From assembly GCF_005116455.1 (NCBI RefSeq), contig NZ_SWBP01000002.1, positions 248,001 to 312,000 of the forward strand: DNA of 64,000 nt, in the 5' to 3' direction. Position numbers and translations under genes: made by a program. The notes under the pieces were generated by a model that saw only the letters and a list, made by a program, of their open reading frames with translations, made no database searches and had not been told where the DNA came from. Source of the DNA: Pedobacter cryophilus (GTDB lineage Bacteria > Bacteroidota > Bacteroidia > Sphingobacteriales > Sphingobacteriaceae). Positions 1 through 64,000 of the stretch are shown here, in pieces. Position 1 is the stretch's first letter. Each line of letters opens with the position of its first letter.

Positions 1-351
1 CTTATCAAAGAAAATGTTAAACCAACAGTAGTAACTATAGAACCTAAAATGACTTTGAATGATTTGCTTTCTTCAAAGAAAGATCAGCGTATGCCATCAT
101 CAAATTTAGGGCAAAAAGCTTCAATTGATCTTAAAACAACCATTAGCTTAAACGATAAAATGATTTTTATTAAAGAGCTTTTTAGTGGTTACAACTTAGC
201 CTACAGCGAGGCTATTGAAATTCTTAACCGATTTGAATCTTTTGATGCGGCAGATAATTTCTTGCTTAAAAACTATGCTAAAAAGAACAATTGGGAAAAT
301 AAGCAAGATGTTGTAGACCGTTTTTATGAATATTTGAATAGGAAATTTTAA
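1..351 (+). CDS. Conserved hypothetical protein, C-terminal part (5' end outside window)
   Basis: The reading frame is open from the first base of the window ([11 protein letters not shown]...) to the TAA at 349-351, so this is the C-terminal 116 residues of a longer protein and the internal ATG at 49 is probably not the start. The segment is charged and helical. Its core reads [20 protein letters not shown] followed by [20 protein letters not shown], a pattern I recall from conserved hypothetical proteins of Sphingobacteriia. No catalytic motif, signal or membrane segment is visible. Function unknown. A repeat array starts directly downstream. Confidence 0.75.
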
Positions 352-362
352 ATAGTTTTTAC

Positions 363-655
363 CGCAAAGGTAAAAGAGAAGAAATCTAAGAGTTCTTCCA
401 GTTCTCTGTGAATCTCCGCGTCTTTGTGGTTAATTAAATCACGCAAAGAGCGCAAAGTTTAAACGCAAAGTTCGCAAAGGTAAAAGAGCGAAGAAATATA
501 TGCGTCCTTCCAGCTTTCTGTGAATCTCCGTGTCTCTGTGGTTAATTATTTCACGCAAAGAGCGCAAAGTTTAAGCGCAAAGTTCGCAAAGAGCAAAAAA
601 GAAGAAATATAAGCGTCCAACTTTCTACGAATATCAGAATCTCTGTGGTTTATTC
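363..655. repeat. Three tandem copies of a ~110-bp intergenic repeat
   Basis: Three units begin near 363, 473 and 585 (period 110-112 bp). Each has a CGCAAAG-rich block, a GAAGAAATAT-type block, a TTTCTGTGAATCTCCG-type block and a TCTCTGTGGTTAATTA-type block; the third copy is degenerate and ends near 655. The CGCAAAG motif recurs at 363, 443, 464, 473, 554, 563, 576 and 585. No open frame of note crosses it. It fills most of the 352-846 gene-free stretch. Similar CGCAAAG / TCTGTGGTTAA phrases are scattered in other bacterial genomes (from memory, not searched). Confidence 0.8.
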
Positions 656-846
656 TTAAAATAAATTGCCAAATATTAACTGTGAACCTACTTCACAATT
701 TCTAATCTCATTTTTCATATTTAACGTCTTACAGGGTTGTTTTTTGTGAACTTTGGTTTACAATTTGTCAATCTTACTTTTCATCAAAAAATAAATGATC
801 TATCTTGATAATTAATTTGTTTATAAGAATAATTAATTGCTTCGAT

Positions 847-1545
847 ATGAGAACAGAATTAATAAACGACATTATTGGCTGGGATACTGCAAACTGGTCT
901 AAATCTCTTGATTATTGGAATCAGAAAATTGATATTAAAGGTAAAAATTACAACTGTTTAGAAATTGGCGCCGAGCAAGGAGGTTTATCTTTATGGCTCG
1001 CTTTAAATGGTAATAAAGTGATTTGCACTGATTTTAGTTATTTTGATCAGCCTCAAATTCTTCAAAAAGCAAAAAATTTGCATCGAAAGTATAACTGCGA
1101 AAGAAAAATTACCTACCAACCACTAAGTGCGCTAGAAATTCCTTATGATAATTACTTTGATATTATTCTGTTTAAATCTGTTTTGGGCGGTATTGGCTCT
1201 AATAAAATAAAAGACGTAGATCAATTAGTAATCAATCAAATATATAAAGCCTTAAAGCCAGGTGGGAAACTGTTATTTGTAGAAAACACAGCAGCTTCGC
1301 TATTACATAAATACTCTAGAAAGTGGTTTATTAGATGGTCTAGCGAATGGAATTATTCTAAACTTAAAGATATAGTGAAGCTTTTTTCGTCTTATAAAAC
1401 GCTGAATTATAAAACAGTAGGATTTTTAGGAACTTTTGGTAGAAACGAAAAGCAAAGGATATTTTTAGGTAAAATTGATGCTATTTGTGATTATTTAATC
1501 CCAAAATCTAATCGGTATATTATGATTGGTGTAGCCGAGAAATAA
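847..1545 (+). CDS. Class I SAM-dependent methyltransferase
   Basis: Predicted methyltransferase of about 232 residues. The Rossmann-fold motif I is visible as CLEIGAEQGGLSLWLA, an acidic residue follows at the end of strand 2 (VICTDFS), and motif post-III is ALKPGGKLLFVE. The substrate cannot be read from the sequence; the basic, aromatic C-terminal part resembles small-molecule or polyketide/quinone-type methyltransferases only in general layout. I chose the ATG at 847; the same frame can be extended to a TTG at 805, but that would add a hydrophobic leader (MIINLFIRIINCFD) not expected in a cytosolic enzyme. The stop lies 17 bp from the rodA stop on the opposite strand. Probably a single-gene unit. 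Confidence 0.75.
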   Translation: MRTELINDIIGWDTANWSKSLDYWNQKIDIKGKNYNCLEIGAEQGGLSLWLALNGNKVICTDFSYFDQPQILQKAKNLHRKYNCERKITYQPLSALEIPYDNYFDIILFKSVLGGIGSNKIKDVDQLVINQIYKALKPGGKLLFVENTAASLLHKYSRKWFIRWSSEWNYSKLKDIVKLFSSYKTLNYKTVGFLGTFGRNEKQRIFLGKIDAICDYLIPKSNRYIMIGVAEK

Positions 1546-1562
1546 TTTTTTTTAAAAATAGC

Positions 1563-2822
1563 TTAAATAATACCCATTCTGTTAGAGTCTAACTTTAACA
1601 AAATGAAGAGTAAAATAGTGAAACTTATTAAAGAAGAGCCACCATAGCTTATAAAAGGCAGAGGAATGCCAATTACAGGCATTAAACCGATAGTCATGGC
1701 TATGTTCACAAAGAAATGGCAAAAAACGATACAGGCAACGGCATAACCATAAACCCGACTGAAAGAGGATCTTTGCCTTTCGGCGAGGTGTAAAATACGA
1801 AGCAAAAGCATTAAATAAATAGCAATCACCACAAAACTGCCCACAAACCCCCATTCTTCACCAACGGTACAAAATATAAAATCGGTACTTTGTTCGGGTA
1901 CAAAGTTAAATTTTGTTTGGGTTCCCTGTAAATAACCTTTCCCTAATAAACCGCCAGAACCAATGGCAATTTTAGATTGGTCTACATTATAACCAGCGCC
2001 TTTAGGGTCTTTTACAATTCCAAGAATTAAATCTATCCTTACTTTTTGGTGAGGTTTTAAAATGTTTTTGTAAACAAAATCTACACTAAAAATGAATAGT
2101 AAAGAGAGGATAAACCCGGTAACAAATACCATAATAAGTTTCCTGTTTCTTTTGAAATTGTAAATCAATAATCCTAAAACCAAAAGCAATCCAACAATCA
2201 CATAAATTTTAGTAAATAAGAGGGTGAAGATGAATAAGATGACCATGATTAGGCCTGCAATGAGGTAATATGGTGATAAGCCTTCTCGGTATAAAACAAA
2301 AATTAGAGAAGTAAATACCAACGCCGAGCCCGCATCAGGTTGTAAAATAATTAAAAAAACAGGTAAGCCTAATATAGCTACAGCCGGAATTAAAGTTTTA
2401 AAATCAGACAGTTTGGTGTTCATCACACTTAAATGTCGGGCTAGTAATAAGCTGGTTGCCCATTTGGCAAATTCAGATGGTTGCAACCTAAAACTACCAA
2501 TAGGTATCCAAGCTTGGTTTCCACCTACATTTCTACCTACTACTAAAACGGCAATTAATAAGAGAATGGTTATGCCGTAAAATATGGGAGAAAAAAGATA
2601 AAAGAATTTAGAATCTAACAGCAGAATAACAGCACCTACTACAATTGCAATAACAATAAAAATAAGTTGTTTGCCAGAGTTACTATCTAAATTAATAAGA
2701 GTTTGATCTTCATTAAAAACTGCCGCATTAATATTAAACCAGCCAATAGCCATCAAACTCAAAAAAAGTAGAATGGTAAAAAAGTCTACATTAAAGAAAA
2801 AGCTTCTGTTTTGGTTATTCAT
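1563..2822 (-). CDS. rodA: Rod shape-determining protein RodA (SEDS peptidoglycan glycosyltransferase)
   Basis: SEDS-family integral membrane protein (419 aa) that polymerises lipid II into glycan strands during lateral wall growth, in partnership with PBP2. About ten hydrophobic segments are visible. SEDS hallmarks include RLQPSEFAKW, the large loop with GAGYNVDQSKIAIGSGGLLGKG, EQSTDFIFCTVGEEWGF, and the C-terminal GIPLPFISYGGSSL. Length fits RodA. The start overlaps the 3' end of mrdA by 8 bp, so the two are translated from one transcript; it is the last gene of the mreC-mreD-mrdA-rodA operon. No obvious terminator stands between its stop and the convergent methyltransferase. Confidence 0.95.
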   Translation of the reverse strand: MNNQNRSFFFNVDFFTILLFLSLMAIGWFNINAAVFNEDQTLINLDSNSGKQLIFIVIAIVVGAVILLLDSKFFYLFSPIFYGITILLLIAVLVVGRNVGGNQAWIPIGSFRLQPSEFAKWATSLLLARHLSVMNTKLSDFKTLIPAVAILGLPVFLIILQPDAGSALVFTSLIFVLYREGLSPYYLIAGLIMVILFIFTLLFTKIYVIVGLLLVLGLLIYNFKRNRKLIMVFVTGFILSLLFIFSVDFVYKNILKPHQKVRIDLILGIVKDPKGAGYNVDQSKIAIGSGGLLGKGYLQGTQTKFNFVPEQSTDFIFCTVGEEWGFVGSFVVIAIYLMLLLRILHLAERQRSSFSRVYGYAVACIVFCHFFVNIAMTIGLMPVIGIPLPFISYGGSSLISFTILLFILLKLDSNRMGII

Positions 2823-4755
2823 TTTCCTTAACTTTTAATTTTGGGGTAGATATTGGTAAAACTGCTTTTCTTTCAGGTTTAGCAGCTGTTGTGCTGTCCT
2901 TTTTTGCACTAATTTTTGTAACAGGTTTCTTTTGCCCGGGTAAAAGGTTAGCATTTACCAATCTTTCGGTATAATATTTTGGTCGGCTAATAGAATCTTT
3001 CAAATATTTTTCGATCATTAAACTGGCTATTGGCGCCGACCATGTTGCGCCATAACCTGCGTTTTCTACCACCACAGCAATAGCAATTTTAGGATTATCT
3101 CTTGGCGCAAAGGCTACAAATACAGAGTGATCTGCTCCATGCGGATTTTGAACAGTTCCGGTTTTACCGCAAATCTCTATATCCATTATTTTAGAAAAAT
3201 AAGCTGTTCCGTTGGGTGCATTTACAACTCTGCTCATCCCTTCAATCACTGGGTCAAAGTATTTTCTATCTATACCCGCATAATTTTTCTCAGTGTATTC
3301 TTTTTTGATAATTTTTTTCTCGCCAATAGCTTTCACCAAATGTGGTTTATAATAAAAACCTCTATTGGCAACAATAGCCATTACATTAGCCATTTGCAAA
3401 GGGGTAATTCCTAACTCGCCCTGCCCTATAGATAAAGAAATGTTAAAACTAGAAGTCCATTTATCGTTTTTAAAAACCTTAGTATAATATTCTGGAGTGG
3501 GTAATAAACCATTCCTTTCTGCCGGTAAATCAACACCTAAAGCGGTACCAATACCAAATTTAGCCACAGATTCTCGCCATCTTTTATAGGCATTTACCGG
3601 TCTCATTCCAGCATGATCTATCATTCGGCTATAAGTATAACCATAATAGGTATTGCAAGATTCTTCTATAGATTGTTCTAAATTAATAGTGCCATGAACG
3701 TGGGTACAACCCATAAAACCTCTTCGTCCATAGCGGTAACCACCGGGGCAATTATAATAAGTATTAGCCGTAATGAGCTGCATTTGTTGGGCAACTAAAG
3801 CATTGATCACTTTAAAAATAGAACCAGGAGGATATTCTGCCTGTATAGGTCTAATAAACATGGGTTTGTAAGGGTCGTTTAAAAACCTCATGTAATTATT
3901 TCCCCTTTGCCTGCCTACCATTAGGTTAGGATCATAACCCGGACTGCTGATAGAAGCCAAAATTTCTCCAGTAGCTGGTTCTATGGCTACCACGCTTCCA
4001 ATTTTATTTACCATTAGGCTTTCGCCGAAGAGTTGCAATTCTTTGTCTAAAGACGATATTAAGCGATCGCCAGAAACAGCAACAGTATCATAAATACCAT
4101 CAAAAAAACTGCCTTGCTCTCGGTTATGCACATCAACCATAATGTTTCTTACCCCACGTTGCCCACGCAAGAGCTCTTCATAAGATTTTTCAATTCCGGT
4201 TTTACCGATATAATCTCCACGGTTGTAAAAGCCATCGTACTTCTCAATTTCTTTATCGTTTACTTCTCCAATATAGCCTAAGAATTGTGCGGCTGTAGAA
4301 TCAGGATAATACCTTACCGATCTGTTTTGGACGTAAAAGCCAGGGAAATCAAATAGTTTTTCTTGAAAGCCAGCATAAGTACGGGCCGAGAGTTGTTTTT
4401 GAAATAAAGAAGCCCGGTAAAGCGAATAGTTTTTTGCTTTTTTAAAAGAACGATCAAAATCTTTTTTAGTGATACCTAATAAACCGCAAAATTCTAAGGT
4501 ATCTAAAGCCTTCACCTGGCCGGGTATCACCATTAAATCATATACAGGTTCATTTTGAACTAAAACTTTTCCGTGACGGTCTAAAATTATACCTCGGGCA
4601 GGGTAAATGATGAGTTTTCTTAATACGTTGTTATCTGCCGATAGTTTATACCTATCATCTATTACCTGAATGTAGAATAACCTACCCAGCAATATAATGG
4701 TAACAAGAATAAAAATTCCTTGGATGATGTACCTACGTTTAAAAAAACTGTTCAT
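2815..4755 (-). CDS. mrdA: Penicillin-binding protein 2 (elongasome transpeptidase)
   Basis: Class B penicillin-binding protein of 646 aa that cross-links peptidoglycan with RodA. There is one N-terminal membrane helix (about residues 8-30), a non-catalytic dimerisation region (PARGIILDRHG at 52-62), and a transpeptidase domain with the three active-site motifs: S312-x-x-K315 (PGSIFKV), S366-C-N368, and K531-T-G-T. The tail after about 600 is Lys/Pro-rich and probably disordered (KKPVTKISAKKDSTTAAKPE). It overlaps mreD by 4 bp (ATGA type) and rodA by 8 bp. Typical PBP2 length and domain order for Bacteroidota. Confidence 0.95.
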   Translation of the reverse strand: MNSFFKRRYIIQGIFILVTIILLGRLFYIQVIDDRYKLSADNNVLRKLIIYPARGIILDRHGKVLVQNEPVYDLMVIPGQVKALDTLEFCGLLGITKKDFDRSFKKAKNYSLYRASLFQKQLSARTYAGFQEKLFDFPGFYVQNRSVRYYPDSTAAQFLGYIGEVNDKEIEKYDGFYNRGDYIGKTGIEKSYEELLRGQRGVRNIMVDVHNREQGSFFDGIYDTVAVSGDRLISSLDKELQLFGESLMVNKIGSVVAIEPATGEILASISSPGYDPNLMVGRQRGNNYMRFLNDPYKPMFIRPIQAEYPPGSIFKVINALVAQQMQLITANTYYNCPGGYRYGRRGFMGCTHVHGTINLEQSIEESCNTYYGYTYSRMIDHAGMRPVNAYKRWRESVAKFGIGTALGVDLPAERNGLLPTPEYYTKVFKNDKWTSSFNISLSIGQGELGITPLQMANVMAIVANRGFYYKPHLVKAIGEKKIIKKEYTEKNYAGIDRKYFDPVIEGMSRVVNAPNGTAYFSKIMDIEICGKTGTVQNPHGADHSVFVAFAPRDNPKIAIAVVVENAGYGATWSAPIASLMIEKYLKDSISRPKYYTERLVNANLLPGQKKPVTKISAKKDSTTAAKPERKAVLPISTPKLKVKENE

Positions 4756-5267
4756 TTACGTTGTTTCTTTCTATAGAATAGTAATTCTGAAACAAATATT
4801 AAAATTACTGTAAATATTGAACTGAATAATACCCGACTTAGTGTAGAAGGAATCTCAGAAAACTTAAAAACCTCAAAATTTAACAAGAAAAAGTGATGAA
4901 TAAGGGTTAAAATGAGTGCATAAAAGAAAAACCATCTAAAACCCATAATGCTTAAAGAGGGTTCGGGGTCACTGTCATAATTGTCTTTTTGTACCGTAAT
5001 GCTAATAAAAAGCACCCTCACCAAAACCAAAATGCTACAAGCCGTAGCATGTAAACCCAATGTATCGTTAAAAACATCTACAGTAATACCAATTAAAAAA
5101 GCCAGAAAAAACAATAACCAATTTGGGGTTTCAAATGGTAAAAGTAAAATGAATAAAATGTAAAGGTAAGGTACATTTAAGTTGTAAATCACCATGTTTT
5201 TTAACAGAAAAATCTGAATAAAAACTAAAATTAAGAATCTTAATGTATTGATGATGAACTTATTCAT
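4752..5267 (-). CDS. mreD: Rod shape-determining protein MreD
   Basis: Small polytopic membrane protein (171 aa) with about five hydrophobic helices and little else, including the typical MreD stretch FLAFLIGITVDVFNDTLGLHA. MreD belongs to the elongasome and binds MreC and PBP2. Identity rests on weak sequence conservation combined with position: it lies exactly between mreC (8-bp overlap) and mrdA (4-bp overlap). Confidence 0.9.
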   Translation of the reverse strand: MNKFIINTLRFLILVFIQIFLLKNMVIYNLNVPYLYILFILLLPFETPNWLLFFLAFLIGITVDVFNDTLGLHATACSILVLVRVLFISITVQKDNYDSDPEPSLSIMGFRWFFFYALILTLIHHFFLLNFEVFKFSEIPSTLSRVLFSSIFTVILIFVSELLFYRKKQRK

Positions 5268-6099
5268 TCACGCTTTTTTTGTTTTGTACTTCTAATGTTT
5301 GTTGTTCTGCTGCAAAAATATTTTTGATCACATAAACGTATTGCAAAGCATAAAAACTGGTGGATAATTTTACCGATATGTCTAAAAAGCTACCTCCACC
5401 TTTTACGCCTGATTTTAAAACTGTCCCAATTAAAATCCCTTTCGGGAAGATAACGCCTAAACCCGATGTAACCACCCTAGCTTTAGGTTTTAAATTTAAT
5501 TGATTTGGAATATCTGTTAAAGTTACAATTTCAGGATCGTCGCCTTCCCAAATTAATGGTCCAAAATACGGTGTGCCTTCTATGGAAGAAGTAATTCTGG
5601 TATCTTCATGTAAAATAGACTGAATAGACGAGAAATCTTCAGAAACATTCCAAACAATACCCACCACCCCATTAGGGCCTATTACGCCCATTCCTTTTTT
5701 AATACCATGTTTGGAACCACGGTTAATGGTAATATAATTATTTCTGGAGGTGATAGATTTATTCACCACTTCGCCAACAATGTATTCATATTGGGTTCTG
5801 TTTATGGTGTCATTAACGGCTTTAATCACCACGCTATCATCAAAAAAAGAAGATTTCAGCTGATTTCTGAGCGCAACATTTTCTTTGGCTAGGCTATCAT
5901 TTACCACACTTAAATGCAGGTACTTGTTTACATCGCTTACTTTTTGATAAATAGAGCCAACGTATTGATTGGAGGTATTAAAAGTACTCGCTCTTTGAAA
6001 ATCATTGTTTCTTACCAATAAAATTATAGAGATAGTGAAGTAAATGATGAAAAGAAAAAAGGCGCTAAACCGACTAAAGAATCTCCAAAGATTCAACAT
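5260..6099 (-). CDS. mreC: Rod shape-determining protein MreC
   Basis: Membrane-anchored periplasmic elongasome scaffold, 279 aa. An N-terminal helix lies at about 12-30, followed by a coiled-coil-like segment (VNDSLAKENVALRNQLKS) and the beta-rich MreC core (NYITINRGSKHGIKKGMGVI, GVVGIVWNVSEDFSSIQSI, DTRITSSIEG). MreC stimulates PBP2. It is the first gene of the visible operon. In most bacteria mreB stands directly upstream; here the upstream 311 bp are non-coding and the next gene is msrA, so mreB must lie elsewhere or be lost. Confidence 0.93.
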   Translation of the reverse strand: MLNLWRFFSRFSAFFLFIIYFTISIILLVRNNDFQRASTFNTSNQYVGSIYQKVSDVNKYLHLSVVNDSLAKENVALRNQLKSSFFDDSVVIKAVNDTINRTQYEYIVGEVVNKSITSRNNYITINRGSKHGIKKGMGVIGPNGVVGIVWNVSEDFSSIQSILHEDTRITSSIEGTPYFGPLIWEGDDPEIVTLTDIPNQLNLKPKARVVTSGLGVIFPKGILIGTVLKSGVKGGGSFLDISVKLSTSFYALQYVYVIKNIFAAEQQTLEVQNKKSVNE

Positions 6100-6224
6100 A
6101 ATTACTTATTTGAGATGCTAAATGGAAGATTTAATTTCTGAATAATTAAAAGCATTCATTATAAAATGATGCTCAACTTTAAAGTGATTTTTTTGATGAC
6201 TGATGATTTTTTCTTTGCTCATGC

Positions 6225-6243
6225 TATCTTAATTCTTAAGATA
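6225..6243. promoter_or_regulatory. Perfect palindrome upstream of mreC (possible operator); rest of 6100-6410 empty
   Basis: Arms TATCTTAA and TTAAGATA flank a TTC spacer: a perfect 8-bp inverted repeat about 125 bp upstream of the mreC start. No T-run follows on either strand, so it does not look like a terminator. It sits in the 311-bp gap (6100-6410) between mreC and the msrA stop, where I see no gene and no trace of mreB. A regulator-binding site is a guess. Confidence 0.35.
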
Positions 6244-6410
6244 AGTGCAAAAGTTGCACCTCTTTAAAACTCAGCCAAAGATATAGAAAATAGCAATCAA
6301 AGTAAAAGATTGCTATCCAACTAGTGTTATTCTAATAAGATTTTTTTTGTTTTTAATTGTAATGAGCTTTTCTTTATTTAAAAGCCACAATCATCAAATT
6401 AAAAAGATTT

Positions 6411-6953
6411 TTAAAGTAACTCGGGTTTAATTTTATCTCTAAAATTAGCTGCAAATTTAGCCAGTTTAGGTTCTATTACTGCCATGCAATAACCTTGGCT
6501 GCGGTGATTAATAAAATAATCTTGATGATATTTTTCTGCAGGATAAAATTGCTCAACCGCCGAAACTTCAGTCACAATTGGATTAGAAAATACTTTCTCT
6601 ACATTTAACTGCGTAATCATTTCTTCGGTTTGGATTTTTTGTTCTTCAGTTTCATAAAAAACTACCGAACGGTACTGAGTGCCTACATCTGCTCCCTGGC
6701 GATTTAAAGTGGTGGCATCATGAGTTTTAAAAAAAATCAACAACAATTCCTGAAAAGAAACTTTAGCAGGATCAAATTCTATTTGTATAATTTCTGCATG
6801 ACCAGTTGTACCTGTGCAAACTTGTTCATAAGTTGGGTTATCAACCTGCCCACCCATGTAGCCAGAAGTTACTTTTTCAACACCATTAACAGCTGTGAAT
6901 ACAGCTTCGGTACACCAAAAACACCCTCCTCCAAAATTTCCTTTTTGTGTCAT
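6411..6953 (-). CDS. msrA: Peptide-methionine (S)-S-oxide reductase MsrA
   Basis: Repairs methionine-S-sulfoxide in proteins using thioredoxin as reductant. The catalytic motif GCFWCTEAVF places the nucleophilic Cys at 11 with a second Cys at 14. Other family blocks are SGYMGG, NPTYEQVCTGTTGHAE, THDATTLNRQGADVGTQYRS and AEKYHQDYF. The 180-aa length is the usual single-domain form with no fused MsrB. There is no signal peptide, so it is cytosolic. Its start faces the divergent small secreted gene at 7069; about 115 bp between them must hold both promoters. Confidence 0.95.
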   Translation of the reverse strand: MTQKGNFGGGCFWCTEAVFTAVNGVEKVTSGYMGGQVDNPTYEQVCTGTTGHAEIIQIEFDPAKVSFQELLLIFFKTHDATTLNRQGADVGTQYRSVVFYETEEQKIQTEEMITQLNVEKVFSNPIVTEVSAVEQFYPAEKYHQDYFINHRSQGYCMAVIEPKLAKFAANFRDKIKPELL

Positions 6954-6967
6954 TATTATATATTTTT

Positions 6968-6999
6968 TTGCTGAAAATATGATTTATGCAATATATTTG
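6968..6999 (+). promoter_or_regulatory. Candidate Bacteroidota-type promoter for the 7069 gene
   Basis: A TTTTTTTG run ends at 6970 (-33-like) and is followed after 21 bp by TATATTTG at 6992-6999, which matches the Bacteroidota -7 consensus TAnnTTTG. The ATG of the small exported protein lies 70 bp downstream. Confidence 0.5.
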
Positions 7000-7068
7000 C
7001 TTCCAGTTAAAGATCAATAAGAATCATTAATTATCTGTCTGCAATTTTAAGACATATTTTTTGAGAAA

Positions 7069-7374
7069 ATGTTTAAAAAATCAGTAAATATCATATCTAT
7101 TTTAATTCTGTTAATTGTACAGCTGAACTTTTCAGAGTCGGCGGTATGGTTTGTAGATGAAGAAATTGAAATGTCTTTAGTTGAAAACAACCCAGAATCT
7201 TCTGCTCAAGATACTAACGAAAATGAATCTGAAATTAGTGAATCAGATCGTTTTTTGATTGATCAACCCGTATTATTGGTGAGGTATGGTAAATCACAAG
7301 CATTACCATTTATAACCGATAGTAGAATTTCTAGCCTAAAAATTTCTCTAAACAATCCTCCGCCAGAGGGCTAG
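7069..7374 (+). CDS. Small exported protein of unknown function
   Basis: 101-residue protein with a hydrophobic N-terminal segment (SVNIISILILLIVQLNF) that looks like a signal peptide or anchor. An acidic, Ser/Asn-rich linker follows (VENNPESSAQDTNENESEI), then a short conserved-looking tail ending SLNNPPPEG. I do not recognise a family. It starts with ATG 70 bp after a TAnnTTTG box and is followed 60 bp later by another exported protein, so the two may be co-transcribed. Confidence 0.6.
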   Translation: MFKKSVNIISILILLIVQLNFSESAVWFVDEEIEMSLVENNPESSAQDTNENESEISESDRFLIDQPVLLVRYGKSQALPFITDSRISSLKISLNNPPPEG

Positions 7375-7434
7375 TCGATTTCCCAAATTTCCAAACAAAT
7401 TTTTACAATTTATTATTTTTTAAATTATATCATC

Positions 7435-7863
7435 ATGAAATTTTCTTTGATAAAAGGATCTTTATTAGGGTCTTTACTTACTATTTTGGCATTAAATGTT
7501 AATGCTCAAAAAATTGCCGACAATGAATTAAAAGTTAATGTTGCCGAGATTGCTAATCCAATAAACCAGTTAAAAGAATTGGAGCCTATTAGTTTTAGCT
7601 ACAAAGCAGATAAACAAAAGAATTTGAAATTGCCTTTAGGGCCTCAGTATGGCTTTGAAACAAAAAGTTTATCTACCAATTTTCCATCTGTAGTTTATGA
7701 AACTTCTAAAATGTATCCTGCCGGCAAAAACCAGTTTAAAACTGCAAAATATGATGAGGTAAATATGGAAAAATTGATTCCGGTTTTAGTAGCCGCCATT
7801 AATGAGCAGCAAGCACAAATAGATGTTTTAAAACGAGAAATTGAAACTTTAAAGAAAAAGTAG
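7435..7863 (+). CDS. Exported protein with S74-chaperone-like C-terminal region
   Basis: 142 aa with a signal peptide (KGSLLGSLLTILALNVNAQ, cleavage after NAQ). The region from about 40 on (NQLKELEPISFSYKAD, a LPLGPQYGF loop, then NMEKLIPVLVAAINEQQAQI) follows the pattern of the C-terminal intramolecular chaperone/peptidase S74 domains of tail-fibre-type proteins, ending in a coiled coil (QQAQIDVLKREIETLKKK). No fibre or beta-helix domain precedes it, and I cannot assign the Ser/Lys self-cleavage dyad. It may be a stand-alone trimerisation module or a reduced surface protein. Confidence in the gene is high; in the function, low. Confidence 0.65.
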   Translation: MKFSLIKGSLLGSLLTILALNVNAQKIADNELKVNVAEIANPINQLKELEPISFSYKADKQKNLKLPLGPQYGFETKSLSTNFPSVVYETSKMYPAGKNQFKTAKYDEVNMEKLIPVLVAAINEQQAQIDVLKREIETLKKK

Positions 7864-7895
7864 TTTTTGTATTGTTAATTAGTGTTATAATGTGA

Positions 7896-7930
7896 AAGAG
7901 AGGAGCTGATGAGGCTCCTTCTTTTGTTTT
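7896..7930 (+). terminator. Rho-independent terminator after the S74-like gene
   Basis: A GGAGC...GGCTCC hairpin (loop around TGATGA) is followed by TTCTTTTGTTTTTT, starting about 35 bp after the stop codon at 7863. Confidence 0.6.
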
Positions 7931-7960
7931 TTAAATTTGTGAGTTGTTTATCACATTCCG

Positions 7961-8060
7961 TGGTTTGTGTCCTCAAAAAACACTTTTATTACCTATTTTG
8001 ATCTGTGAGTACACATGCAGAGGGGAAAGGTAGTTTTCGTCTGTGAGGACACAGGCCGAG
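7961..8060. repeat. Degenerate dispersed element with inverted GTGTCCTCA / TGAGGACAC arms
   Basis: GTGTCCTCA at 7967-7975 and its exact reverse complement TGAGGACAC at 8044-8052 lie about 70 bp apart. The second arm is part of a GC-richer phrase (CTGTGAGGACACAGGCC, then GAGGCAGAGG) unlike the surrounding AT-rich DNA. I recall such GTGAGGACAC phrases between genes in other Bacteroidota. It occupies the gap between the 7435 gene and the ATPase at 8154. Confidence 0.45.
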
Positions 8061-8095
8061 GCAGAGGGTGAAGTATTTTTATTTATTCAATTCAT

Positions 8096-8150
8096 AATGG
8101 TTTAATCTGAAACCAATTTTTGTGTATATTTGGTTTGAATTCAAACCAAA
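8096..8150 (+). promoter_or_regulatory. Promoter with two GGTTT/AAACC palindromes in front of the DUF4143 ATPase
   Basis: A perfect 22-bp palindrome spans 8129-8150 (arms TTTGGTTTGAA and TTCAAACCAAA). An imperfect one with the same half-sites (TGGTTT...AAACCA) is centred about 33 bp upstream, near 8106. A TATATTTG box (matching TAnnTTTG) at 8125-8132 runs into the perfect palindrome, and the ATG is at 8154. A protein bound here would cover the -7 region and the transcription start, so autorepression or repression is likely. Confidence 0.65.
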
Positions 8151-8153
8151 ATA

Positions 8154-9359
8154 ATGGAAAAACTATTTCAGTATCAGGCTGCTTTACTACAAAAAGTCAC
8201 TAATGATTTTAACCGTTACTTGTTTAATGAGGTAGAATGGCAAGAAAGATTTGTGGGTATAAAAGGGCTAAGAGGTGTGGGTAAAACCACTTTATTGTTG
8301 CAACATCTTAAGTATAATTTAAAGGATACCAGCAAACATTTATATGTGACTTTAGATCATCCTTGGTTTTACAACCATACTTTGTTTGATTTAGCCCAAC
8401 AGTTTCATCAAATAGGTGGACAAACCTTATTGGTTGATGAAGTACATAAGCTGAAAGATTGGAGTAGCCAAATCAAAATCATTTATGATGGATTGCCAGA
8501 TTTACAATTGATATTCACCTCCTCATCTGCATTAGATTTATATCGTGGAGAGGCAGACTTAAGCCGACGGGTTTTAAGCTATGAATTAGCGGGTTTGTCT
8601 TTTAGAGAATATCTTTCCTTTTTTCATCAAATCCATTATCCAAAAATAGATTTAACAGAACTGTTGCAAAACCATATCCAACATGCTCAATCACTATCAA
8701 GTTTGTTTAAGCCTCTTTCCTTATTTCCAGATTATTTAAAAAAAGGATATTTTCCGTTTAGCAAAGGTTTAAGTCAGCATAGCTTTGAAGCAAGACTGAT
8801 ACAAACGATGGAGGTTACTTTAAATGAAGATTTAGCATACATAGACGGATATAATGCTGAACATATTTTTAAGATTAAAAAGTTGTTGGGAATTTTAGCC
8901 GAATCTGTTCCTTTTACTGCAAATGTATCTGCCATTGCTGATAAATTAGAAATTGGCAGAAACACCATTAAAAATTATTTACACGCATTAGAAAAAGCAG
9001 GCTTATTACATTTCTTAAATAGAGATGGTAAAGGCATTAGCTTACTTCAAAAACCAGATAAAATTTATCTGGAAAACACCAATCTTTCCTACGCTTTAAA
9101 AATTTCACCAGATTTAGGTACTTTAAGAGAAACTTTTGTTTTGAATCAACTGATTAATTATAGTGACGAGGTTTTTTTACCTAAAGAAGGGGATATATCC
9201 ATCAACGAAAAAGGAAATCAATTTATATTTGAAATTGGAGGGAAGGGGAAATCTGCTAAACAAATTCAAAACCTAGAAAATGCTTATGTAATTGCAGATG
9301 ATATAGAAACAGGTTTTATGAATAAGATTCCGCTGTATTTATTTGGGTTTCTTTATTAG
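8154..9359 (+). CDS. AAA-family ATPase with DUF4143 C-terminal region
   Basis: 401 aa. Walker A GLRGVGKTT (38-46), Walker B LLVDEVH (92-98) and a sensor-like FTSSSA (121-126) define an AAA_14-type ATPase. A winged-helix-like segment follows at about 255-290 (SAIADKLEIGRNTIKNYL). The C-terminal part carries a degenerate nuclease-like pattern (GDISIN...FEIGGKGK, about 346-365), as in DUF4143 proteins. The family's role is unknown; the proteins are common, patchy single-gene units in Bacteroidota. This copy is preceded by palindromes on its promoter and stands alone, with no partner gene on its strand. A second, differently sequenced member is at 23485-24669. Confidence 0.85.
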   Translation: MEKLFQYQAALLQKVTNDFNRYLFNEVEWQERFVGIKGLRGVGKTTLLLQHLKYNLKDTSKHLYVTLDHPWFYNHTLFDLAQQFHQIGGQTLLVDEVHKLKDWSSQIKIIYDGLPDLQLIFTSSSALDLYRGEADLSRRVLSYELAGLSFREYLSFFHQIHYPKIDLTELLQNHIQHAQSLSSLFKPLSLFPDYLKKGYFPFSKGLSQHSFEARLIQTMEVTLNEDLAYIDGYNAEHIFKIKKLLGILAESVPFTANVSAIADKLEIGRNTIKNYLHALEKAGLLHFLNRDGKGISLLQKPDKIYLENTNLSYALKISPDLGTLRETFVLNQLINYSDEVFLPKEGDISINEKGNQFIFEIGGKGKSAKQIQNLENAYVIADDIETGFMNKIPLYLFGFLY

Positions 9360-9489
9360 GAATTAGATGGATTGAAGATTTAATTTTTCTGTTAACCGTT
9401 ACTTTTTCAAAATTTAGATCGTTAACATCATGTACAAAAGTATTTGTAAAATGCGGATTGCAAATATTCCAAATCCTTTTTATTTGCTA

Positions 9490-9565
9490 GTTAGAGATGC
9501 TTATACTCTAACATCACGAACAGCGGTGTGACGAATCAAAAGGCGTCGACTCCGCTCAGCCTGAC
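9490..9565. repeat. GC-rich dispersed-repeat fragment with GTCGACTCCGCTCAGCCTGAC-type phrase
   Basis: A hairpin GTTAGAG...CTCTAAC (9490-9512) is followed by a GC-rich stretch with a GTCGACTCCGCTCAG / CCTGAC phrase at 9545-9565. The reverse complement of this phrase (CAGGCTGAGCGGAGTC) is a familiar intergenic repeat in Bacteroidota genomes (recalled, not searched). No coding potential was seen. It lies in the 371-bp gap 9360-9730. Confidence 0.5.
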
Positions 9566-9591
9566 TTTAATTTGAAGCTCAGAATTCTTTT

Positions 9592-9668
9592 GCGTTAAGG
9601 ATGGAAATGGATACCGGCTTTGAGCTTAAGGCCTGTGCAGTATGAATGTACAGCCTGCCCGAACGCCC
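9592..9668 (-). repeat. Dispersed 3'-end element, copy B
   Basis: Read on the minus strand: GGGCGTTCGGGCAGGCTGTA, then a GGCCTTAAGCTC..AAAGCC hairpin region, then TATCCATTTCCATCC and TTAACGC. Ends GCGTT/AACGC are inverted. Same architecture as the copies at 21031, 21234, 43158, 47683 and 56414. It lies downstream of, and in the same orientation as, the minus-strand M1 peptidase, just past its terminator. Confidence 0.65.
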
Positions 9669-9676
9669 AAAAACAA

Positions 9677-9710
9677 AAAAGTCGGTAGTTTATGAAAACC
9701 ACCGACTTTT
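9677..9710 (-). terminator. Rho-independent terminator of the M1 peptidase gene
   Basis: A 10-bp stem AAAAGTCGGT / ACCGACTTTT with a 14-nt loop; on the minus strand it is followed by TTTTTTG TTTTT. It starts about 20 bp past the stop codon at 9731. It could also stop plus-strand transcription. Confidence 0.85.
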
Positions 9711-9730
9711 CTTTTATAAAAATATCAATC

Positions 9731-12070
9731 TTATTTCTGTGTTTTCTTTGCTTCTTGCATTGGGTTGCCTCCGGTTGAAGCGCCTCTTACTTGGTTTTGT
9801 TGTTTAAACAACTCAAACTTGGTAGGTTGGTTTACTCTTGGGAAGCTGTTGTTGCTGGCGTCAATATCGGCAGTTTCTAAATATGGGTCTAATTTAACAG
9901 AAGCCATAGTTTTGGTTTTAGCAAATACCTTGGTTACCTTATTTTCATCCTTACGCCAGATGTAAGCGGGTACGGTTTCTACTTCTTTGGTGCCATCGGT
10001 ATAAGTCCATTCTATAATAATTGGAGATACCAAACCGCCTATATTAGAGAAATCTAGTTGGTAGAAATTGGTTTTGCTATCATATAGTTTTTTCTCATCA
10101 GCACTTAAAGAAGCGTAGTATTTGTTAAAGTTTTCTTTGGTAGCTGGGGTGGCGGCAAAACGATCCCACTTGTTGTAAAAATCTAACAAAGAAGTATCGG
10201 CTTCTACGGCAAAGGTAATGCCTGCATCGCGGTTACGCTTTCTGGCAATAATAAAGTTGTTTTCTTCGGCTTGCTTTCTTTGGTAAGCGCTTTCTACTTC
10301 AGGGTTTTTGCTATCCATTCTAAAAGCAATCACGTTATCAAGAGAAATATCAACGGCATCTGTTCCGTAAAACCAACCTCTCCAAAACCAATCTAAATCT
10401 ACTGCAGATGCATCTTCCATGGTTCTAAAAAAATCAGCAGGAGTAGGGTGTTTAAAAGCCCATCTTCTGGCGTATTCTTTAAAAGCGTAATCAAATAACT
10501 CACGTCCCATTACGGTTTCTCTCATCACGTTTAAAGCGGTTGCTGGTTTAGCATAAGCATTTGGTCCAAAGTTGATGATGTTCTCTGAGTTGGTCATGAT
10601 TGGCTCTAACTGGTCTTTAGGCAGTTTCATGTAATCTACAATTAAATGAGCCGGACCTCTACGAGAGGGGTAATTGTTGTCAAATTCCTGCTCGGCTAGG
10701 TATTGGCAAAAAGTGTTTAAACCTTCATCCATCCAAGACCATTGGCGCTCATCAGAGTTTACAATCATTGGGAAAAAGTTATGCCCAACTTCATGCGTAA
10801 TTACGCCAATCATTCCGTATTTGGTAGCTTCAGAATAAGTTCCGTCTTTTTCTGTACGGCCATAGTTAAAGCAAATCATTGGATATTCCATTCCGTTAGA
10901 TGCTTCTACAGAAATAGCCACTGGGTAAGGATAAGTGATGGTATGTTTTGAATAAACCTTTAAAGTATTGGCAATTACTTTGGTAGAATATTTACGGTAT
11001 AAACCGTAAGCTTCTGGTCCGTAGTAAGACATTGCCATAGGCGATTTTCCTTCTACATTTACCTTCATGGCATCCCAAACTAATCTGCGAGAGCTTACAA
11101 AAGCAAAATCTCTTACGTTCTGAGCATAGTATGTCCACGTTTTTTTAGCTGTGGATTTAGACTTCATGGCATTTTTAGCTTCTGCTAAAGTCACCACCTC
11201 AATAGGTTCGTTAGCGCTTTGAGCTTGTTTCCAGCGGTTTAATTGTGCGCCAGTTAATACTGAGCTATAATTTTGACATTCGCCTGTAGAACCAATGATA
11301 TGATCTGCGGGTACGGTAATGTTTACTTTATAATCTCCAAAAGTTAAAGCAAATTCGCCTCTTCCGGTAAATTGCTTGTTTTGCCAGCCCTGAAAATCAG
11401 AGTAAACGGCCATTCTTGGGTACCATTGCGCAATGGTGTATAAATAATTGTCGTCTTCTGGAAAATATTCAGACCCACCACGACCACCAACTGTGGTACG
11501 GTCGGTAATTTTATAATTCCAATTAATTTTAAATACAAATTTTGCCCCATGCGCTAATGTTTTTGGCATTTCAATACGCATCATGGTTTGGTTAATGGTG
11601 TACTTTAACGCACTACCAGCACCATCTGTAACTTTTAAAATATTTACGCCATAATCATTTGTGCCACCTATAATGGTTTGTAATTGACGGATACTCATTC
11701 TATCACCCATTTTACTACCATCAAAAGATTGGTTATCGCTGGTAGATTTATGTTCGTTTTCGTCTAATTGTAACCACAAATAAGTCAGCGGATCTGGCGA
11801 ATTGTTGGTGTAAGTAACCGTTTCTGAACCAATTAAGCGTTGGTTTTTCTCGTCAATTTCGGCGTTAATTACATAATCAGCTTTTTGTTGCCAATAAGCC
11901 GGACCCGGTGCTCCAGAAGCTGAACGGTACATGTTTGGATCACGAATAATGGTTTCTAACTGTTCAAATTTGTTGCCATGGTTGGCACCCGGATTATTCT
12001 GTTGAAACTGCGCATAAGCAGCTCCACACAATCCAAAGCTTAATAAAAAAGGGATTAATTTATATTTCAT
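9731..12070 (-). CDS. Secreted M1-family metallopeptidase
   Basis: 779 aa with a signal peptide (LIPFLLSFGLCGAAYAQ). The gluzincin motif H426-E-V-G-H430 is followed 18 residues later by the third zinc ligand E449 (WMDEGLNTF). The upstream substrate-binding motif appears as SNGMEYPMI, a variant of GxMEN in which N is replaced by Y. A beta-sandwich N-terminal domain and a long C-terminal domain flank the catalytic domain. Probably a periplasmic or outer-surface aminopeptidase. A paralogue with the same N-terminal pattern (YRSASG.PG..YWQ) is at 44635-46656. Its own terminator follows; upstream are the HupE/UreJ and DUF6702 genes. Confidence 0.9.
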   Translation of the reverse strand: MKYKLIPFLLSFGLCGAAYAQFQQNNPGANHGNKFEQLETIIRDPNMYRSASGAPGPAYWQQKADYVINAEIDEKNQRLIGSETVTYTNNSPDPLTYLWLQLDENEHKSTSDNQSFDGSKMGDRMSIRQLQTIIGGTNDYGVNILKVTDGAGSALKYTINQTMMRIEMPKTLAHGAKFVFKINWNYKITDRTTVGGRGGSEYFPEDDNYLYTIAQWYPRMAVYSDFQGWQNKQFTGRGEFALTFGDYKVNITVPADHIIGSTGECQNYSSVLTGAQLNRWKQAQSANEPIEVVTLAEAKNAMKSKSTAKKTWTYYAQNVRDFAFVSSRRLVWDAMKVNVEGKSPMAMSYYGPEAYGLYRKYSTKVIANTLKVYSKHTITYPYPVAISVEASNGMEYPMICFNYGRTEKDGTYSEATKYGMIGVITHEVGHNFFPMIVNSDERQWSWMDEGLNTFCQYLAEQEFDNNYPSRRGPAHLIVDYMKLPKDQLEPIMTNSENIINFGPNAYAKPATALNVMRETVMGRELFDYAFKEYARRWAFKHPTPADFFRTMEDASAVDLDWFWRGWFYGTDAVDISLDNVIAFRMDSKNPEVESAYQRKQAEENNFIIARKRNRDAGITFAVEADTSLLDFYNKWDRFAATPATKENFNKYYASLSADEKKLYDSKTNFYQLDFSNIGGLVSPIIIEWTYTDGTKEVETVPAYIWRKDENKVTKVFAKTKTMASVKLDPYLETADIDASNNSFPRVNQPTKFELFKQQNQVRGASTGGNPMQEAKKTQK

Positions 12071-12103
12071 ATTTTTTGATATTTAGTATTGGGATGTGAT
12101 TAT

Positions 12104-12152
12104 TGCGTATTGAGATTTTAGTATTGAGTATCAAGAAGCTAGTATCAAGATG
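12104..12152. repeat. Short interleaved direct repeats upstream of the M1 peptidase
   Basis: GTATTGAG occurs at 12107 and 12121, and AGTATCAAGA at 12127 and 12141, within 45 bp. The rest of the gap up to 12230 is low-complexity (repeats of ACTTAAAACTT / CAATTTTTCACTT type). The repeats may overlap the M1 gene promoter. Similar AGTATCAAGA phrases are common between genes in related bacteria (from memory). Confidence 0.4.
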
Positions 12153-12230
12153 CTTGCGGTCTCATTTTGAACTTTTTACTTAAAACTTATTACCTTAAAC
12201 TTTCAATTTTTCACTTAAAACTTTTCAACT

Positions 12231-12812
12231 TCAAAAAGGAAACCGCTCTATAGCCATTACCAAAGCAATCCCGAAAATAGCTGAAGAAAGAAAAAGATTC
12301 CATTCTCTTTTTTGCACTCTAATTAGTTTTACAATTAAAAAGGAGAGTAGCAACACCGAAAATACAATAATTATTTGTCCAAATTCTAATCCTATGTTGA
12401 AAGCAAATAGCTCTGCAACAACATTGTTGCTTTTACCCAGTAAACTCTTTAAATAATTAGAGAAGCCCATTCCATGGATTAAACCAAAAACTAGTGCTAA
12501 CAGGTATATAGGGTTGAATTTTTGCTTAAACGTTCTTTTTTTAACAATATTGATAAAAGCAGTAATTACAATAGTAACCGGTATGAGGAATTCTATCCAT
12601 GCAGATGGAATTAAAATTTGGTTAAAAACGCTGAGCGCCAAGGTTACAGAATGCCCAATGGTAAAGGCAGTCACTAAAATTAAAAGCTTTCGCCAATCGC
12701 TTATCAAATAAACACCACATAAAGCCGTTACAAACAAGATGTGATCATAACCTTGCCAGTCTAAAATATGCTGCCAGCCTAATTGAAAAAAAATAGAAAA
12801 ATCTTGCATCAA
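12231..12812 (-). CDS. HupE/UreJ-family membrane protein
   Basis: 193 aa, almost entirely hydrophobic, with six or so membrane helices. Conserved histidine-bearing segments of the HupE/UreJ family are visible: LGWQHILDWQGYDHILFV near the N-terminus, FTIGHSVTLAL, and LVFGLIHGMGFSNYL. The family is thought to be involved in nickel or cobalt uptake, but the Bacteroidota members have no hydrogenase or urease genes around them, and none are seen here. The start is 40 bp from the divergent DUF6702 gene; this neighbourhood (M1 peptidase, HupE/UreJ, DUF6702) recurs in the phylum as far as I recall. Confidence 0.8.
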   Translation of the reverse strand: MMQDFSIFFQLGWQHILDWQGYDHILFVTALCGVYLISDWRKLLILVTAFTIGHSVTLALSVFNQILIPSAWIEFLIPVTIVITAFINIVKKRTFKQKFNPIYLLALVFGLIHGMGFSNYLKSLLGKSNNVVAELFAFNIGLEFGQIIIVFSVLLLSFLIVKLIRVQKREWNLFLSSAIFGIALVMAIERFPF

Positions 12813-12852
12813 ATTGTTTTAGTTTTGGTCTGTAAATTGCAAATTATTAATT

Positions 12853-13326
12853 ATGATAAATATAATATTCCTTTTAGCTGCTTTTTTTCATCCTTTCTAT
12901 GTAAGTGTTACAGAAGTTAATCATAATTCAAAAAACAAAACTGTGGAGATAAGTTCTAAAATATTTTTTGACGATTTAGAGCATGGAATAGAAAAGGAAA
13001 ATAAGGTAAGTTTTGATATTATTAAACCTACTGATAAAGTAAAAGTGAATACGCTTATAGCTGATTATGTAAAAAAACATTTGATCTTAAAAATTGATGG
13101 TAAAGTTTACACTATGAATTTTGTAGGCTATGAAATACAAGGTGAAGCTGCTTGGTGTTATTTCGAAATCCCAAAAATTAATAAGATAAATACGATAGAA
13201 ATAAACAATAGTATCTTAAACCAATTACATGCTGAACAAATAAATATGTTAAATGTAACGGTAGCGGGTAAAAGGCAAAGTACCAAATTAGATGCTCCGG
13301 AGAGTAAGGCGAGTTTTAAGTTTTAG
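12853..13326 (+). CDS. DUF6702-family protein
   Basis: 157 aa with a short hydrophobic start (MINIIFLLAAFFHPFYVS) that looks like a signal peptide. The family pattern HPFYVSVTEV...N.K..T.EIS.KIFFDDLE is clear; DUF6702 proteins are small exported beta-rich proteins of unknown function, often beside HupE/UreJ proteins and M1 peptidases, as here. The last 93 bp of the gene are repeated at 13977-14069, on the far side of a toxin-antitoxin pair, so the 3' end of this gene was the site of an insertion or recombination event. Confidence 0.8.
   Translation: MINIIFLLAAFFHPFYVSVTEVNHNSKNKTVEISSKIFFDDLEHGIEKENKVSFDIIKPTDKVKVNTLIADYVKKHLILKIDGKVYTMNFVGYEIQGEAAWCYFEIPKINKINTIEINNSILNQLHAEQINMLNVTVAGKRQSTKLDAPESKASFKF
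13234..13326 (+). repeat. 93-bp direct repeat, copy 1 (3' end of the DUF6702 gene)
   Basis: Runs from GAACAAATAAATATG to the TAG stop of the DUF6702 gene. It matches 13977-14069 at 89 of 93 positions without gaps. The four differences are TTA/TTG, GTA/GTG, CCG/CTG and GCG/GCA: three synonymous and one Pro-to-Leu. The repeats bracket the toxin-antitoxin pair. Confidence 0.9.
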
Positions 13327-13348
13327 GTTGGTTATCAGACGAAAGTTA

Positions 13349-13648
13349 TCAGATGTTAGATAGTTTGGTTAAATCTTGCCTATTATCCCAAAATATTAAT
13401 AGCTCTACATATTCATCTTTAATTATATAAAATAAACTTACCTGTTTTACTAAAACACATTTGTAAATATCACTTTCTTTAGAATAAGAATAAAGTTTAG
13501 GATGAATACTGATGTTTTGGATGACTGTTTCTGTTCTATTAATAAAAAATTTCAACTCTTTAATTGTCCATTTTTCATTAAGATATTCTAGTATATTAAA
13601 ATAGGTTAATCTCGCTGTAGGAGACCAAATAATATTAGAAGGAGTCAT
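13349..13648 (-). CDS. RelE/ParE-family toxin
   Basis: 99 aa with the ParE-type pattern: IIWSPTARLTYFNILEYL at the start, a central long helix (ELKFFINRTETVIQNI), HPKLYSYS, then KCVLVKQVSLFYIIKDEYVE and a closing LLIFWDNRQD. RelE/ParE toxins target ribosome-bound mRNA or gyrase; which applies cannot be told here. Its ATG directly abuts the stop codon of the upstream antitoxin (zero spacing), so translation is probably coupled; GGGAAA stands just upstream. It is the second gene of a two-gene unit on the minus strand between two copies of the DUF6702 gene tail. Confidence 0.85.
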   Translation of the reverse strand: MTPSNIIWSPTARLTYFNILEYLNEKWTIKELKFFINRTETVIQNISIHPKLYSYSKESDIYKCVLVKQVSLFYIIKDEYVELLIFWDNRQDLTKLSNI

Positions 13649-13882
13649 TTATTTCCCTAGAAATTTATGCTTTATTTCTTCCATCACATTTGAATGTGGA
13701 ATTCCTTCTTTGTGGTTAAGTTGATTTTTAGCTTTATTAATTCCTTGCTGTACTTCAAAAGGAAGATCATTCCAAAAATCAGTCTCAGATAATTCTAATA
13801 AAGATTTTATCTCATTCAACAAGTTTTCGTCTTGACTTTGAATAATTTTTTCAACGATTTTATATTTTATTGAGATATCCAT
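13649..13882 (-). CDS. Antitoxin partner of the ParE-like toxin
   Basis: 77 aa, acidic and helical, with the usual Bacteroidota antitoxin pattern: an N-terminal KYKIVEKIIQSQDENLLNEI helix, then ELSETDFWNDLPFEVQQGIN and a C-terminal VMEEIKHKFLG tail that would wrap the toxin. No DNA-binding domain is obvious. An AGGAG ribosome-binding site 6 bp upstream (minus strand) is unusually strong for this phylum, in keeping with high antitoxin translation. First gene of the pair. Confidence 0.8.
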   Translation of the reverse strand: MDISIKYKIVEKIIQSQDENLLNEIKSLLELSETDFWNDLPFEVQQGINKAKNQLNHKEGIPHSNVMEEIKHKFLGK

Positions 13883-13976
13883 ATTTCTCCTACTTTACAT
13901 TAAAGATAATATTTTTAAATAACAGTGTATCGTTTAAAAAAAATCTAGAAAGTAAAAAGCCGTGATTTGTAATGAA

Positions 13977-14069
13977 GAACAAATAAATATGTTGAATGTA
14001 ACGGTGGCGGGTAAAAGGCAAAGTACCAAATTAGATGCTCTGGAGAGTAAGGCAAGTTTTAAGTTTTAG
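13977..14069 (+). pseudogene. 93-bp direct repeat, copy 2: orphan tail of a DUF6702 gene
   Basis: Encodes the last 30 residues (EQINMLNVTVAGKRQSTKLD, then ALESKASFKF) and stop of a DUF6702 protein, with no 5' part. It is 96% identical to 13234-13326, with three of four changes synonymous. The bases before it (13883-13976) show no DUF6702 coding. Its final bases overlap the stop of the ORF6N-type gene on the other strand. Confidence 0.85.
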
Positions 14070-14416
14070 TTGTTTGCTTTAGTTTTAAACCCGATTTGTA
14101 CCCTGGGTTGGTCTTCTTTTTCTATAAATTTACTGAGATAACTGAATAGGAGTTCTATTTTTTCATCTTGTTTAATAAGTTTCTTTTCTACTTGTTCAAC
14201 TTTAATAAAAACATCCTTATGTGCTATTAAAAGCTCTCTTATTTTGGTGTAAATTCTCATAATTAGAATATTTACTCTGATAGCTTGCTTACTGTTTAAC
14301 ACACTTGATAACATGAGTATACCATGCTCTGTAAAAGCAAAAGGTATTTTTCTTCTTCCGCCCCAACTTGAAGTCGCATTTTGCGACTTCAAGTACTCAG
14401 TTTTTAAAAACCTCAT
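14066..14416 (-). CDS. ORF6N-domain protein, N-terminally truncated
   Basis: 116 aa. It carries the second half of the phage-derived ORF6N (KilA-N-related) DNA-binding domain: KSQNATSSWGGRRKIPFAF, then TEHGILMLSSVLNSKQAI, followed by a coiled coil (AHKDVFIKVEQVEKKLIKQD). The usual N-terminal half (IRG..VMLD.DLA.LYGV) is missing; upstream in the same strand only a short degenerate ESQNAIPQF fragment is found before stops. Probably a decayed or minimal form of a mobile-element-associated regulator. A 29-bp near-palindrome lies inside the gene. It abuts the DUF6702 tail copy. Confidence 0.7.
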   Translation of the reverse strand: MRFLKTEYLKSQNATSSWGGRRKIPFAFTEHGILMLSSVLNSKQAIRVNILIMRIYTKIRELLIAHKDVFIKVEQVEKKLIKQDEKIELLFSYLSKFIEKEDQPRVQIGFKTKANN

Positions 14417-14446
14417 GAATACAAATTAATAATCTTGAATTGAGGT

Positions 14447-14461
14447 ATCGCATTTTGCGAT
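14447..14461. promoter_or_regulatory. Palindrome ATCGCA-TTT-TGCGAT upstream of the ORF6N gene
   Basis: A perfect 6-bp inverted repeat about 30-45 bp before the ATG of the ORF6N-type gene. The 13-bp core TCGCATTTTGCGA recurs inside the gene at 14366-14394, there as a perfect palindrome with 13-bp arms (ACTTGAAGTCGCA / TGCGACTTCAAGT around TTT), 74 bp centre to centre. Either a two-site operator or the remnant of a duplicated gene segment (both copies encode SQNA). Confidence 0.45.
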
Positions 14462-14487
14462 TCCTTTATAAAATAATATCTCTAAAC

Positions 14488-14526
14488 CATAAAAAAAGCC
14501 TCCTTTTTGGGAGACTTTTTTTATGG
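14488..14526. terminator. Bidirectional terminator
   Basis: Near-perfect inverted repeat: CCATAAAAAAAGCCTCC, loop TTTTT, GGGAGACTTTTTTTATGG (one mismatch). T-runs follow on both strands. It lies 35 bp past the stop of the minus-strand lipoprotein gene at 14562, which it should terminate. Confidence 0.9.
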
Positions 14527-14561
14527 TTTATATGAAATTCTAAAGTACCTCAATACAAATA

Positions 14562-15605
14562 TTACTGATACTGAATATAAACAGGTTTTGGTGTTAATTT
14601 CAATAACTCTTGTGGAGTCATTAACCTGTTAGGTGCTTTCTTTAAATCATTTTTGTAAAATATTTTAAAACCTACAAACTGAACTGGTTCTTTATATAAA
14701 TGGTTACGGTAAGTTCCTTTTTTCAATTCGGGTTCGCCCCAACCGTCCATGTGCATTACAATTTGCACTTCTTTTCTTAATTTAAAATTTTGGTAATTGG
14801 TTACCATGCCTTGTGTAAAGCGGTGTACCACTAGTATTTTAGCGGGTAAGTTGTTCTCTTTTACCAATTTAGCCAAGTATTCTGTTGCATAATTTACATC
14901 AACTGCATCGTAAGTGCCAATTTTTGATCCAGGTCTTGCTCCAGTTTTCATAGAAAACTCCGGGTCTATTCCTAAATGTACATGAGGCATTTTTAAATAC
15001 TTTTCTAAACGTGGCAATTCGGCTTTTAAATTACTTAGCGCTACTTGCACATCTAAAAAAACAATGGCATTGTGCATTTTAGCAATAGTTAATGCCGAGT
15101 CTATTTGTTTATCTGGCATTCTGTTAATATAATTTCCATCTTTTCCGGGTGTGCCGCTAGCTACTGTAGCAATATAATGTACAGCCGGAATTGATTTAAT
15201 GGTACTATCTGCTTTGTTCCATTTGGCAACTTCGGCGTTTAGCAAACGCCACATGTCTTTTGGAGCATATTCGCCTAAAGCACCCATTTTTTTAGAATAA
15301 AGGTTACCATAAAAAGCAACTATCCTGTTAAAGGGAAGAATGGCGCCATCTTTAGGTAAAACATCTTTTTTTACTGGCCATTTCCCAGTAGTATCTCCGT
15401 TGGCTAAATATTTTTGAAGTTCAAAATATTTAGCAGAATCTACTGGTTTAAAGAGGTCTTTTTCTTCGGCAGCTATAGTTTTTGTAGAATCGTTGGTGCT
15501 ATTGTTTTTTGCTGGTGTTTTACTATCAGCACCAGAGCAAGAGTAAAATAAGGCAGCAACACAAAATAATTGTGGTACTAAAAGCAGGTTTTTTGTCGAC
15601 AACAT
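14562..15605 (-). CDS. Conserved lipoprotein of unknown function
   Basis: 347 aa. A signal peptide ends at a lipobox-like FYSC (Cys23), followed by a Ser/Thr/Lys-rich linker. The rest is one globular domain with well-conserved-looking blocks: FYGNLYSKKMGALGEY, VASGTPGKDGNY, AIVFLDVQVALSNLKAELP, HVHLGIDPEFSM, PGSKIGTYDAVDVNYA, ILVVHRFTQGMVTNY, MHMDGWGEP and KPVYIQYQ. The alternating strand/helix pattern with acidic and His residues at strand ends suggests a TIM-barrel-like hydrolase fold, but I know no characterised member. Similar lipoproteins exist in Actinobacteria, so the family is broad. A terminator follows. Confidence 0.75.
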   Translation of the reverse strand: MLSTKNLLLVPQLFCVAALFYSCSGADSKTPAKNNSTNDSTKTIAAEEKDLFKPVDSAKYFELQKYLANGDTTGKWPVKKDVLPKDGAILPFNRIVAFYGNLYSKKMGALGEYAPKDMWRLLNAEVAKWNKADSTIKSIPAVHYIATVASGTPGKDGNYINRMPDKQIDSALTIAKMHNAIVFLDVQVALSNLKAELPRLEKYLKMPHVHLGIDPEFSMKTGARPGSKIGTYDAVDVNYATEYLAKLVKENNLPAKILVVHRFTQGMVTNYQNFKLRKEVQIVMHMDGWGEPELKKGTYRNHLYKEPVQFVGFKIFYKNDLKKAPNRLMTPQELLKLTPKPVYIQYQ

Positions 15606-15668
15606 TTAATTTTTAATTTATTTGAAATTAGGACTAAGCTTTGGTGTTCTGAAAAAAAGATTTCAACA

Positions 15669-16562
15669 TTATACCGAGCTAAATTTACCAAAAACGCCTA
15701 AGGGAAGATTTATTCCACTTTGTGCCTTTAGATACAACTCTCCAATGTCTAAGTTTTTTACTTGAGGGTAAGCACCACGTATTAAATTTTCTACTATGAT
15801 AGACGAAAAACCGAGCGAATAAGTATTCAAGATCAAAAAATGTTCTTCTGGATCTAACAATTGAACCACTTCTTTCATCATTTCTTTAATCTGATCTTCC
15901 AATTTCCATTTTTCGCCTTTAGGGCCATGGCCATAAGCAGGAGGATCTAAAATAATTCCGTTGTAAGTTTTACCTCGCTTTAACTCTCTTTGAACAAACT
16001 TTAAAGCATCTTCTACTACCCATCTAATATCTTTTAAATTGGAAATCTCTTGATTTTCGTTAGCCCATGAAACTACTTGTTTAATAGAATCTACATGGGT
16101 GGTATCTGCGCCGGCTGCTTTAGCAATTAAAGAAGCGCCGCCTGTGTAGGCAAAAAGGTTGAGTACTTTAGGATTAGGTGTTTTGAATTTTTTGATTTTT
16201 GACGATATAAAATCCCAGTTAACAGCTTGTTCTGGGAAAACGCCAACATGTTTAAATGATGTTAAAGCCAATCTTAATTTTATAGATACATCTTTGTTTT
16301 GGTAATTTATATGCCATCTATCGGGTATTTTAGAATTCTTTTTTACCCATTCACCAGCTGTAGCCGATCTTCCTTTAAACTTAATATGATGCAGTTTTTG
16401 CCATTCACTTTCGGGGAGTAGTTTATCCCAAACTGCTTGAGGCTCTGGTCTAATTAAAATAAGTTCTCCAAACCTTTCTAGCTTTTCGAAATCTCCACAA
16501 TCTATTAATTCATAATCTTTCCAATGTTGAGGAGAAAGTGCGTTTATAGAAGGTTCTGCCAT
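15669..16562 (-). CDS. RlmI-like class I rRNA methyltransferase
   Basis: 297 aa. The SAM-binding motif is VLNLFAYTGGASLIAKAAGA, the acidic loop is THVDSIKQVVSWANEN, and the catalytic-type motif is ILDPPAYGHG, as in the RlmI/RlmK (23S rRNA m5C1962 or m2G) family. An oligomeric beta N-terminal part (WHINYQNKDVSIKLRLALTS) precedes it. It is about 100 residues shorter than E. coli RlmI because no PUA domain is present, as is common for the Bacteroidota form. The exact target base cannot be fixed from sequence. It follows mlaF on the same strand with a 53-bp gap. Confidence 0.85.
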   Translation of the reverse strand: MAEPSINALSPQHWKDYELIDCGDFEKLERFGELILIRPEPQAVWDKLLPESEWQKLHHIKFKGRSATAGEWVKKNSKIPDRWHINYQNKDVSIKLRLALTSFKHVGVFPEQAVNWDFISSKIKKFKTPNPKVLNLFAYTGGASLIAKAAGADTTHVDSIKQVVSWANENQEISNLKDIRWVVEDALKFVQRELKRGKTYNGIILDPPAYGHGPKGEKWKLEDQIKEMMKEVVQLLDPEEHFLILNTYSLGFSSIIVENLIRGAYPQVKNLDIGELYLKAQSGINLPLGVFGKFSSV

Positions 16563-16615
16563 ATATTTGTGTATTCTAAATCGAGTTTTTTTATTTGAAT
16601 TTTTAAGGATTAAAA

Positions 16616-17365
16616 CTACTTTTTTAATAGCGTTTCCATCAGTTTGGTGGCAAAAACAAAATCATTTAGTTCTTGATTATCTGTAGAGGTAATTTCTTTA
16701 TTAGAACCTTCCCACCATTTTTTTCCTTGGTGCAAAAATATAATATGATCTCCAATTCCCATCACCGAATTCATATCATGTGTAACTACGGCAGTGGTAA
16801 TATTGTACTCTTCGGTAATTTCTTTAATTAATTCATCAATCATGATAGAACTTTTTGGGTCTAAGCCCGAGTTGGGTTCATCACAAAAAAGATATTTGGG
16901 GTTCATGGCAATAGCTCTGGCTATACCTACTCTTTTTTTCATCCCGCCTGAAAGCTCCGTAGGGTACAATTTATTTTTGCCTGCTAAATTAACCCTTTCT
17001 AAAACAAAATTTATGCGATCTAATTTTTCTGCTTTAGATTGTTCTGTAAACATATCTAATGGGAAACGGATGTTTTTTTCTACTGTCATAGAATCAAACA
17101 AAGCCGAACCTTGAAAAAGCATTCCAATTTCTTTTCTAATAGGAATTCTTTCATGTGTGTTCATAGAAGTAAAATCTCTGCCGTCATAAAGCACTTTGCC
17201 ACTATCTGGTTCATGTAATCCCACCATATTCTTCATCAAAGTGGTTTTTCCAGATCCAGATCCTCCAATAATTAAGGTGGTTACGCCTGGTTTAAATTCC
17301 GCAGAAATACCCTTAAGTACTTGGTTTTCTCCAAAACTTTTATAAATATCTTTAACTTCTATCAT
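16616..17365 (-). CDS. mlaF: ABC transporter ATP-binding protein, MlaF-type
   Basis: 249 aa ATPase of a Mla/TTG2-type phospholipid transporter of the inner membrane. Walker A GGSGSGKTT, Q-loop LFQGSALF, signature LSGGMKKRVGIARA, Walker B YLFCDEPNSGLDP, and H-loop VVTHDM are all present and intact; the Asn in DEPNSGLDP is a variant of the usual DEPTSGLDP. It overlaps the permease gene by 4 bp. The substrate-binding Mce protein (MlaD) is not next to it. Confidence 0.88.
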   Translation of the reverse strand: MIEVKDIYKSFGENQVLKGISAEFKPGVTTLIIGGSGSGKTTLMKNMVGLHEPDSGKVLYDGRDFTSMNTHERIPIRKEIGMLFQGSALFDSMTVEKNIRFPLDMFTEQSKAEKLDRINFVLERVNLAGKNKLYPTELSGGMKKRVGIARAIAMNPKYLFCDEPNSGLDPKSSIMIDELIKEITEEYNITTAVVTHDMNSVMGIGDHIIFLHQGKKWWEGSNKEITSTDNQELNDFVFATKLMETLLKK

Positions 17366-18096
17366 AATAAGAGTTGTGCAATAATGTAATCAGAAACTAA
17401 AATAGCTATACAGCTAATTACAACTGCCTTTGTGCTGGCTTGGCCAACTTCTAATGCTCCACCGCTAGTGTAATATCCTTGGTAGGCAGATACTGTTGTG
17501 ATAATGAAAGCAAATACAAATGCCTTAACCATAGCCACTACTACTGTAAATGGAATAAAATCTGTAGTTAAACCTTGAATAAATTCTGCTGCGGTAACGG
17601 CTCCAGAAGCGCTACCTGCTAGGTAACCTCCAGAAATGCTTAAGAAAATAGCTACAATAACTAACATTGGAATCATAATTACGCCTGCAAGTAATTTGGG
17701 TAGAATCAAAAATCCAGGCGCATTGATACCCATAATTTCTAAAGCATCAATTTGCTCTGTAACCCTCATGGTACCTATTTGTGATGCAATGCTAGAGCCT
17801 ATTTTACCTGCTAAAACCAGCGAACAAACGGTAGGACTCAATTCTAAAATAGTAGAATCACGAGTAATTCCACCAATAATAGATTTGGGAATTAAATCAC
17901 TGGTTAACTGGAAGGCGGTTTGTACGGTGGTTACTGCACCAATAAAAACAGATATAATACTAATGATTCCTAAGGAACCTAAGCCAATATCAACCATCTC
18001 TTTAAAGATTTCATTTTTGTAAATGCTAAGTTTCTCTGGCTTTCTAAAAATAGCCTTAAGTAATAGAATATATTTTCCGAAATGGTAAAATATCAT
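17362..18096 (-). CDS. mlaE: ABC transporter permease, MlaE-type
   Basis: 244 aa integral membrane protein of the MlaE (DUF140) family, which with MlaF moves phospholipids between inner and outer membrane to keep lipid asymmetry. Family blocks: FIGAVTTVQTAFQL, LVLAGKIGSSIASQIGTMRV, TEQIDALEIMGINAPGFLIL, PKLLAGVIMIPML, and GYYTSGGALEVGQASTKAVV. Five hydrophobic segments. First gene of an mlaE-mlaF-methyltransferase run; 78 bp separate it from the divergent SDR gene. Confidence 0.9.
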   Translation of the reverse strand: MIFYHFGKYILLLKAIFRKPEKLSIYKNEIFKEMVDIGLGSLGIISIISVFIGAVTTVQTAFQLTSDLIPKSIIGGITRDSTILELSPTVCSLVLAGKIGSSIASQIGTMRVTEQIDALEIMGINAPGFLILPKLLAGVIMIPMLVIVAIFLSISGGYLAGSASGAVTAAEFIQGLTTDFIPFTVVVAMVKAFVFAFIITTVSAYQGYYTSGGALEVGQASTKAVVISCIAILVSDYIIAQLLL

Positions 18097-18174
18097 AGTT
18101 TGGTTTTTGCGTAAAAATAAGCTTTTTTATCTATTGCAAATATTAAACCTAAATTGGTATTAAAATCAAATAAA

Positions 18175-18876
18175 ATGAATGTATTAATTACCGGGGCTTC
18201 TAAAGGAATAGGCAAAGCAATTTCATTAAATATGGCAGCAAACGGCCATCACTTAGCTTTGTGCGCCCGAAATTTAAAAGATTTACAAGAGCTTAAAGCA
18301 GAGATTGTTAAGCTTTATCCAGCCGTAGAAGTATTTATCAAAGAAGTAGACTGTAGTCAAAAAAAGGCAGTACAGCAATTTGCAGCGCTTTCTTTATCGG
18401 CTTTAGGCCAAATAGATGTTTTGGTAAATAATGTAGGCGTATTTGTGCCCTCTTTTATATTAGATGAGGAAGATGATGCTTTAGACCTTCACATGCAAAC
18501 CAATGTTTATGCGCCTTATTACTTATATAAAAAATTGGCTTCTTTAATGAAAGAAAGACGTTTTGGGTATATTTTTAATATATGTTCTGTGGCTAGTATA
18601 GAAACAATTGTAAATGCAGGTTCTTACTGTGTAACTAAATCGGCGTTGCTTAGTCTTAATAACATCATGAGAAAAGAGATGATGGACTATGAGGTAAAAG
18701 TAACGGCAATATTGCCAGGTTCTACTTTAACAAACTCTTGGGCAGGCACTTCCATTTCTCCTGATGAATTTATACAACCACAGGATGTAGCATCAGCTAT
18801 TGATCAAATCATGAAAATGAGCATTGGCGCAAATGTAGATCAAATTGTGATAAAGCCCATCCACGGACAAATTTAG
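18175..18876 (+). CDS. Short-chain dehydrogenase/reductase
   Basis: Classical SDR of 233 aa. The NADP(H)-binding TGASKGIGKAI is at the N-terminus, NNVG is the structural motif after strand 4, and the active site has S (ICSVAS) and Y-x-x-x-K (YCVTK). LPGSTLTNSW follows. The substrate is not evident. I chose the ATG at 18175 since a TTG seven codons upstream would add an unneeded leader before the first strand. It stands 20 bp ahead of the PspC-domain gene, so they may share a transcript, though their functions are not clearly linked. Confidence 0.85.
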   Translation: MNVLITGASKGIGKAISLNMAANGHHLALCARNLKDLQELKAEIVKLYPAVEVFIKEVDCSQKKAVQQFAALSLSALGQIDVLVNNVGVFVPSFILDEEDDALDLHMQTNVYAPYYLYKKLASLMKERRFGYIFNICSVASIETIVNAGSYCVTKSALLSLNNIMRKEMMDYEVKVTAILPGSTLTNSWAGTSISPDEFIQPQDVASAIDQIMKMSIGANVDQIVIKPIHGQI

Positions 18877-18896
18877 AACAGAAAGGAAAAATTAAC

Positions 18897-19433
18897 ATGA
18901 CTAAGAAATTAACAAGAGACACCAGTAATAAGATGGTTGCTGGCGTGGCATCAGGTTTAGCAAATTATTTTCAGCTTGATGTAACTTGGGTAAGAATTGC
19001 TTTTGCTTTAGCAGCTTTTTTTGGCGGCGGTGGAATATGGATTTATATTATTTTATGGATTGCCGTTCCCGAAGAAAATAATGGGCCATTTAAATTTGGA
19101 GATTTTAAAACAGATTATAGGGTTAGCCCCGATGAACCAAATAATTTTGAATCTACTTTTAAACCCAAAGAGAAAGTAAATATGAATTTAATTGGGGGAT
19201 TAGTATTGATTGGTTTGGGCTCTTATTTTCTTTTAGATGAATTTGATATTATTCCTAATTGGTTTCGTTTAGGCAAATTATGGCCTTTGGTATTTGTAGT
19301 GATTGGTTTAAGTATTTTATTTAAGGGAGCCAAGCAAGAATCTCAACCAAAAGATTTTGACACCTCAGATTTTAAGAAAAAAACTGATGAAACACCAACA
19401 GAAGAAGCAACTAATAAAAACGACTCATTTTAA
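18897..19433 (+). CDS. PspC-domain membrane protein
   Basis: 178 aa. A PspC domain occupies about residues 3-60 (LTRDTSNKMVAGVASGLANY, then the helix IWIYIILWIAVPEE). A linker follows, then a second hydrophobic region of the LiaI/DUF5668 type (LIGGLVLIGLGSYFLLDEF; GKLWPLVFVVIGLSILFKG), and an acidic tail. PspC proteins sense envelope stress in the phage-shock response; no pspA is nearby. It is followed after 9 bp by a LiaF-like protein with a related membrane region, then by an RDD protein, which suggests one envelope-stress operon. Confidence 0.85.
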   Translation: MTKKLTRDTSNKMVAGVASGLANYFQLDVTWVRIAFALAAFFGGGGIWIYIILWIAVPEENNGPFKFGDFKTDYRVSPDEPNNFESTFKPKEKVNMNLIGGLVLIGLGSYFLLDEFDIIPNWFRLGKLWPLVFVVIGLSILFKGAKQESQPKDFDTSDFKKKTDETPTEEATNKNDSF

Positions 19434-19442
19434 TTAGAAATT

Positions 19443-20393
19443 ATGAAAACAGATAAAATATTTTGGGGAATACTATTGGTATTTATTGGTGGCATATTCC
19501 TTTTAGAAAACTTTGGAGTAATAGATTTTAGCTGGCATTACGCCTGGCGTTTTTGGCCAGTAATCTTAATTTTAATTGGCGTAAACATATTATTCTCTCG
19601 CTCTAACTCTAAGGTGGGTTTATTAGCAACTACCTTAATTACTATAATGGCTTTGGGCGTAATTACTTATATGGGGCTTCAAAAAAGAGAAAATACATCA
19701 CGTTGGAATTGGAGTTATTCTGATGATAATGATGAATTTGATAACGATTCTTTAAACAATACAGAAATATCTAGTACTTACATAGAAGATTATGATCCTA
19801 AATTTAAAACCGCTAAACTTAATATTAGGGGAGGAGCAAGCGCTTTTGAACTAAGAGCTGGAACTGATAAACTATTTGAAGCTAATTTAAATCAAACAAA
19901 GTCTCGTTATTATTTAAAAAAGACAGAGACAGATAGCAGCGCAGTTTTAGATTTCAACTCTAAAAATAAAAAAGGCAATTATTCTTTTAAAAACGAAGAA
20001 TTTGATGACGTGGTGATGATGTTAAATACACAGCCCTTATGGGATGTAAGCTTATTTTTTGGTGCCGGAAAAGCAGATTTTGACCTCAGTAACCATAAAG
20101 TAAAAAGCATTTACTTAAAAGGTGGCGCTGCAGAGTTTAATGTAAAGGTTGGCGATTTATACAATAACGTAAATTTAACAGCAGAAACTGGTGTTGCCGA
20201 AGTAAAAATAGAAGTACCAGAAAGTATGGGTTGCCAAATCAAAACTTCAACAGGCTTATCCTCTAAAGATTTTGATGGTTTTGTCAAAAAAGCCGATGGA
20301 ACTTACGAAACTTCAAATTACCGCTCGGCCGCAAAAAAAATAAATATTGTATTAAAAGGTGGTTTAAGTGATTTTAATGTGAATCGTTATTAA
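19443..20393 (+). CDS. LiaF-like membrane protein with beta-rich C-terminal domain
   Basis: 316 aa. The N-terminus has two to three helices of the LiaI/LiaF type (IFWGILLVFIGGIFLLENFG; FWPVILILIGVNILFSR; TTLITIMALGVITYMGL). The C-terminal part (about 110-316) is a repetitive beta structure with alternating KLNIRGGASAFELRAG, FGAGKADFDLS, LKGGAAEFNVKVGD and LKGGLSDFNVN motifs, a 'toast-rack' type fold. It is likely an envelope-facing sensor. The stop directly abuts the next ATG (zero gap), so translational coupling is likely. Confidence 0.8.
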   Translation: MKTDKIFWGILLVFIGGIFLLENFGVIDFSWHYAWRFWPVILILIGVNILFSRSNSKVGLLATTLITIMALGVITYMGLQKRENTSRWNWSYSDDNDEFDNDSLNNTEISSTYIEDYDPKFKTAKLNIRGGASAFELRAGTDKLFEANLNQTKSRYYLKKTETDSSAVLDFNSKNKKGNYSFKNEEFDDVVMMLNTQPLWDVSLFFGAGKADFDLSNHKVKSIYLKGGAAEFNVKVGDLYNNVNLTAETGVAEVKIEVPESMGCQIKTSTGLSSKDFDGFVKKADGTYETSNYRSAAKKINIVLKGGLSDFNVNRY

Positions 20394-21002
20394 ATGAACC
20401 AAACAAAATATACTTTAGTTATTAATGGTAAACCAGCCGGACCGTTTACACTAGAGGAATTAAAAACTCAAAAGGTTAAACCCGATTCGTTCCTCAGAAC
20501 ACCCTTAATGGACGATTATAAAGAAGCTCATGAATTCCCTGAATTAAGGGAATTTTTGGGTTTTGCTAAACAATACACAAATCCACAATATTTTGCTGGC
20601 TTTGATTTAAGAATGTTAGCCAGCGTATTAGATTGGTTTATCATTGCTGGTATTATTGCCGTTTTAGACCTCATCACCATCTTAATTTTAGATCAAAGAG
20701 AGCAAACCATTTTTATATTATTAGCCAATATCATTATCATCCCAGTTTCAAAGTTTGTTTATCAGGTTTATCTCGAGAATGCTCAACAGGCTACCTTAGG
20801 AAAAAAAATGTTAAACATTAGAGTCACTAATTTGCAGGGTTTAAAACCTACATTCAATCAAATTTTAATCAGAAATCTTTCTAAAATCATTAGTACAGGG
20901 CTGTTTTTCTTTGGATACTTATACAGTTTCCTCAATAAAAAACAACAATGCTTACATGATATAATAGCTGATACCTTAGTAATAAAGGATAGATTGGTGT
21001 AG
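20394..21002 (+). CDS. GYF_2 + RDD-family membrane protein
   Basis: 202 aa. The N-terminal ~55 residues look like a GYF_2 (DUF4339) domain (YTLVINGKPAGPFTLEELKT), a small ligand-binding module. The rest is an RDD domain with three membrane segments (AGFDLRMLASVLDWFIIAGI; a conserved TLGKKMLNIRVTN loop; CLHDIIADTLVI). RDD proteins are of mixed or unknown function, some acting as ion antiporters. Last gene of the PspC/LiaF-like/RDD cluster; a dispersed 3'-end element follows 28 bp after its stop. Confidence 0.85.
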   Translation: MNQTKYTLVINGKPAGPFTLEELKTQKVKPDSFLRTPLMDDYKEAHEFPELREFLGFAKQYTNPQYFAGFDLRMLASVLDWFIIAGIIAVLDLITILILDQREQTIFILLANIIIIPVSKFVYQVYLENAQQATLGKKMLNIRVTNLQGLKPTFNQILIRNLSKIISTGLFFFGYLYSFLNKKQQCLHDIIADTLVIKDRLV

Positions 21003-21030
21003 ACTTAAATTATCAGTTTTAAAATATTTT

Positions 21031-21130
21031 GGAAAGCAAAACCAATAAAAGTAATTTCCGCTAGTCCGGCTTTTTATTACAATCTTTTTGTGAAAAACAA
21101 AAAGGATTTCCATTTCAATCCGGTTTAGAT
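21031..21130 (+). repeat. Dispersed 3'-end element, copy F
   Basis: GAAAGCAAAACC..., TTTCCGCTAGTCCGG, then a hairpin ATCTTTTTGT / ACAAAAAGGAT, then TTCCATTTCAATCCGG. Left block CGCTAGTC and right block (hairpin-GGAT..C...CAATCC) are shared with the copies at 43158 and 56414. It begins 28 bp after the stop of the RDD gene, in the same orientation. Confidence 0.65.
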
Positions 21131-21233
21131 TATAAATTTTAGTGGTTTTTAACTATGTTTTATTTCTAATGTTCATAACAGAAAAGGGTGTAAGAAGTAA
21201 CTAGATTTAACTGAGTAATTAGCTCAATATTTT

Positions 21234-21310
21234 TGTGTTAGGGATTGCAGCGGCATCTCCCGATTTTTCATCGGGAATACAGCGCAAAGCCCGCTCGAAC
21301 ACCCAAAAAT
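21234..21310 (-). repeat. Dispersed 3'-end element, copy A
   Basis: On the minus strand: GGGTGTTCGAGCGGGCTTTG, CGCTGTATTC, then hairpin TCCCGAT-GAAAA-ATCGGGA, then GATGCCGCTGCAATCCC and TAACAC. Outer GTGTT/AACAC ends are inverted. It sits tail-to-tail with copy F in the 450-bp gap 21003-21452. It is the only copy not co-oriented with an upstream gene. The rest of the gap is AT-rich DNA with no other feature seen. Confidence 0.7.
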
Positions 21311-21427
21311 CTAACCTTTTTTTAATGTTAACTTTTCACTTTCTATTTTAAACTTTTATCTCTAAACTTTAAACGTTCTGCTTCCATCCAAACTTTTTAA
21401 AAGAAAAACTATTTAATATAAAACGTG

Positions 21428-21435
21428 TATTTTTG
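21428..21435 (+). promoter_or_regulatory. Candidate -7 box for ispG
   Basis: TATTTTTG fits TAnnTTTG and lies 18 bp before the ATG at 21453, giving a very short leader. No clear -33 TTG is seen. Confidence 0.4.
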
Positions 21436-21452
21436 ACCAAATTATTTTTTGC

Positions 21453-23450
21453 ATGGAAACTAAAGCAACAAAGGCTTTAAAAGGAAATTACTGTAATTCT
21501 ATCACCCAATATTCTAGGTTTATTACTCGTGAAGTAAACGTTGGCGGTGTTTTAATGGGCGGAAACAACCCTATTAGAATACAATCTATGACTACTACAG
21601 ATACTATGGATACCGAAGGTTCTGTAGCGCAAAGTATAAGAATGATTGATGCAGGCTGCGAATATGTGCGTATTACGGCTCCTTCCATGAAAGAAGCACA
21701 AAATTTATTAGAGATTAAAAAAGGATTAGCTGCAAAAGGATACACTACGCCGCTAGTTGCCGATATTCATTTTACCCCAAACGCTGCCGAATTAGCCGCT
21801 AAAATTGTAGAAAAAGTAAGGGTAAACCCAGGTAATTACGCCGATAAAAAGAAGTTTGAAGAAATAAATTATACCCCAGAAGCCTACCAAATTGAGCTGG
21901 CAAGAATCAAGAAAAAATTTGCCCCGCTGGTAGAAATTTGCAAAGCTAACGGAACAGCAATGAGGATTGGAACCAATCATGGGTCGCTGTCAGACCGTAT
22001 TATGAGTTGGTATGGAGATACTCCAAAGGGAATGGTAGAATCAGCCATGGAATTTATAAGAATTTGCCATAGTATGGATTATCATCAATTGGTAATTTCT
22101 ATGAAATCTAGTAACACCCAGGTGATGGTACAGGCCTACCGTTTGTTGGTGCAAACTATGGTTGCCGAGGGAATGAATTATCCTTTGCATTTAGGGGTTA
22201 CTGAGGCTGGCGATGGAGAAGATGGGAGAATAAAATCTGCAGTAGGGATTGGTACTTTATTGGAAGATGGCTTGGGCGATACCATTCGTGTTTCTTTAAC
22301 CGAAGAACCTGAGTTTGAAATTCCGGTTGCACAAGCTTTGGCACAACGTTATGAAAATAGAAAGCAGGTGATGGCGGCTGACGTTGAAGAACCTGATTTT
22401 GAAATTCCAGAAGGATATTCTCCTTTTGAGTACAATAAAAGAGCTTCGGCAGAGCTAAATACGTTTATTGGTGGTCATCAAGTACCACGAGTAATTTTAG
22501 ATTTATCAGACCAAAACTTAAAAGATGTAGGCATTTTAGCTGCCGCTGGATACAATTATTCGCCAATTTTAGATAAGTACAACATGGGCGATCAGTCTAT
22601 TGATTTTGCTTATTTAGGTGATGAGTTACCTTCGTTTGAGTTTCCGGGGAATTTAAAACAGCTTTACAATTATAAAACTTGGCAAAATCTTTCTTCAAAA
22701 ACTAATTGTCACCCATTATATAATTTGAAAGAATATTTAGTTGCTGCTGAAAAAGACATTGCATTAAATTTGGTAAGGGTTTCTAATCATGATTTAGATA
22801 GTGATGATTTTGCTGCTTTACCTTTTGATAAAACTTTGGTTTTTGTATTAGAAACCACACAAGAATGCGGCATGGCAGATCAAAGAGCTTTCTTTTTTAA
22901 GCTGATGAATGCCGGAATTGATACGCCTGTAATTATCAAAAGATCTTATGTTTTTGATGAAAATGAAAACTTAGCAGAGAAAGAATTAAAAGCTCAGCTT
23001 TATGCTGCAACTGATTTAGGCGCTTTATTATTAGGCGGTTTGGGCGATGGTGTTTGGCTAGATGCTCCTCAGGTTTCTACTAAATTTAGGGTTTCTACTT
23101 CTTTCGGAATTTTGCAAGCTACCAGATCAAGAATATCAAAAGCAGAATACATTTCTTGCCCAAGCTGCGGTAGAACTTTGTTTGATTTGCAAGAAACTAC
23201 CCAAATGATTAGAAGTCGTACAGATCATTTAAAAGGGATTAAAATTGGCATTATGGGGTGCATTGTAAACGGCCCCGGTGAAATGGCTGATGCCGATTAT
23301 GGTTATGTTGGTACTGGTCCTGGTAAAATTACTTTATACCGAGGTAAAGAGGTGGTGAAGAAAAATGTAAGTTCTGATAACGCTTTAAATGAGATGATAG
23401 ACATCATTAAAGTGGATGGTAATTGGATAGAAAAGGAAGAAGTAAATTGA
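21453..23450 (+). CDS. ispG: (E)-4-hydroxy-3-methylbut-2-enyl-diphosphate synthase, long form
   Basis: Penultimate enzyme of the non-mevalonate (MEP) isoprenoid pathway; reduces MEcPP to HMBPP with a [4Fe-4S] cluster. 665 aa. An N-terminal TIM barrel (VGGVLMGGNNPIRIQSMTTT; LVADIHFTPNAA; RIGTNHGSLSDRIMSWYGDT) is followed by a roughly 250-residue insertion and a C-terminal reductase-like domain with cluster ligands C569, C572 (CPSCGRT) and C603 (GCIVNGPGEM). The long insert is normal for Bacteroidota and plants, not a fusion error. Apparently a single-gene unit. Confidence 0.95.
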   Translation: METKATKALKGNYCNSITQYSRFITREVNVGGVLMGGNNPIRIQSMTTTDTMDTEGSVAQSIRMIDAGCEYVRITAPSMKEAQNLLEIKKGLAAKGYTTPLVADIHFTPNAAELAAKIVEKVRVNPGNYADKKKFEEINYTPEAYQIELARIKKKFAPLVEICKANGTAMRIGTNHGSLSDRIMSWYGDTPKGMVESAMEFIRICHSMDYHQLVISMKSSNTQVMVQAYRLLVQTMVAEGMNYPLHLGVTEAGDGEDGRIKSAVGIGTLLEDGLGDTIRVSLTEEPEFEIPVAQALAQRYENRKQVMAADVEEPDFEIPEGYSPFEYNKRASAELNTFIGGHQVPRVILDLSDQNLKDVGILAAAGYNYSPILDKYNMGDQSIDFAYLGDELPSFEFPGNLKQLYNYKTWQNLSSKTNCHPLYNLKEYLVAAEKDIALNLVRVSNHDLDSDDFAALPFDKTLVFVLETTQECGMADQRAFFFKLMNAGIDTPVIIKRSYVFDENENLAEKELKAQLYAATDLGALLLGGLGDGVWLDAPQVSTKFRVSTSFGILQATRSRISKAEYISCPSCGRTLFDLQETTQMIRSRTDHLKGIKIGIMGCIVNGPGEMADADYGYVGTGPGKITLYRGKEVVKKNVSSDNALNEMIDIIKVDGNWIEKEEVN

Positions 23451-23484
23451 TGTCATGTTGAAATGAATTTAACCGTAAATTGGG

Positions 23485-24669
23485 TTAAAAAATCTCAGCT
23501 GGATTAATTTTTAAAAACTCTTCCCAAGGCAAGCCTTTATTTCCAATCAATAAAACTTTAGAGGGGTTAAAATATTTTTGAAAAGCATTTAATCCAGAAA
23601 GACTGGTTGCATCATTGCTTTTCACTTCCAAAGCAATTACTCGACCTCGTTTTTCTAAAACAAAATCTACTTCATCGTTTCTGTGTCGCCAATAATAAAC
23701 ATTAAAATTATTAACTAAAGCGGAGTTGACTAAATGAGCTCCAATTGCCGATTCTACCATTCGGCCCCATTCTTGTTTATTTTCAAGTATTTCATTAAAA
23801 GACTCATTTCTTTGAGCGCTAATTAAAGCATTATTGTGAACCTGAAATTTTGGACTCGAAGATCTTTTTCTGATGACATCTGCGGCGTATTTTTCTATTC
23901 CTGCTAATAAACCAGCGGTATCTAAAAGTTGTAAATAATGCGAAAGCGTGGTGGTATTCCCCGCATCTTGTAATTGTCCCTGTACTTTGGTGTAAGAAAG
24001 TATTTGACCAGAGTATAAGCAGCCTAACTCAAATAAACGTTTCATTAATGCGGGTTTGTCTACTCTGGTTAACATTAAAATATCTTTAGAAATACTGGTT
24101 TCTATCAATGAATTATTGATGTAATTTTTCCATCGTTCTTCTTCATTAATTAATGAAACGGAGCCAGGATAAGCGCCAAACCAAACATATTGATTGGCAG
24201 TAAAACCAAAAGCGTCTTGCATTTCTTTAAAAGACCAATGCCCTACATAAGTAGATTCAAAACGACCGGCTAAAGATTCGGTAAGACCTTGTTGTAATAA
24301 TAACCTAGATGAACCGAGTAAGATAATTTTAATGTTGATGTTTTCTCTGCTATCTTGGTCCCATAGTTTTTTAACTATTTCGCTCCAATTATCAATTTTT
24401 TGTATTTCATCAATCACTAATAGAAATTCTTCAATTCCTTCGTTTTTGATTTTAATTCTTACACTTTCCCATAAAGAGGTTAACCAAACGCTGTCAGAAG
24501 CAGGTACTGCATCAGCAGATTCAAACTGATGCGGAATGTTTATCTCCTTAATTAATTGCCCAATCAAAGTAGTTTTACCCACTTGACGAGGTCCCATTAA
24601 CACTTGAATAAACTTTTTTGGTTCTTTTATTCTTGTTGTAAGTTGTTGTAAATAAGATCTTTGGAACAT
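23485..24669 (-). CDS. AAA-family ATPase with DUF4143 C-terminal region (second copy)
   Basis: 394 aa. Walker A GPRQVGKTT (26-34), Walker B LLVIDEIQK, arginine-rich sensor region (LLGSSRLLLQQGLTESLAGR, then FESTYVGH), a helix-turn-helix-like middle part (TTLSHYLQLLDTAGLL), and a PD-(D/E)xK-like C-terminus (RHRNDEVDFVLEKRGRVIAL, then EVKS) that is more intact than in the copy at 8154. Function unknown; members occur as solitary genes in Bacteroidota and archaea. Two identical 20-bp palindromes stand directly before the start codon. It converges on ispG with a 34-bp gap. Confidence 0.85.
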   Translation of the reverse strand: MFQRSYLQQLTTRIKEPKKFIQVLMGPRQVGKTTLIGQLIKEINIPHQFESADAVPASDSVWLTSLWESVRIKIKNEGIEEFLLVIDEIQKIDNWSEIVKKLWDQDSRENINIKIILLGSSRLLLQQGLTESLAGRFESTYVGHWSFKEMQDAFGFTANQYVWFGAYPGSVSLINEEERWKNYINNSLIETSISKDILMLTRVDKPALMKRLFELGCLYSGQILSYTKVQGQLQDAGNTTTLSHYLQLLDTAGLLAGIEKYAADVIRKRSSSPKFQVHNNALISAQRNESFNEILENKQEWGRMVESAIGAHLVNSALVNNFNVYYWRHRNDEVDFVLEKRGRVIALEVKSNDATSLSGLNAFQKYFNPSKVLLIGNKGLPWEEFLKINPAEIF

Positions 24670-24679
24670 GTTTTACAAA

Positions 24680-24721
24680 TTACTCAATATATTGAGTAAA
24701 ATTACTCAATATATTGAGTAA
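24680..24721 (-). promoter_or_regulatory. Two tandem identical 20-bp palindromes at the start of the DUF4143 ATPase gene
   Basis: TTACTCAATATATTGAGTAA is a perfect palindrome and occurs twice, at 24680-24699 and 24702-24721, 22 bp apart (two helical turns, same DNA face). The start codon of the minus-strand ATPase lies only 11 bp away. A TAATTTG box (24676-24682, minus strand) overlaps the proximal copy and would give a nearly leaderless mRNA. Geometry is that of a cooperative dimer-binding operator. Confidence 0.75.
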
Positions 24722-24771
24722 AATGAAATGATCTTATAAATTGGATTTTATAGCGTAAATGAGATCATGAT

Positions 24772-25602
24772 TTAGTCTAATATAAAATCGGCGCAAGCCT
24801 TACAAACCTGCTCTAAATCTTTAGGTAATGTTTCGTTTGTGTAGGGATGACTTGCTCCAAAAACATGATCAGCACCTTCAATAATCAATAATTCGGATTT
24901 TTGAGGTTGAATAGTGTGGAATTCTTTTGCTACTTCTACATTCACTGCAGGGTCATTATCTCCATGAATTATTAACCAAGGAGTAGATATATTTTTAGCA
25001 GCCGCTTTTAAATCAAATTCTTTTTCATGTGTAATTACATCATCTAAAAGCGAGATATTTAAGGGCATTTGTTGTTTTGTTCTGGCGTTTAGCGTATAAA
25101 GAGTGCCTGTTTTTCTCCATTCTATCTCCTCTTCGCGTTTCCATAAATCTCTAAAAGCACCAATGGCAGCCCAAGTAATTAATTTATCAATTCTAAGGTC
25201 GGTAGCGGCTTGTAAAATGCTAATTCCACCACCATGGCTGTGGCCAATCAAGGCTATTTTTAAAAAAGGAAACTTATTTTTTGCAAAACCAATTACTTGG
25301 TTTAAGTCAGATAATTCTTTAGATGGGGTGTTGTTAGAAAAAACTGTTAAATCAGTAATATCTGATAAATCTTTAGGGTTTACACCGCTATGCGAAAAAT
25401 TAAATTTGATAAAATTTATGGCCTTATCAGCAAAATAGGTGGCCACCAAATGATGAGTGCCCCAATCTTTAAAACCTCTAAAACCGTGTGCAAAAATCAC
25501 CACATATTCTGGATAGCGATCACAAAAAGTAATATCACCAATAATTGGTAATTCATTTACACCAGATATTTCAAATTTTTCGTTGCTAAACATATCAATC
25601 AA
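24772..25602 (-). CDS. Alpha/beta hydrolase
   Basis: 276 aa single-domain serine hydrolase. The nucleophile elbow is GHSHGG (IALIGHSHGGGISIL), an oxyanion-type FAHGFRGFKDWG motif lies upstream, IIHGDNDPAVNVE carries the acid, and the catalytic His is in GADHVFGASHPY. There is no signal peptide. It resembles acyl-esterase/dienelactone-hydrolase-like proteins annotated only in general terms. It is 78 bp downstream of the large metallophosphoesterase gene's stop but on the same strand; operon membership is uncertain. Confidence 0.85.
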   Translation of the reverse strand: MIDMFSNEKFEISGVNELPIIGDITFCDRYPEYVVIFAHGFRGFKDWGTHHLVATYFADKAINFIKFNFSHSGVNPKDLSDITDLTVFSNNTPSKELSDLNQVIGFAKNKFPFLKIALIGHSHGGGISILQAATDLRIDKLITWAAIGAFRDLWKREEEIEWRKTGTLYTLNARTKQQMPLNISLLDDVITHEKEFDLKAAAKNISTPWLIIHGDNDPAVNVEVAKEFHTIQPQKSELLIIEGADHVFGASHPYTNETLPKDLEQVCKACADFILD

Positions 25603-25680
25603 TAATCGTATTTCTAATTTAGAAATCCTAAAAAACTTTAATAATATATAGATATAAAAAATTTAAGGAGCTCATTTTTA

Positions 25681-28600
25681 TTAAAATCTAAAACCTGTAC
25701 TAAAAGATATTACTTTACCTTCTTTAGAAAACCCATATCCTAATGATAATAAGGCTTTATTATAAAGATTAACCCATATACCGGGGCCATAACCTTGATG
25801 CCAGTTATTGTTTTCGGCAATATTTGAGCTCACTTTTGCAATGTCATAAAAAGCATAAGCTCCAAAATCTCCTGTGAATATGTAATTTCTAAAACTAGAA
25901 ACAGGAATACGCATTTCTGAATTGGCAAAATAAGTAGTTCTGCCGGCAAATCTTTGGTTACGAAAACCTCTTAGGTAGTGATTGTTTCCAATTTGGTTAG
26001 CCTGGTAAAATTTGTAATTTCCAATATTAGTCTCGGCTCCAAATCTTAAAGCAAAATTTACGGGAAAAGCAATATTAGGAGTTCCGTAAGTAGTAACTAC
26101 ACTACTAATGTGTACAAATTTATCTTTCTCGCCATTAATTTCATTAAAGTAGTTTATAGAGTTATTCCATTTAAAACCGGTTTTAGGGGCAAGTTCATTA
26201 TCTACAAAGCTCATATTGAAATAACTTTTTAGGGTTGCAAACCTACCGGGATTAGTGTAGGTACTATTTTGTGCAGCTAAAAAGGTAGGCTCGGTTCTGG
26301 TTAATATTTTTGTAAAATCAAAACCGGGCCCTATCCCAAATTTAATATGATCTGAAAGTTGATATTGGATAAAGATAGAAGAGGTTAAAACTTCTGATTT
26401 CACTCTATAAAAATCAACTTCATCATTTATATTAGTGGTGCTATTTCCTATACCGTAGTAGTTAAAAGAATAGGCAGGGCCAGCATATTTTGCATCTAAA
26501 ACTAAATCGAGTTTATTTGCTAATAGAGAATAAAAAGTGCTCTTATATTTTGCAAAATAAGCTCTTGATTGTAATGAATGTAAAAGAGATGCTTTTTGCT
26601 CATAACTGTAAGGTTGTTTTCTAAACCCATAGTGTTTTATAGAGTGGACTAAACCAATAGAAATACCATCTTTTGCATTCTTAAAATCAGCATTTATAGA
26701 AAGGGATTTTTTATCGTATTTAAATCCTTCAGGTTGGTAATCGTTAACCCAATCACTTTCAGATTTAACGATTTTTGTATTTGAACCATCTTTAAAATTA
26801 TTATCAGGAGTGTCAAAAAGCAGTGTTCTTCCATTTTTGGCTTCATCAGCCAGGTAATCTTTCCCTTTCCCTCCAACTATTCTTAATTTGATGGGCAATT
26901 TTGATTCTCCTTTAATCACTAAACTATCTTTTTCTCCTAATAAATAGATGTTTATTTCTCTAGTCAATTGATTATCGAAGTTTCTGGTATAAATAAGACC
27001 ATCTTTTTCACCGTCTTTTTTTACTTTATACATATTAACGATGGTTTCGTCTTCGGTACGGTTAATCTCTAAAAATTCATATTTATCAGACCCAGAAATA
27101 GTGACTTCTTTTGCTAATGTTTTGTAATAACTTATGGCTGTTTTTTCTAGGTTATTCCTTCTTAATTTTAGCTTTTCTATAATTAATTCACCGGTAAGTT
27201 GGTATGCCGCCGGCGGCATTTGCTTTACCGAATTGATGATCACACTATCAGTCAGTTGACTTTGCATGGTTTGTGCAATTTTAATCCAATCCGGGTAAGA
27301 AAGCTGATTCAATAAATTTCTATCTAAGTTTCTAGCTGCAATAGAGAGTTCTGCAGGGTCTTTAATTTCCTTTTCAAAAGACTGAATATCAGGAATCATC
27401 CCTTTTATTAATTTTGGTAAAAGGCCATCAAATTTGGTAAATACTTGGTCTCTATCTCTTGGAATAGGCTTATAAGTTATTTTTTTATCTTTTTCAAATT
27501 CGGCCCATCTCCATTGGTCTTCATGCCTATCCCAATCGCCAATAAGCATATCAAATAACCGGGCAGTTAAAAAACTTTTCTGATCAACTTCGTTATCATT
27601 ATCTTCTTTTAACTTTTCATACATGGTTTCTGTACTCACTGCATTTTTGGTATATCCAAAACTTTTAAATTGAGAAAGATCTTCATCAGGTCTGATTTCT
27701 ATAATACCCACTTTACCGCCAACTTCTTGTAAATATGGCCCTAATAATGTAGAATAGGGCATGTAAACTAGTTTAGGATTAGCATGAAAAACTTTTACAG
27801 CATTTGCTAAGCCAGGCACAGCTAAAGCCCCAAATGGATGTGCTGATGAAATTTGATCTTGAACAAATTCATCGGCAAAAGTATTGGTAAAGCCATCAGG
27901 TAAAAGTGCGGATGGGTCTTTATTTACTGTTCTAAATTGGTATTGATTGCCATCTTTCCCCATCATTCTTAAAGAAGTGGTTTGGTTGCCTCCTCCAAGC
28001 TGTAAAGGTGTTAAGCCTCCGGCAAACGAAGTTAATTCTAAGTAAGGAATTTTGATTGGAGTTGCCCAAACGCTACGGTAATGTTCGCCAAAGATGGCTC
28101 TCTTTACTGAAGAAGCTTTGTACTGCTCGCCAACAGCCATAATTTTTGTAGAATCAGAATAGTTAATCAGGTTTTCTTCTTTTACATCTTGTTTGCTTGC
28201 AGGTAAAGAATATAAAGGAGCTCTATAAACTAATTCACCTTTGCTACCATCGCCAATAGGCTCCCAAAACTCTACCCAACATTGCCCGTTTTTATAGTAA
28301 TTTAATCTAGAAAAACCTTTAGTGCCATGTCCAAATAATGCGCCGTTTCCTTTAAATAATGCGCTATTTTTACTTCCAGCGCCACTAATAATATGGTTAA
28401 GATCTTTGTATTTTGTTAATTGCAGGGCATGCTCATGTCCGGTAGCAATCACCACATTTTTTTGATCTTGTAAAACAGCCAGCAAGCTATTTTTTAGTTG
28501 TTGATAGTCTTTGTTAGAAAGATCTTGGTTTGATAAACCATATTGCCTTAATAAAGGATAAATAGAACCAATAACCGGCAGTGGAATAAATAAATTATCT

Positions 28601-29430
28601 CTTACCAAGGTAAGCGGAAACATGTAATCAGTAAAGGTGTAGTAGCCGCCATGTTTTCCGTTAGAAAATAAAGGATGATGCTCTGTTAAAACAATATTTT
28701 TTCCTTTGTTTCTTAGTACAATATCTTTTACTTGTGCAATAAGTTGTTCTTTAGTGGTTGAGGTGCAACCTTGCTCATAACGGTTAGATTTGCTGTATTT
28801 AGTAAGCCACCATTCGCTATCAATTACAATCACAACCAAGTTGTTGTTCATTTGAATTTCTACCGGGCCACCGCATCCATTGCTAGGTAAAAAAACATCG
28901 GTACTATCTAAGTAATTCTCAACAAATTCTTCTTGCCTTTTAATGCTGGCTAAACCTCCTGGGCGGCTTTTGTTCCAATCATGATTGCCAGGAATAAATA
29001 TTTTTTTTCCTGCAAAGTCTTTCACGATTCGCATTTGCTCAATAATTTTTTTCTCCTTTTCACCACGATCAGATGCATCAACTTCGGGCAAACCGAATTC
29101 ATAAATATTATCACCTAAAAAAATTGCGACATCTTTTTTGCTTGATGTTTTTTTGATAACGGTATCTCTTTTTCCGTTAGAAAAAACGGTGTCAATTTGG
29201 TAAAGCTGAGATTCCATTAACTTAAGCGTTGGCTCTTGCTCTCCAAGACTGGGATTTCCTACATCTCCAACTAAAAAGACGGTATAATCTAAGGTTAAAG
29301 AATCTGGGTTATTTGCTTTTTTCCAATCTCTTTCGCTTTTAGCGTAAAAAGGTTTGTAAGTAGTACAAGAAGCATAGCACAAACTGGCTACTAAAAGAAT
29401 AAGAAGTTTGGGGTGTTTAGTTGGTATCAA
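25681..29430 (-). CDS. Lipoprotein: metallophosphoesterase + kinase-like middle region + outer-membrane beta-barrel
   Basis: 1249 aa. A lipoprotein-like signal ends at Cys22. A calcineurin-type phosphoesterase domain spans about 45-400, with metal ligands in GDVGN (55-59), GDN (106-108), GNHD (148-151), HH (251-252) and GHEH (331-334). A middle region of 480-680 holds YQFRTVNKD (497-505), LIGDWDRHEDQW (629-640) and KPIPRDRDQVF (654-664), a layout like the catalytic and metal loops of CotH/HipA-type atypical kinases. The C-terminal third (about 900-1249) is an amphipathic beta series ending GFRF, like BamA/TamA-type barrels. The start is TTG, overlapping the upstream gene by 14 bp. Kinase likeness is my inference. 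Confidence 0.8.
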   Translation of the reverse strand: MIPTKHPKLLILLVASLCYASCTTYKPFYAKSERDWKKANNPDSLTLDYTVFLVGDVGNPSLGEQEPTLKLMESQLYQIDTVFSNGKRDTVIKKTSSKKDVAIFLGDNIYEFGLPEVDASDRGEKEKKIIEQMRIVKDFAGKKIFIPGNHDWNKSRPGGLASIKRQEEFVENYLDSTDVFLPSNGCGGPVEIQMNNNLVVIVIDSEWWLTKYSKSNRYEQGCTSTTKEQLIAQVKDIVLRNKGKNIVLTEHHPLFSNGKHGGYYTFTDYMFPLTLVRDNLFIPLPVIGSIYPLLRQYGLSNQDLSNKDYQQLKNSLLAVLQDQKNVVIATGHEHALQLTKYKDLNHIISGAGSKNSALFKGNGALFGHGTKGFSRLNYYKNGQCWVEFWEPIGDGSKGELVYRAPLYSLPASKQDVKEENLINYSDSTKIMAVGEQYKASSVKRAIFGEHYRSVWATPIKIPYLELTSFAGGLTPLQLGGGNQTTSLRMMGKDGNQYQFRTVNKDPSALLPDGFTNTFADEFVQDQISSAHPFGALAVPGLANAVKVFHANPKLVYMPYSTLLGPYLQEVGGKVGIIEIRPDEDLSQFKSFGYTKNAVSTETMYEKLKEDNDNEVDQKSFLTARLFDMLIGDWDRHEDQWRWAEFEKDKKITYKPIPRDRDQVFTKFDGLLPKLIKGMIPDIQSFEKEIKDPAELSIAARNLDRNLLNQLSYPDWIKIAQTMQSQLTDSVIINSVKQMPPAAYQLTGELIIEKLKLRRNNLEKTAISYYKTLAKEVTISGSDKYEFLEINRTEDETIVNMYKVKKDGEKDGLIYTRNFDNQLTREINIYLLGEKDSLVIKGESKLPIKLRIVGGKGKDYLADEAKNGRTLLFDTPDNNFKDGSNTKIVKSESDWVNDYQPEGFKYDKKSLSINADFKNAKDGISIGLVHSIKHYGFRKQPYSYEQKASLLHSLQSRAYFAKYKSTFYSLLANKLDLVLDAKYAGPAYSFNYYGIGNSTTNINDEVDFYRVKSEVLTSSIFIQYQLSDHIKFGIGPGFDFTKILTRTEPTFLAAQNSTYTNPGRFATLKSYFNMSFVDNELAPKTGFKWNNSINYFNEINGEKDKFVHISSVVTTYGTPNIAFPVNFALRFGAETNIGNYKFYQANQIGNNHYLRGFRNQRFAGRTTYFANSEMRIPVSSFRNYIFTGDFGAYAFYDIAKVSSNIAENNNWHQGYGPGIWVNLYNKALLSLGYGFSKEGKVISFSTGFRF

Positions 29431-30325
29431 TGCCTGTTATTTTAATGATATTTCCTGCTTTATTTTTGCCTTCGTTAGAGATGTATAATTCGCCTTTAGC
29501 ATTAAAAGCAATCCCTTCTGGTTGTATAAATTCTTTACCCTTAAACGGGATGACTTTTTTAAGTACGTTATCTTTAGATATAACAACAATAATTTGATTA
29601 ATTGCTGATAGCACATACAAATCATGGCTTACAGGATGAAAAGCCATTGCAGAAGGTCTTATAATCTCGTTTAGATTTTGATTTCCAATTATTTTTAGAA
29701 ATTTTTTGGATGATTCTTCAATGGCATCCCCTTTAAATTGGGCTTCAATGGCATCCAACTTAATTTGATAAGTAGGGGTGGTATTTAATTTTTTAGTAGC
29801 TAAAGAGAAGCTGTAAATTCCTTTTGTTTCTTTGTCTTTAACAATGTTTTTGTCTTTAACGGCTAGTAACAAAGTATTATTTCGACTATCAAAAGCTAAA
29901 CTTTCTATATTATTTTCTGTGCTTAATTGTGTTTTAAATTGGCTAATCACAGGTTTTTTATCGGTAAAATTCTCTATTTTAAAAATAGTACCATCAGCCC
30001 TAACCACGTAAATATCATTACCCACCTTTACTAAATCTTCAAAATCATCAGGAGTAGAAAATTCAATTGTTTTAACGATCTCTTTTTTTAGTAAATCATA
30101 AAAATAAACAATACCGTTTTCATCTTCAATTGCAGCAATTAAGCTATCATTAATAAAAGTAATTCCCGAAATCTCATTTAATTCTTTGGGTAATTGGTAA
30201 ACCTCATAATTTTGAGGTAATATCTTTTCTGTTTTTAATGATTTGGACTCTTTATTTTTTTTATTATTGTTTGAACAAGAGCTAAAAAAGCAACAAAGTA
30301 TCATGAATGTTAATAATTTATTCAT
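29417..30325 (-). CDS. SdiA-regulated/YjiK-like beta-propeller lipoprotein
   Basis: 302 aa. Lipobox FSSC (Cys17) after a short hydrophobic signal, then a Lys/Asn-rich linker. Repeats of propeller type follow: ISGITFINDSLIAAIEDENG, DDFEDLVKVGNDIYVVRADG, NIESLAFDSRNNTLLLAVKD, RPSAMAFHPVSHDLYVLSAI, and EGIAFNAKGELYISNEG. This matches the SdiA-regulated (YjiK) family, often found next to phosphoesterases; E. coli YjiK is uncharacterised. Its 3' end overlaps the TTG start of the phosphoesterase/barrel gene by 14 bp, so the two are translationally coupled and probably act together at the outer membrane. Confidence 0.8.
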   Translation of the reverse strand: MNKLLTFMILCCFFSSCSNNNKKNKESKSLKTEKILPQNYEVYQLPKELNEISGITFINDSLIAAIEDENGIVYFYDLLKKEIVKTIEFSTPDDFEDLVKVGNDIYVVRADGTIFKIENFTDKKPVISQFKTQLSTENNIESLAFDSRNNTLLLAVKDKNIVKDKETKGIYSFSLATKKLNTTPTYQIKLDAIEAQFKGDAIEESSKKFLKIIGNQNLNEIIRPSAMAFHPVSHDLYVLSAINQIIVVISKDNVLKKVIPFKGKEFIQPEGIAFNAKGELYISNEGKNKAGNIIKITGIDTN

Positions 30326-30420
30326 TTGTGGATTTAAAATTGTAAGATTAGTTATTCTTGTGTTAAAGTCAAATCTTATACCATGAGTTCATATTTATTT
30401 TAAACCATTTAAAAAGTATC

Positions 30421-31608
30421 ATGAAAGAATCTCTAATTGATCATATATCAGTCTTCGTTTTCGATTTGTTTAAGGAAAAACTTTCTACAAATTATTTATA
30501 TCATAATTACATTCATACCCAGCAAACTGTAGAAGCAGCAGAGAAAATTGCTAAGGGTTATGATATAAATAGTACCGAAAAAGAAGATTTATTGATTGCC
30601 GCTTGGATGCATGATACCGGATATACAAAAGGTTATAAAAACCATGAAGAAGAAAGTGTAAAAATAGCCGAAGGTTTTTTAGGAAAAGATTTCCCTAAAG
30701 CCAGATTGGAGCTCATTAAAGCATTAATTTTAAGCACCAAGGTTGATGAAAAGCATGCAAATATTTTAGAAGAAATTTTGCATGATGCTGATTATATAAA
30801 CATTGGGAAAAGCAATTTTTTTGAACGAGCCGAACTATTACGCTTTGAGTGGGAACTGGTTTATGAAAAAACATATACCGATTTAGAGTGGGCACAAGTG
30901 CAATTAGACTTTATTATCTCTAAAAATTTTAAAACTACTTATGCTCAGGCTAAGTATGGCGATAAAAGAGAAAAGAATATTCAACAGCAAAAAGAGGTTG
31001 TTGAAAAATTAAAAAGTGACCAGTTTAAACTACAAACTAAAGAAGATAGTACTAAACTTAAAGCAAACAAGGAAGGAAGAGGCATAGAAACTTTATATCG
31101 TTCTGTTTATGATAATCACATGAATTTAAGTGCCCTGGCAGATAACAAGGCAAACATTATGATTAGTGTAAATACCATCATTATTTCTTTGGTGATTACC
31201 CTTTTTGGATCTAGTTATACTTTTACAGGAGAAGGAATAACTCACGTAAGATTTGTTTTTCCGATGCTTTTTTTAGTAATAAGTAGTTTGGTAGCGGTGG
31301 TATTTGCTATTTTATCTGCAAGACCTAATATTACAAGTAAAGAAAAGTACGAATTGTCTAACAAAACCAGCAGTGCGCTTTTCTTTGGTAATTTTGCTCA
31401 GCTTTCTTTAAATGAATTTGTGAGTCATGTAAAAGGATTAAAAGATGAGAAGGAATCTTTATACAGCAGTATGTCAACTGATATATATCATTTAGGTGTG
31501 GTGTTAGTCAAAAAATATAAGCTACTTACTTGGTCTTACAATATTTTTATGACGGGTTTGATATTATGCGGGGTAAGCTTTTTGGTAATTGTGATTTTTT
31601 CTTCTTAA
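30421..31608 (+). CDS. HD-domain phosphohydrolase fused to a Pycsar-effector-like (PycTM) membrane domain
   Basis: 395 aa. An HD domain at about 1-175 with metal residues H32, H64-D65 (WMHDTGYTKGY), H75 and H121-D122 (LHDADYINIG). A charged linker (about 180-220) follows, then from about 226 the PycTM pattern (SVYDNHMNLSALADNKANIM) with helices VNTIIISLVITLFGSS, VFPMLFLVISSLVAVVFAIL and FMTGLILCGVSFLVIVIF. PycTM effectors of Pycsar anti-phage systems open the membrane when a cCMP/cUMP signal binds. An HD domain fused to it could hydrolyse that signal. Its last 62 bp overlap the 3' end of the cyclase-like DUF2652 gene on the other strand. Assignment by pattern, not by search. Confidence 0.8.
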   Translation: MKESLIDHISVFVFDLFKEKLSTNYLYHNYIHTQQTVEAAEKIAKGYDINSTEKEDLLIAAWMHDTGYTKGYKNHEEESVKIAEGFLGKDFPKARLELIKALILSTKVDEKHANILEEILHDADYINIGKSNFFERAELLRFEWELVYEKTYTDLEWAQVQLDFIISKNFKTTYAQAKYGDKREKNIQQQKEVVEKLKSDQFKLQTKEDSTKLKANKEGRGIETLYRSVYDNHMNLSALADNKANIMISVNTIIISLVITLFGSSYTFTGEGITHVRFVFPMLFLVISSLVAVVFAILSARPNITSKEKYELSNKTSSALFFGNFAQLSLNEFVSHVKGLKDEKESLYSSMSTDIYHLGVVLVKKYKLLTWSYNIFMTGLILCGVSFLVIVIFSS

Positions 31609-32218
31609 AATTTTTACAATCAACTAAAGAAATATAGCTGTAGTGGGTGAGTCCAAAATGCTCATATTGCTCTGATCCTTTTTTAACGCTTTCCCAGTTG
31701 AACCAGTTTTTTACTGTTTTTTTATCCTTTAATTTTAAAGTATAATTATCAGTAAGTAAAATATAATTAGGTTCGGGGATTCCGTTTTTTAAAAGTTTGT
31801 GAACAAGAATAACATCTTCACCCATTAACTTAGTGCGACCTTCTATTTTTACTAAACTGATATGTCCAAAATGGATGACGATTTTTATACCCAATTGTTC
31901 ATCAGCTAAAAACTGTTGGTATTCTTCGGGATGTGAAGTTTGGTAAGAATCAATTTTTTCTTTAAAAGTGTCGTAAATGTTTTTACACTGTTTGGCTACT
32001 TTACCCACAGCAGGAAGTCTGCCGGTACGGTAAAAAAAAACGGCATCACCTTCAACTTCAGCCACCTTCATGTCTAACATGTTTGAAGAAACAATCTGAT
32101 TGAGGAGATCAGTAATTACCTGGTTGGCAAAAACCGTTTCGGTAGAGGTAATAAATTTAGTGAAACCCGTAAGGTCTGGTATACAAAAGAATACAGGAAC
32201 CAAAGATTTATTTTTCAT
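31547..32218 (-). CDS. DUF2652 protein, class III nucleotide-cyclase-like
   Basis: 223 aa. IPDLTGFTKF (D15) and VEGDAVFFY (D58) match the two metal-binding Asp blocks of class III cyclases (FxDxxGFT, GDxxm). IKIVIHFGHISLVKIEG and LMGEDVILVHKL match the later IGIHTGPVVAG...GdtVNlAaR blocks, but the transition-state Asn and Arg positions read Ile137 and Lys141, so activity may be altered or lost. It lacks transmembrane segments. Tail-to-tail overlap of 62 bp with the HD-PycTM gene. Either a cyclase providing its signal, or an inactive nucleotide sensor. The family itself is uncharacterised. Confidence 0.75.
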   Translation of the reverse strand: MKNKSLVPVFFCIPDLTGFTKFITSTETVFANQVITDLLNQIVSSNMLDMKVAEVEGDAVFFYRTGRLPAVGKVAKQCKNIYDTFKEKIDSYQTSHPEEYQQFLADEQLGIKIVIHFGHISLVKIEGRTKLMGEDVILVHKLLKNGIPEPNYILLTDNYTLKLKDKKTVKNWFNWESVKKGSEQYEHFGLTHYSYISLVDCKNFKKKKSQLPKSLPRIISNPS

Positions 32219-32276
32219 GACAATTAAAAACCAGCTATTTTTTGAAACGATTTTAAAACACCAAGCTTACAAATAA

Positions 32277-32302
32277 AAATAGCTTCGATGAAGAAGCTAT
32301 TT
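32277..32302 (-). terminator. Terminator of tRNA-Met
   Basis: Ten-bp perfect stem AAATAGCTTC / GAAGCTATTT with loop GATGAA; on the minus strand it ends in TTTTTATTT. It lies 2 bp beyond the tRNA 3' end. Confidence 0.85.
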
Positions 32303-32304
32303 TG

Positions 32305-32378
32305 TAGCGGGGAGCAGGATCGAACTGCCGACCTCAGGGTTATGAATCCTGCGCTCTAACCATCTGAGCTACCCCGCC
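32305..32378 (-). tRNA. tRNA-Met (CAU), elongator type
   Basis: The minus strand folds as a complete 74-nt cloverleaf: acceptor GGCGGGG/CCCCGCT, D-arm with AGCTCAGATGGTTAGAGCG, anticodon loop TTCATAA (CAT at 32342-32344), T-arm GGCAG-TTCGATC-CTGCT, discriminator A. CCA is not encoded. G1-U72 rather than the C1-A72 mismatch of initiators argues for an elongator; an Ile2 (lysidine) tRNA is possible but less likely. The anticodon stem has an A31-C39 mismatch. Confidence 0.93.
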
Positions 32379-32470
32379 GTGGGTTTAAACACTGTTTTAT
32401 TGTGTTTTTTTAATTTTATTTGACTTATTTGTTGAAGCATGGTTAACACTACAACAGCCATTTGCGAGTG

Positions 32471-32478
32471 CAAAGATG
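32471..32478 (-). promoter_or_regulatory. Candidate tRNA promoter; rest of 32379-32869 empty
   Basis: On the minus strand CATCTTTGCACTCGCAAA resembles the TAnnTTTGCA boxes in front of Bacteroidota stable-RNA genes (first base C instead of T), 93 bp upstream of the tRNA 5' end. The remaining part of this 491-bp gap up to the START-domain gene is AT-rich; I see no other gene, repeat or terminator in it. Confidence 0.4.
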
Positions 32479-32869
32479 CGAATTTTTTTAAATAAATGAT
32501 AAACTTCTTCTGTTTTTTAAACGATAAAAATAGACTTGTGAAGTTATCTGTAAGGATGTGCTTGATAATACATTCAAAAACAATTATTTAAAGAGCCACA
32601 AAGTAAATAGTGAAATTTATATTTATGAATTTAAGCGCCTAATTAATGATCAAAAACTCCACTGTATAGCAGTTTTTTAGTCATTATATTTTTGTTATTG
32701 ATTTCAAGATGAATAATCTTACGTTGTTTCCAATTATTATTAGTACAATTGAATTAATCAACCAATATGTTTTGAAAATTGAGTTGCATTTATAGACTAA
32801 AATACTTTCCTTTAGAAAAAGAAGGCAAGAAAATTTTTTTCAAGTTTAATCTTTTATAGATATTTATAC

Positions 32870-33253
32870 ATGGCCGAAAAGTTAAAATTTGTTCTGGAAT
32901 ACGAAATTAGATCTTCTCCTAAAATACTTTATAGTTTTATTAGCGAACCTAATGGTTTAGCACAATGGTTTTCTGATGATGTACGCGTAAGAGACCACGT
33001 TTACAATTTTATTTGGGACGATGGTGAGGAGCAAAAAGCAAAGCTTTTATCTTTCAAGGAAAATAAATTAGTGAAATTTCATTGGGTTGATGATGAGCCT
33101 TACACTTATTTTGAATTAGAAATTGTGAAAGATGAGTTAACTAATGATGTAGCGTTATTAGTTACTGATTTTGCTTTAGAGGAAAATTTAAAAGACCGCC
33201 AGTTGATTTGGAATATTCAAATAGAAGGTCTTTTAAGTGTAATTGGAGCTTGA
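32870..33253 (+). CDS. START/SRPBCC-like small domain protein (AHSA1 type)
   Basis: 127 aa single-domain helix-grip protein: VLEYEIRSSPKILYSFISEP at the start, GLAQWFSDDVRVRD, FIWDDGEEQKAKLLSF, HWVDDEPYTYFELEI, and a C-terminal helix (LIWNIQIEGLLSVIG). AHSA1/START-like folds bind hydrophobic ligands or partner proteins; the function of this Bacteroidota subfamily is unknown. It is 20 bp ahead of the LptF-type permease and is probably the first gene of the START-lptF-GT2-ribBA transcript. Confidence 0.85.
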   Translation: MAEKLKFVLEYEIRSSPKILYSFISEPNGLAQWFSDDVRVRDHVYNFIWDDGEEQKAKLLSFKENKLVKFHWVDDEPYTYFELEIVKDELTNDVALLVTDFALEENLKDRQLIWNIQIEGLLSVIGA

Positions 33254-33273
33254 TTTTTTGCTAATTTAGCAAA

Positions 33274-34713
33274 GTGAAAAAAATTCATCTTTTACTATTA
33301 AGAGCATTCATACGGCCGTTTATTGTCACTTTTTTTATTGTGATGTTTTTACTGCTGATGCTTTTTCTTTTTAAATACATAGATGATTTAATTGGAAAAG
33401 GTTTTGAATGGTATGTAATTCTACAGCTGTTGATGTATGCCTCAGCTACCAATGTGGCTATGGCACTGCCACTTTCTATTCTTCTTTCCTCCATCATGAC
33501 TTTTGGAAACTTGGGTGAAAATTACGAGCTGGTTGCCATAAAATCTGCGGGTATATCACTTCAAAGAGCTATGGCTCCCTTGTTTGTTTTAATTACATTT
33601 TTAGGTATTGGCGCATTTTTGTTTTCAGATTATATGCTGCCGGTAGCTAATTTGAAAATGGGTTCGTTACTTTATGATGTAAGAGAGCAAAAAGCTGCTT
33701 TTTTAATTGAAGAAGGGATTTTTAACAACAGTATCCCCGGTTACTCTATCAGGGTAGAAAAGAAATTACAAACAGATAGTGGAGACATATTAAGAGACAT
33801 AGTAATATACGATCAATCTAATGCGCAAGGGAATACCAATGTTTTAATGGCCCGTGAAGGGGAAATGAGTAAAACAAAAGATGGTAATTTTTTGATTTTG
33901 ACTTTAAGAGATGGTGTAAGATATGAAGAAAGACAAGGTAAAACTGGCTATAACCCAAGGCAGCAATTAACTAGATTAAGATTTAAAGAAACCGAGCAAA
34001 AATTTGATCTTTCCAGCTTTCAATTTAAAAGAGAAGATGAAAGCCTTTTTAAAAGTAATTATCAAATGTTAAACCTTAAACAATTGGTAGCCTCTAAAGA
34101 TTCGGTTTCTAAACTTAATGATAGCATTACAAAAACTACTTTTAATGCAGTAAAGCCTTATTTTAAAATATACTATCAAGCTAACAGATATAAATCATCA
34201 AAAACTTTAGATAGTCTTAACTTTAAAAAGCAAAAAATATTTGCAGGAATAAGAAAAAATCAAAAGGAAATGATTGTTGTAAGTGCTAAGGAAAATGCCA
34301 GAATGGTAAAAGAAGCAGTTTCAACAATTAATGTACAATCAACAGATTATATCAATATTATTAGAAGATATTTAATAGAATACAATAAGAAATTTACGTT
34401 GGCATTTTCTTGCTTGGTTTTATTTTTTATTGGTGCACCTTTAGGCGCCATTATTAGAAAAGGAGGCCTAGGTTTACCAGTTGTAGTATCGGTAGTTTTC
34501 TTTTTAATTTATCATATCATTAGCACTGTTGGAGAAAAATATGTTAAAGGAGGCAATCTTTCTCCTGTAATAGGCATGTGGTTGGCCATTTTTGTTCTTA
34601 CTCCTGTGGGATTGTTTTTAACTTATAAAGCAACCATAGATTCGGCTTTGTTTGATGTAGACGCTTATAAAAATCTCTACAAAAAAGTATTCAATCGCAA
34701 AAAGAAAGATTAA
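33274..34713 (+). CDS. LptF/LptG-family (YjgP/YjgQ) permease
   Basis: 479 aa inner-membrane component of the LPS export machinery, LptF/LptG family. Three N-terminal helices (FIRPFIVTFFIVMFLLLMLF; LLMYASATNVAMALPLSILL; FVLITFLGIGAFLFS), a periplasmic beta-jellyroll with an inserted long helical segment (about 255-370), and three C-terminal helices (LAFSCLVLFFIGAPLGAIIR; VVSVVFFLIYHIIS; LAIFVLTPVGLFLTY). The start is GTG at 33274, placed right before KKIHLLLL. It overlaps the next gene by one base (TAATG). Confidence 0.88.
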   Translation: MKKIHLLLLRAFIRPFIVTFFIVMFLLLMLFLFKYIDDLIGKGFEWYVILQLLMYASATNVAMALPLSILLSSIMTFGNLGENYELVAIKSAGISLQRAMAPLFVLITFLGIGAFLFSDYMLPVANLKMGSLLYDVREQKAAFLIEEGIFNNSIPGYSIRVEKKLQTDSGDILRDIVIYDQSNAQGNTNVLMAREGEMSKTKDGNFLILTLRDGVRYEERQGKTGYNPRQQLTRLRFKETEQKFDLSSFQFKREDESLFKSNYQMLNLKQLVASKDSVSKLNDSITKTTFNAVKPYFKIYYQANRYKSSKTLDSLNFKKQKIFAGIRKNQKEMIVVSAKENARMVKEAVSTINVQSTDYINIIRRYLIEYNKKFTLAFSCLVLFFIGAPLGAIIRKGGLGLPVVVSVVFFLIYHIISTVGEKYVKGGNLSPVIGMWLAIFVLTPVGLFLTYKATIDSALFDVDAYKNLYKKVFNRKKKD

Positions 34714-35870
34714 TGATCGAATATTTTTTTTGGGTTTTCATCTTTTTAATAGTCTACACCTATCTTGTTTATCCGGCAATTCTAAATATTATAGCAAAAA
34801 AAATAAAAGTTTCTCCTTTAGAAACTGATTTAGAACCTTTCGTTTCTATCATTATTCCGGTTTATAATGAAGAGCTATGCATCAAAAGTAAAATCGAATC
34901 TATTTTCAAGAATAATTATCCTTTAGATAAAATAGAAGTAATTGTTTATTCAGATGGATCTGATGATCAAACTGAAAATATTGTTATCCATTTGATGGAT
35001 TTACATCCTCAACTTAAATTCTTATCGCATCAGGAAAGAAAAGGAAAATCATTTGTGGTTAATAAATTAGTTGAAGCCTCAAAATTTGATTTGATCTTAT
35101 TAACTGATGCCAATATCATTTTTGAGAAAGATGCAATTAAGCAAAACCTTAAAAACTATTCGGATAAAAATATAGGTTTAGTGGCCAGTTTAGTCATCAA
35201 TCAAATTCCCAAAGATGATCATATCACTTATCAAGAAAAAAAATATGTTTCTTGGGAGAATAATATCAAATATAACGAGGGTTTAATTTGGGGAAGTACA
35301 ATTGCTCCATTTGGTGCTTGTTTCTCTTTCAGAAAAGAGTTTTTTGTAACTATTCCAGAGAATTTTTTGGTCGACGATTTTTTTATTGCCACTCAAGTTT
35401 TAAAAAAGAATCAGCGCTGTATTTTAGAAAAGGAATCGCTTTGTTATGAAGAATTAATAGGTTCTGTAGCTGTAGAATTTAAGAGAAGAAAAAGAATTTC
35501 GGCCGGAAATTTCCAGAATTTGGCCTATTTTTTTAAAACTTTCACTCAAATATTTAAGCCAATCGGCTTTTGTTTTTGGTCACACAAAGGTTTGCGGTGG
35601 TTTACTCCATTTTTTTTATTGAGTATCTTAATCTTCAATTTTTTACTTTTAGATAAGGGTTGGATTTATCAGGTTGTAATGATTTTTCAGGTACTTTTTT
35701 ATTGCACCCCTCTGACGGTTTATGTCGCCAGTAAATTAAAGTCAATCAATAAATTGGTTAAATTTGCACACTATTTTCTGATGATGAATATAGCCTTGAT
35801 GATAGGTTTTTTCAATTATTTAAGAGGGATAGAAGTGGGTTATTGGGATATAACTCAAAGAAGAAGATGA
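34713..35870 (+). CDS. Family 2 glycosyltransferase with membrane anchors
   Basis: 385 aa. An N-terminal membrane helix, then the GT-A domain: [41 protein letters not shown] (DxD-like DAN), and the acceptor-side block [13 protein letters not shown] with [16 protein letters not shown] (Q/RxxRW-like). Three hydrophobic segments at the C-terminus. Probably transfers a sugar to a lipid or wall precursor; the product is not evident. It overlaps lptF by one base and ends one base before ribBA, so it is inside an operon. Confidence 0.87.
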
Positions 35871-35871
35871 T

Positions 35872-37080
35872 ATGCTAAATACAATAGAAGAAGCAATTGA
35901 AGATTTAAAAGCAGGTAAAATAATCATTGTAGTAGATGATGAAGACCGCGAAAACGAGGGTGATTTTTTAACTGCAGCCAGAAATGCTACTCCAGAAGTG
36001 ATTAACTTTATGGCCACTCATGGCAGAGGTTTAATTTGTGCTCCTTTAACACAGCAAAGATGTAGTGAATTAGATTTAGAATTAATGGTTGGACGCAATA
36101 CAGCCACTTTTGAAACTAATTTTACGGTTTCTGTTGATTTAAACGGACATGGTTGTAGCACCGGAATTTCGGCTTCAGACCGTTCAAAAACTATTTTAGC
36201 ATTAATTGACCCAAAAACAACGCCAGAAGATTTAGGAAGACCAGGGCATATTTTTCCTCTGATTGCTAAAAATGGAGGCGTTTTAAGAAGAGCAGGACAT
36301 ACAGAGGCGGCCATAGATTTAGCCGTTTTAGCAGGTTTAGAACCAGCAGGAGTGATTTGTGAAATCATGAATGAACAAGGTGAAATGGCTAGGTTACCTG
36401 AGCTTGAAATAATGGCTAGGGATTTAAACATGAAAATAATTTCTATTGAGGAGTTGATTGCTTATCGTTTAAGAACCGAATCATTAATTAAAAAAGAAGT
36501 AACTATTAATTTACCTACCCAGTGGGGCGATTTTGAAATGGCTGCTTTTACCCAAGTGAATACCCAAGAAAACCATATTGCTTTAATTAAGGGTAGCTGG
36601 GAAGAAAATGAGCCTGTTTTAGTGAGAGTGCATAGCTCTTGTATTACCGGAGATATTTTTGGCTCTTGTAGATGTGATTGTGGCCCGCAATTGCATAAAT
36701 CTATGGAAATGATAGAGAAAGAAGGAAAGGGATTGATTCTTTACATGAATCAAGAGGGTAGAGGAATTGGTTTAATAAACAAACTAAAAGCTTACAACCT
36801 TCAAGAAGCGGGCATGGATACCATTGATGCTAATATTGCCTTGGGCTTTAAAATGGACGAAAGAGATTATGGTGTTGGGGCACAAATTTTAAGAAGCTTA
36901 GGGGTAAGAAAAATGCGTTTAATGACTAACAATCCAACAAAAAGAGCTGGGTTAATTGGTTATGGATTAGAAGTGGTAGAAAATATTCAGATAGAAATTG
37001 AATCTAACAAGCACAACGACACTTATTTAAAAACTAAAAGAGATAGGATGGGGCACACCATCATGAAAAGTGATTCGTAA
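35872..37080 (+). CDS. ribBA: Bifunctional DHBP synthase / GTP cyclohydrolase II
   Basis: 402 aa enzyme for two entry steps of riboflavin synthesis. The N-terminal RibB half (about 1-205) makes 3,4-dihydroxy-2-butanone 4-phosphate ([59 protein letters not shown]). The C-terminal RibA half opens GTP, with zinc ligands in [10 protein letters not shown] and the motifs [11 protein letters not shown] and RMGHTIMKS near the end. All key motifs look intact. It is the last gene of the START-lptF-GT2-ribBA run and faces the tamB stop 9 bp away. Confidence 0.95.
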
Positions 37081-37089
37081 TTATTGCCA

Positions 37090-40000
37090 TTAGTCTTGTT
37101 CCTCCTCTTTAGGAGGAACAATTAATTTTTGCATTGTTTTAGGCTTTTCTTTAGATTCTTCAGCTTCTTTCTTTTCCTGTTTTGTTTTTCTTCCAAAAGT
37201 GCTTTTAATAAACTCATCAAAAGTATCATACTCCTGAACGTAAACTAAACCCAAACCATTAATATAAATATCACTGCTTAAGTTAAAGAAATCTCGGTTT
37301 GCAGGTCTTTGAAAAACCTTACCTACAAAACTTCCATCTTTTCTAATATCATAAGTCATCTCTCCATCTCTGGTTAATTCACTCAGGGTAGAATTAAATA
37401 CATTATTATTAAATAGATCGTTGTTGTATTTGTTATTGGCAAGGTTACCACTAATTTTTAAACGGCCATTAAGAAAACTATACCCAAAACCAATCTCACT
37501 TAAAGAGCGCATATTCAAGTCTAAATTTTTAAGATTTAAAGATTGTGATATAATATTGTTTAGTTTACTCAATCCTAATTCTAAACCAGAGCCTATTAAA
37601 GTTTGCTCATCTAATCCAATACCTGCACTAGAGTTTCCATTAAAGTTATTTCTTACCACCAAATTTATCACTTGTTGGGCTTCATTATCCTTATCATCTA
37701 AATAGCCTTGCAGTTCTGTTTTAATGCTGGAGTTATTAGGAAAATTAAGGTTAAAATCTATTTCTGGATTAAGTAAAGAGCCTTTTAAAAGCATTTCGGC
37801 TTCGGCTACTACTCTTGTATTTCTTTGATCATCTGTTACGGTTCTACCTGCGGCACTGTAAAGAGGTAATAATGATGTTCTTGTTGTATAAACCGCGTTT
37901 AAATTAATTTCAGCATCAGCTGGGTTACCCGTCCAGCGGATGGTACCACCTTTTCTTATATCAAAAGTTTTATTGATGATATTATTGGCTGTAAAGTCAA
38001 ATTGCCCTTGGTTTATAATATAATCACCTCGCATTTCAAAATCACCTAAAGTGGTAATCTTTAAATTTAACTGTGCATCACCGGCGCCACTTAAATTTCC
38101 TACCTCGGTTAAAATATTAACAGTAGATTTCTCATCTACTTCTAAATTAAATTCCATGGTTAAGCCATTAAAAAACTTATCATCAGTTTTTTTATTTAGG
38201 CTAGAATCTTTAGCTACATAAACTATAAAATCATTAGCTCCAACTGTTGATGCCCCATTTAATGGGATGGTAAAAACAGTACCTTCTTCTGTTTTGGCTT
38301 TGATATTAATCCTCATGGCATTTGTAGGGCCAACAAAACTAAAATTACCAGTACTAAATGCTTTTCCATAATAAAGCGGGTTATTACTAGCTGTGGTGTT
38401 TAATGCCATAAAGTTGTTGGCATCTATTTTAAGATTGATGATAGGATTAGTAGGATTGTTAATGTCAACTGTACCGTTTGCTATAGCGGTATTTTGAAAC
38501 TCGTCTTTTAAGGTTAATCCGTTTACCTTAATTACACTATTTTCAATGCTTATTTCATCATTAATGGTATAAGCGGTTTGCAAATAATTTACCGTAAGAC
38601 CCGAGTTTACAAAGCTTACATTTCCATTAATTTTTGGGGCACTAAACTTACCACTCACTTTTAAATCAGATGAAATTTGTCCTTTAAGTTTTGATACTAA
38701 AGTTTTTACAGCAGGTTCAAAAATGATGAGCTCTGTTTTATCTAAAATAAGATCTAAGTTTAAATTGTTGGTTTCGCTTTTGAAATCTACATTACCTTTA
38801 ACGTCCATGGTTTTACTGCCGCCTTTAAAAAGTACAGCATCCACATCTATTTTGCTAGTAAAGTTGTTATAAGTAGAAGCCATTTTAAGGTCTCCAACTT
38901 GGGTATCGTTATATTTTAAGGAATCAATAGTAATATCTGATTGTATTTTTGGGGTACCTAAAATTGCCGAGAGGTTGGCCGTTCCATTCATGGTTCCGTT
39001 TAGTTTTACGCCAAAGCTTTTGGTTAACTGACTTAATGAAGTGAGTTTCAAATCTTGTATCACTACCTCTAATTGGTCGTCTTCTGATGAAGAAATAGCG
39101 CCATTTATGGCGAATAATTGTTTATCGCTAGAAAGCTCAAAGCCATCTATAAGGGTTCTGTTATTATCAAATTTAATTCTTACCTGATCTCTTATTTTCC
39201 AAACTTGGTTATCAATAATTACATCAGAAGGCAGCAAGCTAATTTTAGCCAAAGTATCTAAACCAAATTCAATTAAACCGTATAAATCCAGTTGGTTGGT
39301 GGCGTCTTTATCAGATAATTTCACGTTAAAAGTAAGACTATCATTTTTTAATGTATTTTGAATGATGATGTTTTGTACAAATACGCCTCCTTCAGATAAT
39401 TCAATTTTATCTAAAGATATGGTGGCAACTAAATTTTCACTGGTAGTGCTTTCATCAAGAATGATATTACTAAAAGTCATTCCGTCATAAGTTAAGGTTT
39501 TTATATATCCGTTAACTGTAGCAATATCCTTTTCAGTATCAAATATGCCATTAAAGGCTCCACGTTCTGGGATTTTTAATTTTGGAATAAACAGACTCGA
39601 AATAAAGTCGAAGTTTTTAAGATCTATGTTAAACTCAAAATTCTGAGGTTTTGAAGGGTAAATTTTAGTTTGGAAAGATGGGATATATTTTTTTACAATA
39701 GTTTTAAATGCTGATGGTAAAGTGGCTAAATCATAATTTCCTTTTATTTTAGCATCTCCAATATCAGAAGTTAAGGCTAATAATCTGTCCTTACCAATGC
39801 CTTCGGCTTTTAAATAAACAGAATCAACAACAAAAGATCTTTCATTATTGGTTAACCTAATTTGATGAATAGCTAAATCTCCTTGAATGTTTTCTAAGCT
39901 GTTGCCTGTAAAATTAGTTCTAATATCAGCATCTATTTGTATGGTATCTGTTGTGAAATTTAGGGCTTTTAAATTGGCGCCTTTAACATTTGCAACAAAA

Positions 40001-41649
40001 TTAAAATCGGGTAATTTTGGATTAAGGTTGGCTAATCCGGTAAAATCTAATTTAACATTTTTATCATTTACGGTAAGTTTACCATCAAAAAGTTGACCTC
40101 TAATTTTACCATTAACAGCAATGTTTTTATACCTGTAATTGTTATAATCAAAGTAAGTAGCTTTTGCAGTAAGGGTTTCTGTTAACGATTTTATATCAAA
40201 TCCTCTACCATTTACATTAGCTATAAAGCTTGTCCTATTAAGAGAAGGCTCATCTAATAAATCGCCAAGGTTAAAATCAATAGCTTGTAATTTGCCAGAA
40301 TAAGAAGGAATACCAGCGCCGTTAATTTTCATGTTCACATCAGATTTTAACCTGCCTAATTTGGTTTTAAAATCTCCGTAAGCAATAAAATCGTTTTGAA
40401 AACCAGTAAATTGACCTGTAAAATTGATGTTTCCAAACTTGGTTAAAATAGGAGGAATATTTTTAGCTCTTTTTCCTGTGACTTTTTCAATGATGTATTC
40501 AATATCAGTTTTATTGGTGTAAACCTGATCGAAATCTAAATCTAAAAAAGTGTTTTTTAAATCGGGTAAACCTTTAACATGAAAATTACCTTTTACGTAA
40601 CTGGCTTTACCTGTTTTTAAGGTGAAATTTTTAGCTTTAAAATCATCAACTTTTCCTTTAATATCACCGCTCACATCAAAAGATAAATTCATGTTGCTTA
40701 GCTGTGGTGCAAAAAAAGCAATATCCTTAGCGTTAATCTTAGCGTTTTTAAAATGGCCTTCTAAAACAACCTTATTCTGAATATCGTTAAAGTCTGAAAA
40801 ATCCTTAAACTTCATACTAAAATAATCAGTTAAAGTAGTGTTAGGAGTTTTCAAAACCATTCTTTCCAAAACAATTTTGTTGGTATCTATGGTAGCAGCG
40901 GCTGTTAAGTCTTTTAAGATAAAACCACTTTTCTCAAAAAAATTTAAGTGATTAATTTGGGCTTTAAAGATGAAATTTTTAGTGTCTAAATTATTAATAA
41001 TAGCACTTAAATGTTTTACATGCACATCATCATAATTAACTCCCTTCATTAAAGTGTCTTTAATTAAGTAGTTTTTGTACTTAAAATCTAAATTTTTAAC
41101 CACAACATTATTGATGGTCACATCAAAAGGCTTAATCTTTTTTGTAGTATCTACTGGGCCTTGGTTAAAATAATCTATTAAAAAAGATAAATTGGTTGTA
41201 CTGTCTTTATAAGTTTTTAAATAAAACTTTCCGTTTTCTAATTCAATATTTTGTAGTGTAATTTTTCTTTCAGAGAAGGGAGCGAAATAGCTAATATCTA
41301 CAGTAAGTTTTGGGGCATTTATTAAAGTATCTTTATTTAAATCTTGAAGATAAAACCCTTCTAAAACCAAAGATTTAAAAGGTTTTAGGTATAAACTCTT
41401 AATTTCTACCTTGGTTTTTAATTCTTCAGACAAATAATTGGCAGCTTTTTTTGCTGCCCAAGTTTGAACGGGTTTAAATTGAAGCGAGAAAATTAACCCG
41501 CCTAACAATAGTAGAATGGCAATTAAAACGTAAAGGGTGATTTTGAATACTTTTTTGATAGTTTTGTATTTTAATTTTAAACTCTTTTTTGTGTCAATTA
41601 TTCTTGGAATAGAATCTTCTTGTGATGAAACCTCTGCTTCTATTTGCAT
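37090..41649 (-). CDS. tamB: TamB-type translocation/assembly module protein
   Basis: 1519 aa. A single N-terminal membrane helix (VFKITLYVLIAILLLLGGLI), then more than a thousand residues of repetitive beta structure typical of AsmA/TamB bridge proteins, and a C-terminal DUF490 (TamB) domain with SLLPLYSAAGRTVTDDQ, ILKGS-like LLKGSLLNPEIDFNLNFP, and SLNLKNLDLNMRSLSEIG. The tail is charged and Lys/Glu-rich. Such proteins conduct phospholipids across the periplasm or help insert outer membrane proteins. The start codon (ATG 41649) lies inside the divergent tsaD gene; no later ATG fits before the membrane helix, so the 5' ends truly overlap. Confidence 0.88.
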   Translation of the reverse strand: MQIEAEVSSQEDSIPRIIDTKKSLKLKYKTIKKVFKITLYVLIAILLLLGGLIFSLQFKPVQTWAAKKAANYLSEELKTKVEIKSLYLKPFKSLVLEGFYLQDLNKDTLINAPKLTVDISYFAPFSERKITLQNIELENGKFYLKTYKDSTTNLSFLIDYFNQGPVDTTKKIKPFDVTINNVVVKNLDFKYKNYLIKDTLMKGVNYDDVHVKHLSAIINNLDTKNFIFKAQINHLNFFEKSGFILKDLTAAATIDTNKIVLERMVLKTPNTTLTDYFSMKFKDFSDFNDIQNKVVLEGHFKNAKINAKDIAFFAPQLSNMNLSFDVSGDIKGKVDDFKAKNFTLKTGKASYVKGNFHVKGLPDLKNTFLDLDFDQVYTNKTDIEYIIEKVTGKRAKNIPPILTKFGNINFTGQFTGFQNDFIAYGDFKTKLGRLKSDVNMKINGAGIPSYSGKLQAIDFNLGDLLDEPSLNRTSFIANVNGRGFDIKSLTETLTAKATYFDYNNYRYKNIAVNGKIRGQLFDGKLTVNDKNVKLDFTGLANLNPKLPDFNFVANVKGANLKALNFTTDTIQIDADIRTNFTGNSLENIQGDLAIHQIRLTNNERSFVVDSVYLKAEGIGKDRLLALTSDIGDAKIKGNYDLATLPSAFKTIVKKYIPSFQTKIYPSKPQNFEFNIDLKNFDFISSLFIPKLKIPERGAFNGIFDTEKDIATVNGYIKTLTYDGMTFSNIILDESTTSENLVATISLDKIELSEGGVFVQNIIIQNTLKNDSLTFNVKLSDKDATNQLDLYGLIEFGLDTLAKISLLPSDVIIDNQVWKIRDQVRIKFDNNRTLIDGFELSSDKQLFAINGAISSSEDDQLEVVIQDLKLTSLSQLTKSFGVKLNGTMNGTANLSAILGTPKIQSDITIDSLKYNDTQVGDLKMASTYNNFTSKIDVDAVLFKGGSKTMDVKGNVDFKSETNNLNLDLILDKTELIIFEPAVKTLVSKLKGQISSDLKVSGKFSAPKINGNVSFVNSGLTVNYLQTAYTINDEISIENSVIKVNGLTLKDEFQNTAIANGTVDINNPTNPIINLKIDANNFMALNTTASNNPLYYGKAFSTGNFSFVGPTNAMRINIKAKTEEGTVFTIPLNGASTVGANDFIVYVAKDSSLNKKTDDKFFNGLTMEFNLEVDEKSTVNILTEVGNLSGAGDAQLNLKITTLGDFEMRGDYIINQGQFDFTANNIINKTFDIRKGGTIRWTGNPADAEINLNAVYTTRTSLLPLYSAAGRTVTDDQRNTRVVAEAEMLLKGSLLNPEIDFNLNFPNNSSIKTELQGYLDDKDNEAQQVINLVVRNNFNGNSSAGIGLDEQTLIGSGLELGLSKLNNIISQSLNLKNLDLNMRSLSEIGFGYSFLNGRLKISGNLANNKYNNDLFNNNVFNSTLSELTRDGEMTYDIRKDGSFVGKVFQRPANRDFFNLSSDIYINGLGLVYVQEYDTFDEFIKSTFGRKTKQEKKEAEESKEKPKTMQKLIVPPKEEEQD

Positions 41650-42592
41650 AGACGGAGAAATTTTATCTAATGTTATTGCTAATCAAGCTATTCATCACCA
41701 ATACGGCGGCGTTGTTCCAGAATTAGCATCTCGTGTTCATCAACAAAACATCATTCCAGCCGTTCACCAGGCAATTGTTCAAGCAAAAATAAACAAAAAT
41801 CACATAGATGCAGTAGCTTTTACTAGAGGGCCAGGTTTGTTAGGCTCTTTATTAATAGGTACATCTTTTGCCAAGTCATTTGCATTAGCAAATAGCATTC
41901 CGTTAATTGAGGTGAACCACATGCAGGCTCATATTTTAGCGCATTTTATTGATCATCCTAAGCCAACATTCCCTTTTCTTTGTTTAACCGTATCTGGAGG
42001 GCATACGCAAATAGTTTTGGTAAAAGATTATTTTGATATGCAAATAGTTGGCGAAACTTTAGATGACGCCGCAGGCGAAGCTTTTGATAAAACAGCTAAA
42101 ATTTTAAATTTACCTTACCCGGGTGGCCCATTAATAGATCAACATGCAAAAACTGGTGATCCCAAAAAATATAAATTTCCCGAACCTCAAATTCCCGAAT
42201 TAAATTTCAGCTTTAGCGGCTTAAAAACTTCTATTCTTTATTTTGTAAGAGATCAACTAAAAGCAAATCCAAATTTTTTAATAGAGAACATGAATGATGT
42301 TTGTGCTTCTGTGCAAGCTAGAATAGTTTCAATTCTGTTAAATAAACTCAAAAAAGCAGCCGATTTGTATCAAATAAAGGATGTAGCCATTGCTGGTGGA
42401 GTATCGGCAAACTCAGGTTTAAGAGAGGGCTTAATACAATTAGCCGCTCAAAAAAATTGGAACGTTTTTATCCCAAAATTTGAATATTGTACAGATAATG
42501 CCGCTATGATAGCCATTGCAGGTTATTATAAATACTTAAACAAAGATTTTGTGGGGCAAGATGTTGCTCCTTTAGCCCGAATGCCTTTTTAA
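41591..42592 (+). CDS. tsaD: tRNA N6-adenosine threonylcarbamoyltransferase TsaD
   Basis: Transfers threonylcarbamoyl to A37 of ANN-decoding tRNAs, with TsaB/TsaE. 333 aa. The ASKHA fold is clear: [15 protein letters not shown] at the start, [13 protein letters not shown], metal-binding [36 protein letters not shown], and [11 protein letters not shown] place the start at GTG 41591 ([10 protein letters not shown] follows, as in the family); upstream codons of the same frame would add a non-homologous hydrophobic leader. This start overlaps the 5' end of tamB on the opposite strand by 59 bp. pth follows 4 bp after the stop. Confidence 0.93.
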
Positions 42593-42596
42593 TTTT

Positions 42597-43157
42597 ATGA
42601 AATATCTTATCGTTGGATTAGGAAATATAGGATCAGAATATGCCGATAATCGTCATAACATTGGCTTTATGGTGTTAGACCAAATGGTGAAAGAAGCAGG
42701 TGTAAAGTTTTCTACTATGCGCTTGGCAGCTTACACAGAAATTAATTTAAAAGGAAGAACACTGCATTTAATAAAACCTACTACTTACATGAATTTAAGT
42801 GGTAAAGCCGTAACCTATTGGATGCAGGACTTAAAAATCCCAAAAGAAAATATCCTTATTATAGTAGATGATTTAGCCATTCCATTTGGTTCTTTAAGAT
42901 TAAAACCTAAAGGAAGTGCCGCTGGGCATAATGGTTTAAAAAGTATAGAAGGTATGCTAGATAGCAATGAATATGCTCGTTTGCGCTTCGGAATTGGGGA
43001 TAATTACCCAAAAGGTAGGCAGGTAGATTATGTTTTAAGTGGTTTTGATGCTGATGAATTGCCCGCACTTCCAGCTTTAATAGATAAATCTATAGAAATG
43101 ATTAAAAGCTTTGCAACCATAGGAGTAGAGCTCACCATGACAAATTTTAATAAATAG
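42597..43157 (+). CDS. pth: Peptidyl-tRNA hydrolase
   Basis: 186 aa enzyme that recycles peptidyl-tRNA released from ribosomes. Motifs: [20 protein letters not shown] (catalytic His in NRHNIG), [33 protein letters not shown] (catalytic Asp), [12 protein letters not shown], and RLRFGIGD. Complete and canonical. Co-directional with tsaD at 4 bp, so the two form a translation-related operon. A dispersed 3'-end element begins directly after its stop codon. Confidence 0.96.
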
Positions 43158-43270
43158 AAAAGCAATTTCCTGTGCTTTTTCGTTCCGCTAGTCACGCTAT
43201 ACGTTATAGTCCTCGCCCTATTTCCTCAAAAAGAAATAGCGCTGTGGGCTGCCACTGCTATCGTGTTTAT
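43158..43270 (+). repeat. Dispersed 3'-end element, copy C
   Basis: GAAAAGCAATTTC, then CGTTCCGCTAGTCACGCTAT, then hairpin CTATTTC / GAAATAG (43218-43239), then GCTGTGGGCTGCCACTGCTA and TCGTG. It starts immediately after the pth stop and shares the GAAAAGCAATTTC opening with copy E at 56414, and the CGCTAGTC block with E and F. Confidence 0.7.
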
Positions 43271-43314
43271 ATAAATTAGGCCTATGCAATTCAAAAAATC
43301 TTTAAATTCGTAGC

Positions 43315-43665
43315 ATGAAAGTAAAAGTATTCGGCATCCCAAATTGTGGTTCGGTTAAAAAAGCCCGAACTTTTTTAGAAGAAAACAACATCGATTATGA
43401 TTTTCACGACTATAAAAAAGAAGGTATTTCTGAAGAGCAACTTCAAAAATGGTGTGAAGAATTTGGTTGGGAAACCGTACTAAATAAAAAAGGTATGACT
43501 TGGAGAAACTTAGATGAGGCTACAAAATTAGCCGTTCAGGATCAACAATCAGCCATTAAAATAATGAAACAACAAACCAGCGCTATCAAAAGACCTGTAA
43601 TAGAAAGCGGAAAAGGCAACCTCATTGGTTTTGACGAAAACCAATACCAAAGCAATTTTTTGTAA
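43315..43665 (+). CDS. ArsC/Spx-family thioredoxin-fold protein
   Basis: 116 aa of the ArsC/Spx/YffB type. The N-terminal CGS motif (FGIPNCGSVKKARTFLEENN, Cys11) has a single cysteine as in YffB. DFHDYKKEGISEEQLQKW and the MTWRNLDE and RPVIESGKGNLIGFDE blocks are typical. The C-x-x-C form of Spx is absent, and no arsenic genes are near, so it is more likely a glutathione- or thioredoxin-linked reductase-like protein than an arsenate reductase. The start ATG is at 43315. Single-gene unit between two dispersed features. Confidence 0.87.
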   Translation: MKVKVFGIPNCGSVKKARTFLEENNIDYDFHDYKKEGISEEQLQKWCEEFGWETVLNKKGMTWRNLDEATKLAVQDQQSAIKIMKQQTSAIKRPVIESGKGNLIGFDENQYQSNFL

Positions 43666-43738
43666 TAAAAAGTCTGTAAAGCGTTAAATAACGTTAAGTA
43701 TTTGCTAATGATCAGATATTAATAGAATTTTGTAAATA

Positions 43739-44458
43739 ATGAAAAACAGTTTAATTATACTTTTTTTTCTTTTCCCACTTTTTTTGCAAGCTCAAAATGT
43801 GCTTACAGGCACAGCCTATGATGCAAATAGTAGAAGTAAATTAAAACTAGTTTTTGTAAACAACCTTACCCAAAGAGAAGTTGACCACAGCGGACAAAAA
43901 GGTGATTTTTCTTTAACCGCCGAATTAGGTGATTTAGTAGTTTTTTCTTGCCCTGGTTACCAAAGTGATACCTTAATTATAGAAAATTTAAGTCCTAAAA
44001 TGGTAATTATGAGGCCAAGCCTTATTGTTTTAGATGAAGTTGTGGTAAATGCAAAAGCCATTAACAGACCAGAAAACGTGAGGTCGGTTTATTCATCAGC
44101 ATATTCTTTAGCTACCACAAACGTTTTATCTTCTGATGGTAAAGTAAGTTTGGTAAACGCTTTTAGTAAACAATCCCAGCAAAATAGAGCTTTCCAAAAA
44201 TTTATGGATAGTGAGTTAAATGAAAAACTAATTGATCAAAAGTTTAATAAAACTTTAGTAACCGAATTAACTAAAATAAGAGGGCAGCTTTTAGAAGACT
44301 TTATGTCTTATTTTCGTCCAACTTACTCTCAGGTTTCCACCATGAATGATGTAGACTTAAGAACCTACATTGTAAACTCCTATAATAAATACATTAAGCT
44401 ACCTGCCGAAGAAAGAATTTATCCGCCTTTACCCAAAACATCATTTGGAGGGAGGTAA
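43739..44458 (+). CDS. Exported protein with CarboxypepD_reg-like domain
   Basis: 239 aa. The signal peptide is NSLIILFFLFPLFLQAQ. The following 80 residues are a carboxypeptidase regulatory-like beta domain (VLTGTAYDANSRSKLKLVFV; VDHSGQKGDFSLTAELGDLV; FSCPGYQSDTLIIENLSP), with a TonB-box-like VLDEVVVNAKAI after it, as in the start of SusC-type receptors but without plug or barrel. The C-terminal half is helical. Probably a periplasmic or surface helper of unknown function. Confidence 0.8.
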   Translation: MKNSLIILFFLFPLFLQAQNVLTGTAYDANSRSKLKLVFVNNLTQREVDHSGQKGDFSLTAELGDLVVFSCPGYQSDTLIIENLSPKMVIMRPSLIVLDEVVVNAKAINRPENVRSVYSSAYSLATTNVLSSDGKVSLVNAFSKQSQQNRAFQKFMDSELNEKLIDQKFNKTLVTELTKIRGQLLEDFMSYFRPTYSQVSTMNDVDLRTYIVNSYNKYIKLPAEERIYPPLPKTSFGGR

Positions 44459-44634
44459 TTTGTTTCACGTATTTCTTATCAATCTCTTCATAAAAGATAA
44501 TGAACACTGTTTTGATACAGCCGTATATCAAAAATATTACCCTCAAGTATAAAGTTAGATTTGAAATCTAAAATAAAACAGCAACATTTGATGTTAGCTT
44601 GTATTAAAACCAATTTTACTTAATTATTTAGTCA

Positions 44635-46656
44635 ATGAAGTTCAAAATTATTTCTAGCGTACTTTTTTCTGCACTTATCTTCGTCAGCAGTGCTTACGCT
44701 CAAAACCCACAACAGAGAGAAAATATTGCCATCCCAAAATTAAATCCGGATAGTAAATATGATTATAATGAAGCATTTGGTAATGGTTTTTATACCTCAA
44801 CAAGCAATACCTATCGTTCGGCAAGTGGGCAACCCGGTCATCAATATTGGCAAAACAGAGTTGATTATCAGTTAAATGCAAAATTAAGCGATACCAACAA
44901 TGAAATTACAGGATCAGAAATTTTAACCTATACCAATAACAGTCCAGATGAGCTTTCTTTCTTATGGATGAGCCTTGATCAAAACTTGTTTAGTAAAAAA
45001 TCTAGAGGAACAGCTATTATTCCACCAGTAGGAAGTAGAAATGGTGGCGGCGGACAAGATTTTGATGGCGGATTTAAAATATCTGCGGTAAAATTGTTAA
45101 GTACTGCAAAAGGAGTGACTACAGCAACGGATATAAAATACATCATTAATGATACCCGTATGCAGTTGTTTTTACCTCAAAATTTAAAAGCATCAGGGGC
45201 GCAAGTAAAAATTAAAATAGATTTTTCTTTTGTTTCTCCACTTTACGGATCAGACAGAATGGGCGTTTTGCAAACCAAAAACGGTAAAATTTTTACTGTT
45301 GCGCAATGGTATCCAAGAATGTGTGTGTATGATGATGTTTCTGGTTGGAATATTTTGCCTTATACCGGCCCCAGTGAGTTTTATTTAGAATACGGCGACT
45401 TTGATATTAAAATTACTGCACCAGCTAATCATATTGTGGTAAGTTCTGGTCAGTTGCAAAACCCACAAGAAGTGTACCCTGCAACTGCTTTAAAGCGTTG
45501 GGAATTAGCAGCTAAAAGTGATCAATCGGTTATTATTCGGTCTGCTGCCGAAGTTACAGATCCAGCATCAAGACCAACCGGTAAAAAAGATTTAACATGG
45601 CATTTTATTTTAAAAAATTCTAGAGATGCAGCTTGGGCTTCTTCGCCTGCTTTTGTAGTAGATGCGGCTAAAATGAATATGCCAAGTGGTAAACATCCAT
45701 TAGCAATTTCTGCTTATCCGATAGAAAGTGTGGGCGATACAGCTTGGTCTAGATCTACAGAATACACCAAGAAATCTATAGAGTTTAACTCTAAAAAATG
45801 GTACGAATACACTTATCCAAATGCGGTTAATGTTGCCGGAAACGAAGGTGGTATGGAATATCCCGGTATTGTTTTTTGCAGCTGGGAATCTACAAAAGAC
45901 GATTTATGGGGTGTAACTGATCATGAATTTGGTCATAATTGGTTTCCAATGATTGTAGGTTCTAATGAACGTTTGTACGGTTGGATGGATGAAGGTTTCA
46001 ATACCTTTATTAACACCTTAACTACTGAAGATTTTAATAACGGAGAGTATAAGCCTAAGCAAAGAACTGATATGCACCGATTAGCTCAGTTTTATACCAA
46101 TCCACGTTTAGAGCCAGTAATTTCTAGTCCAGATAATATGAAAGAAAGAAATATTGGGGCACTTAACTATTCTAAACCAAGTACAGGTTTAGTATTTTTA
46201 AGAGCGCAAATATTAGGGCCAGAGCGTTTTGATAGAGCTTTTACAACCTACATTAATCGTTGGGCATTTAAACATCCAACTCCAAATGATTTTTTTAGAA
46301 CCATGGAAAATGTGGCCGGAGAAAACTTAAGCTGGTTTTGGCGAGGTTGGATTTTAAATAATTGGAAAGCCGATATTGCGGTTAGAGATGTTAAATACTT
46401 AAATGACGATCCTTCTAAAGGCGCTTACATTACAATTGATAATTTAGAAAAAATGCCTTTACCAGTTATTTTGTTAATTAAAACAAAGAGCGGTAAAACA
46501 GAAATCATCAATTTACCGGTAGAGATTTGGCAGCGCAACGCCGCATGGACTTTCTTATTTCCATCTACAGAAGCTATAGAATCTGTAAGTTTTGATCCTA
46601 ACCATGTATTGTTAGACGCTAATTCGGCTAATGATAATTGGGTGGCAGCTAAATAA
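44635..46656 (+). CDS. Secreted M1-family metallopeptidase (second copy)
   Basis: 673 aa, with signal peptide ([19 protein letters not shown]). The zinc site is H430-E-F-G-H434 and E453 (WMDEGFNTF), and the GxMEN-type motif reads EGGMEYPGI. It shares the N-terminal pattern [20 protein letters not shown] and the core with the 779-aa copy at 9731, but its C-terminal domain is shorter by about 100 residues. The two copies are likely paralogues with different substrates. The gene is followed by its own terminator and faces a fatty acid desaturase gene. Confidence 0.9.
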
Positions 46657-46674
46657 AGCATTTTAAATAAGCAG

Positions 46675-46710
46675 AAAAGGAGAGCTCTGCATAGGAGCTC
46701 TCCTTTTTTT
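46675..46710 (+). terminator. Rho-independent terminator of the second M1 peptidase gene
   Basis: A 13-bp perfect stem AAAAGGAGAGCTC / GAGCTCTCCTTTT with loop TGCATAG, followed by TTT. It starts 19 bp after the stop at 46656. It may also serve the desaturase gene on the minus strand. Confidence 0.9.
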
Positions 46711-46731
46711 ATGACCAAAACAAAATCTATT

Positions 46732-47517
46732 TTAAGCTTTTATTATTTGGGCTTTTGAACTTAAAGGTACAAGAGCTGGGATAATTTTTTTAGGTTTTTT
46801 TAATTGTACAATGCCTATTTTATTGAGTAAACGTACCATCGTATATCCAAAATCAACTTCAAACCATTTTACGGCATAATTTGCTCTTCCCGGGAATTGA
46901 TGATGATTGTTATGATAACCTTCGCCCCAAAATAAAATATCTAAAGGAAGAATGTTTTTAGAAGTGTCTTCGTTTTCGAAATTTCTATAACCAAATTTAT
47001 GTGCCCACCAATTTATAGCTAAACCATGTATAGCGCCTAATGCAAAGGTTACAGGTAAAAAAAGCCACATCCACCACGCAGTAACAATAAAATAATAGAT
47101 TACTACATAAGTTGCTCCCCATAATACACGAGCTATCCAATTGTGGGCTAATTTGTCAAAAGCATTCCAATCGGGTAGGTTTTTGTGGTATTGTTCTTCT
47201 ACAATAGTTTTTCCTAGAAAAATATCATTGTAGCTATTACGTGTTTTGAGTAATAAGGTGCCAATATTTGTAGAATAACTAGGCGAGTGTGGATCTAACT
47301 CTGTATCTGTATGGGCATGGTGCAAACGGTGTAATAAACCGTAAGCTTTAGCACTGAGGTAAGATGAACCTTGTGTGATAAAGCAACCAATAAAGAAAAA
47401 CTTTTCCCAACCTTTACTCATAGTGAATTGGCTGTGTGCCGCATAACGATGATGAAATACCGACTGAAAGAATAAAGAAAGATACCAATGAAGGATAAAA
47501 AAGATAAGAAATGCCAT
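46732..47517 (-). CDS. Acyl-CoA/acyl-lipid desaturase
   Basis: 261 aa membrane di-iron desaturase. The three His boxes are visible: HHRYAAHS (H1), HRLHHAHTDTELDPHSP (H2) and GEGYHNNHHQFPGRANY (H3). Four hydrophobic segments flank them. Adds a cis double bond to fatty acyl chains (delta-9 type by layout); the substrate form cannot be decided. No cytochrome b5 domain is fused. Its upstream gap (317 bp to dapA) holds a hairpin and a dispersed 3'-end element. Confidence 0.88.
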   Translation of the reverse strand: MAFLIFFILHWYLSLFFQSVFHHRYAAHSQFTMSKGWEKFFFIGCFITQGSSYLSAKAYGLLHRLHHAHTDTELDPHSPSYSTNIGTLLLKTRNSYNDIFLGKTIVEEQYHKNLPDWNAFDKLAHNWIARVLWGATYVVIYYFIVTAWWMWLFLPVTFALGAIHGLAINWWAHKFGYRNFENEDTSKNILPLDILFWGEGYHNNHHQFPGRANYAVKWFEVDFGYTMVRLLNKIGIVQLKKPKKIIPALVPLSSKAQIIKA

Positions 47518-47612
47518 TTAGCGTTTTTAATTAATTGGGTAAGGTAAACTAATTAAATTGCTAATGATGTTGTTTTAATGTTATATTAAAAATGATAAGG
47601 ACAGATTGGTTC

Positions 47613-47652
47613 ATAAAAGAGGGGTTCAAATTAATTTAAACTCCTCTTTTAT
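47613..47652. terminator. Hairpin between dapA and the desaturase gene
   Basis: Arms ATAAAAGAGG...CCTCTTTTAT with further pairing inside (GTT.AAATTAATTT.AAC), about 40 nt in all. T-rich on the plus-strand side (TTTGGTTTTTT). Probable terminator for the dapA transcript or for readthrough on either strand. Confidence 0.5.
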
Positions 47653-47682
47653 TTGGTTTTTTGCACAAACCCTAGTTAAATA

Positions 47683-47745
47683 AACCTGGGTGGCAGCGGC
47701 ATCCTCCCAATTTTTTATTGGGAGATAAAGCAAAACACAGGGCTA
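47683..47745 (-). repeat. Dispersed 3'-end element, copy D
   Basis: On the minus strand: AGCCCTGTGTTTTGC, then hairpin CTCCCAAT / ATTGGGAG, then GATGCCGCTGCCACCC. It lies about 90 bp downstream of, and in the same orientation as, dapA. The GATGCCGCTGC block is the same as in copies A and E. Confidence 0.65.
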
Positions 47746-47834
47746 TCTTAAATTATTTGCTCAACAGCACCTTTTCAAAAAATATATTTCAAAGTGAAGG
47801 TTTAAATTCAAAAAGAACCTAAACTTAATTGGTT

Positions 47835-48709
47835 CTAATTCAGTTTATTAATTTCGGTAATAATTTTTGCTCGGGTTTCATCACTTACTTTTACCAACGG
47901 TAAACGTACATGGTCATCGCAAATGCCTAATTGCTTCATACCTGCTTTTACGCCGGCAGGGTTGCCTTCTACAAAGCATAAACGGGTAAATTCTAACAAG
48001 CTAAAATGAGCTGGTTGGGCGGCTTTATAATCGCCTTTTAAACAAGTTCTAATCATTTCTGAAAAAACTAAAGGAACAGCATTGCCGATTACAGAAATTA
48101 CGCCAACCGCCCCTAAAGCAATCATTGGAAGGGTAACTGGGTCATCGCCAGAAATTAAATCAAAACCTGTTGGTTTATTCGCGGCTATCTCATTAAAGAT
48201 GTCGAAATTACCTGAAGCTTCTTTTACAGCGATGATATTTTTAACTGTTTTTGCTAAGCGAAGCGTAGTTGCTGCCGACATGGTAACACCTGTACGCCCC
48301 GGAACGTTGTATAAAATGATGGGTAAAGTAGCTGCTTCTGCAACGGCTTTATAATGTTGAAAAATGCCTTCTTGAGTAGGTTTGTTGTAATATGGAACTA
48401 CAGAAAGTATGGCTTCATAACCAGTAATATTGAATTGGCTTACCGCCGAAACAATTTCAGCAGTGTTATTGCCACCAATGCCAGCCACCAATGGAATGCG
48501 TTTATTTACTTTTTGAGCAGTAAATTCAAAAATTTGTTTCTTTTCTTCGTTAGTTAATGTGGCAGATTCTGCCGTTGTACCCAACACCACAATGTATTCT
48601 ATTTTTCCATTAATAAGGTGTTCAATGGTTTTTTCTAATCCTGGAAAATCAATTCCTCCATCCTGAAGAAAGGGGGTAACCATAGCTACTCCGGTTCCTA
48701 AAAATTTGC

Positions 48710-48713
<4 letters not shown>
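47835..48713 (-). CDS. dapA: 4-Hydroxy-tetrahydrodipicolinate synthase
   Basis: 292 aa TIM-barrel enzyme condensing pyruvate with aspartate semialdehyde in lysine/meso-DAP synthesis. Motifs: GTGVAMVTPFLQDGGIDF at the start, VLGTTAESATL (the TT doublet binds pyruvate), YYNKPTQEGIFQHY (proton-relay Tyr), LYNVPGRTGVTM, and the Schiff-base Lys in IIAVKEASGN. Cytosolic tetramer. It overlaps the upstream DUF6913 gene by 4 bp and is the last gene of ligA-DUF6913-dapA. Confidence 0.95.
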
Positions 48714-51273
<2,560 letters not shown>

Positions 51274-51281
51274 TTAGGGCA

Positions 51282-52019
51282 TTAAATTCCTAAAACGGCT
51301 TTTAATTTTGGATAACCTGTTTTACTTACCGGGATTTTTTCTCCTGATTTTAAAATTAAAACATGGCTATCTTTTTCAAAGAGTTCTATTTTAGTGATTT
51401 GGTCTAATTTAACAATGTAAGATCTGTGTACTCTTAAAAAAAGTTTTTCGTCTAAGCTTTTTTCAAAAAAGGCCAAAGTCTGACTTTTTAAAAAAGCACC
51501 CTCCGAGGTATGGATATTTACATAATCATCATCGGCAGCCAAATATTGAATATCGTAAATAGAAATTACTTTTATTTTATTGCCAGTTTTTACTACTACT
51601 CTTTCATTTTGAGTGGCAGATTGTATCTCGTTTACGGAAGCTAAAGTTCTCTTTTGCTGCTGTACAGGGTTTGTTGATAAAAATTTATCTATTGCCTTTT
51701 TAAACCTGTTTTCATCAAAAGGTTTTAAGAGGTAATCTACGGCATTGGTTTCAAAAGCTTTAATGGCAAATTCATCAAAAGCAGTGGTGAAAATTATTGG
51801 AGGCACTTGGTCTAATAATTCAAGCATTTCAAAACCGGTTATTTTGGGCATTTGAATATCTAAGAAAACCAATTGTGGTTGATGCTGATTAATGGCTTTT
51901 AAACCATCGAATCCGTTTTCACATTCTTGCACCACCTTAATATTTGGATAAGCGGCAAGGTACTCAGCAACAATACTTCTGGCCAAAGGCTCATCATCTA
52001 TAATTAAAGCTTTAATCAT
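51282..52019 (-). CDS. LytTR-family response regulator
   Basis: 245 aa. The receiver domain (about 1-120) has the acidic pocket IIDDEP and phospho-acceptor Asp in LVFLDIQMPKITGFEML, with conserved Thr (FTTAF) and Lys (LLKPF). A LytTR DNA-binding domain (about 140-245) follows: VVVKTGNKIKVISIYDIQYL, DDYVNIHTSEG, FLRVHRSYIVKLDQI and KIPVSKTGYPKLKAV. It overlaps the kinase gene by 4 bp, the usual LytS/LytR pairing. The DNA targets are unknown; LytTR boxes were not searched. Confidence 0.93.
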   Translation of the reverse strand: MIKALIIDDEPLARSIVAEYLAAYPNIKVVQECENGFDGLKAINQHQPQLVFLDIQMPKITGFEMLELLDQVPPIIFTTAFDEFAIKAFETNAVDYLLKPFDENRFKKAIDKFLSTNPVQQQKRTLASVNEIQSATQNERVVVKTGNKIKVISIYDIQYLAADDDYVNIHTSEGAFLKSQTLAFFEKSLDEKLFLRVHRSYIVKLDQITKIELFEKDSHVLILKSGEKIPVSKTGYPKLKAVLGI

Positions 52020-53050
52020 GTTTGAGGGATTTGAATGGTGGTAATAAATTGGTTTTTTGTTGGATGGGCAATCAGTAAATCATTTCTGTTATATAAAAGC
52101 TGTAACCTTCTTTGAATGCTTGCCAAACCAAAGCCAGTTCCCTTATTTGGATGTGCAGTTTTAGCATCGTATGGATTTATAATTTCAATAATTAAATATG
52201 GCGCTTGGAAGTACGCTTTAATGCTAATGGTCACTTGTTCTAAAGTATCATACAAGCCAAATTTAATTGCATTTTCTACAATAGGTTGCAATAACATGGG
52301 CGGTATAATTAAATCTAAGGTATTTGGCTGAGCATCAATTAGGGTATTTAATCGGTTACCAAATCTTACTTTTTCAATTTCCAAGTAGAGTTGTAAATGA
52401 GCTAATTCTGATTTTAAATTGGTGAGTGAATCTTCCTGTCTTAAAGTTCCTCTTAAAAAATCTGAAAGTTGATGCACCATTTTTCTGGCTTCCAATGGTT
52501 TTGAAACCGTTAAAGCACTAATAGAATTTAAGCTATTGAACAAAAAATGAGGTTGAAGTTTTTCTCTTAAAGAAGCTAATTCTGCTTCTTTGGTGAGTTT
52601 CTCTGCTTCGTTTTTTCTCCTTTCTAATTCCTGTTGTTCTTGTTGATTATAGTACAACATACTTATAGCCGCCATGGTACCAATCAATAATAAGCTAAAG
52701 ATATATCTTACGGGAATAGATAAATCTAGGAATTTTTGATACTGTTGATTGGTAGGGTTAATTGATGGAAAGGCAAATTCTAAAATGCTGCAAAAACCAA
52801 CAGATAATATCATACACCAAATAATTACATAAATATATTTGTTGCCTGTTGGCTGATAAAAAGAGAGATTATTAGAGATGAGCCAGCATAATAAGGCTAA
52901 AATAATATTGGAGTAAGCACTGTCTTTTAAGGCCGTTTCTTGAGGAATACCAAAGGTTTGCAGCGCAAAAAACTGTAGCCCTGTGAGGATACCAAAAAGT
53001 AAAATAAAGGCTACTTTAAATTTTTTGTTATTTAGTGGTGATGCTGCCAA
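52016..53050 (-). CDS. LytS-type sensor histidine kinase
   Basis: 344 aa. Four N-terminal membrane helices without an extracellular domain of size, a short coiled coil (QEQQELERRKNEAEKLTKE), the His_kinase block with the phospho-acceptor His in LREKLQPHFLFNSLNSISAL, and an HATPase_c domain (PPMLLQPIVENAIKFGLYD; N-box; GTGFGLASIQRRLQLLY). This is the sensor for the LytTR regulator. Upstream in the same run are DUF4288 and LiaF-like genes, which suggests control of an envelope-stress response. Confidence 0.92.
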   Translation of the reverse strand: MAASPLNNKKFKVAFILLFGILTGLQFFALQTFGIPQETALKDSAYSNIILALLCWLISNNLSFYQPTGNKYIYVIIWCMILSVGFCSILEFAFPSINPTNQQYQKFLDLSIPVRYIFSLLLIGTMAAISMLYYNQQEQQELERRKNEAEKLTKEAELASLREKLQPHFLFNSLNSISALTVSKPLEARKMVHQLSDFLRGTLRQEDSLTNLKSELAHLQLYLEIEKVRFGNRLNTLIDAQPNTLDLIIPPMLLQPIVENAIKFGLYDTLEQVTISIKAYFQAPYLIIEIINPYDAKTAHPNKGTGFGLASIQRRLQLLYNRNDLLIAHPTKNQFITTIQIPQT

Positions 53051-53057
53051 AATATGC

Positions 53058-53399
53058 TTAAAATAAGTGTTTCTTTTGCTTCAAATTGGTTGCCTTTAAT
53101 TGAATCATTTCAAGATAAGAATGGCTTTCCTCTGGCTCAGAAATTTGGTAATGTATTTCTTTTCCGTGTGCAATTTCTCCAATATGGCTTAACTCGGTAA
53201 CGGCTATAAATTTCCATTTAAGTGTTTGCTCATTTCTTGATGTTAATTCTTCTTGCTCCATTTGCCCTAATTGATAAGCCATTTCTAAGGCTAACTCTTC
53301 ATTTATGGCATCTATTAACCTAAGTTGCTCATCAAACTGAAAGGAGTTTTTATCTTGATTAACAATTTGAAATATCATTTTAACTATAAACCAATTCAT
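53058..53399 (-). CDS. DUF4288-family protein
   Basis: 113 aa small alpha+beta protein: NWFIVKMIFQIVNQDKNSFQ, FDEQLRLIDAINEELALEMA, LKWKFIAVTELSHIGEIAHG and KEIHYQISEPEE are family-like. No membrane segment. Function unknown; it lies 7 bp upstream of the LytS-type kinase and 10 bp downstream of the LiaF-like gene, which hints at a role in that sensing unit. Confidence 0.82.
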   Translation of the reverse strand: MNWFIVKMIFQIVNQDKNSFQFDEQLRLIDAINEELALEMAYQLGQMEQEELTSRNEQTLKWKFIAVTELSHIGEIAHGKEIHYQISEPEESHSYLEMIQLKATNLKQKKHLF

Positions 53400-53409
53400 G
53401 ATCTGTGTT

Positions 53410-54216
53410 TTAGAAATTTCTAATATCTATTCCACCCAAAATGGAAGTTCCTTTAATTACCAATACCTTACTACCATCAGTTAATACCTGATTAAGAGCT
53501 CTTTTATCATCAATTCCACCCAAAATTGCAGTCATTTCTGAAGTTACATTCCATGTTGGAGGAACAATAATTTTAGTGCCTCCTAAAATTTGAACCACAT
53601 CTAAAACTACCGTTCCGTTGATGTCTGCATGGGTGAAATTAATTTCTGCTCCTCCTAAAATGGAAACAATATCGCCACCTTTAAAATTTTTACTCAGCAC
53701 ATTCTTTTTAGTGCCTCCAAATACAGAAACAGCTTCTATATATTCATCTCCTGTTTGTTGTTGCTTTTTATTTTCATCTACAGGTTCATCATTTTTTGTG
53801 CTTTCTGTATAATTATCAAATCCATTATTTGAACCTGTTTTAAAACTTTCTTTCCAACTATTATTTTTATTAAAGTCAAAATTTTGATGCTTGCGACCAA
53901 AAAGAAACCATAATCCTAATCCTATTAAAATTAAAGGCCAAGTGTATTGGAATACAGAAAGATCAGGCTCTATTCTTTCTACTAAAAAAACCGATCCTAC
54001 TAAAGTCATAATCAACCAGCCCGAATTTTTAAATTGGTGTTTAAAGCCATTTGCAATACCAATTACGATCAAAAGCATTGGCCAGCTTAATACCCACGAT
54101 GGGAAGTTTAATCCTAGTTCTTTAGCCAGTAGCACCAAGCCAACTGTTAGTATGGCTATTCCCACAACTTTTTTTCCGTAGTTTTTGCCTTTATTTATTA
54201 TTTCTTGATTTTCCAT
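53410..54216 (-). CDS. LiaF-like membrane protein
   Basis: 268 aa from the ATG at 54216 (MENQEIINKG); a longer frame upstream would add 24 unrelated residues. The N-terminal half holds four hydrophobic helices (VVGIAILTVGLVLLAKELG; WPMLLIVIGIANGFKH; LIMTLVGSVFLVERI; WPLILIGLGLWFLFGR). The C-terminal half (about 150-268) is a LiaF-type beta domain with repeating ILGG/VFGG motifs (AVSVFGGTKKNVLSKNFKGG; IVSILGGAEINFTHADIN; AILGGIDDKRAL; SILGGIDIRNF). Such proteins often regulate a linked kinase; here kinase and regulator lie directly downstream. Confidence 0.85.
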   Translation of the reverse strand: MENQEIINKGKNYGKKVVGIAILTVGLVLLAKELGLNFPSWVLSWPMLLIVIGIANGFKHQFKNSGWLIMTLVGSVFLVERIEPDLSVFQYTWPLILIGLGLWFLFGRKHQNFDFNKNNSWKESFKTGSNNGFDNYTESTKNDEPVDENKKQQQTGDEYIEAVSVFGGTKKNVLSKNFKGGDIVSILGGAEINFTHADINGTVVLDVVQILGGTKIIVPPTWNVTSEMTAILGGIDDKRALNQVLTDGSKVLVIKGTSILGGIDIRNF

Positions 54217-54339
54217 TATTTTTAAATTATAGATTAAAGGTATCAGCAACGGCAGTACATCGCAATAATAATCCGACGGTTTGCACAATTAAATCGGTAA
54301 AGGGCTTAATATAATCGGTAAAAAAATGGAGGCAGATAA

Positions 54340-55104
54340 TTAAATGAATTTGATGCTGATGGTTGTAATCGCTTCTTTTTCATAAGCATTGGCTAAACCA
54401 ATTTCTTCTATCAACTTTTTAGAAATTCTTTTTAAGGGAATTTTAATCTCAAAAGGCTCTTCAAACGGAAAGGAGTTAAATTTTACAATATTCCTGTCTT
54501 TATCTTTATAAGAAGCAATAATTTTTGTTTCTCCATTTTTATGGAAAAACCCCGAATTTGGAAATCCTTTTTTAAAAAAGTCTATCTCCTCTTCTTTGGT
54601 AGCTCCAGGCTTGTTTAAGCATACGTATAAAGATAAATCATCACAAAATTGTAGAATCTTTAATTGATAATTTAAAAGCCTGTCATGCGGAATTTTTAAT
54701 TTTTGAATTAAATGTTTTTGGCGCAGCTTTTCTCTTTCATAAAACTGTTTGCCAATTTCGTCCTCACTATCCTTATAAAAACTAGCATAATGCATACTAC
54801 ATAAAATTGCAGCATAAGAGTTGGCTTGGTCTACCTGTTCAATTCCGAGTTTATAAAAGTGGAGTTTTAATTTTTCGGGATAATTAAAAAATGTATAAGG
54901 ATAACGCGTAAGATCATTTAATAAAGGATGAGCATCAGGTGTAATCCAAGCTCTATCATGTTGATGAATAGCAAATTTTAATGATTCATGATACTCTAAG
55001 GGGATAAATTCTTTTTTTAAATTTGCAAGAAACTCGCCAGAAATGTAGGCGTGATCATGTTGTGTGATAAAGATGAAATTATCTTGAGCTTCTCTAACTA
55101 TCAT
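54340..55104 (-). CDS. DUF3891-family protein
   Basis: 254 aa cytosolic protein. His/Asp-rich blocks (FIFITQHDHAYISGEFLANL; KFAIHQHDRAW; CSMHYASFYKD; LQFCDDLSLYVCLNKPGA) suggest a metal-dependent hydrolase of HD-like type, which is my inference. DUF3891 members are uncharacterised. Stands alone, divergent from ald (167 bp away from its ATG) and with 123 bp to the LiaF-like gene. Confidence 0.8.
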   Translation of the reverse strand: MIVREAQDNFIFITQHDHAYISGEFLANLKKEFIPLEYHESLKFAIHQHDRAWITPDAHPLLNDLTRYPYTFFNYPEKLKLHFYKLGIEQVDQANSYAAILCSMHYASFYKDSEDEIGKQFYEREKLRQKHLIQKLKIPHDRLLNYQLKILQFCDDLSLYVCLNKPGATKEEEIDFFKKGFPNSGFFHKNGETKIIASYKDKDRNIVKFNSFPFEEPFEIKIPLKRISKKLIEEIGLANAYEKEAITTISIKFI

Positions 55105-55271
55105 TTTATTAAAACCCTAAATTACGATTTCTTAGTTTTTATCAAACCCTTAGCAATTATTTGATTTAATTTTAATTTTTAATATAAATATTCTTATATT
55201 CATGAATATTATTTAAATATTTAGTCTTTTTATTGATAATTATCTATTTTTTATTTAAAAATATTAAAATT

Positions 55272-56408
55272 ATGGTTATAGGTGTGCCTCGAGAAATGAA
55301 AAATAATGAGAATAGGGTGGGTTTAACCCCGGCGGGTACTCATGAATTAGTCAAAAGAGGTCATCAGGTTTTAATAGAAACTCATGCTGGCGCTGCAAGT
55401 GGTTTTAGAAACGATGATTATGAAGATGCCGGAGCCGAAATCATTTTAACAGAAGATGAAGTTTGGGGCAGGGCCGAAATGATTATTAAAGTAAAAGAAC
55501 CCGAAGAGCTTGAGTATAAAATGGCTCGTAAAGACCAACTTATTTTTTGTTTCTTCCATTTTGCATCAAACAGAAAATTAACCCACGCCATGATGGATAG
55601 CGGAGCAGTTTGCTTAGCATACGAAACCGTTGAAACCACCAATAAAGTATTGCCAATTTTAGTGCCCATGTCTGAAGTTGCCGGCCGTATGGCTATACAA
55701 CAAGGCGCCAGGTATTTAGAAAAACCAGTAATGGGCAGAGGGATACTATTAGGCGGTGTGCCAGGGGTAACGCCTGGTAAAGTATTGATTATTGGAGCCG
55801 GGATAGTTGGCGTTCAAGCTGCAAAAATGGCTTCTGGTTTGGGTGCTCATGTCACCATTTTAGATACCAACATCCAACGTTTAAGGTATATTAATGATGT
55901 TTTGCCCCCACATGTAGTCACCATGTTTAGTAGCGAATATAACATCAGACAATTAGTAGCAAACCACGATTTAATAGTAGGAGCGGTGTTAGTTACCGGC
56001 GAAGTATCTCCAAAAGTAATTACCCGTGATATGTTAAAACTCATGCGTCCGGGTACAGTTATCGTAGATGTATCCGTAGATCAGGGAGGCTGCATAGAAA
56101 CTTGCAAACCCACAACACATGAAAACCCAACCTATATTGTAGATGGTATTTTGCATTATTGCGTAAGTAATATGCCCGGTGCAGTTCCATATACCTCAAC
56201 CATTGCGCTTACCAACAGCACTTTTCCATACATTATAGAATTGGCAGATAAAGGCTGGCGAAAAGCTTGTTTAGATAATTATGAATTGCTAAAAGGCCTT
56301 AATATTATTAGCGGCGAAGTAGTTTACAGAGGCGTAGCAGCTGCTTTTGATTTGCATTACAAACCGGTTCATCTTTTTTTAGATCCAAAACAAGAAGTAG
56401 AAGATTAA
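55272..56408 (+). CDS. ald: Alanine dehydrogenase
   Basis: 378 aa NAD-dependent L-alanine dehydrogenase (pyruvate + ammonia interconversion). Start at ATG 55272, where the family N-terminus VIGVPREMKNNENRVGLTPA begins; an upstream TTG would add a non-homologous leader. NAD-binding motif VLIIGAGIVGVQAAKMASGL; catalytic-domain blocks FCFFHFASNRKLTHAM, SEVAGRMAIQQGARYLEKP, VDVSVDQGGCIETC, and PGAVPYTST. Complete and canonical. A dispersed 3'-end element starts 5 bp after its stop. Confidence 0.95.
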   Translation: MVIGVPREMKNNENRVGLTPAGTHELVKRGHQVLIETHAGAASGFRNDDYEDAGAEIILTEDEVWGRAEMIIKVKEPEELEYKMARKDQLIFCFFHFASNRKLTHAMMDSGAVCLAYETVETTNKVLPILVPMSEVAGRMAIQQGARYLEKPVMGRGILLGGVPGVTPGKVLIIGAGIVGVQAAKMASGLGAHVTILDTNIQRLRYINDVLPPHVVTMFSSEYNIRQLVANHDLIVGAVLVTGEVSPKVITRDMLKLMRPGTVIVDVSVDQGGCIETCKPTTHENPTYIVDGILHYCVSNMPGAVPYTSTIALTNSTFPYIIELADKGWRKACLDNYELLKGLNIISGEVVYRGVAAAFDLHYKPVHLFLDPKQEVED

Positions 56409-56413
56409 TTTTT

Positions 56414-56530
56414 GAAAAGCAATTTCATCATTTAAACGTTACGCTAGTCCCACTTTCCGCTGTATCTTTTTTCGCCCAAAAAGCTCAAAAAGGATGCCGC
56501 TGCAATTGGGTTTATTGTACTCGGGCTTTT
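56414..56530 (+). repeat. Dispersed 3'-end element, copy E
   Basis: GAAAAGCAATTTC, CGTTACGCTAGTCCCACTTT, CCGCTGTATC, a CTTTTT...AAAAAG hairpin region, then GGATGCCGCTGCAATTGGG. It starts directly after the ald stop in the same orientation. Opening block as in copy C; closing block as in A and D. Confidence 0.7.
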
Positions 56531-56547
56531 GCTACTATTTTAATTCC

Positions 56548-58602
56548 TTAAAACCTTAGGCCTAAACCCACAAAATAATTTCTATCAGCGGCAGCGTTAA
56601 AAAATCTGGTTCCAAAAGCATTTAAGTCATTACCCAAGCTGTATTTCTCATTTAAAATATTATCTGCACCAATATTAAAACTCAGTTTTGCTTTTTGAAT
56701 TTGCTTTTGCCAGCTCAATTTCATCATCACTAAATGATAGCTATCTGCAAATACACTTGCAGCATCATTTAAAGATGTTTTTCCGTTAAATTGATATTGC
56801 CCATATAAATTAAAACCTTTGCTAAGGTCTAAATTAACATTACTATTCCAGTTAATTTTAGGCACACCAGTTAGTAAATTGCCCGAAAAATTATTACTGC
56901 CAATAGTATAATCTCTAAATTTAAAATCATTTAAAGTTAAGGCATTATTAAAATCAAGGTTTTTAATAAAGCCTGTTTTATTATTTAAAATTTTAGTTTG
57001 AAGTGCTACTTCAATTCCTTTTTGGTTAGTTCCACCAGCATTCACAAAAAAATCTTGGTCATTAGCATTCAATCGCCTCACTATGGCATCGTTTAATCGG
57101 TAATAAAACGCCGAAATATCTAAATTAACGGCCTCAAATGGCGTTCTAAGCCTCATGCCTAATTCGTAATTCCAACCATTTTCTGATTTTAAATTGGTGT
57201 TTATTTTAGCGTCCGACGCTCTTATTTCGGCAGTAGTTGGGGTAGAAAATCCCTTGCTAATTATTCCGCGTAAAGCAATTTGGTTATTAATTAAATAAGA
57301 TAAACCCAACCTTGGCATCCATTGTGTTTTTAAGTTTTGAGAACCTGTAACCACCGCACTGCTAGATTCTGGTAAAGTTTCAAAGCTGTAACCGGCAAAA
57401 TTTAAGCTATTAGAAATCTCGGCTTTAAAGTGTTTGCCGCTTTGTAAAGCAAAACGAGTAAATACAAATTGTAGTTGATTTTTAATTCTATCGGCAGCTA
57501 AAATAGTGGTGGTTTCGCCTCTGTCATTTCCATAATTAAGGATAGCTGTATTTGTTTTTTGATATTCCCAACCAGTATTCCATTGGTATTTTAGTTTATT
57601 TTTTTGGTTGTTTTTTAACTCAAAATAAGTACGAACTGCAAAAGAATGTTCTTTACGTTTTTCATAATTGGTGATAAAAGGATTTTCAAAATTTGTATTG
57701 ATGCCTGAAATGGAAATGACATGTTTTAATTTGGGAGTGATTTGAATTTCATGCGCCAAGCCACCAAAAAAAGTTTTGTTATAAATTGCTGCTTTTTGTT
57801 CTTCAGCGCCAGGCGTATTTCCCACTCTTGGCCTAGCTCCTTGTGGGTTACTTTCAAATTGGGCGGGGTTTAATCCTCCGGGTGTTTCGTATCCTAAATC
57901 ACTGTAAAAGCCAGAGAATTTTAAAGTAGCTTTTTTAGCGTACCTCCACCTTTCTTGAGTCTGGAAAAAATATTTTTTTAGTTGACTGTGGTCTCTGTAA
58001 CCATCAGAAAGTTGTATGGCTTGATGAATATTGAAATCAAAATTCTTTCTGTTTTGATTGATACTGATATTTTGTCTCGCAAATCCATAAGAGCCAGCAC
58101 CTAAATTTAAAGATATTTCATCGGCTTTAGCCTGAGTATTTACCAATATTACCCCGCCAGAATTTGCTCCAAATAAACTGCCATCCGGACCTTTTAAAAT
58201 CTCTATATTGTTTATAGCAGATTGATCAATTAAGTTAAAATAAGTGTTTCCTCCACCATCAGTTAGCGGAAAATCATCATAATAAACTTTAATATTTCTA
58301 ACCCCAAAAGGAGAGCGTAACAAACTCCCACGAATAGAAATTCGGTAACTTCCAGGAGATCTTTCTTCCATTTTTACACCACTAATGGTATTTAAAACGG
58401 GCAAAAGAGAATTGACAGTGCTTTGCTGTATTTGTTTTGGATTGATCACTACTGCAGAAGAGGGTAAACCAAGCAAAGGTTGCTCAGATAAATAGGCTTT
58501 TACCGTTATTTCTTGTAAAATACGGGTGCTGTCTTTACCTTCCTGAGAGAATAAATTGGAAAATGAAAATAAAGAGAATAAGGTAAATAGGGCAATTTTC
58601 AT
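56548..58602 (-). CDS. TonB-dependent receptor
   Basis: 684 aa outer-membrane receptor with signal peptide (FTLFSLFSFSNLFSQ). A plug domain spans about 40-165 (LQEITVKAYL TonB-box-like; SYRISIRGSLLRSPFGVRNI; VYYDDFPLTDGGGNTYFN; IEILKGPDGSLFGANSGGVI), then a 22-strand-type barrel ending FVGLGLRF. No CarboxypepD_reg domain and no SusD partner, so it is not a Sus-type glycan importer; the layout fits siderophore, cobalamin or metal uptake. The ligand is unknown. Divergent from the OYE gene. Confidence 0.9.
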   Translation of the reverse strand: MKIALFTLFSLFSFSNLFSQEGKDSTRILQEITVKAYLSEQPLLGLPSSAVVINPKQIQQSTVNSLLPVLNTISGVKMEERSPGSYRISIRGSLLRSPFGVRNIKVYYDDFPLTDGGGNTYFNLIDQSAINNIEILKGPDGSLFGANSGGVILVNTQAKADEISLNLGAGSYGFARQNISINQNRKNFDFNIHQAIQLSDGYRDHSQLKKYFFQTQERWRYAKKATLKFSGFYSDLGYETPGGLNPAQFESNPQGARPRVGNTPGAEEQKAAIYNKTFFGGLAHEIQITPKLKHVISISGINTNFENPFITNYEKRKEHSFAVRTYFELKNNQKNKLKYQWNTGWEYQKTNTAILNYGNDRGETTTILAADRIKNQLQFVFTRFALQSGKHFKAEISNSLNFAGYSFETLPESSSAVVTGSQNLKTQWMPRLGLSYLINNQIALRGIISKGFSTPTTAEIRASDAKINTNLKSENGWNYELGMRLRTPFEAVNLDISAFYYRLNDAIVRRLNANDQDFFVNAGGTNQKGIEVALQTKILNNKTGFIKNLDFNNALTLNDFKFRDYTIGSNNFSGNLLTGVPKINWNSNVNLDLSKGFNLYGQYQFNGKTSLNDAASVFADSYHLVMMKLSWQKQIQKAKLSFNIGADNILNEKYSLGNDLNAFGTRFFNAAADRNYFVGLGLRF

Positions 58603-58771
58603 TGTTTATATTTGTGATACAAGGACTAATCTGTAAATAAGTTTTAATAATTTTAAAAAATCAAAAATAGCTTTTCAGAATTAATATTTTGATTGATGAT
58701 TTTTATTAAAATGTCATTTCTGCAACAAACCTTTTAGCGCTAACCTGTTCTATTAGTATAATTTAAATAGC

Positions 58772-59842
58772 ATGTCAAAATTATTCGAATCCATTCAAAT
58801 CAAGTCGGTAAATTTTAAAAATAGGTTAGTGGTTTCTCCCATGTGCCAATATTCTTCTCTAGATGGGTTTAGTAGCGATTGGCATTTGGTGAATTTGGGA
58901 AGCCGAGCGGTAGGAGGTGCAGCACTGGTGTTTTCTGAGGCTGCATCGGTGTCCCCAGAAGGTAGAATTACACCCTTTGATTTAGGAATTTGGAAGGATG
59001 AACATATTGAAGGTTTAAAAAGAATTACAGATTTTATATCCTCACAAGGCGCTGTCGCGGGTATTCAATTGGCACATGCAGGTAGAAAAGCAAGTCACTC
59101 TGAACCTTGGAACGTTAGCCAGTTAATTTCTCCAAACGAAGAAAATGGATGGGAAAGAGTTGCACCAAGTGCCCTGTCATTTCATGAAAACACTTTATTG
59201 CCCAAAGCTTTAGACAAAGCTGGAATTATAAAAGTTATTGAAGATTTTAGAATTGCAGCGCAAAGATCTTTAACCGCAGGGTTTAAGGTGATAGAAATTC
59301 ACGCTGCTCATGGCTATTTATTGCATCAGTTTTTATCGCCTTTGGCAAACCAAAGAACCGATGAATATGGTGGTTCTTTTGAGAACAGAATAAGGTTATT
59401 AATTGAAGTAACTCTAGCTATTCAAACAGTTTGGCCAAGTAACCTTCCGCTTTTTGTGCGCATTTCTGCTAGCGATTGGGCTAACGGAGGATGGAATATT
59501 GAAGAGTCGGTTTTGTTGTCAAAAATTTTGAAAGAGAAAGGTGTTGATTTAATAGATTGCTCTTCTGGCGGTTTAGTTGTTCATCAGTCTATCGAAGTAA
59601 AACCTTTATATCAAGTTCCATTTGCCCAAAAAATTAAAATAGAGGCTGATATATTAACTGGGGCAGTAGGTTTAATTACTACAGCCCAAGAAGCCGAATC
59701 AATTTTACAACAAGGCAAAGCCGATATGATTTTTATGGCCCGAGAGTTCATAAGAGATCCTTATTTTGCTTTAAGGGCTGCCCATCAATTAGAAGCCAAC
59801 GTGAAGTGGCCCATTCAGTACGAAAGAGGAAAATTTAGATAG
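58772..59842 (+). CDS. namA: Old-yellow-enzyme family NADPH dehydrogenase (NamA/YqjM type)
   Basis: 356 aa FMN-binding TIM barrel. Motifs: NRLVVSPMCQYSSLDGFSSD (the Cys of PMCQYS tunes the flavin in YqjM), IQLAHAGRKASHS, HAAHGYLLHQFLSPLANQRT (substrate-binding His pair), DEYGGSFENRIRLLIE, SSGGLVV, and the FMN phosphate site AREFIRDPYF. Reduces alpha,beta-unsaturated carbonyls or related xenobiotics; the physiological substrate is not known. Its stop abuts the stop of the convergent lactonase gene with no base in between. Confidence 0.9.
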   Translation: MSKLFESIQIKSVNFKNRLVVSPMCQYSSLDGFSSDWHLVNLGSRAVGGAALVFSEAASVSPEGRITPFDLGIWKDEHIEGLKRITDFISSQGAVAGIQLAHAGRKASHSEPWNVSQLISPNEENGWERVAPSALSFHENTLLPKALDKAGIIKVIEDFRIAAQRSLTAGFKVIEIHAAHGYLLHQFLSPLANQRTDEYGGSFENRIRLLIEVTLAIQTVWPSNLPLFVRISASDWANGGWNIEESVLLSKILKEKGVDLIDCSSGGLVVHQSIEVKPLYQVPFAQKIKIEADILTGAVGLITTAQEAESILQQGKADMIFMAREFIRDPYFALRAAHQLEANVKWPIQYERGKFR

Positions 59843-60991
59843 TTATTTTGCCGGAGTCATTTTTAGACAAACTGGACTGCCAACAGTAATTTTTTGATTA
59901 TTATAGTTTAGTAAACCCGTTTTTTTATTTCGTTTAAAAACATAAACATCATCTGAGTTTTGATTAGCAACCAATAAAAAGCGGTCGTTTGCAGTGATCA
60001 TAAAGTTACGAGGAGTTTTTCCTCTGCTACTTTCAGCACCAATTCTTTCTAATTCTCCTGTACTTTTATCTACCTTAAAAATCACTATTTCATTAACCGA
60101 GCCTCTATTTGTGGCGTAAAGGAATTTTCCATCATTAGATAAATGGATATCGGCAGCGCCATTTGTTCCTTTAAAATCAGCAGTATTCATGCTAATGTCT
60201 TGTAGGTGTTTTAGGGCTTTATCTTGGTAACTAAAAACAGAAACCATGGCTTTCATTTCAGCAATTACATAAACTCGGTTTGCTTGTTTGTTAAAAGCAA
60301 AATGTCGTGGTCCGTAACCGGGTTCTATTTTTGTAAAAGCTTGTGTAGCTTCAGAAAGTGGTTGAGCATTGTTTGGGTTGTATTGATAGGCATAAAGCTT
60401 ATCCGTTCCTAAATCTGCGCTGTAAAGAATATCTCCGGCTGGTGAGAAAATGGCTGAGTGCGCATGAGGCTCTTTTTGTCGGCTTTTATCAACGCTACTT
60501 CCTACATGTTGAACGAGCTGAGTTAATTTCCCAATACTGCCATCGTTATTTAAAGGTAAGGCACTTACATTTCCGCCTGCATAATTTGCGGTAAAAATAT
60601 ATTTATTATCATTAGCGATGCTAATATAGCAAGGCCCAGTACCTTTGGTGTCTTGTTCATTAATGAAATTTAGTTTACCTGTTTTTTGATTAAAGTTAAA
60701 AGCACTTACGCCGCCTTTTCTATCTGTACCGCTTTCATTTACCGAATAAACTTTTGTTCCATCATCGCTTATTGCTAAATAAGAAGGATTTTTTATCCCT
60801 TCTGAAGAAGATTCATAAGTAAGTGTGCCTTTTTTACTGTCAAATTTGTACACAAAAAGACCTTTATCTTGTGTTTTGGTATAAGTGCCAACAATTAAGT
60901 GGTAAAAACGAGTCTTCTTTTGTGCAATGCCCGAAAATGGGATAGCCACAAATAAAAGTAACAAAATAATGTTTTTGAAGCTGCTGATCAT
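59843..60991 (-). CDS. Lactonase-family seven-bladed beta-propeller protein, exported
   Basis: About 382 aa from ATG 60991 (MISSFKNIILLL); alternative ATGs at 61003 and 61018 give a longer leader. Signal peptide LLLLFVAIPFSGIAQ. Lactonase (6-phosphogluconolactonase, Pgl/YbhE-like) repeats: LIVGTYTKTQDKGLFVYKFD; NPSYLAISDDGTKVYSVNES; GPCYISIANDNKYIFTANYA; HAHSAIFSPAGDILYSADLG; GPRHFAFNKQANRVYVIAEM; PRNFMITANDRFLLVANQNS. The export signal makes a role in central metabolism unlikely. Convergent with namA. Confidence 0.85.
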   Translation of the reverse strand: MISSFKNIILLLLFVAIPFSGIAQKKTRFYHLIVGTYTKTQDKGLFVYKFDSKKGTLTYESSSEGIKNPSYLAISDDGTKVYSVNESGTDRKGGVSAFNFNQKTGKLNFINEQDTKGTGPCYISIANDNKYIFTANYAGGNVSALPLNNDGSIGKLTQLVQHVGSSVDKSRQKEPHAHSAIFSPAGDILYSADLGTDKLYAYQYNPNNAQPLSEATQAFTKIEPGYGPRHFAFNKQANRVYVIAEMKAMVSVFSYQDKALKHLQDISMNTADFKGTNGAADIHLSNDGKFLYATNRGSVNEIVIFKVDKSTGELERIGAESSRGKTPRNFMITANDRFLLVANQNSDDVYVFKRNKKTGLLNYNNQKITVGSPVCLKMTPAK

Positions 60992-61037
60992 GATTTTAAG
61001 CATTGAATTGGTGAGCAAGATAAAAGAAAATTCATAA

Positions 61038-61068
61038 AAAAAGAGCCTTCATCAATTGAAAGCTCTTT
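61038..61068 (-). terminator. Terminator of the L,D-transpeptidase-like gene
   Basis: AAAGAGCCTTCA / TGAAAGCTCTTT stem (one mismatched pair) with loop TCAAT; on the minus strand it is followed by TTTTTTTATG. It starts about 20 bp past the stop at 61089. Confidence 0.8.
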
Positions 61069-61088
61069 ACATAAATATGGAATATTTT

Positions 61089-61925
61089 TTATGATCGTGG
61101 AATATTTGAAAAGTTAGTATAGGCCATTTCTTGGTTAAGAAATTTAGATTGGTAACTTTTGGTATTTCCGTTGATAAACATGCAGGTCTTATCTTTTATC
61201 AATCTAATTACTTTATCATTAAGTTCAACAGGTACAGCTGGGCAGCCAAAACTTCTACCTAAGCGACCGGTTGATTTAATAAAATTTTCACTCACGTAAG
61301 AAGCTCCATGTACAACAATAGCTCTGTTTCTTGCTTTATCATTAATTCCTTTATCGTGGCCATCTAATCTTAATGATAATCCATGCTTACCTATGTAAGT
61401 CTCGCTGGTCACATAAAAGCCTAAACTACTTTGGTGTGATTCTTCAATATTAGAAAAAGAATTTGCCAAATCTCCTCCACTTCCTTGTCCGTGGGCAACG
61501 TAAGTATTTAAAAGTAATTTGTTCTTTTCAAGATCTATAATCCACATTCTTTTTTCAGAACTAGGTCTTGTAAAATCAATAACAGTAATAATTTGCTTGT
61601 CTTGATTTAATTTGTGGTTGTTATTTAGATTGTAAAAACCAATAATAGCTTTTTCAAATACAGGTAAAGCTAAATTTGCTTCTTTTAATGAAGCATCTTC
61701 ATAAACTTTATTTAAATAGTTAATAAATAAAATTGCTTTAGTATTTGTTTCTGGTGCTTTTTCGTAATCTATTTTACTTGGGGCACTTATCTCAATTGTG
61801 GTAACAGGTGTAATCTCTTTTTTTCTGTCTGTTTTCCAGCTAATGTTAGGTAATGTTAAGGTAACTACCGCTACTAATACACCAAAAACAGAATAAACTT
61901 TAACTCTTTTTTTTCTTAAACCCAT
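61089..61925 (-). CDS. Murein L,D-transpeptidase-family protein (YkuD_2 type)
   Basis: 278 aa. One N-terminal membrane helix or signal (VYSVFGVLVAVVTLTLP), a linker, then a catalytic domain: ITVIDFTRPSSEKRMWIIDL, NTYVAHGQGSGG, SSLGFYVTSETYIGKHGLSL, RLDGHDKGIND, IVVHGASYVS and GRSFGCPAVP with catalytic Cys228 and His of VVHGASY. Family members form or hydrolyse 3-3 links, or attach proteins, in peptidoglycan. The strongly conserved HG...GCP pair is intact. It is followed by a terminator. Likely periplasmic. Confidence 0.87.
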   Translation of the reverse strand: MGLRKKRVKVYSVFGVLVAVVTLTLPNISWKTDRKKEITPVTTIEISAPSKIDYEKAPETNTKAILFINYLNKVYEDASLKEANLALPVFEKAIIGFYNLNNNHKLNQDKQIITVIDFTRPSSEKRMWIIDLEKNKLLLNTYVAHGQGSGGDLANSFSNIEESHQSSLGFYVTSETYIGKHGLSLRLDGHDKGINDKARNRAIVVHGASYVSENFIKSTGRLGRSFGCPAVPVELNDKVIRLIKDKTCMFINGNTKSYQSKFLNQEMAYTNFSNIPRS

Positions 61926-62022
61926 GATTTAAATTAGTTTATATTTTTTGTACGAAACCAAGCCTTAATTGTTTCTCTTTATTGTGACTTAGTTTATACT
62001 TTGAAATTTCAATTGTGTGACT

Positions 62023-62709
62023 CTAATTTTTTAAATAATCAACTTCAAATTCTTTTTTAGAATAATTTAATGATAAAACCCTGTTATAGAGAAACTGGAT
62101 TGCCATTTTATCCAAGATAGGTATTTTTTGGGCAGTAAGCGATTTTTCATAAGCTTTCTCATCACTAAAAATGGTTTTCCCTAACAAATTTTCAGAACTA
62201 AAAACTTTATAGGAGTGAGACATTAAGCCTAAAGCATGGCAAAACTCATGGCGTAAAACCTCATATTTTTTTTGATTGACTAAAGAAGGATGGATGTAAA
62301 GGTCGGCTTTTAAAAATTCATGACGTTTATTTAACGTAGGGCGCATAAATCCAAAGGGAACTTTGTCATTCTTAAAAGCAATGTTATGCTCAAAATTTGA
62401 TAAATTATCTTCAAAATGAACCACAAAATTTCCATTTGATTTTACTAACTGAATAGGGATGTTTCCTAATTCTGGTCTTATTTCATCAATAAGTTGAAGC
62501 ACTTTATCATAATCAACTGATGAGTATTTGCCTGTACATTCTACCAAAATAGGTTTTTCCCATCGGCTTAACCAAGCGTTTTTATAAAATGCAGTTTCCC
62601 CAAAATAGTGAACAACTTCTTTATCATAAAAAGAATTGGATGGGATTTCACTTCTATTTGTTGAGAATAGAAACGAATAGATAAGAATTGCAATTAAATT
62701 ATACGCCAC
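62023..62709 (-). CDS. Exported zincin-like metalloprotease (putative)
   Basis: 228 aa. A hydrophobic start (MAYNLIAILIYSFLFS) suggests export. The motif H154-E-F-C-H158-A-L-G161-L-M-S-H165 is a metzincin-like HExxHxxG with the third His one residue later than in the standard HExxHxxGxxH, and the preceding beta-strand region (RPTLNKRHEFLKADLYIHPS) is typical of such folds. A DUF2927-like pattern is also possible. Substrate unknown. It may be processed or secreted; it is not clearly linked to neighbours. Confidence 0.65.
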   Translation of the reverse strand: MAYNLIAILIYSFLFSTNRSEIPSNSFYDKEVVHYFGETAFYKNAWLSRWEKPILVECTGKYSSVDYDKVLQLIDEIRPELGNIPIQLVKSNGNFVVHFEDNLSNFEHNIAFKNDKVPFGFMRPTLNKRHEFLKADLYIHPSLVNQKKYEVLRHEFCHALGLMSHSYKVFSSENLLGKTIFSDEKAYEKSLTAQKIPILDKMAIQFLYNRVLSLNYSKKEFEVDYLKN

Positions 62710-62764
62710 ATTAAACGTTAAGACTTCTATATACGTTTAATATGTTTTTTTATTGTTCAAAGTA

Positions 62765-62986
62765 TTAAATGAACCAGTCGTTATCTTTTTCTGGTGTGAA
62801 AAAGTTTTTCTTTCTACCTTCTCTTAAATATTTATAGAACGATAAACTAATCCAGATTAATAATATAGGTGTTAATATAAAAAGAAGGCTAAGTAGTGTA
62901 GAAGTTAACTCTAAGAGTAATAATATTCCGATAGCAACAAAAAATAAAAAGGTCGAAATTAAAGAATAGGCAGGGTTTTGTATCAT
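62765..62986 (-). CDS. Small two-helix membrane protein
   Basis: 73 aa: two hydrophobic helices (YSLISTFLFFVAIGILLLLE; SLLFILTPILLIWISLSFY), then a basic tail KYLREGRKKNFF and PEKDNDWFI. No family recognised. The coding frame is supported by the clean membrane pattern and basic C-terminus. Confidence 0.55.
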   Translation of the reverse strand: MIQNPAYSLISTFLFFVAIGILLLLELTSTLLSLLFILTPILLIWISLSFYKYLREGRKKNFFTPEKDNDWFI

Positions 62987-63099
62987 ATTTAAGCTCTTTA
63001 CTGCTCAAATAAACGTGTTTTGTAGTAAAAAAGTTTTTGTATTTAAACGTTTTATGAAATAGAAATACTAAATATTTTCTCCAGTACCTTGTTCCTTTT

Positions 63100-63453
63100 T
63101 TACAAAGTATTTTCTTCATTTGGATTTTTAGGTAGCCAATAAAGGTAGTAATAGCCCAAAGTAAATACTCCCATAAAAAAAGGAATTAATGATAGATGTT
63201 TAAACGTAACATCACCATAAACCAAATGACTATCAAATTCTAAAAATTCTGTTACCATCCAATAAGAATTGGCTAAAATCCAAAGTGAAATAGCCAAATT
63301 ATGGCAAAGTTCAGAAACCATTTTTCGAGTTCTGTAAGCTATAATTACAGCTATAGTTAAGGTAGGAACAATCATAATAATTCCTAAAGGTTTTAAAAAC
63401 AAACACCAGCTGATGTCTTTTAATAGCCAAAAAACAATATGGAGATTCTCCAT
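63100..63453 (-). CDS. Small conserved membrane protein
   Basis: 117 aa from ATG 63453 (MENLHIVFWLLKDISW); a start 12 codons further upstream (63489) is possible. Four hydrophobic segments: LKDISWCLFLKPLGIIMIVP, TLTIAVIIAYRTR, LAISLWILANSYWMVTEFL and LIPFFMGVFTLGYYYLYWLP, ending with an acidic tail (KNPNEENTL). The pattern with W, H and Y residues in the helices recurs in uncharacterised Bacteroidota proteins. Function unknown. Confidence 0.65.
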   Translation of the reverse strand: MENLHIVFWLLKDISWCLFLKPLGIIMIVPTLTIAVIIAYRTRKMVSELCHNLAISLWILANSYWMVTEFLEFDSHLVYGDVTFKHLSLIPFFMGVFTLGYYYLYWLPKNPNEENTL

Positions 63454-63587
63454 TTTTCTGTATTTGATGGGAATAGTGTAATGAGGCATTGATTGATGAT
63501 GATTTTTTTGATTTTACAAGGTAAATATGATGAATTGTTTGGAGAAATTAAATCATCTTTTTTGGCTTCTGATTTCAAAATGGCTAT

Positions 63588-63807
63588 TTCGCTCGTTTGC
63601 AACGAGTGCTTAACCCTTTATTTGGTTTGCAACCATTTTTAGCCAAAAATGTACAAATGAACACGAATTTTTAATTTTGAGTTTTTGCTATGCCTCAAAC
63701 TAAGGAAAGCGAGGCATTATTGCGCTCGTTTGTAACGAGTACTTAAACTAGTTCCTTGGTTTGCAACCATTTTTTTTGCCACAAATGCACAAACGAAAAC
63801 GAAAATT
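63588..63807. repeat. Two copies of a palindromic (REP-like) unit
   Basis: Copy 1 is 63588-63675, copy 2 is 63722-63807. Each starts with a hairpin GCTCGTTTGCAACGAGT (63591-63607) or GCTCGTTTGTAACGAGT (63724-63740), then TGGTTTGCAACCA (63623-63635 and 63757-63769), then a GCCA.AAATG.ACAAA block and a CACGAATTTTTA / AACGAAAATTTTA end. A third hairpin ATGCCTC...GAGGCAT lies between (63690-63717). These fill the 318-bp gap 63490-63807; no gene is seen there. Confidence 0.75.
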
Positions 63808-64000
63808 TTACTCAGCTCTCAAAATTTTCTCCATCTTCCTTCCTTTTGCCAATTCATCTACCAACTTATCTAAATATCTTACTTGTTGGGTTAACGAGTT
63901 TGTGATTTCTTCTACACGATAGCCACAAATTAAACCTGTAATAAGATGAGTGTTTGGGTTTATTTTAGCGTTTTGAAAGAATTTTTCAAAAGTTACTTTT
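63808..64000 (-). CDS. DUF2200-family protein, C-terminal part (5' end outside window)
   Basis: Minus-strand frame open from the window end to the stop at 63808-63810. It encodes about 63 residues: [63 protein letters not shown]. This is the characteristic C-terminal half of DUF2200 proteins (about 115 aa), cytosolic, of unknown function. The start lies beyond the window. Confidence 0.85.

Follow-up and report, generated by a model that had tools for sequence, protein, structure and literature searches.

Conserved 22-bp repeats as a putative private operator of a DUF4143 ATPase gene in Bacteroidota

Introduction

PDC-S01 has been described as an ATPase with a fused domain of the PD-(D/E)XK superfamily that ranks fourth in frequency among the candidate systems of prokaryotes (PMC12988326). 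In the literature searched we found no description of its mechanism, nor any report on promoter repeats, autoregulation or a relation between recognition helix and operator for this system. Likewise, no mention of PF13635 was found in this literature, the coverage of which did not extend to subscription journals and preprints. The one expression report found, from the one paper in which DUF4143 appeared, concerns a Thermus DUF4143 gene, for which a 6.6-fold increase has been reported when plasmid DNA and Argonaute are both present (PMC4406477), which is suggestive at most as a clue to the relief of a repression.

Palindromic autoregulatory operators as such are of an already known kind. Autorepressing HTH regulators such as the Aca (anti-CRISPR-associated) proteins and RptR likewise recognize palindromic or repeated sites in promoters of (counter-)defence genes. 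The regulator there is a small dedicated protein, whereas in the case described here it would be the effector itself. Family-wide private operators read by the effector were not found in the literature searched. A second point of comparison is provided by the Cdc6/Orc1 initiators and the plasmid iteron-binding proteins, which share the combination of AAA+ domain and winged helix as well as iterated sites with the protein studied here. In contrast to these, our ATPase lacks a replication context, has its site at its own promoter only and carries an additional nuclease domain. Its match to PDC-S01, a PADLOC phage-defence candidate, extends over the full length of the protein, although a defence role is merely inferred and antiviral activity of this gene is unproven.

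Results

A tandem pair of palindromes in front of the ATPase gene

We analyzed a window of 64,000 nt of the Pedobacter cryophilus genome, this term denoting the whole stretch of DNA under study. The ATPase gene and the elements located upstream of it are as follows.

23485-24669, minus strand: ATPase gene, 394 aa, with AAA_14 (PF13173) and DUF4143 (PF13635), best PADLOC model PDC-S01 (profile matches)
24680-24699, no strand: proximal palindrome TTACTCAATATATTGAGTAA (sequence and orthologue alignment)
24702-24721, no strand: distal palindrome, an identical copy 22 bp upstream, with its TTGAGTAA half-site at 24702-24709 on the minus strand (sequence and orthologue alignment)
24697-24704, minus strand: predicted -7 box TAATTTTA, overlapping the distal repeat, TAAWTTTR in orthologues (inferred from alignment column composition and the Bacteroidota consensus)
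24725-24728, minus strand: weak -33-like TTTC, replaced by TTTG in many orthologues and situated ~20 bp ahead of the -7 box (inferred from sequence and alignment)
24670-24692, minus strand: predicted short 5' leader with the proximal half-site (inferred from the position of the -7 box)

The first-pass annotation had described two identical 20-bp palindromes at a pitch of 22 bp ahead of this gene, and both are present there as perfect copies, the 22-bp unit AAATTACTCAATATATTGAGTA forming an exact tandem repeat of two copies. Their improbability by chance, also claimed at that time, is borne out by the two matches at no more than three mismatches against 0.01 expected in the window, as well as by their conservation in orthologues. 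The start codon (24667-24669, minus strand) is separated from the proximal palindrome by 10 bp and not by the 11 bp initially given. The half-site that is most conserved among the orthologues is the start-side one of the proximal palindrome, reading TTGAGTAA on the minus strand (24680-24687).

Scanning for E. coli-type sigma-70 promoters yielded none on the strand of the ATPase gene. Promoters of Bacteroidota follow a -33/-7 consensus composed of TTTG, a spacing of ~19 bp and TAnnTTTG, and a pair of this type is visible in the orthologue alignment, with TTTG located ~19 bp upstream of TAAWTTTR. Its predicted -7 box is located in the distal repeat. Based on the position of this box inside the distal repeat, we predict a leader of ~20-24 nt, hence short rather than almost absent as had been suggested.

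The direct repeat is conserved across Bacteroidota orthologues

To follow the repeats through the phylum, we used orthologues from the same family and from a species-level genome collection (62-80% identical), including one from Pedobacter arcticus A12. The arrangement TTGAGTAA-N14-TTGAGTAA with a pitch of exactly 22 bp is kept in Bacteroidota orthologues: 89 distinct upstream regions contained 87 adjacent half-site pairs at exactly this distance, and exactly two half-sites (at most one mismatch) were found in 73 of the 89. In 83/87 cases, the last half-site ended at a distance of 10-11 nt from the start codon. The column profile of the alignment yielded ATTGAGTAAWTTTRCT for the distal and ATTGAGTAAATT for the proximal unit.

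The reverse half-sites, which complete the palindrome, were both present in 38/87 and both absent in 30/87 cases. Sphingobacteriales and Chitinophagales retained the full palindrome, whereas Bacteroidales mostly exhibited the direct repeat only. Because the reverse half-sites are often absent, mainly in Bacteroidales, the conserved core is, judged from the alignment, the 22-bp direct repeat of TTGAGTAA, and the palindrome would be either a lineage-specific elaboration or lost elsewhere. The expectation that palindromes recur upstream of the orthologues was thus met by the alignment with regard to the fixed place and pitch of the repeats, but the element conserved is the direct repeat and not the palindrome as such.

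Among the orthologues, residue 244 of the recognition helix (window 23938-23940) was found to be H together with palindromic operators and TTTAC, and N together with direct-repeat-only operators and TTTGC. This H/N change accompanies the loss of the reverse half-sites, but it is confounded with the clade.

The repeats accompany a single gene

Within the 3.99-Mb genome we detected no further copy of the palindrome at up to three mismatches, and the mismatch-free TTGAGTAA-N14-TTGAGTAA element occurs genome-wide only at this site. The ATPase gene is directly flanked by ispG and a hydrolase gene in the window. Across 80 orthologue loci no conserved neighbor gene was identified apart from a local Pedobacter synteny in 15 of them; the settings varied, with no replication gene common to the loci. 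The ATPase gene is hence an otherwise singleton gene without conserved partner. A toxin-antitoxin module was also considered and rejected, as a conserved adjoining partner gene was not found in the 80 loci.

One congener retains both palindromes at the ispG-hydrolase junction ahead of a dead ATPase remnant (L237:2367-2520), in which an early stop is followed by deletion of the rest of the gene. Two other congeners with this junction possess neither the gene nor the motif.

Predicted domain architecture of the ATPase

The domains delineated for the protein are the following.

24178-24669, minus strand: AAA+ domain, residues 1-164 (predicted model and family alignment)
23836-24060, minus strand: predicted winged helix-turn-helix (wHTH), residues 204-278 (predicted model)
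23917-23958, minus strand: predicted recognition helix, residues 238-251 (predicted model and operator coupling)
23542-23799, minus strand: PD-(D/E)XK nuclease-like domain, residues 291-376 (predicted model and family alignment)

Both Pfam families passed their cut-offs (DUF4143, 95.3 bits against 28.1; AAA_14, 81.1 bits against 27), and the PADLOC PDC-S01 model matched residues 1-393 with an E value of 5e-189. The AlphaFold model exhibited a mean pLDDT of 81, with block values of ~55-82 in the wHTH part, for which it predicts helices at residues 206-218, 225-235 and 242-251 and wing strands at 255-260 and 274-277. The Walker A and B residues are kept in nearly all family members compared (n = 312), and the nuclease residues D335, E348 and K350 in 92/92 orthologues and, outside this group, in 213/220 members. 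This conservation of catalytic residues points, by inference, to an active ATPase-nuclease in need of tight control. Searching the solved structures by sequence did not reveal any informative relative. The fold search returned AAA+ matches only, all with low TM scores, among them archaeal Cdc6/Orc1 on origin DNA; as far as the predicted model allows a comparison, this resemblance is restricted to the domain level.

Several homologues beyond the phylum keep the 22-bp pitch

The same pitch was found in several more remote homologues. On a Collinsella plasmid (Actinomycetota), two palindromes TACTCAGTATACTGAGTA with a pitch of 22 bp precede a homologue of 40% identity, whereby the operator TACTCAGTATACTGAGTGATTTTACTCAGTATACTGAGTA lies 23 nt from the ATG with the Shine-Dalgarno sequence in between. 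Being set back behind the Shine-Dalgarno sequence, this operator is not bound to translation signals. Three ATTGAGTAAAATT units with a pitch of 22 bp precede the homologue of Bacteroides finegoldii (50%), ACTGCGTAAAA occurs twice at this pitch on a fecal phage contig (48%), and Thermus oshimai (49%) displays TTTTTACTAG-N6-CTAGTAAAAA. Distant alphaproteobacterial homologues (~24-27%) again follow the 22-bp pitch, with TTTCAA..GTC or TGGACGG as a unit present in two to four copies. No clear repeat was seen for some distant homologues, namely those of Thermus thermophilus HB8, Nitrosomonas and Meiothermus.

The direct repeats of the alphaproteobacterial plasmid homologues (L250, L252, L374, L376), spaced at exactly 22 bp, thus have sequences of their own (TTTCAA..GTC, TGGACGG). 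The DUF4143 gene on a Sulfitobacter plasmid (L252) has a defence-like setting, as it adjoins a restriction endonuclease gene and an anti-phage gene of the Qat type.

Private repeats are widespread in the DUF4143 family

We compared non-orthologous DUF4143 genes with control genes from the same loci, scoring an upstream region as having a strong repeat at an inverted score of at least 9 or a direct score of at least 12. Strong inverted or direct repeats were found for 91/100 DUF4143 genes versus 25/183 controls, and direct repeats scoring at least 12 for 66% versus 4%. Of 108 genes sampled independently, 65% passed, many of them with palindromes of 30-45 bp ending 0-15 nt before the ATG. Archaeal homologues were not part of these samples. 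The spelling of the operator varies among subfamilies and its layout is clade-specific, with a pitch of 22 bp, one of 32-33 bp, or a single long palindrome (30-45 bp). Each of the two DUF4143 paralogues of the host genome (L002, L003) possesses a different set of repeats with a pitch of 32 bp, unique in the genome to its own promoter; all three operators of this genome therefore occur solely at their own gene.

Operator and recognition segment vary together

A sliding-window partial correlation between operator and protein similarity gave small effects (r ~0.09-0.19). It initially favored the recognition helix, but the first rank passed to the wing (268-279) or to residues 119-140 when the settings were changed. 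Owing to this weak and setting-dependent outcome, we used matched triplets instead, in which each gene is compared with a similar-operator and a different-operator partner of equal overall identity within 2%. Residues 230-247, comprising the HTH turn and the recognition helix, had the highest excess identity, with d = 0.065 and t = 8.9 for 170 genes and with d = 0.097 for 116 genes at stricter settings, against maxima of 0.019 and 0.042 in 60 operator permutations at the looser and stricter settings, respectively. The second sample alone reproduced the same top windows, and the first did so at the stricter setting only, with other windows ranking first at the looser threshold. Residues 105-124 showed a second, weaker coupling signal.

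These statistics are not independent, as the sequences are related and this relatedness was not fully removed, and a segment that evolves quickly could reflect relatedness missed by the matching instead of the operator. Individual pairings illustrate the coupling: SKNTVERY/SKNTIERY proteins have TGACTGA-type operators in different genomes, and IPQTTLKRY proteins of Bacteroidota and Gammaproteobacteria have CCACC/GGTGGAT-type operators. Taken at the level of sequence comparison, the evidence that the recognition segment co-varies with the operator across the family is strong but not conclusive.

Discussion

The first-pass annotation had raised the possibility that the ATPase regulates its own gene through a winged-helix-like middle part. 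This proposal gains support from the repeats at the orthologues, the singleton gene, the predicted wHTH (204-278) and the operator co-variation, and we assign a probability of roughly 80% to the reading that the repeats are a private operator, bound by the ATPase via its own winged helix and serving autoregulation. Conservation, uniqueness, the solitary gene, the predicted domain make-up and the statistical coupling come from the data themselves; direct binding is inferred from strong computational support, with neither binding nor expression data at hand. According to this model, the winged helix would contact TTGAGTAA half-sites two helical turns apart, a direct spacing suggestive of subunits sitting side by side on one face of the DNA. 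Protein bound to these sites would lie over the -7 box and the first part of the leader, and in this way control transcription of its own gene. Because of this coverage the protein is most likely a repressor, which would hold a potentially harmful ATPase-nuclease at a low level, though repression rather than activation is an inference with less support than binding. The same applies to a role in defence and to the idea that ATP or DNA is the signal lifting the repression. The degraded palindromes of Bacteroidales, which remain as direct repeats, are not accounted for by a simple symmetric dimer, and this counts against the model, as does the lack of a clear repeat in some distant homologues.

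Perfectly symmetric sites on the same face are typical for dimeric regulators in general, and the sites confirmed here would suit a separate host transcription factor with the ATPase gene as one member of its regulon. The double site occurs once in the host genome, however, which leaves no regulon, and the motif accompanies the gene over phyla and through differing neighborhoods. Moreover, paralogues in the same cell have unrelated motifs and operator similarity follows the recognition helix of the ATPase itself, rendering a separate regulator quite improbable. It is also conceivable, albeit unlikely, that the repeats, beyond their part in transcription, serve an oligomeric AAA+ ATPase-nuclease as a site of loading, nucleation or self-marking, comparable to Orc1/Cdc6 origin repeats or plasmid iterons. 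Such a role would account for the exact 22-bp iteration in direct orientation with up to four copies, for the AAA+ plus winged-helix make-up with its low-scoring match to the archaeal Cdc6/Orc1 fold and for the strong conservation of nuclease and ATPase residues; it is at odds with sites that lie on the gene's own promoter by the start codon and are absent from the rest of the genome, and with a gene lacking accompanying replication genes.

An action in RNA, with a hairpin in the 5' leader controlling translation or RNA stability, appears very improbable: the proximal palindrome lies in the predicted leader and could, by inference, fold into a short hairpin, but the distal copy, sharing positions with the predicted -7 box, would remain untranscribed, Bacteroidales orthologues retain TTGAGTAA without its pairing arm, and the Collinsella operator is set away from the start codon. 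The AT-rich genome and the exact 22-bp tandem duplication of the unit could point to chance or to a functionless trace of duplication, an explanation that we consider practically untenable given the 0.01 matches expected in the window and refuted by conservation throughout the phylum and beyond.

For an ATPase regulating itself as proposed, a subfamily-specific operator that diverges together with the recognition helix would allow paralogues in one genome to operate without cross-talk. Whether this extends to the whole DUF4143/PDC-S01 superfamily, each member being an effector and at the same time the transcription factor of its own gene, with private, fast-changing operators, a readable protein-DNA code and self-insulated autoregulation of many paralogues per cell, release from the operator possibly being coupled to the sensing of foreign DNA or of the ATP state, we regard as an even bet. 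An operator beside each gene makes it very probable that the protein is a sequence-specific DNA binder, notwithstanding the lack of binding data, and renders its regulation and the relieving signal testable. Furthermore, the pairs of operator and recognition segment name the DNA-reading residues, and the site of each member can be predicted from its own promoter. The many such pairs constitute a natural data set for the specificity code of wHTH domains.

Additional observations

Elsewhere in the window, an ORF of 1249 aa (25681-29430) matches a calcineurin-like phosphoesterase only on its amino-terminal side (residues 50-267), with no Pfam family at E 0.001 for the remaining ~1000 residues. 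The host paralogue L003 has a seemingly degenerate nuclease motif (EFR, not ExK) and a -7-like box almost at its start codon. One Bacteroidota genome (G321; loci L117, L207, L211, L213-L216, L220, L222 and L223) contains 14 DUF4143 matches, several of which have distinct operators.
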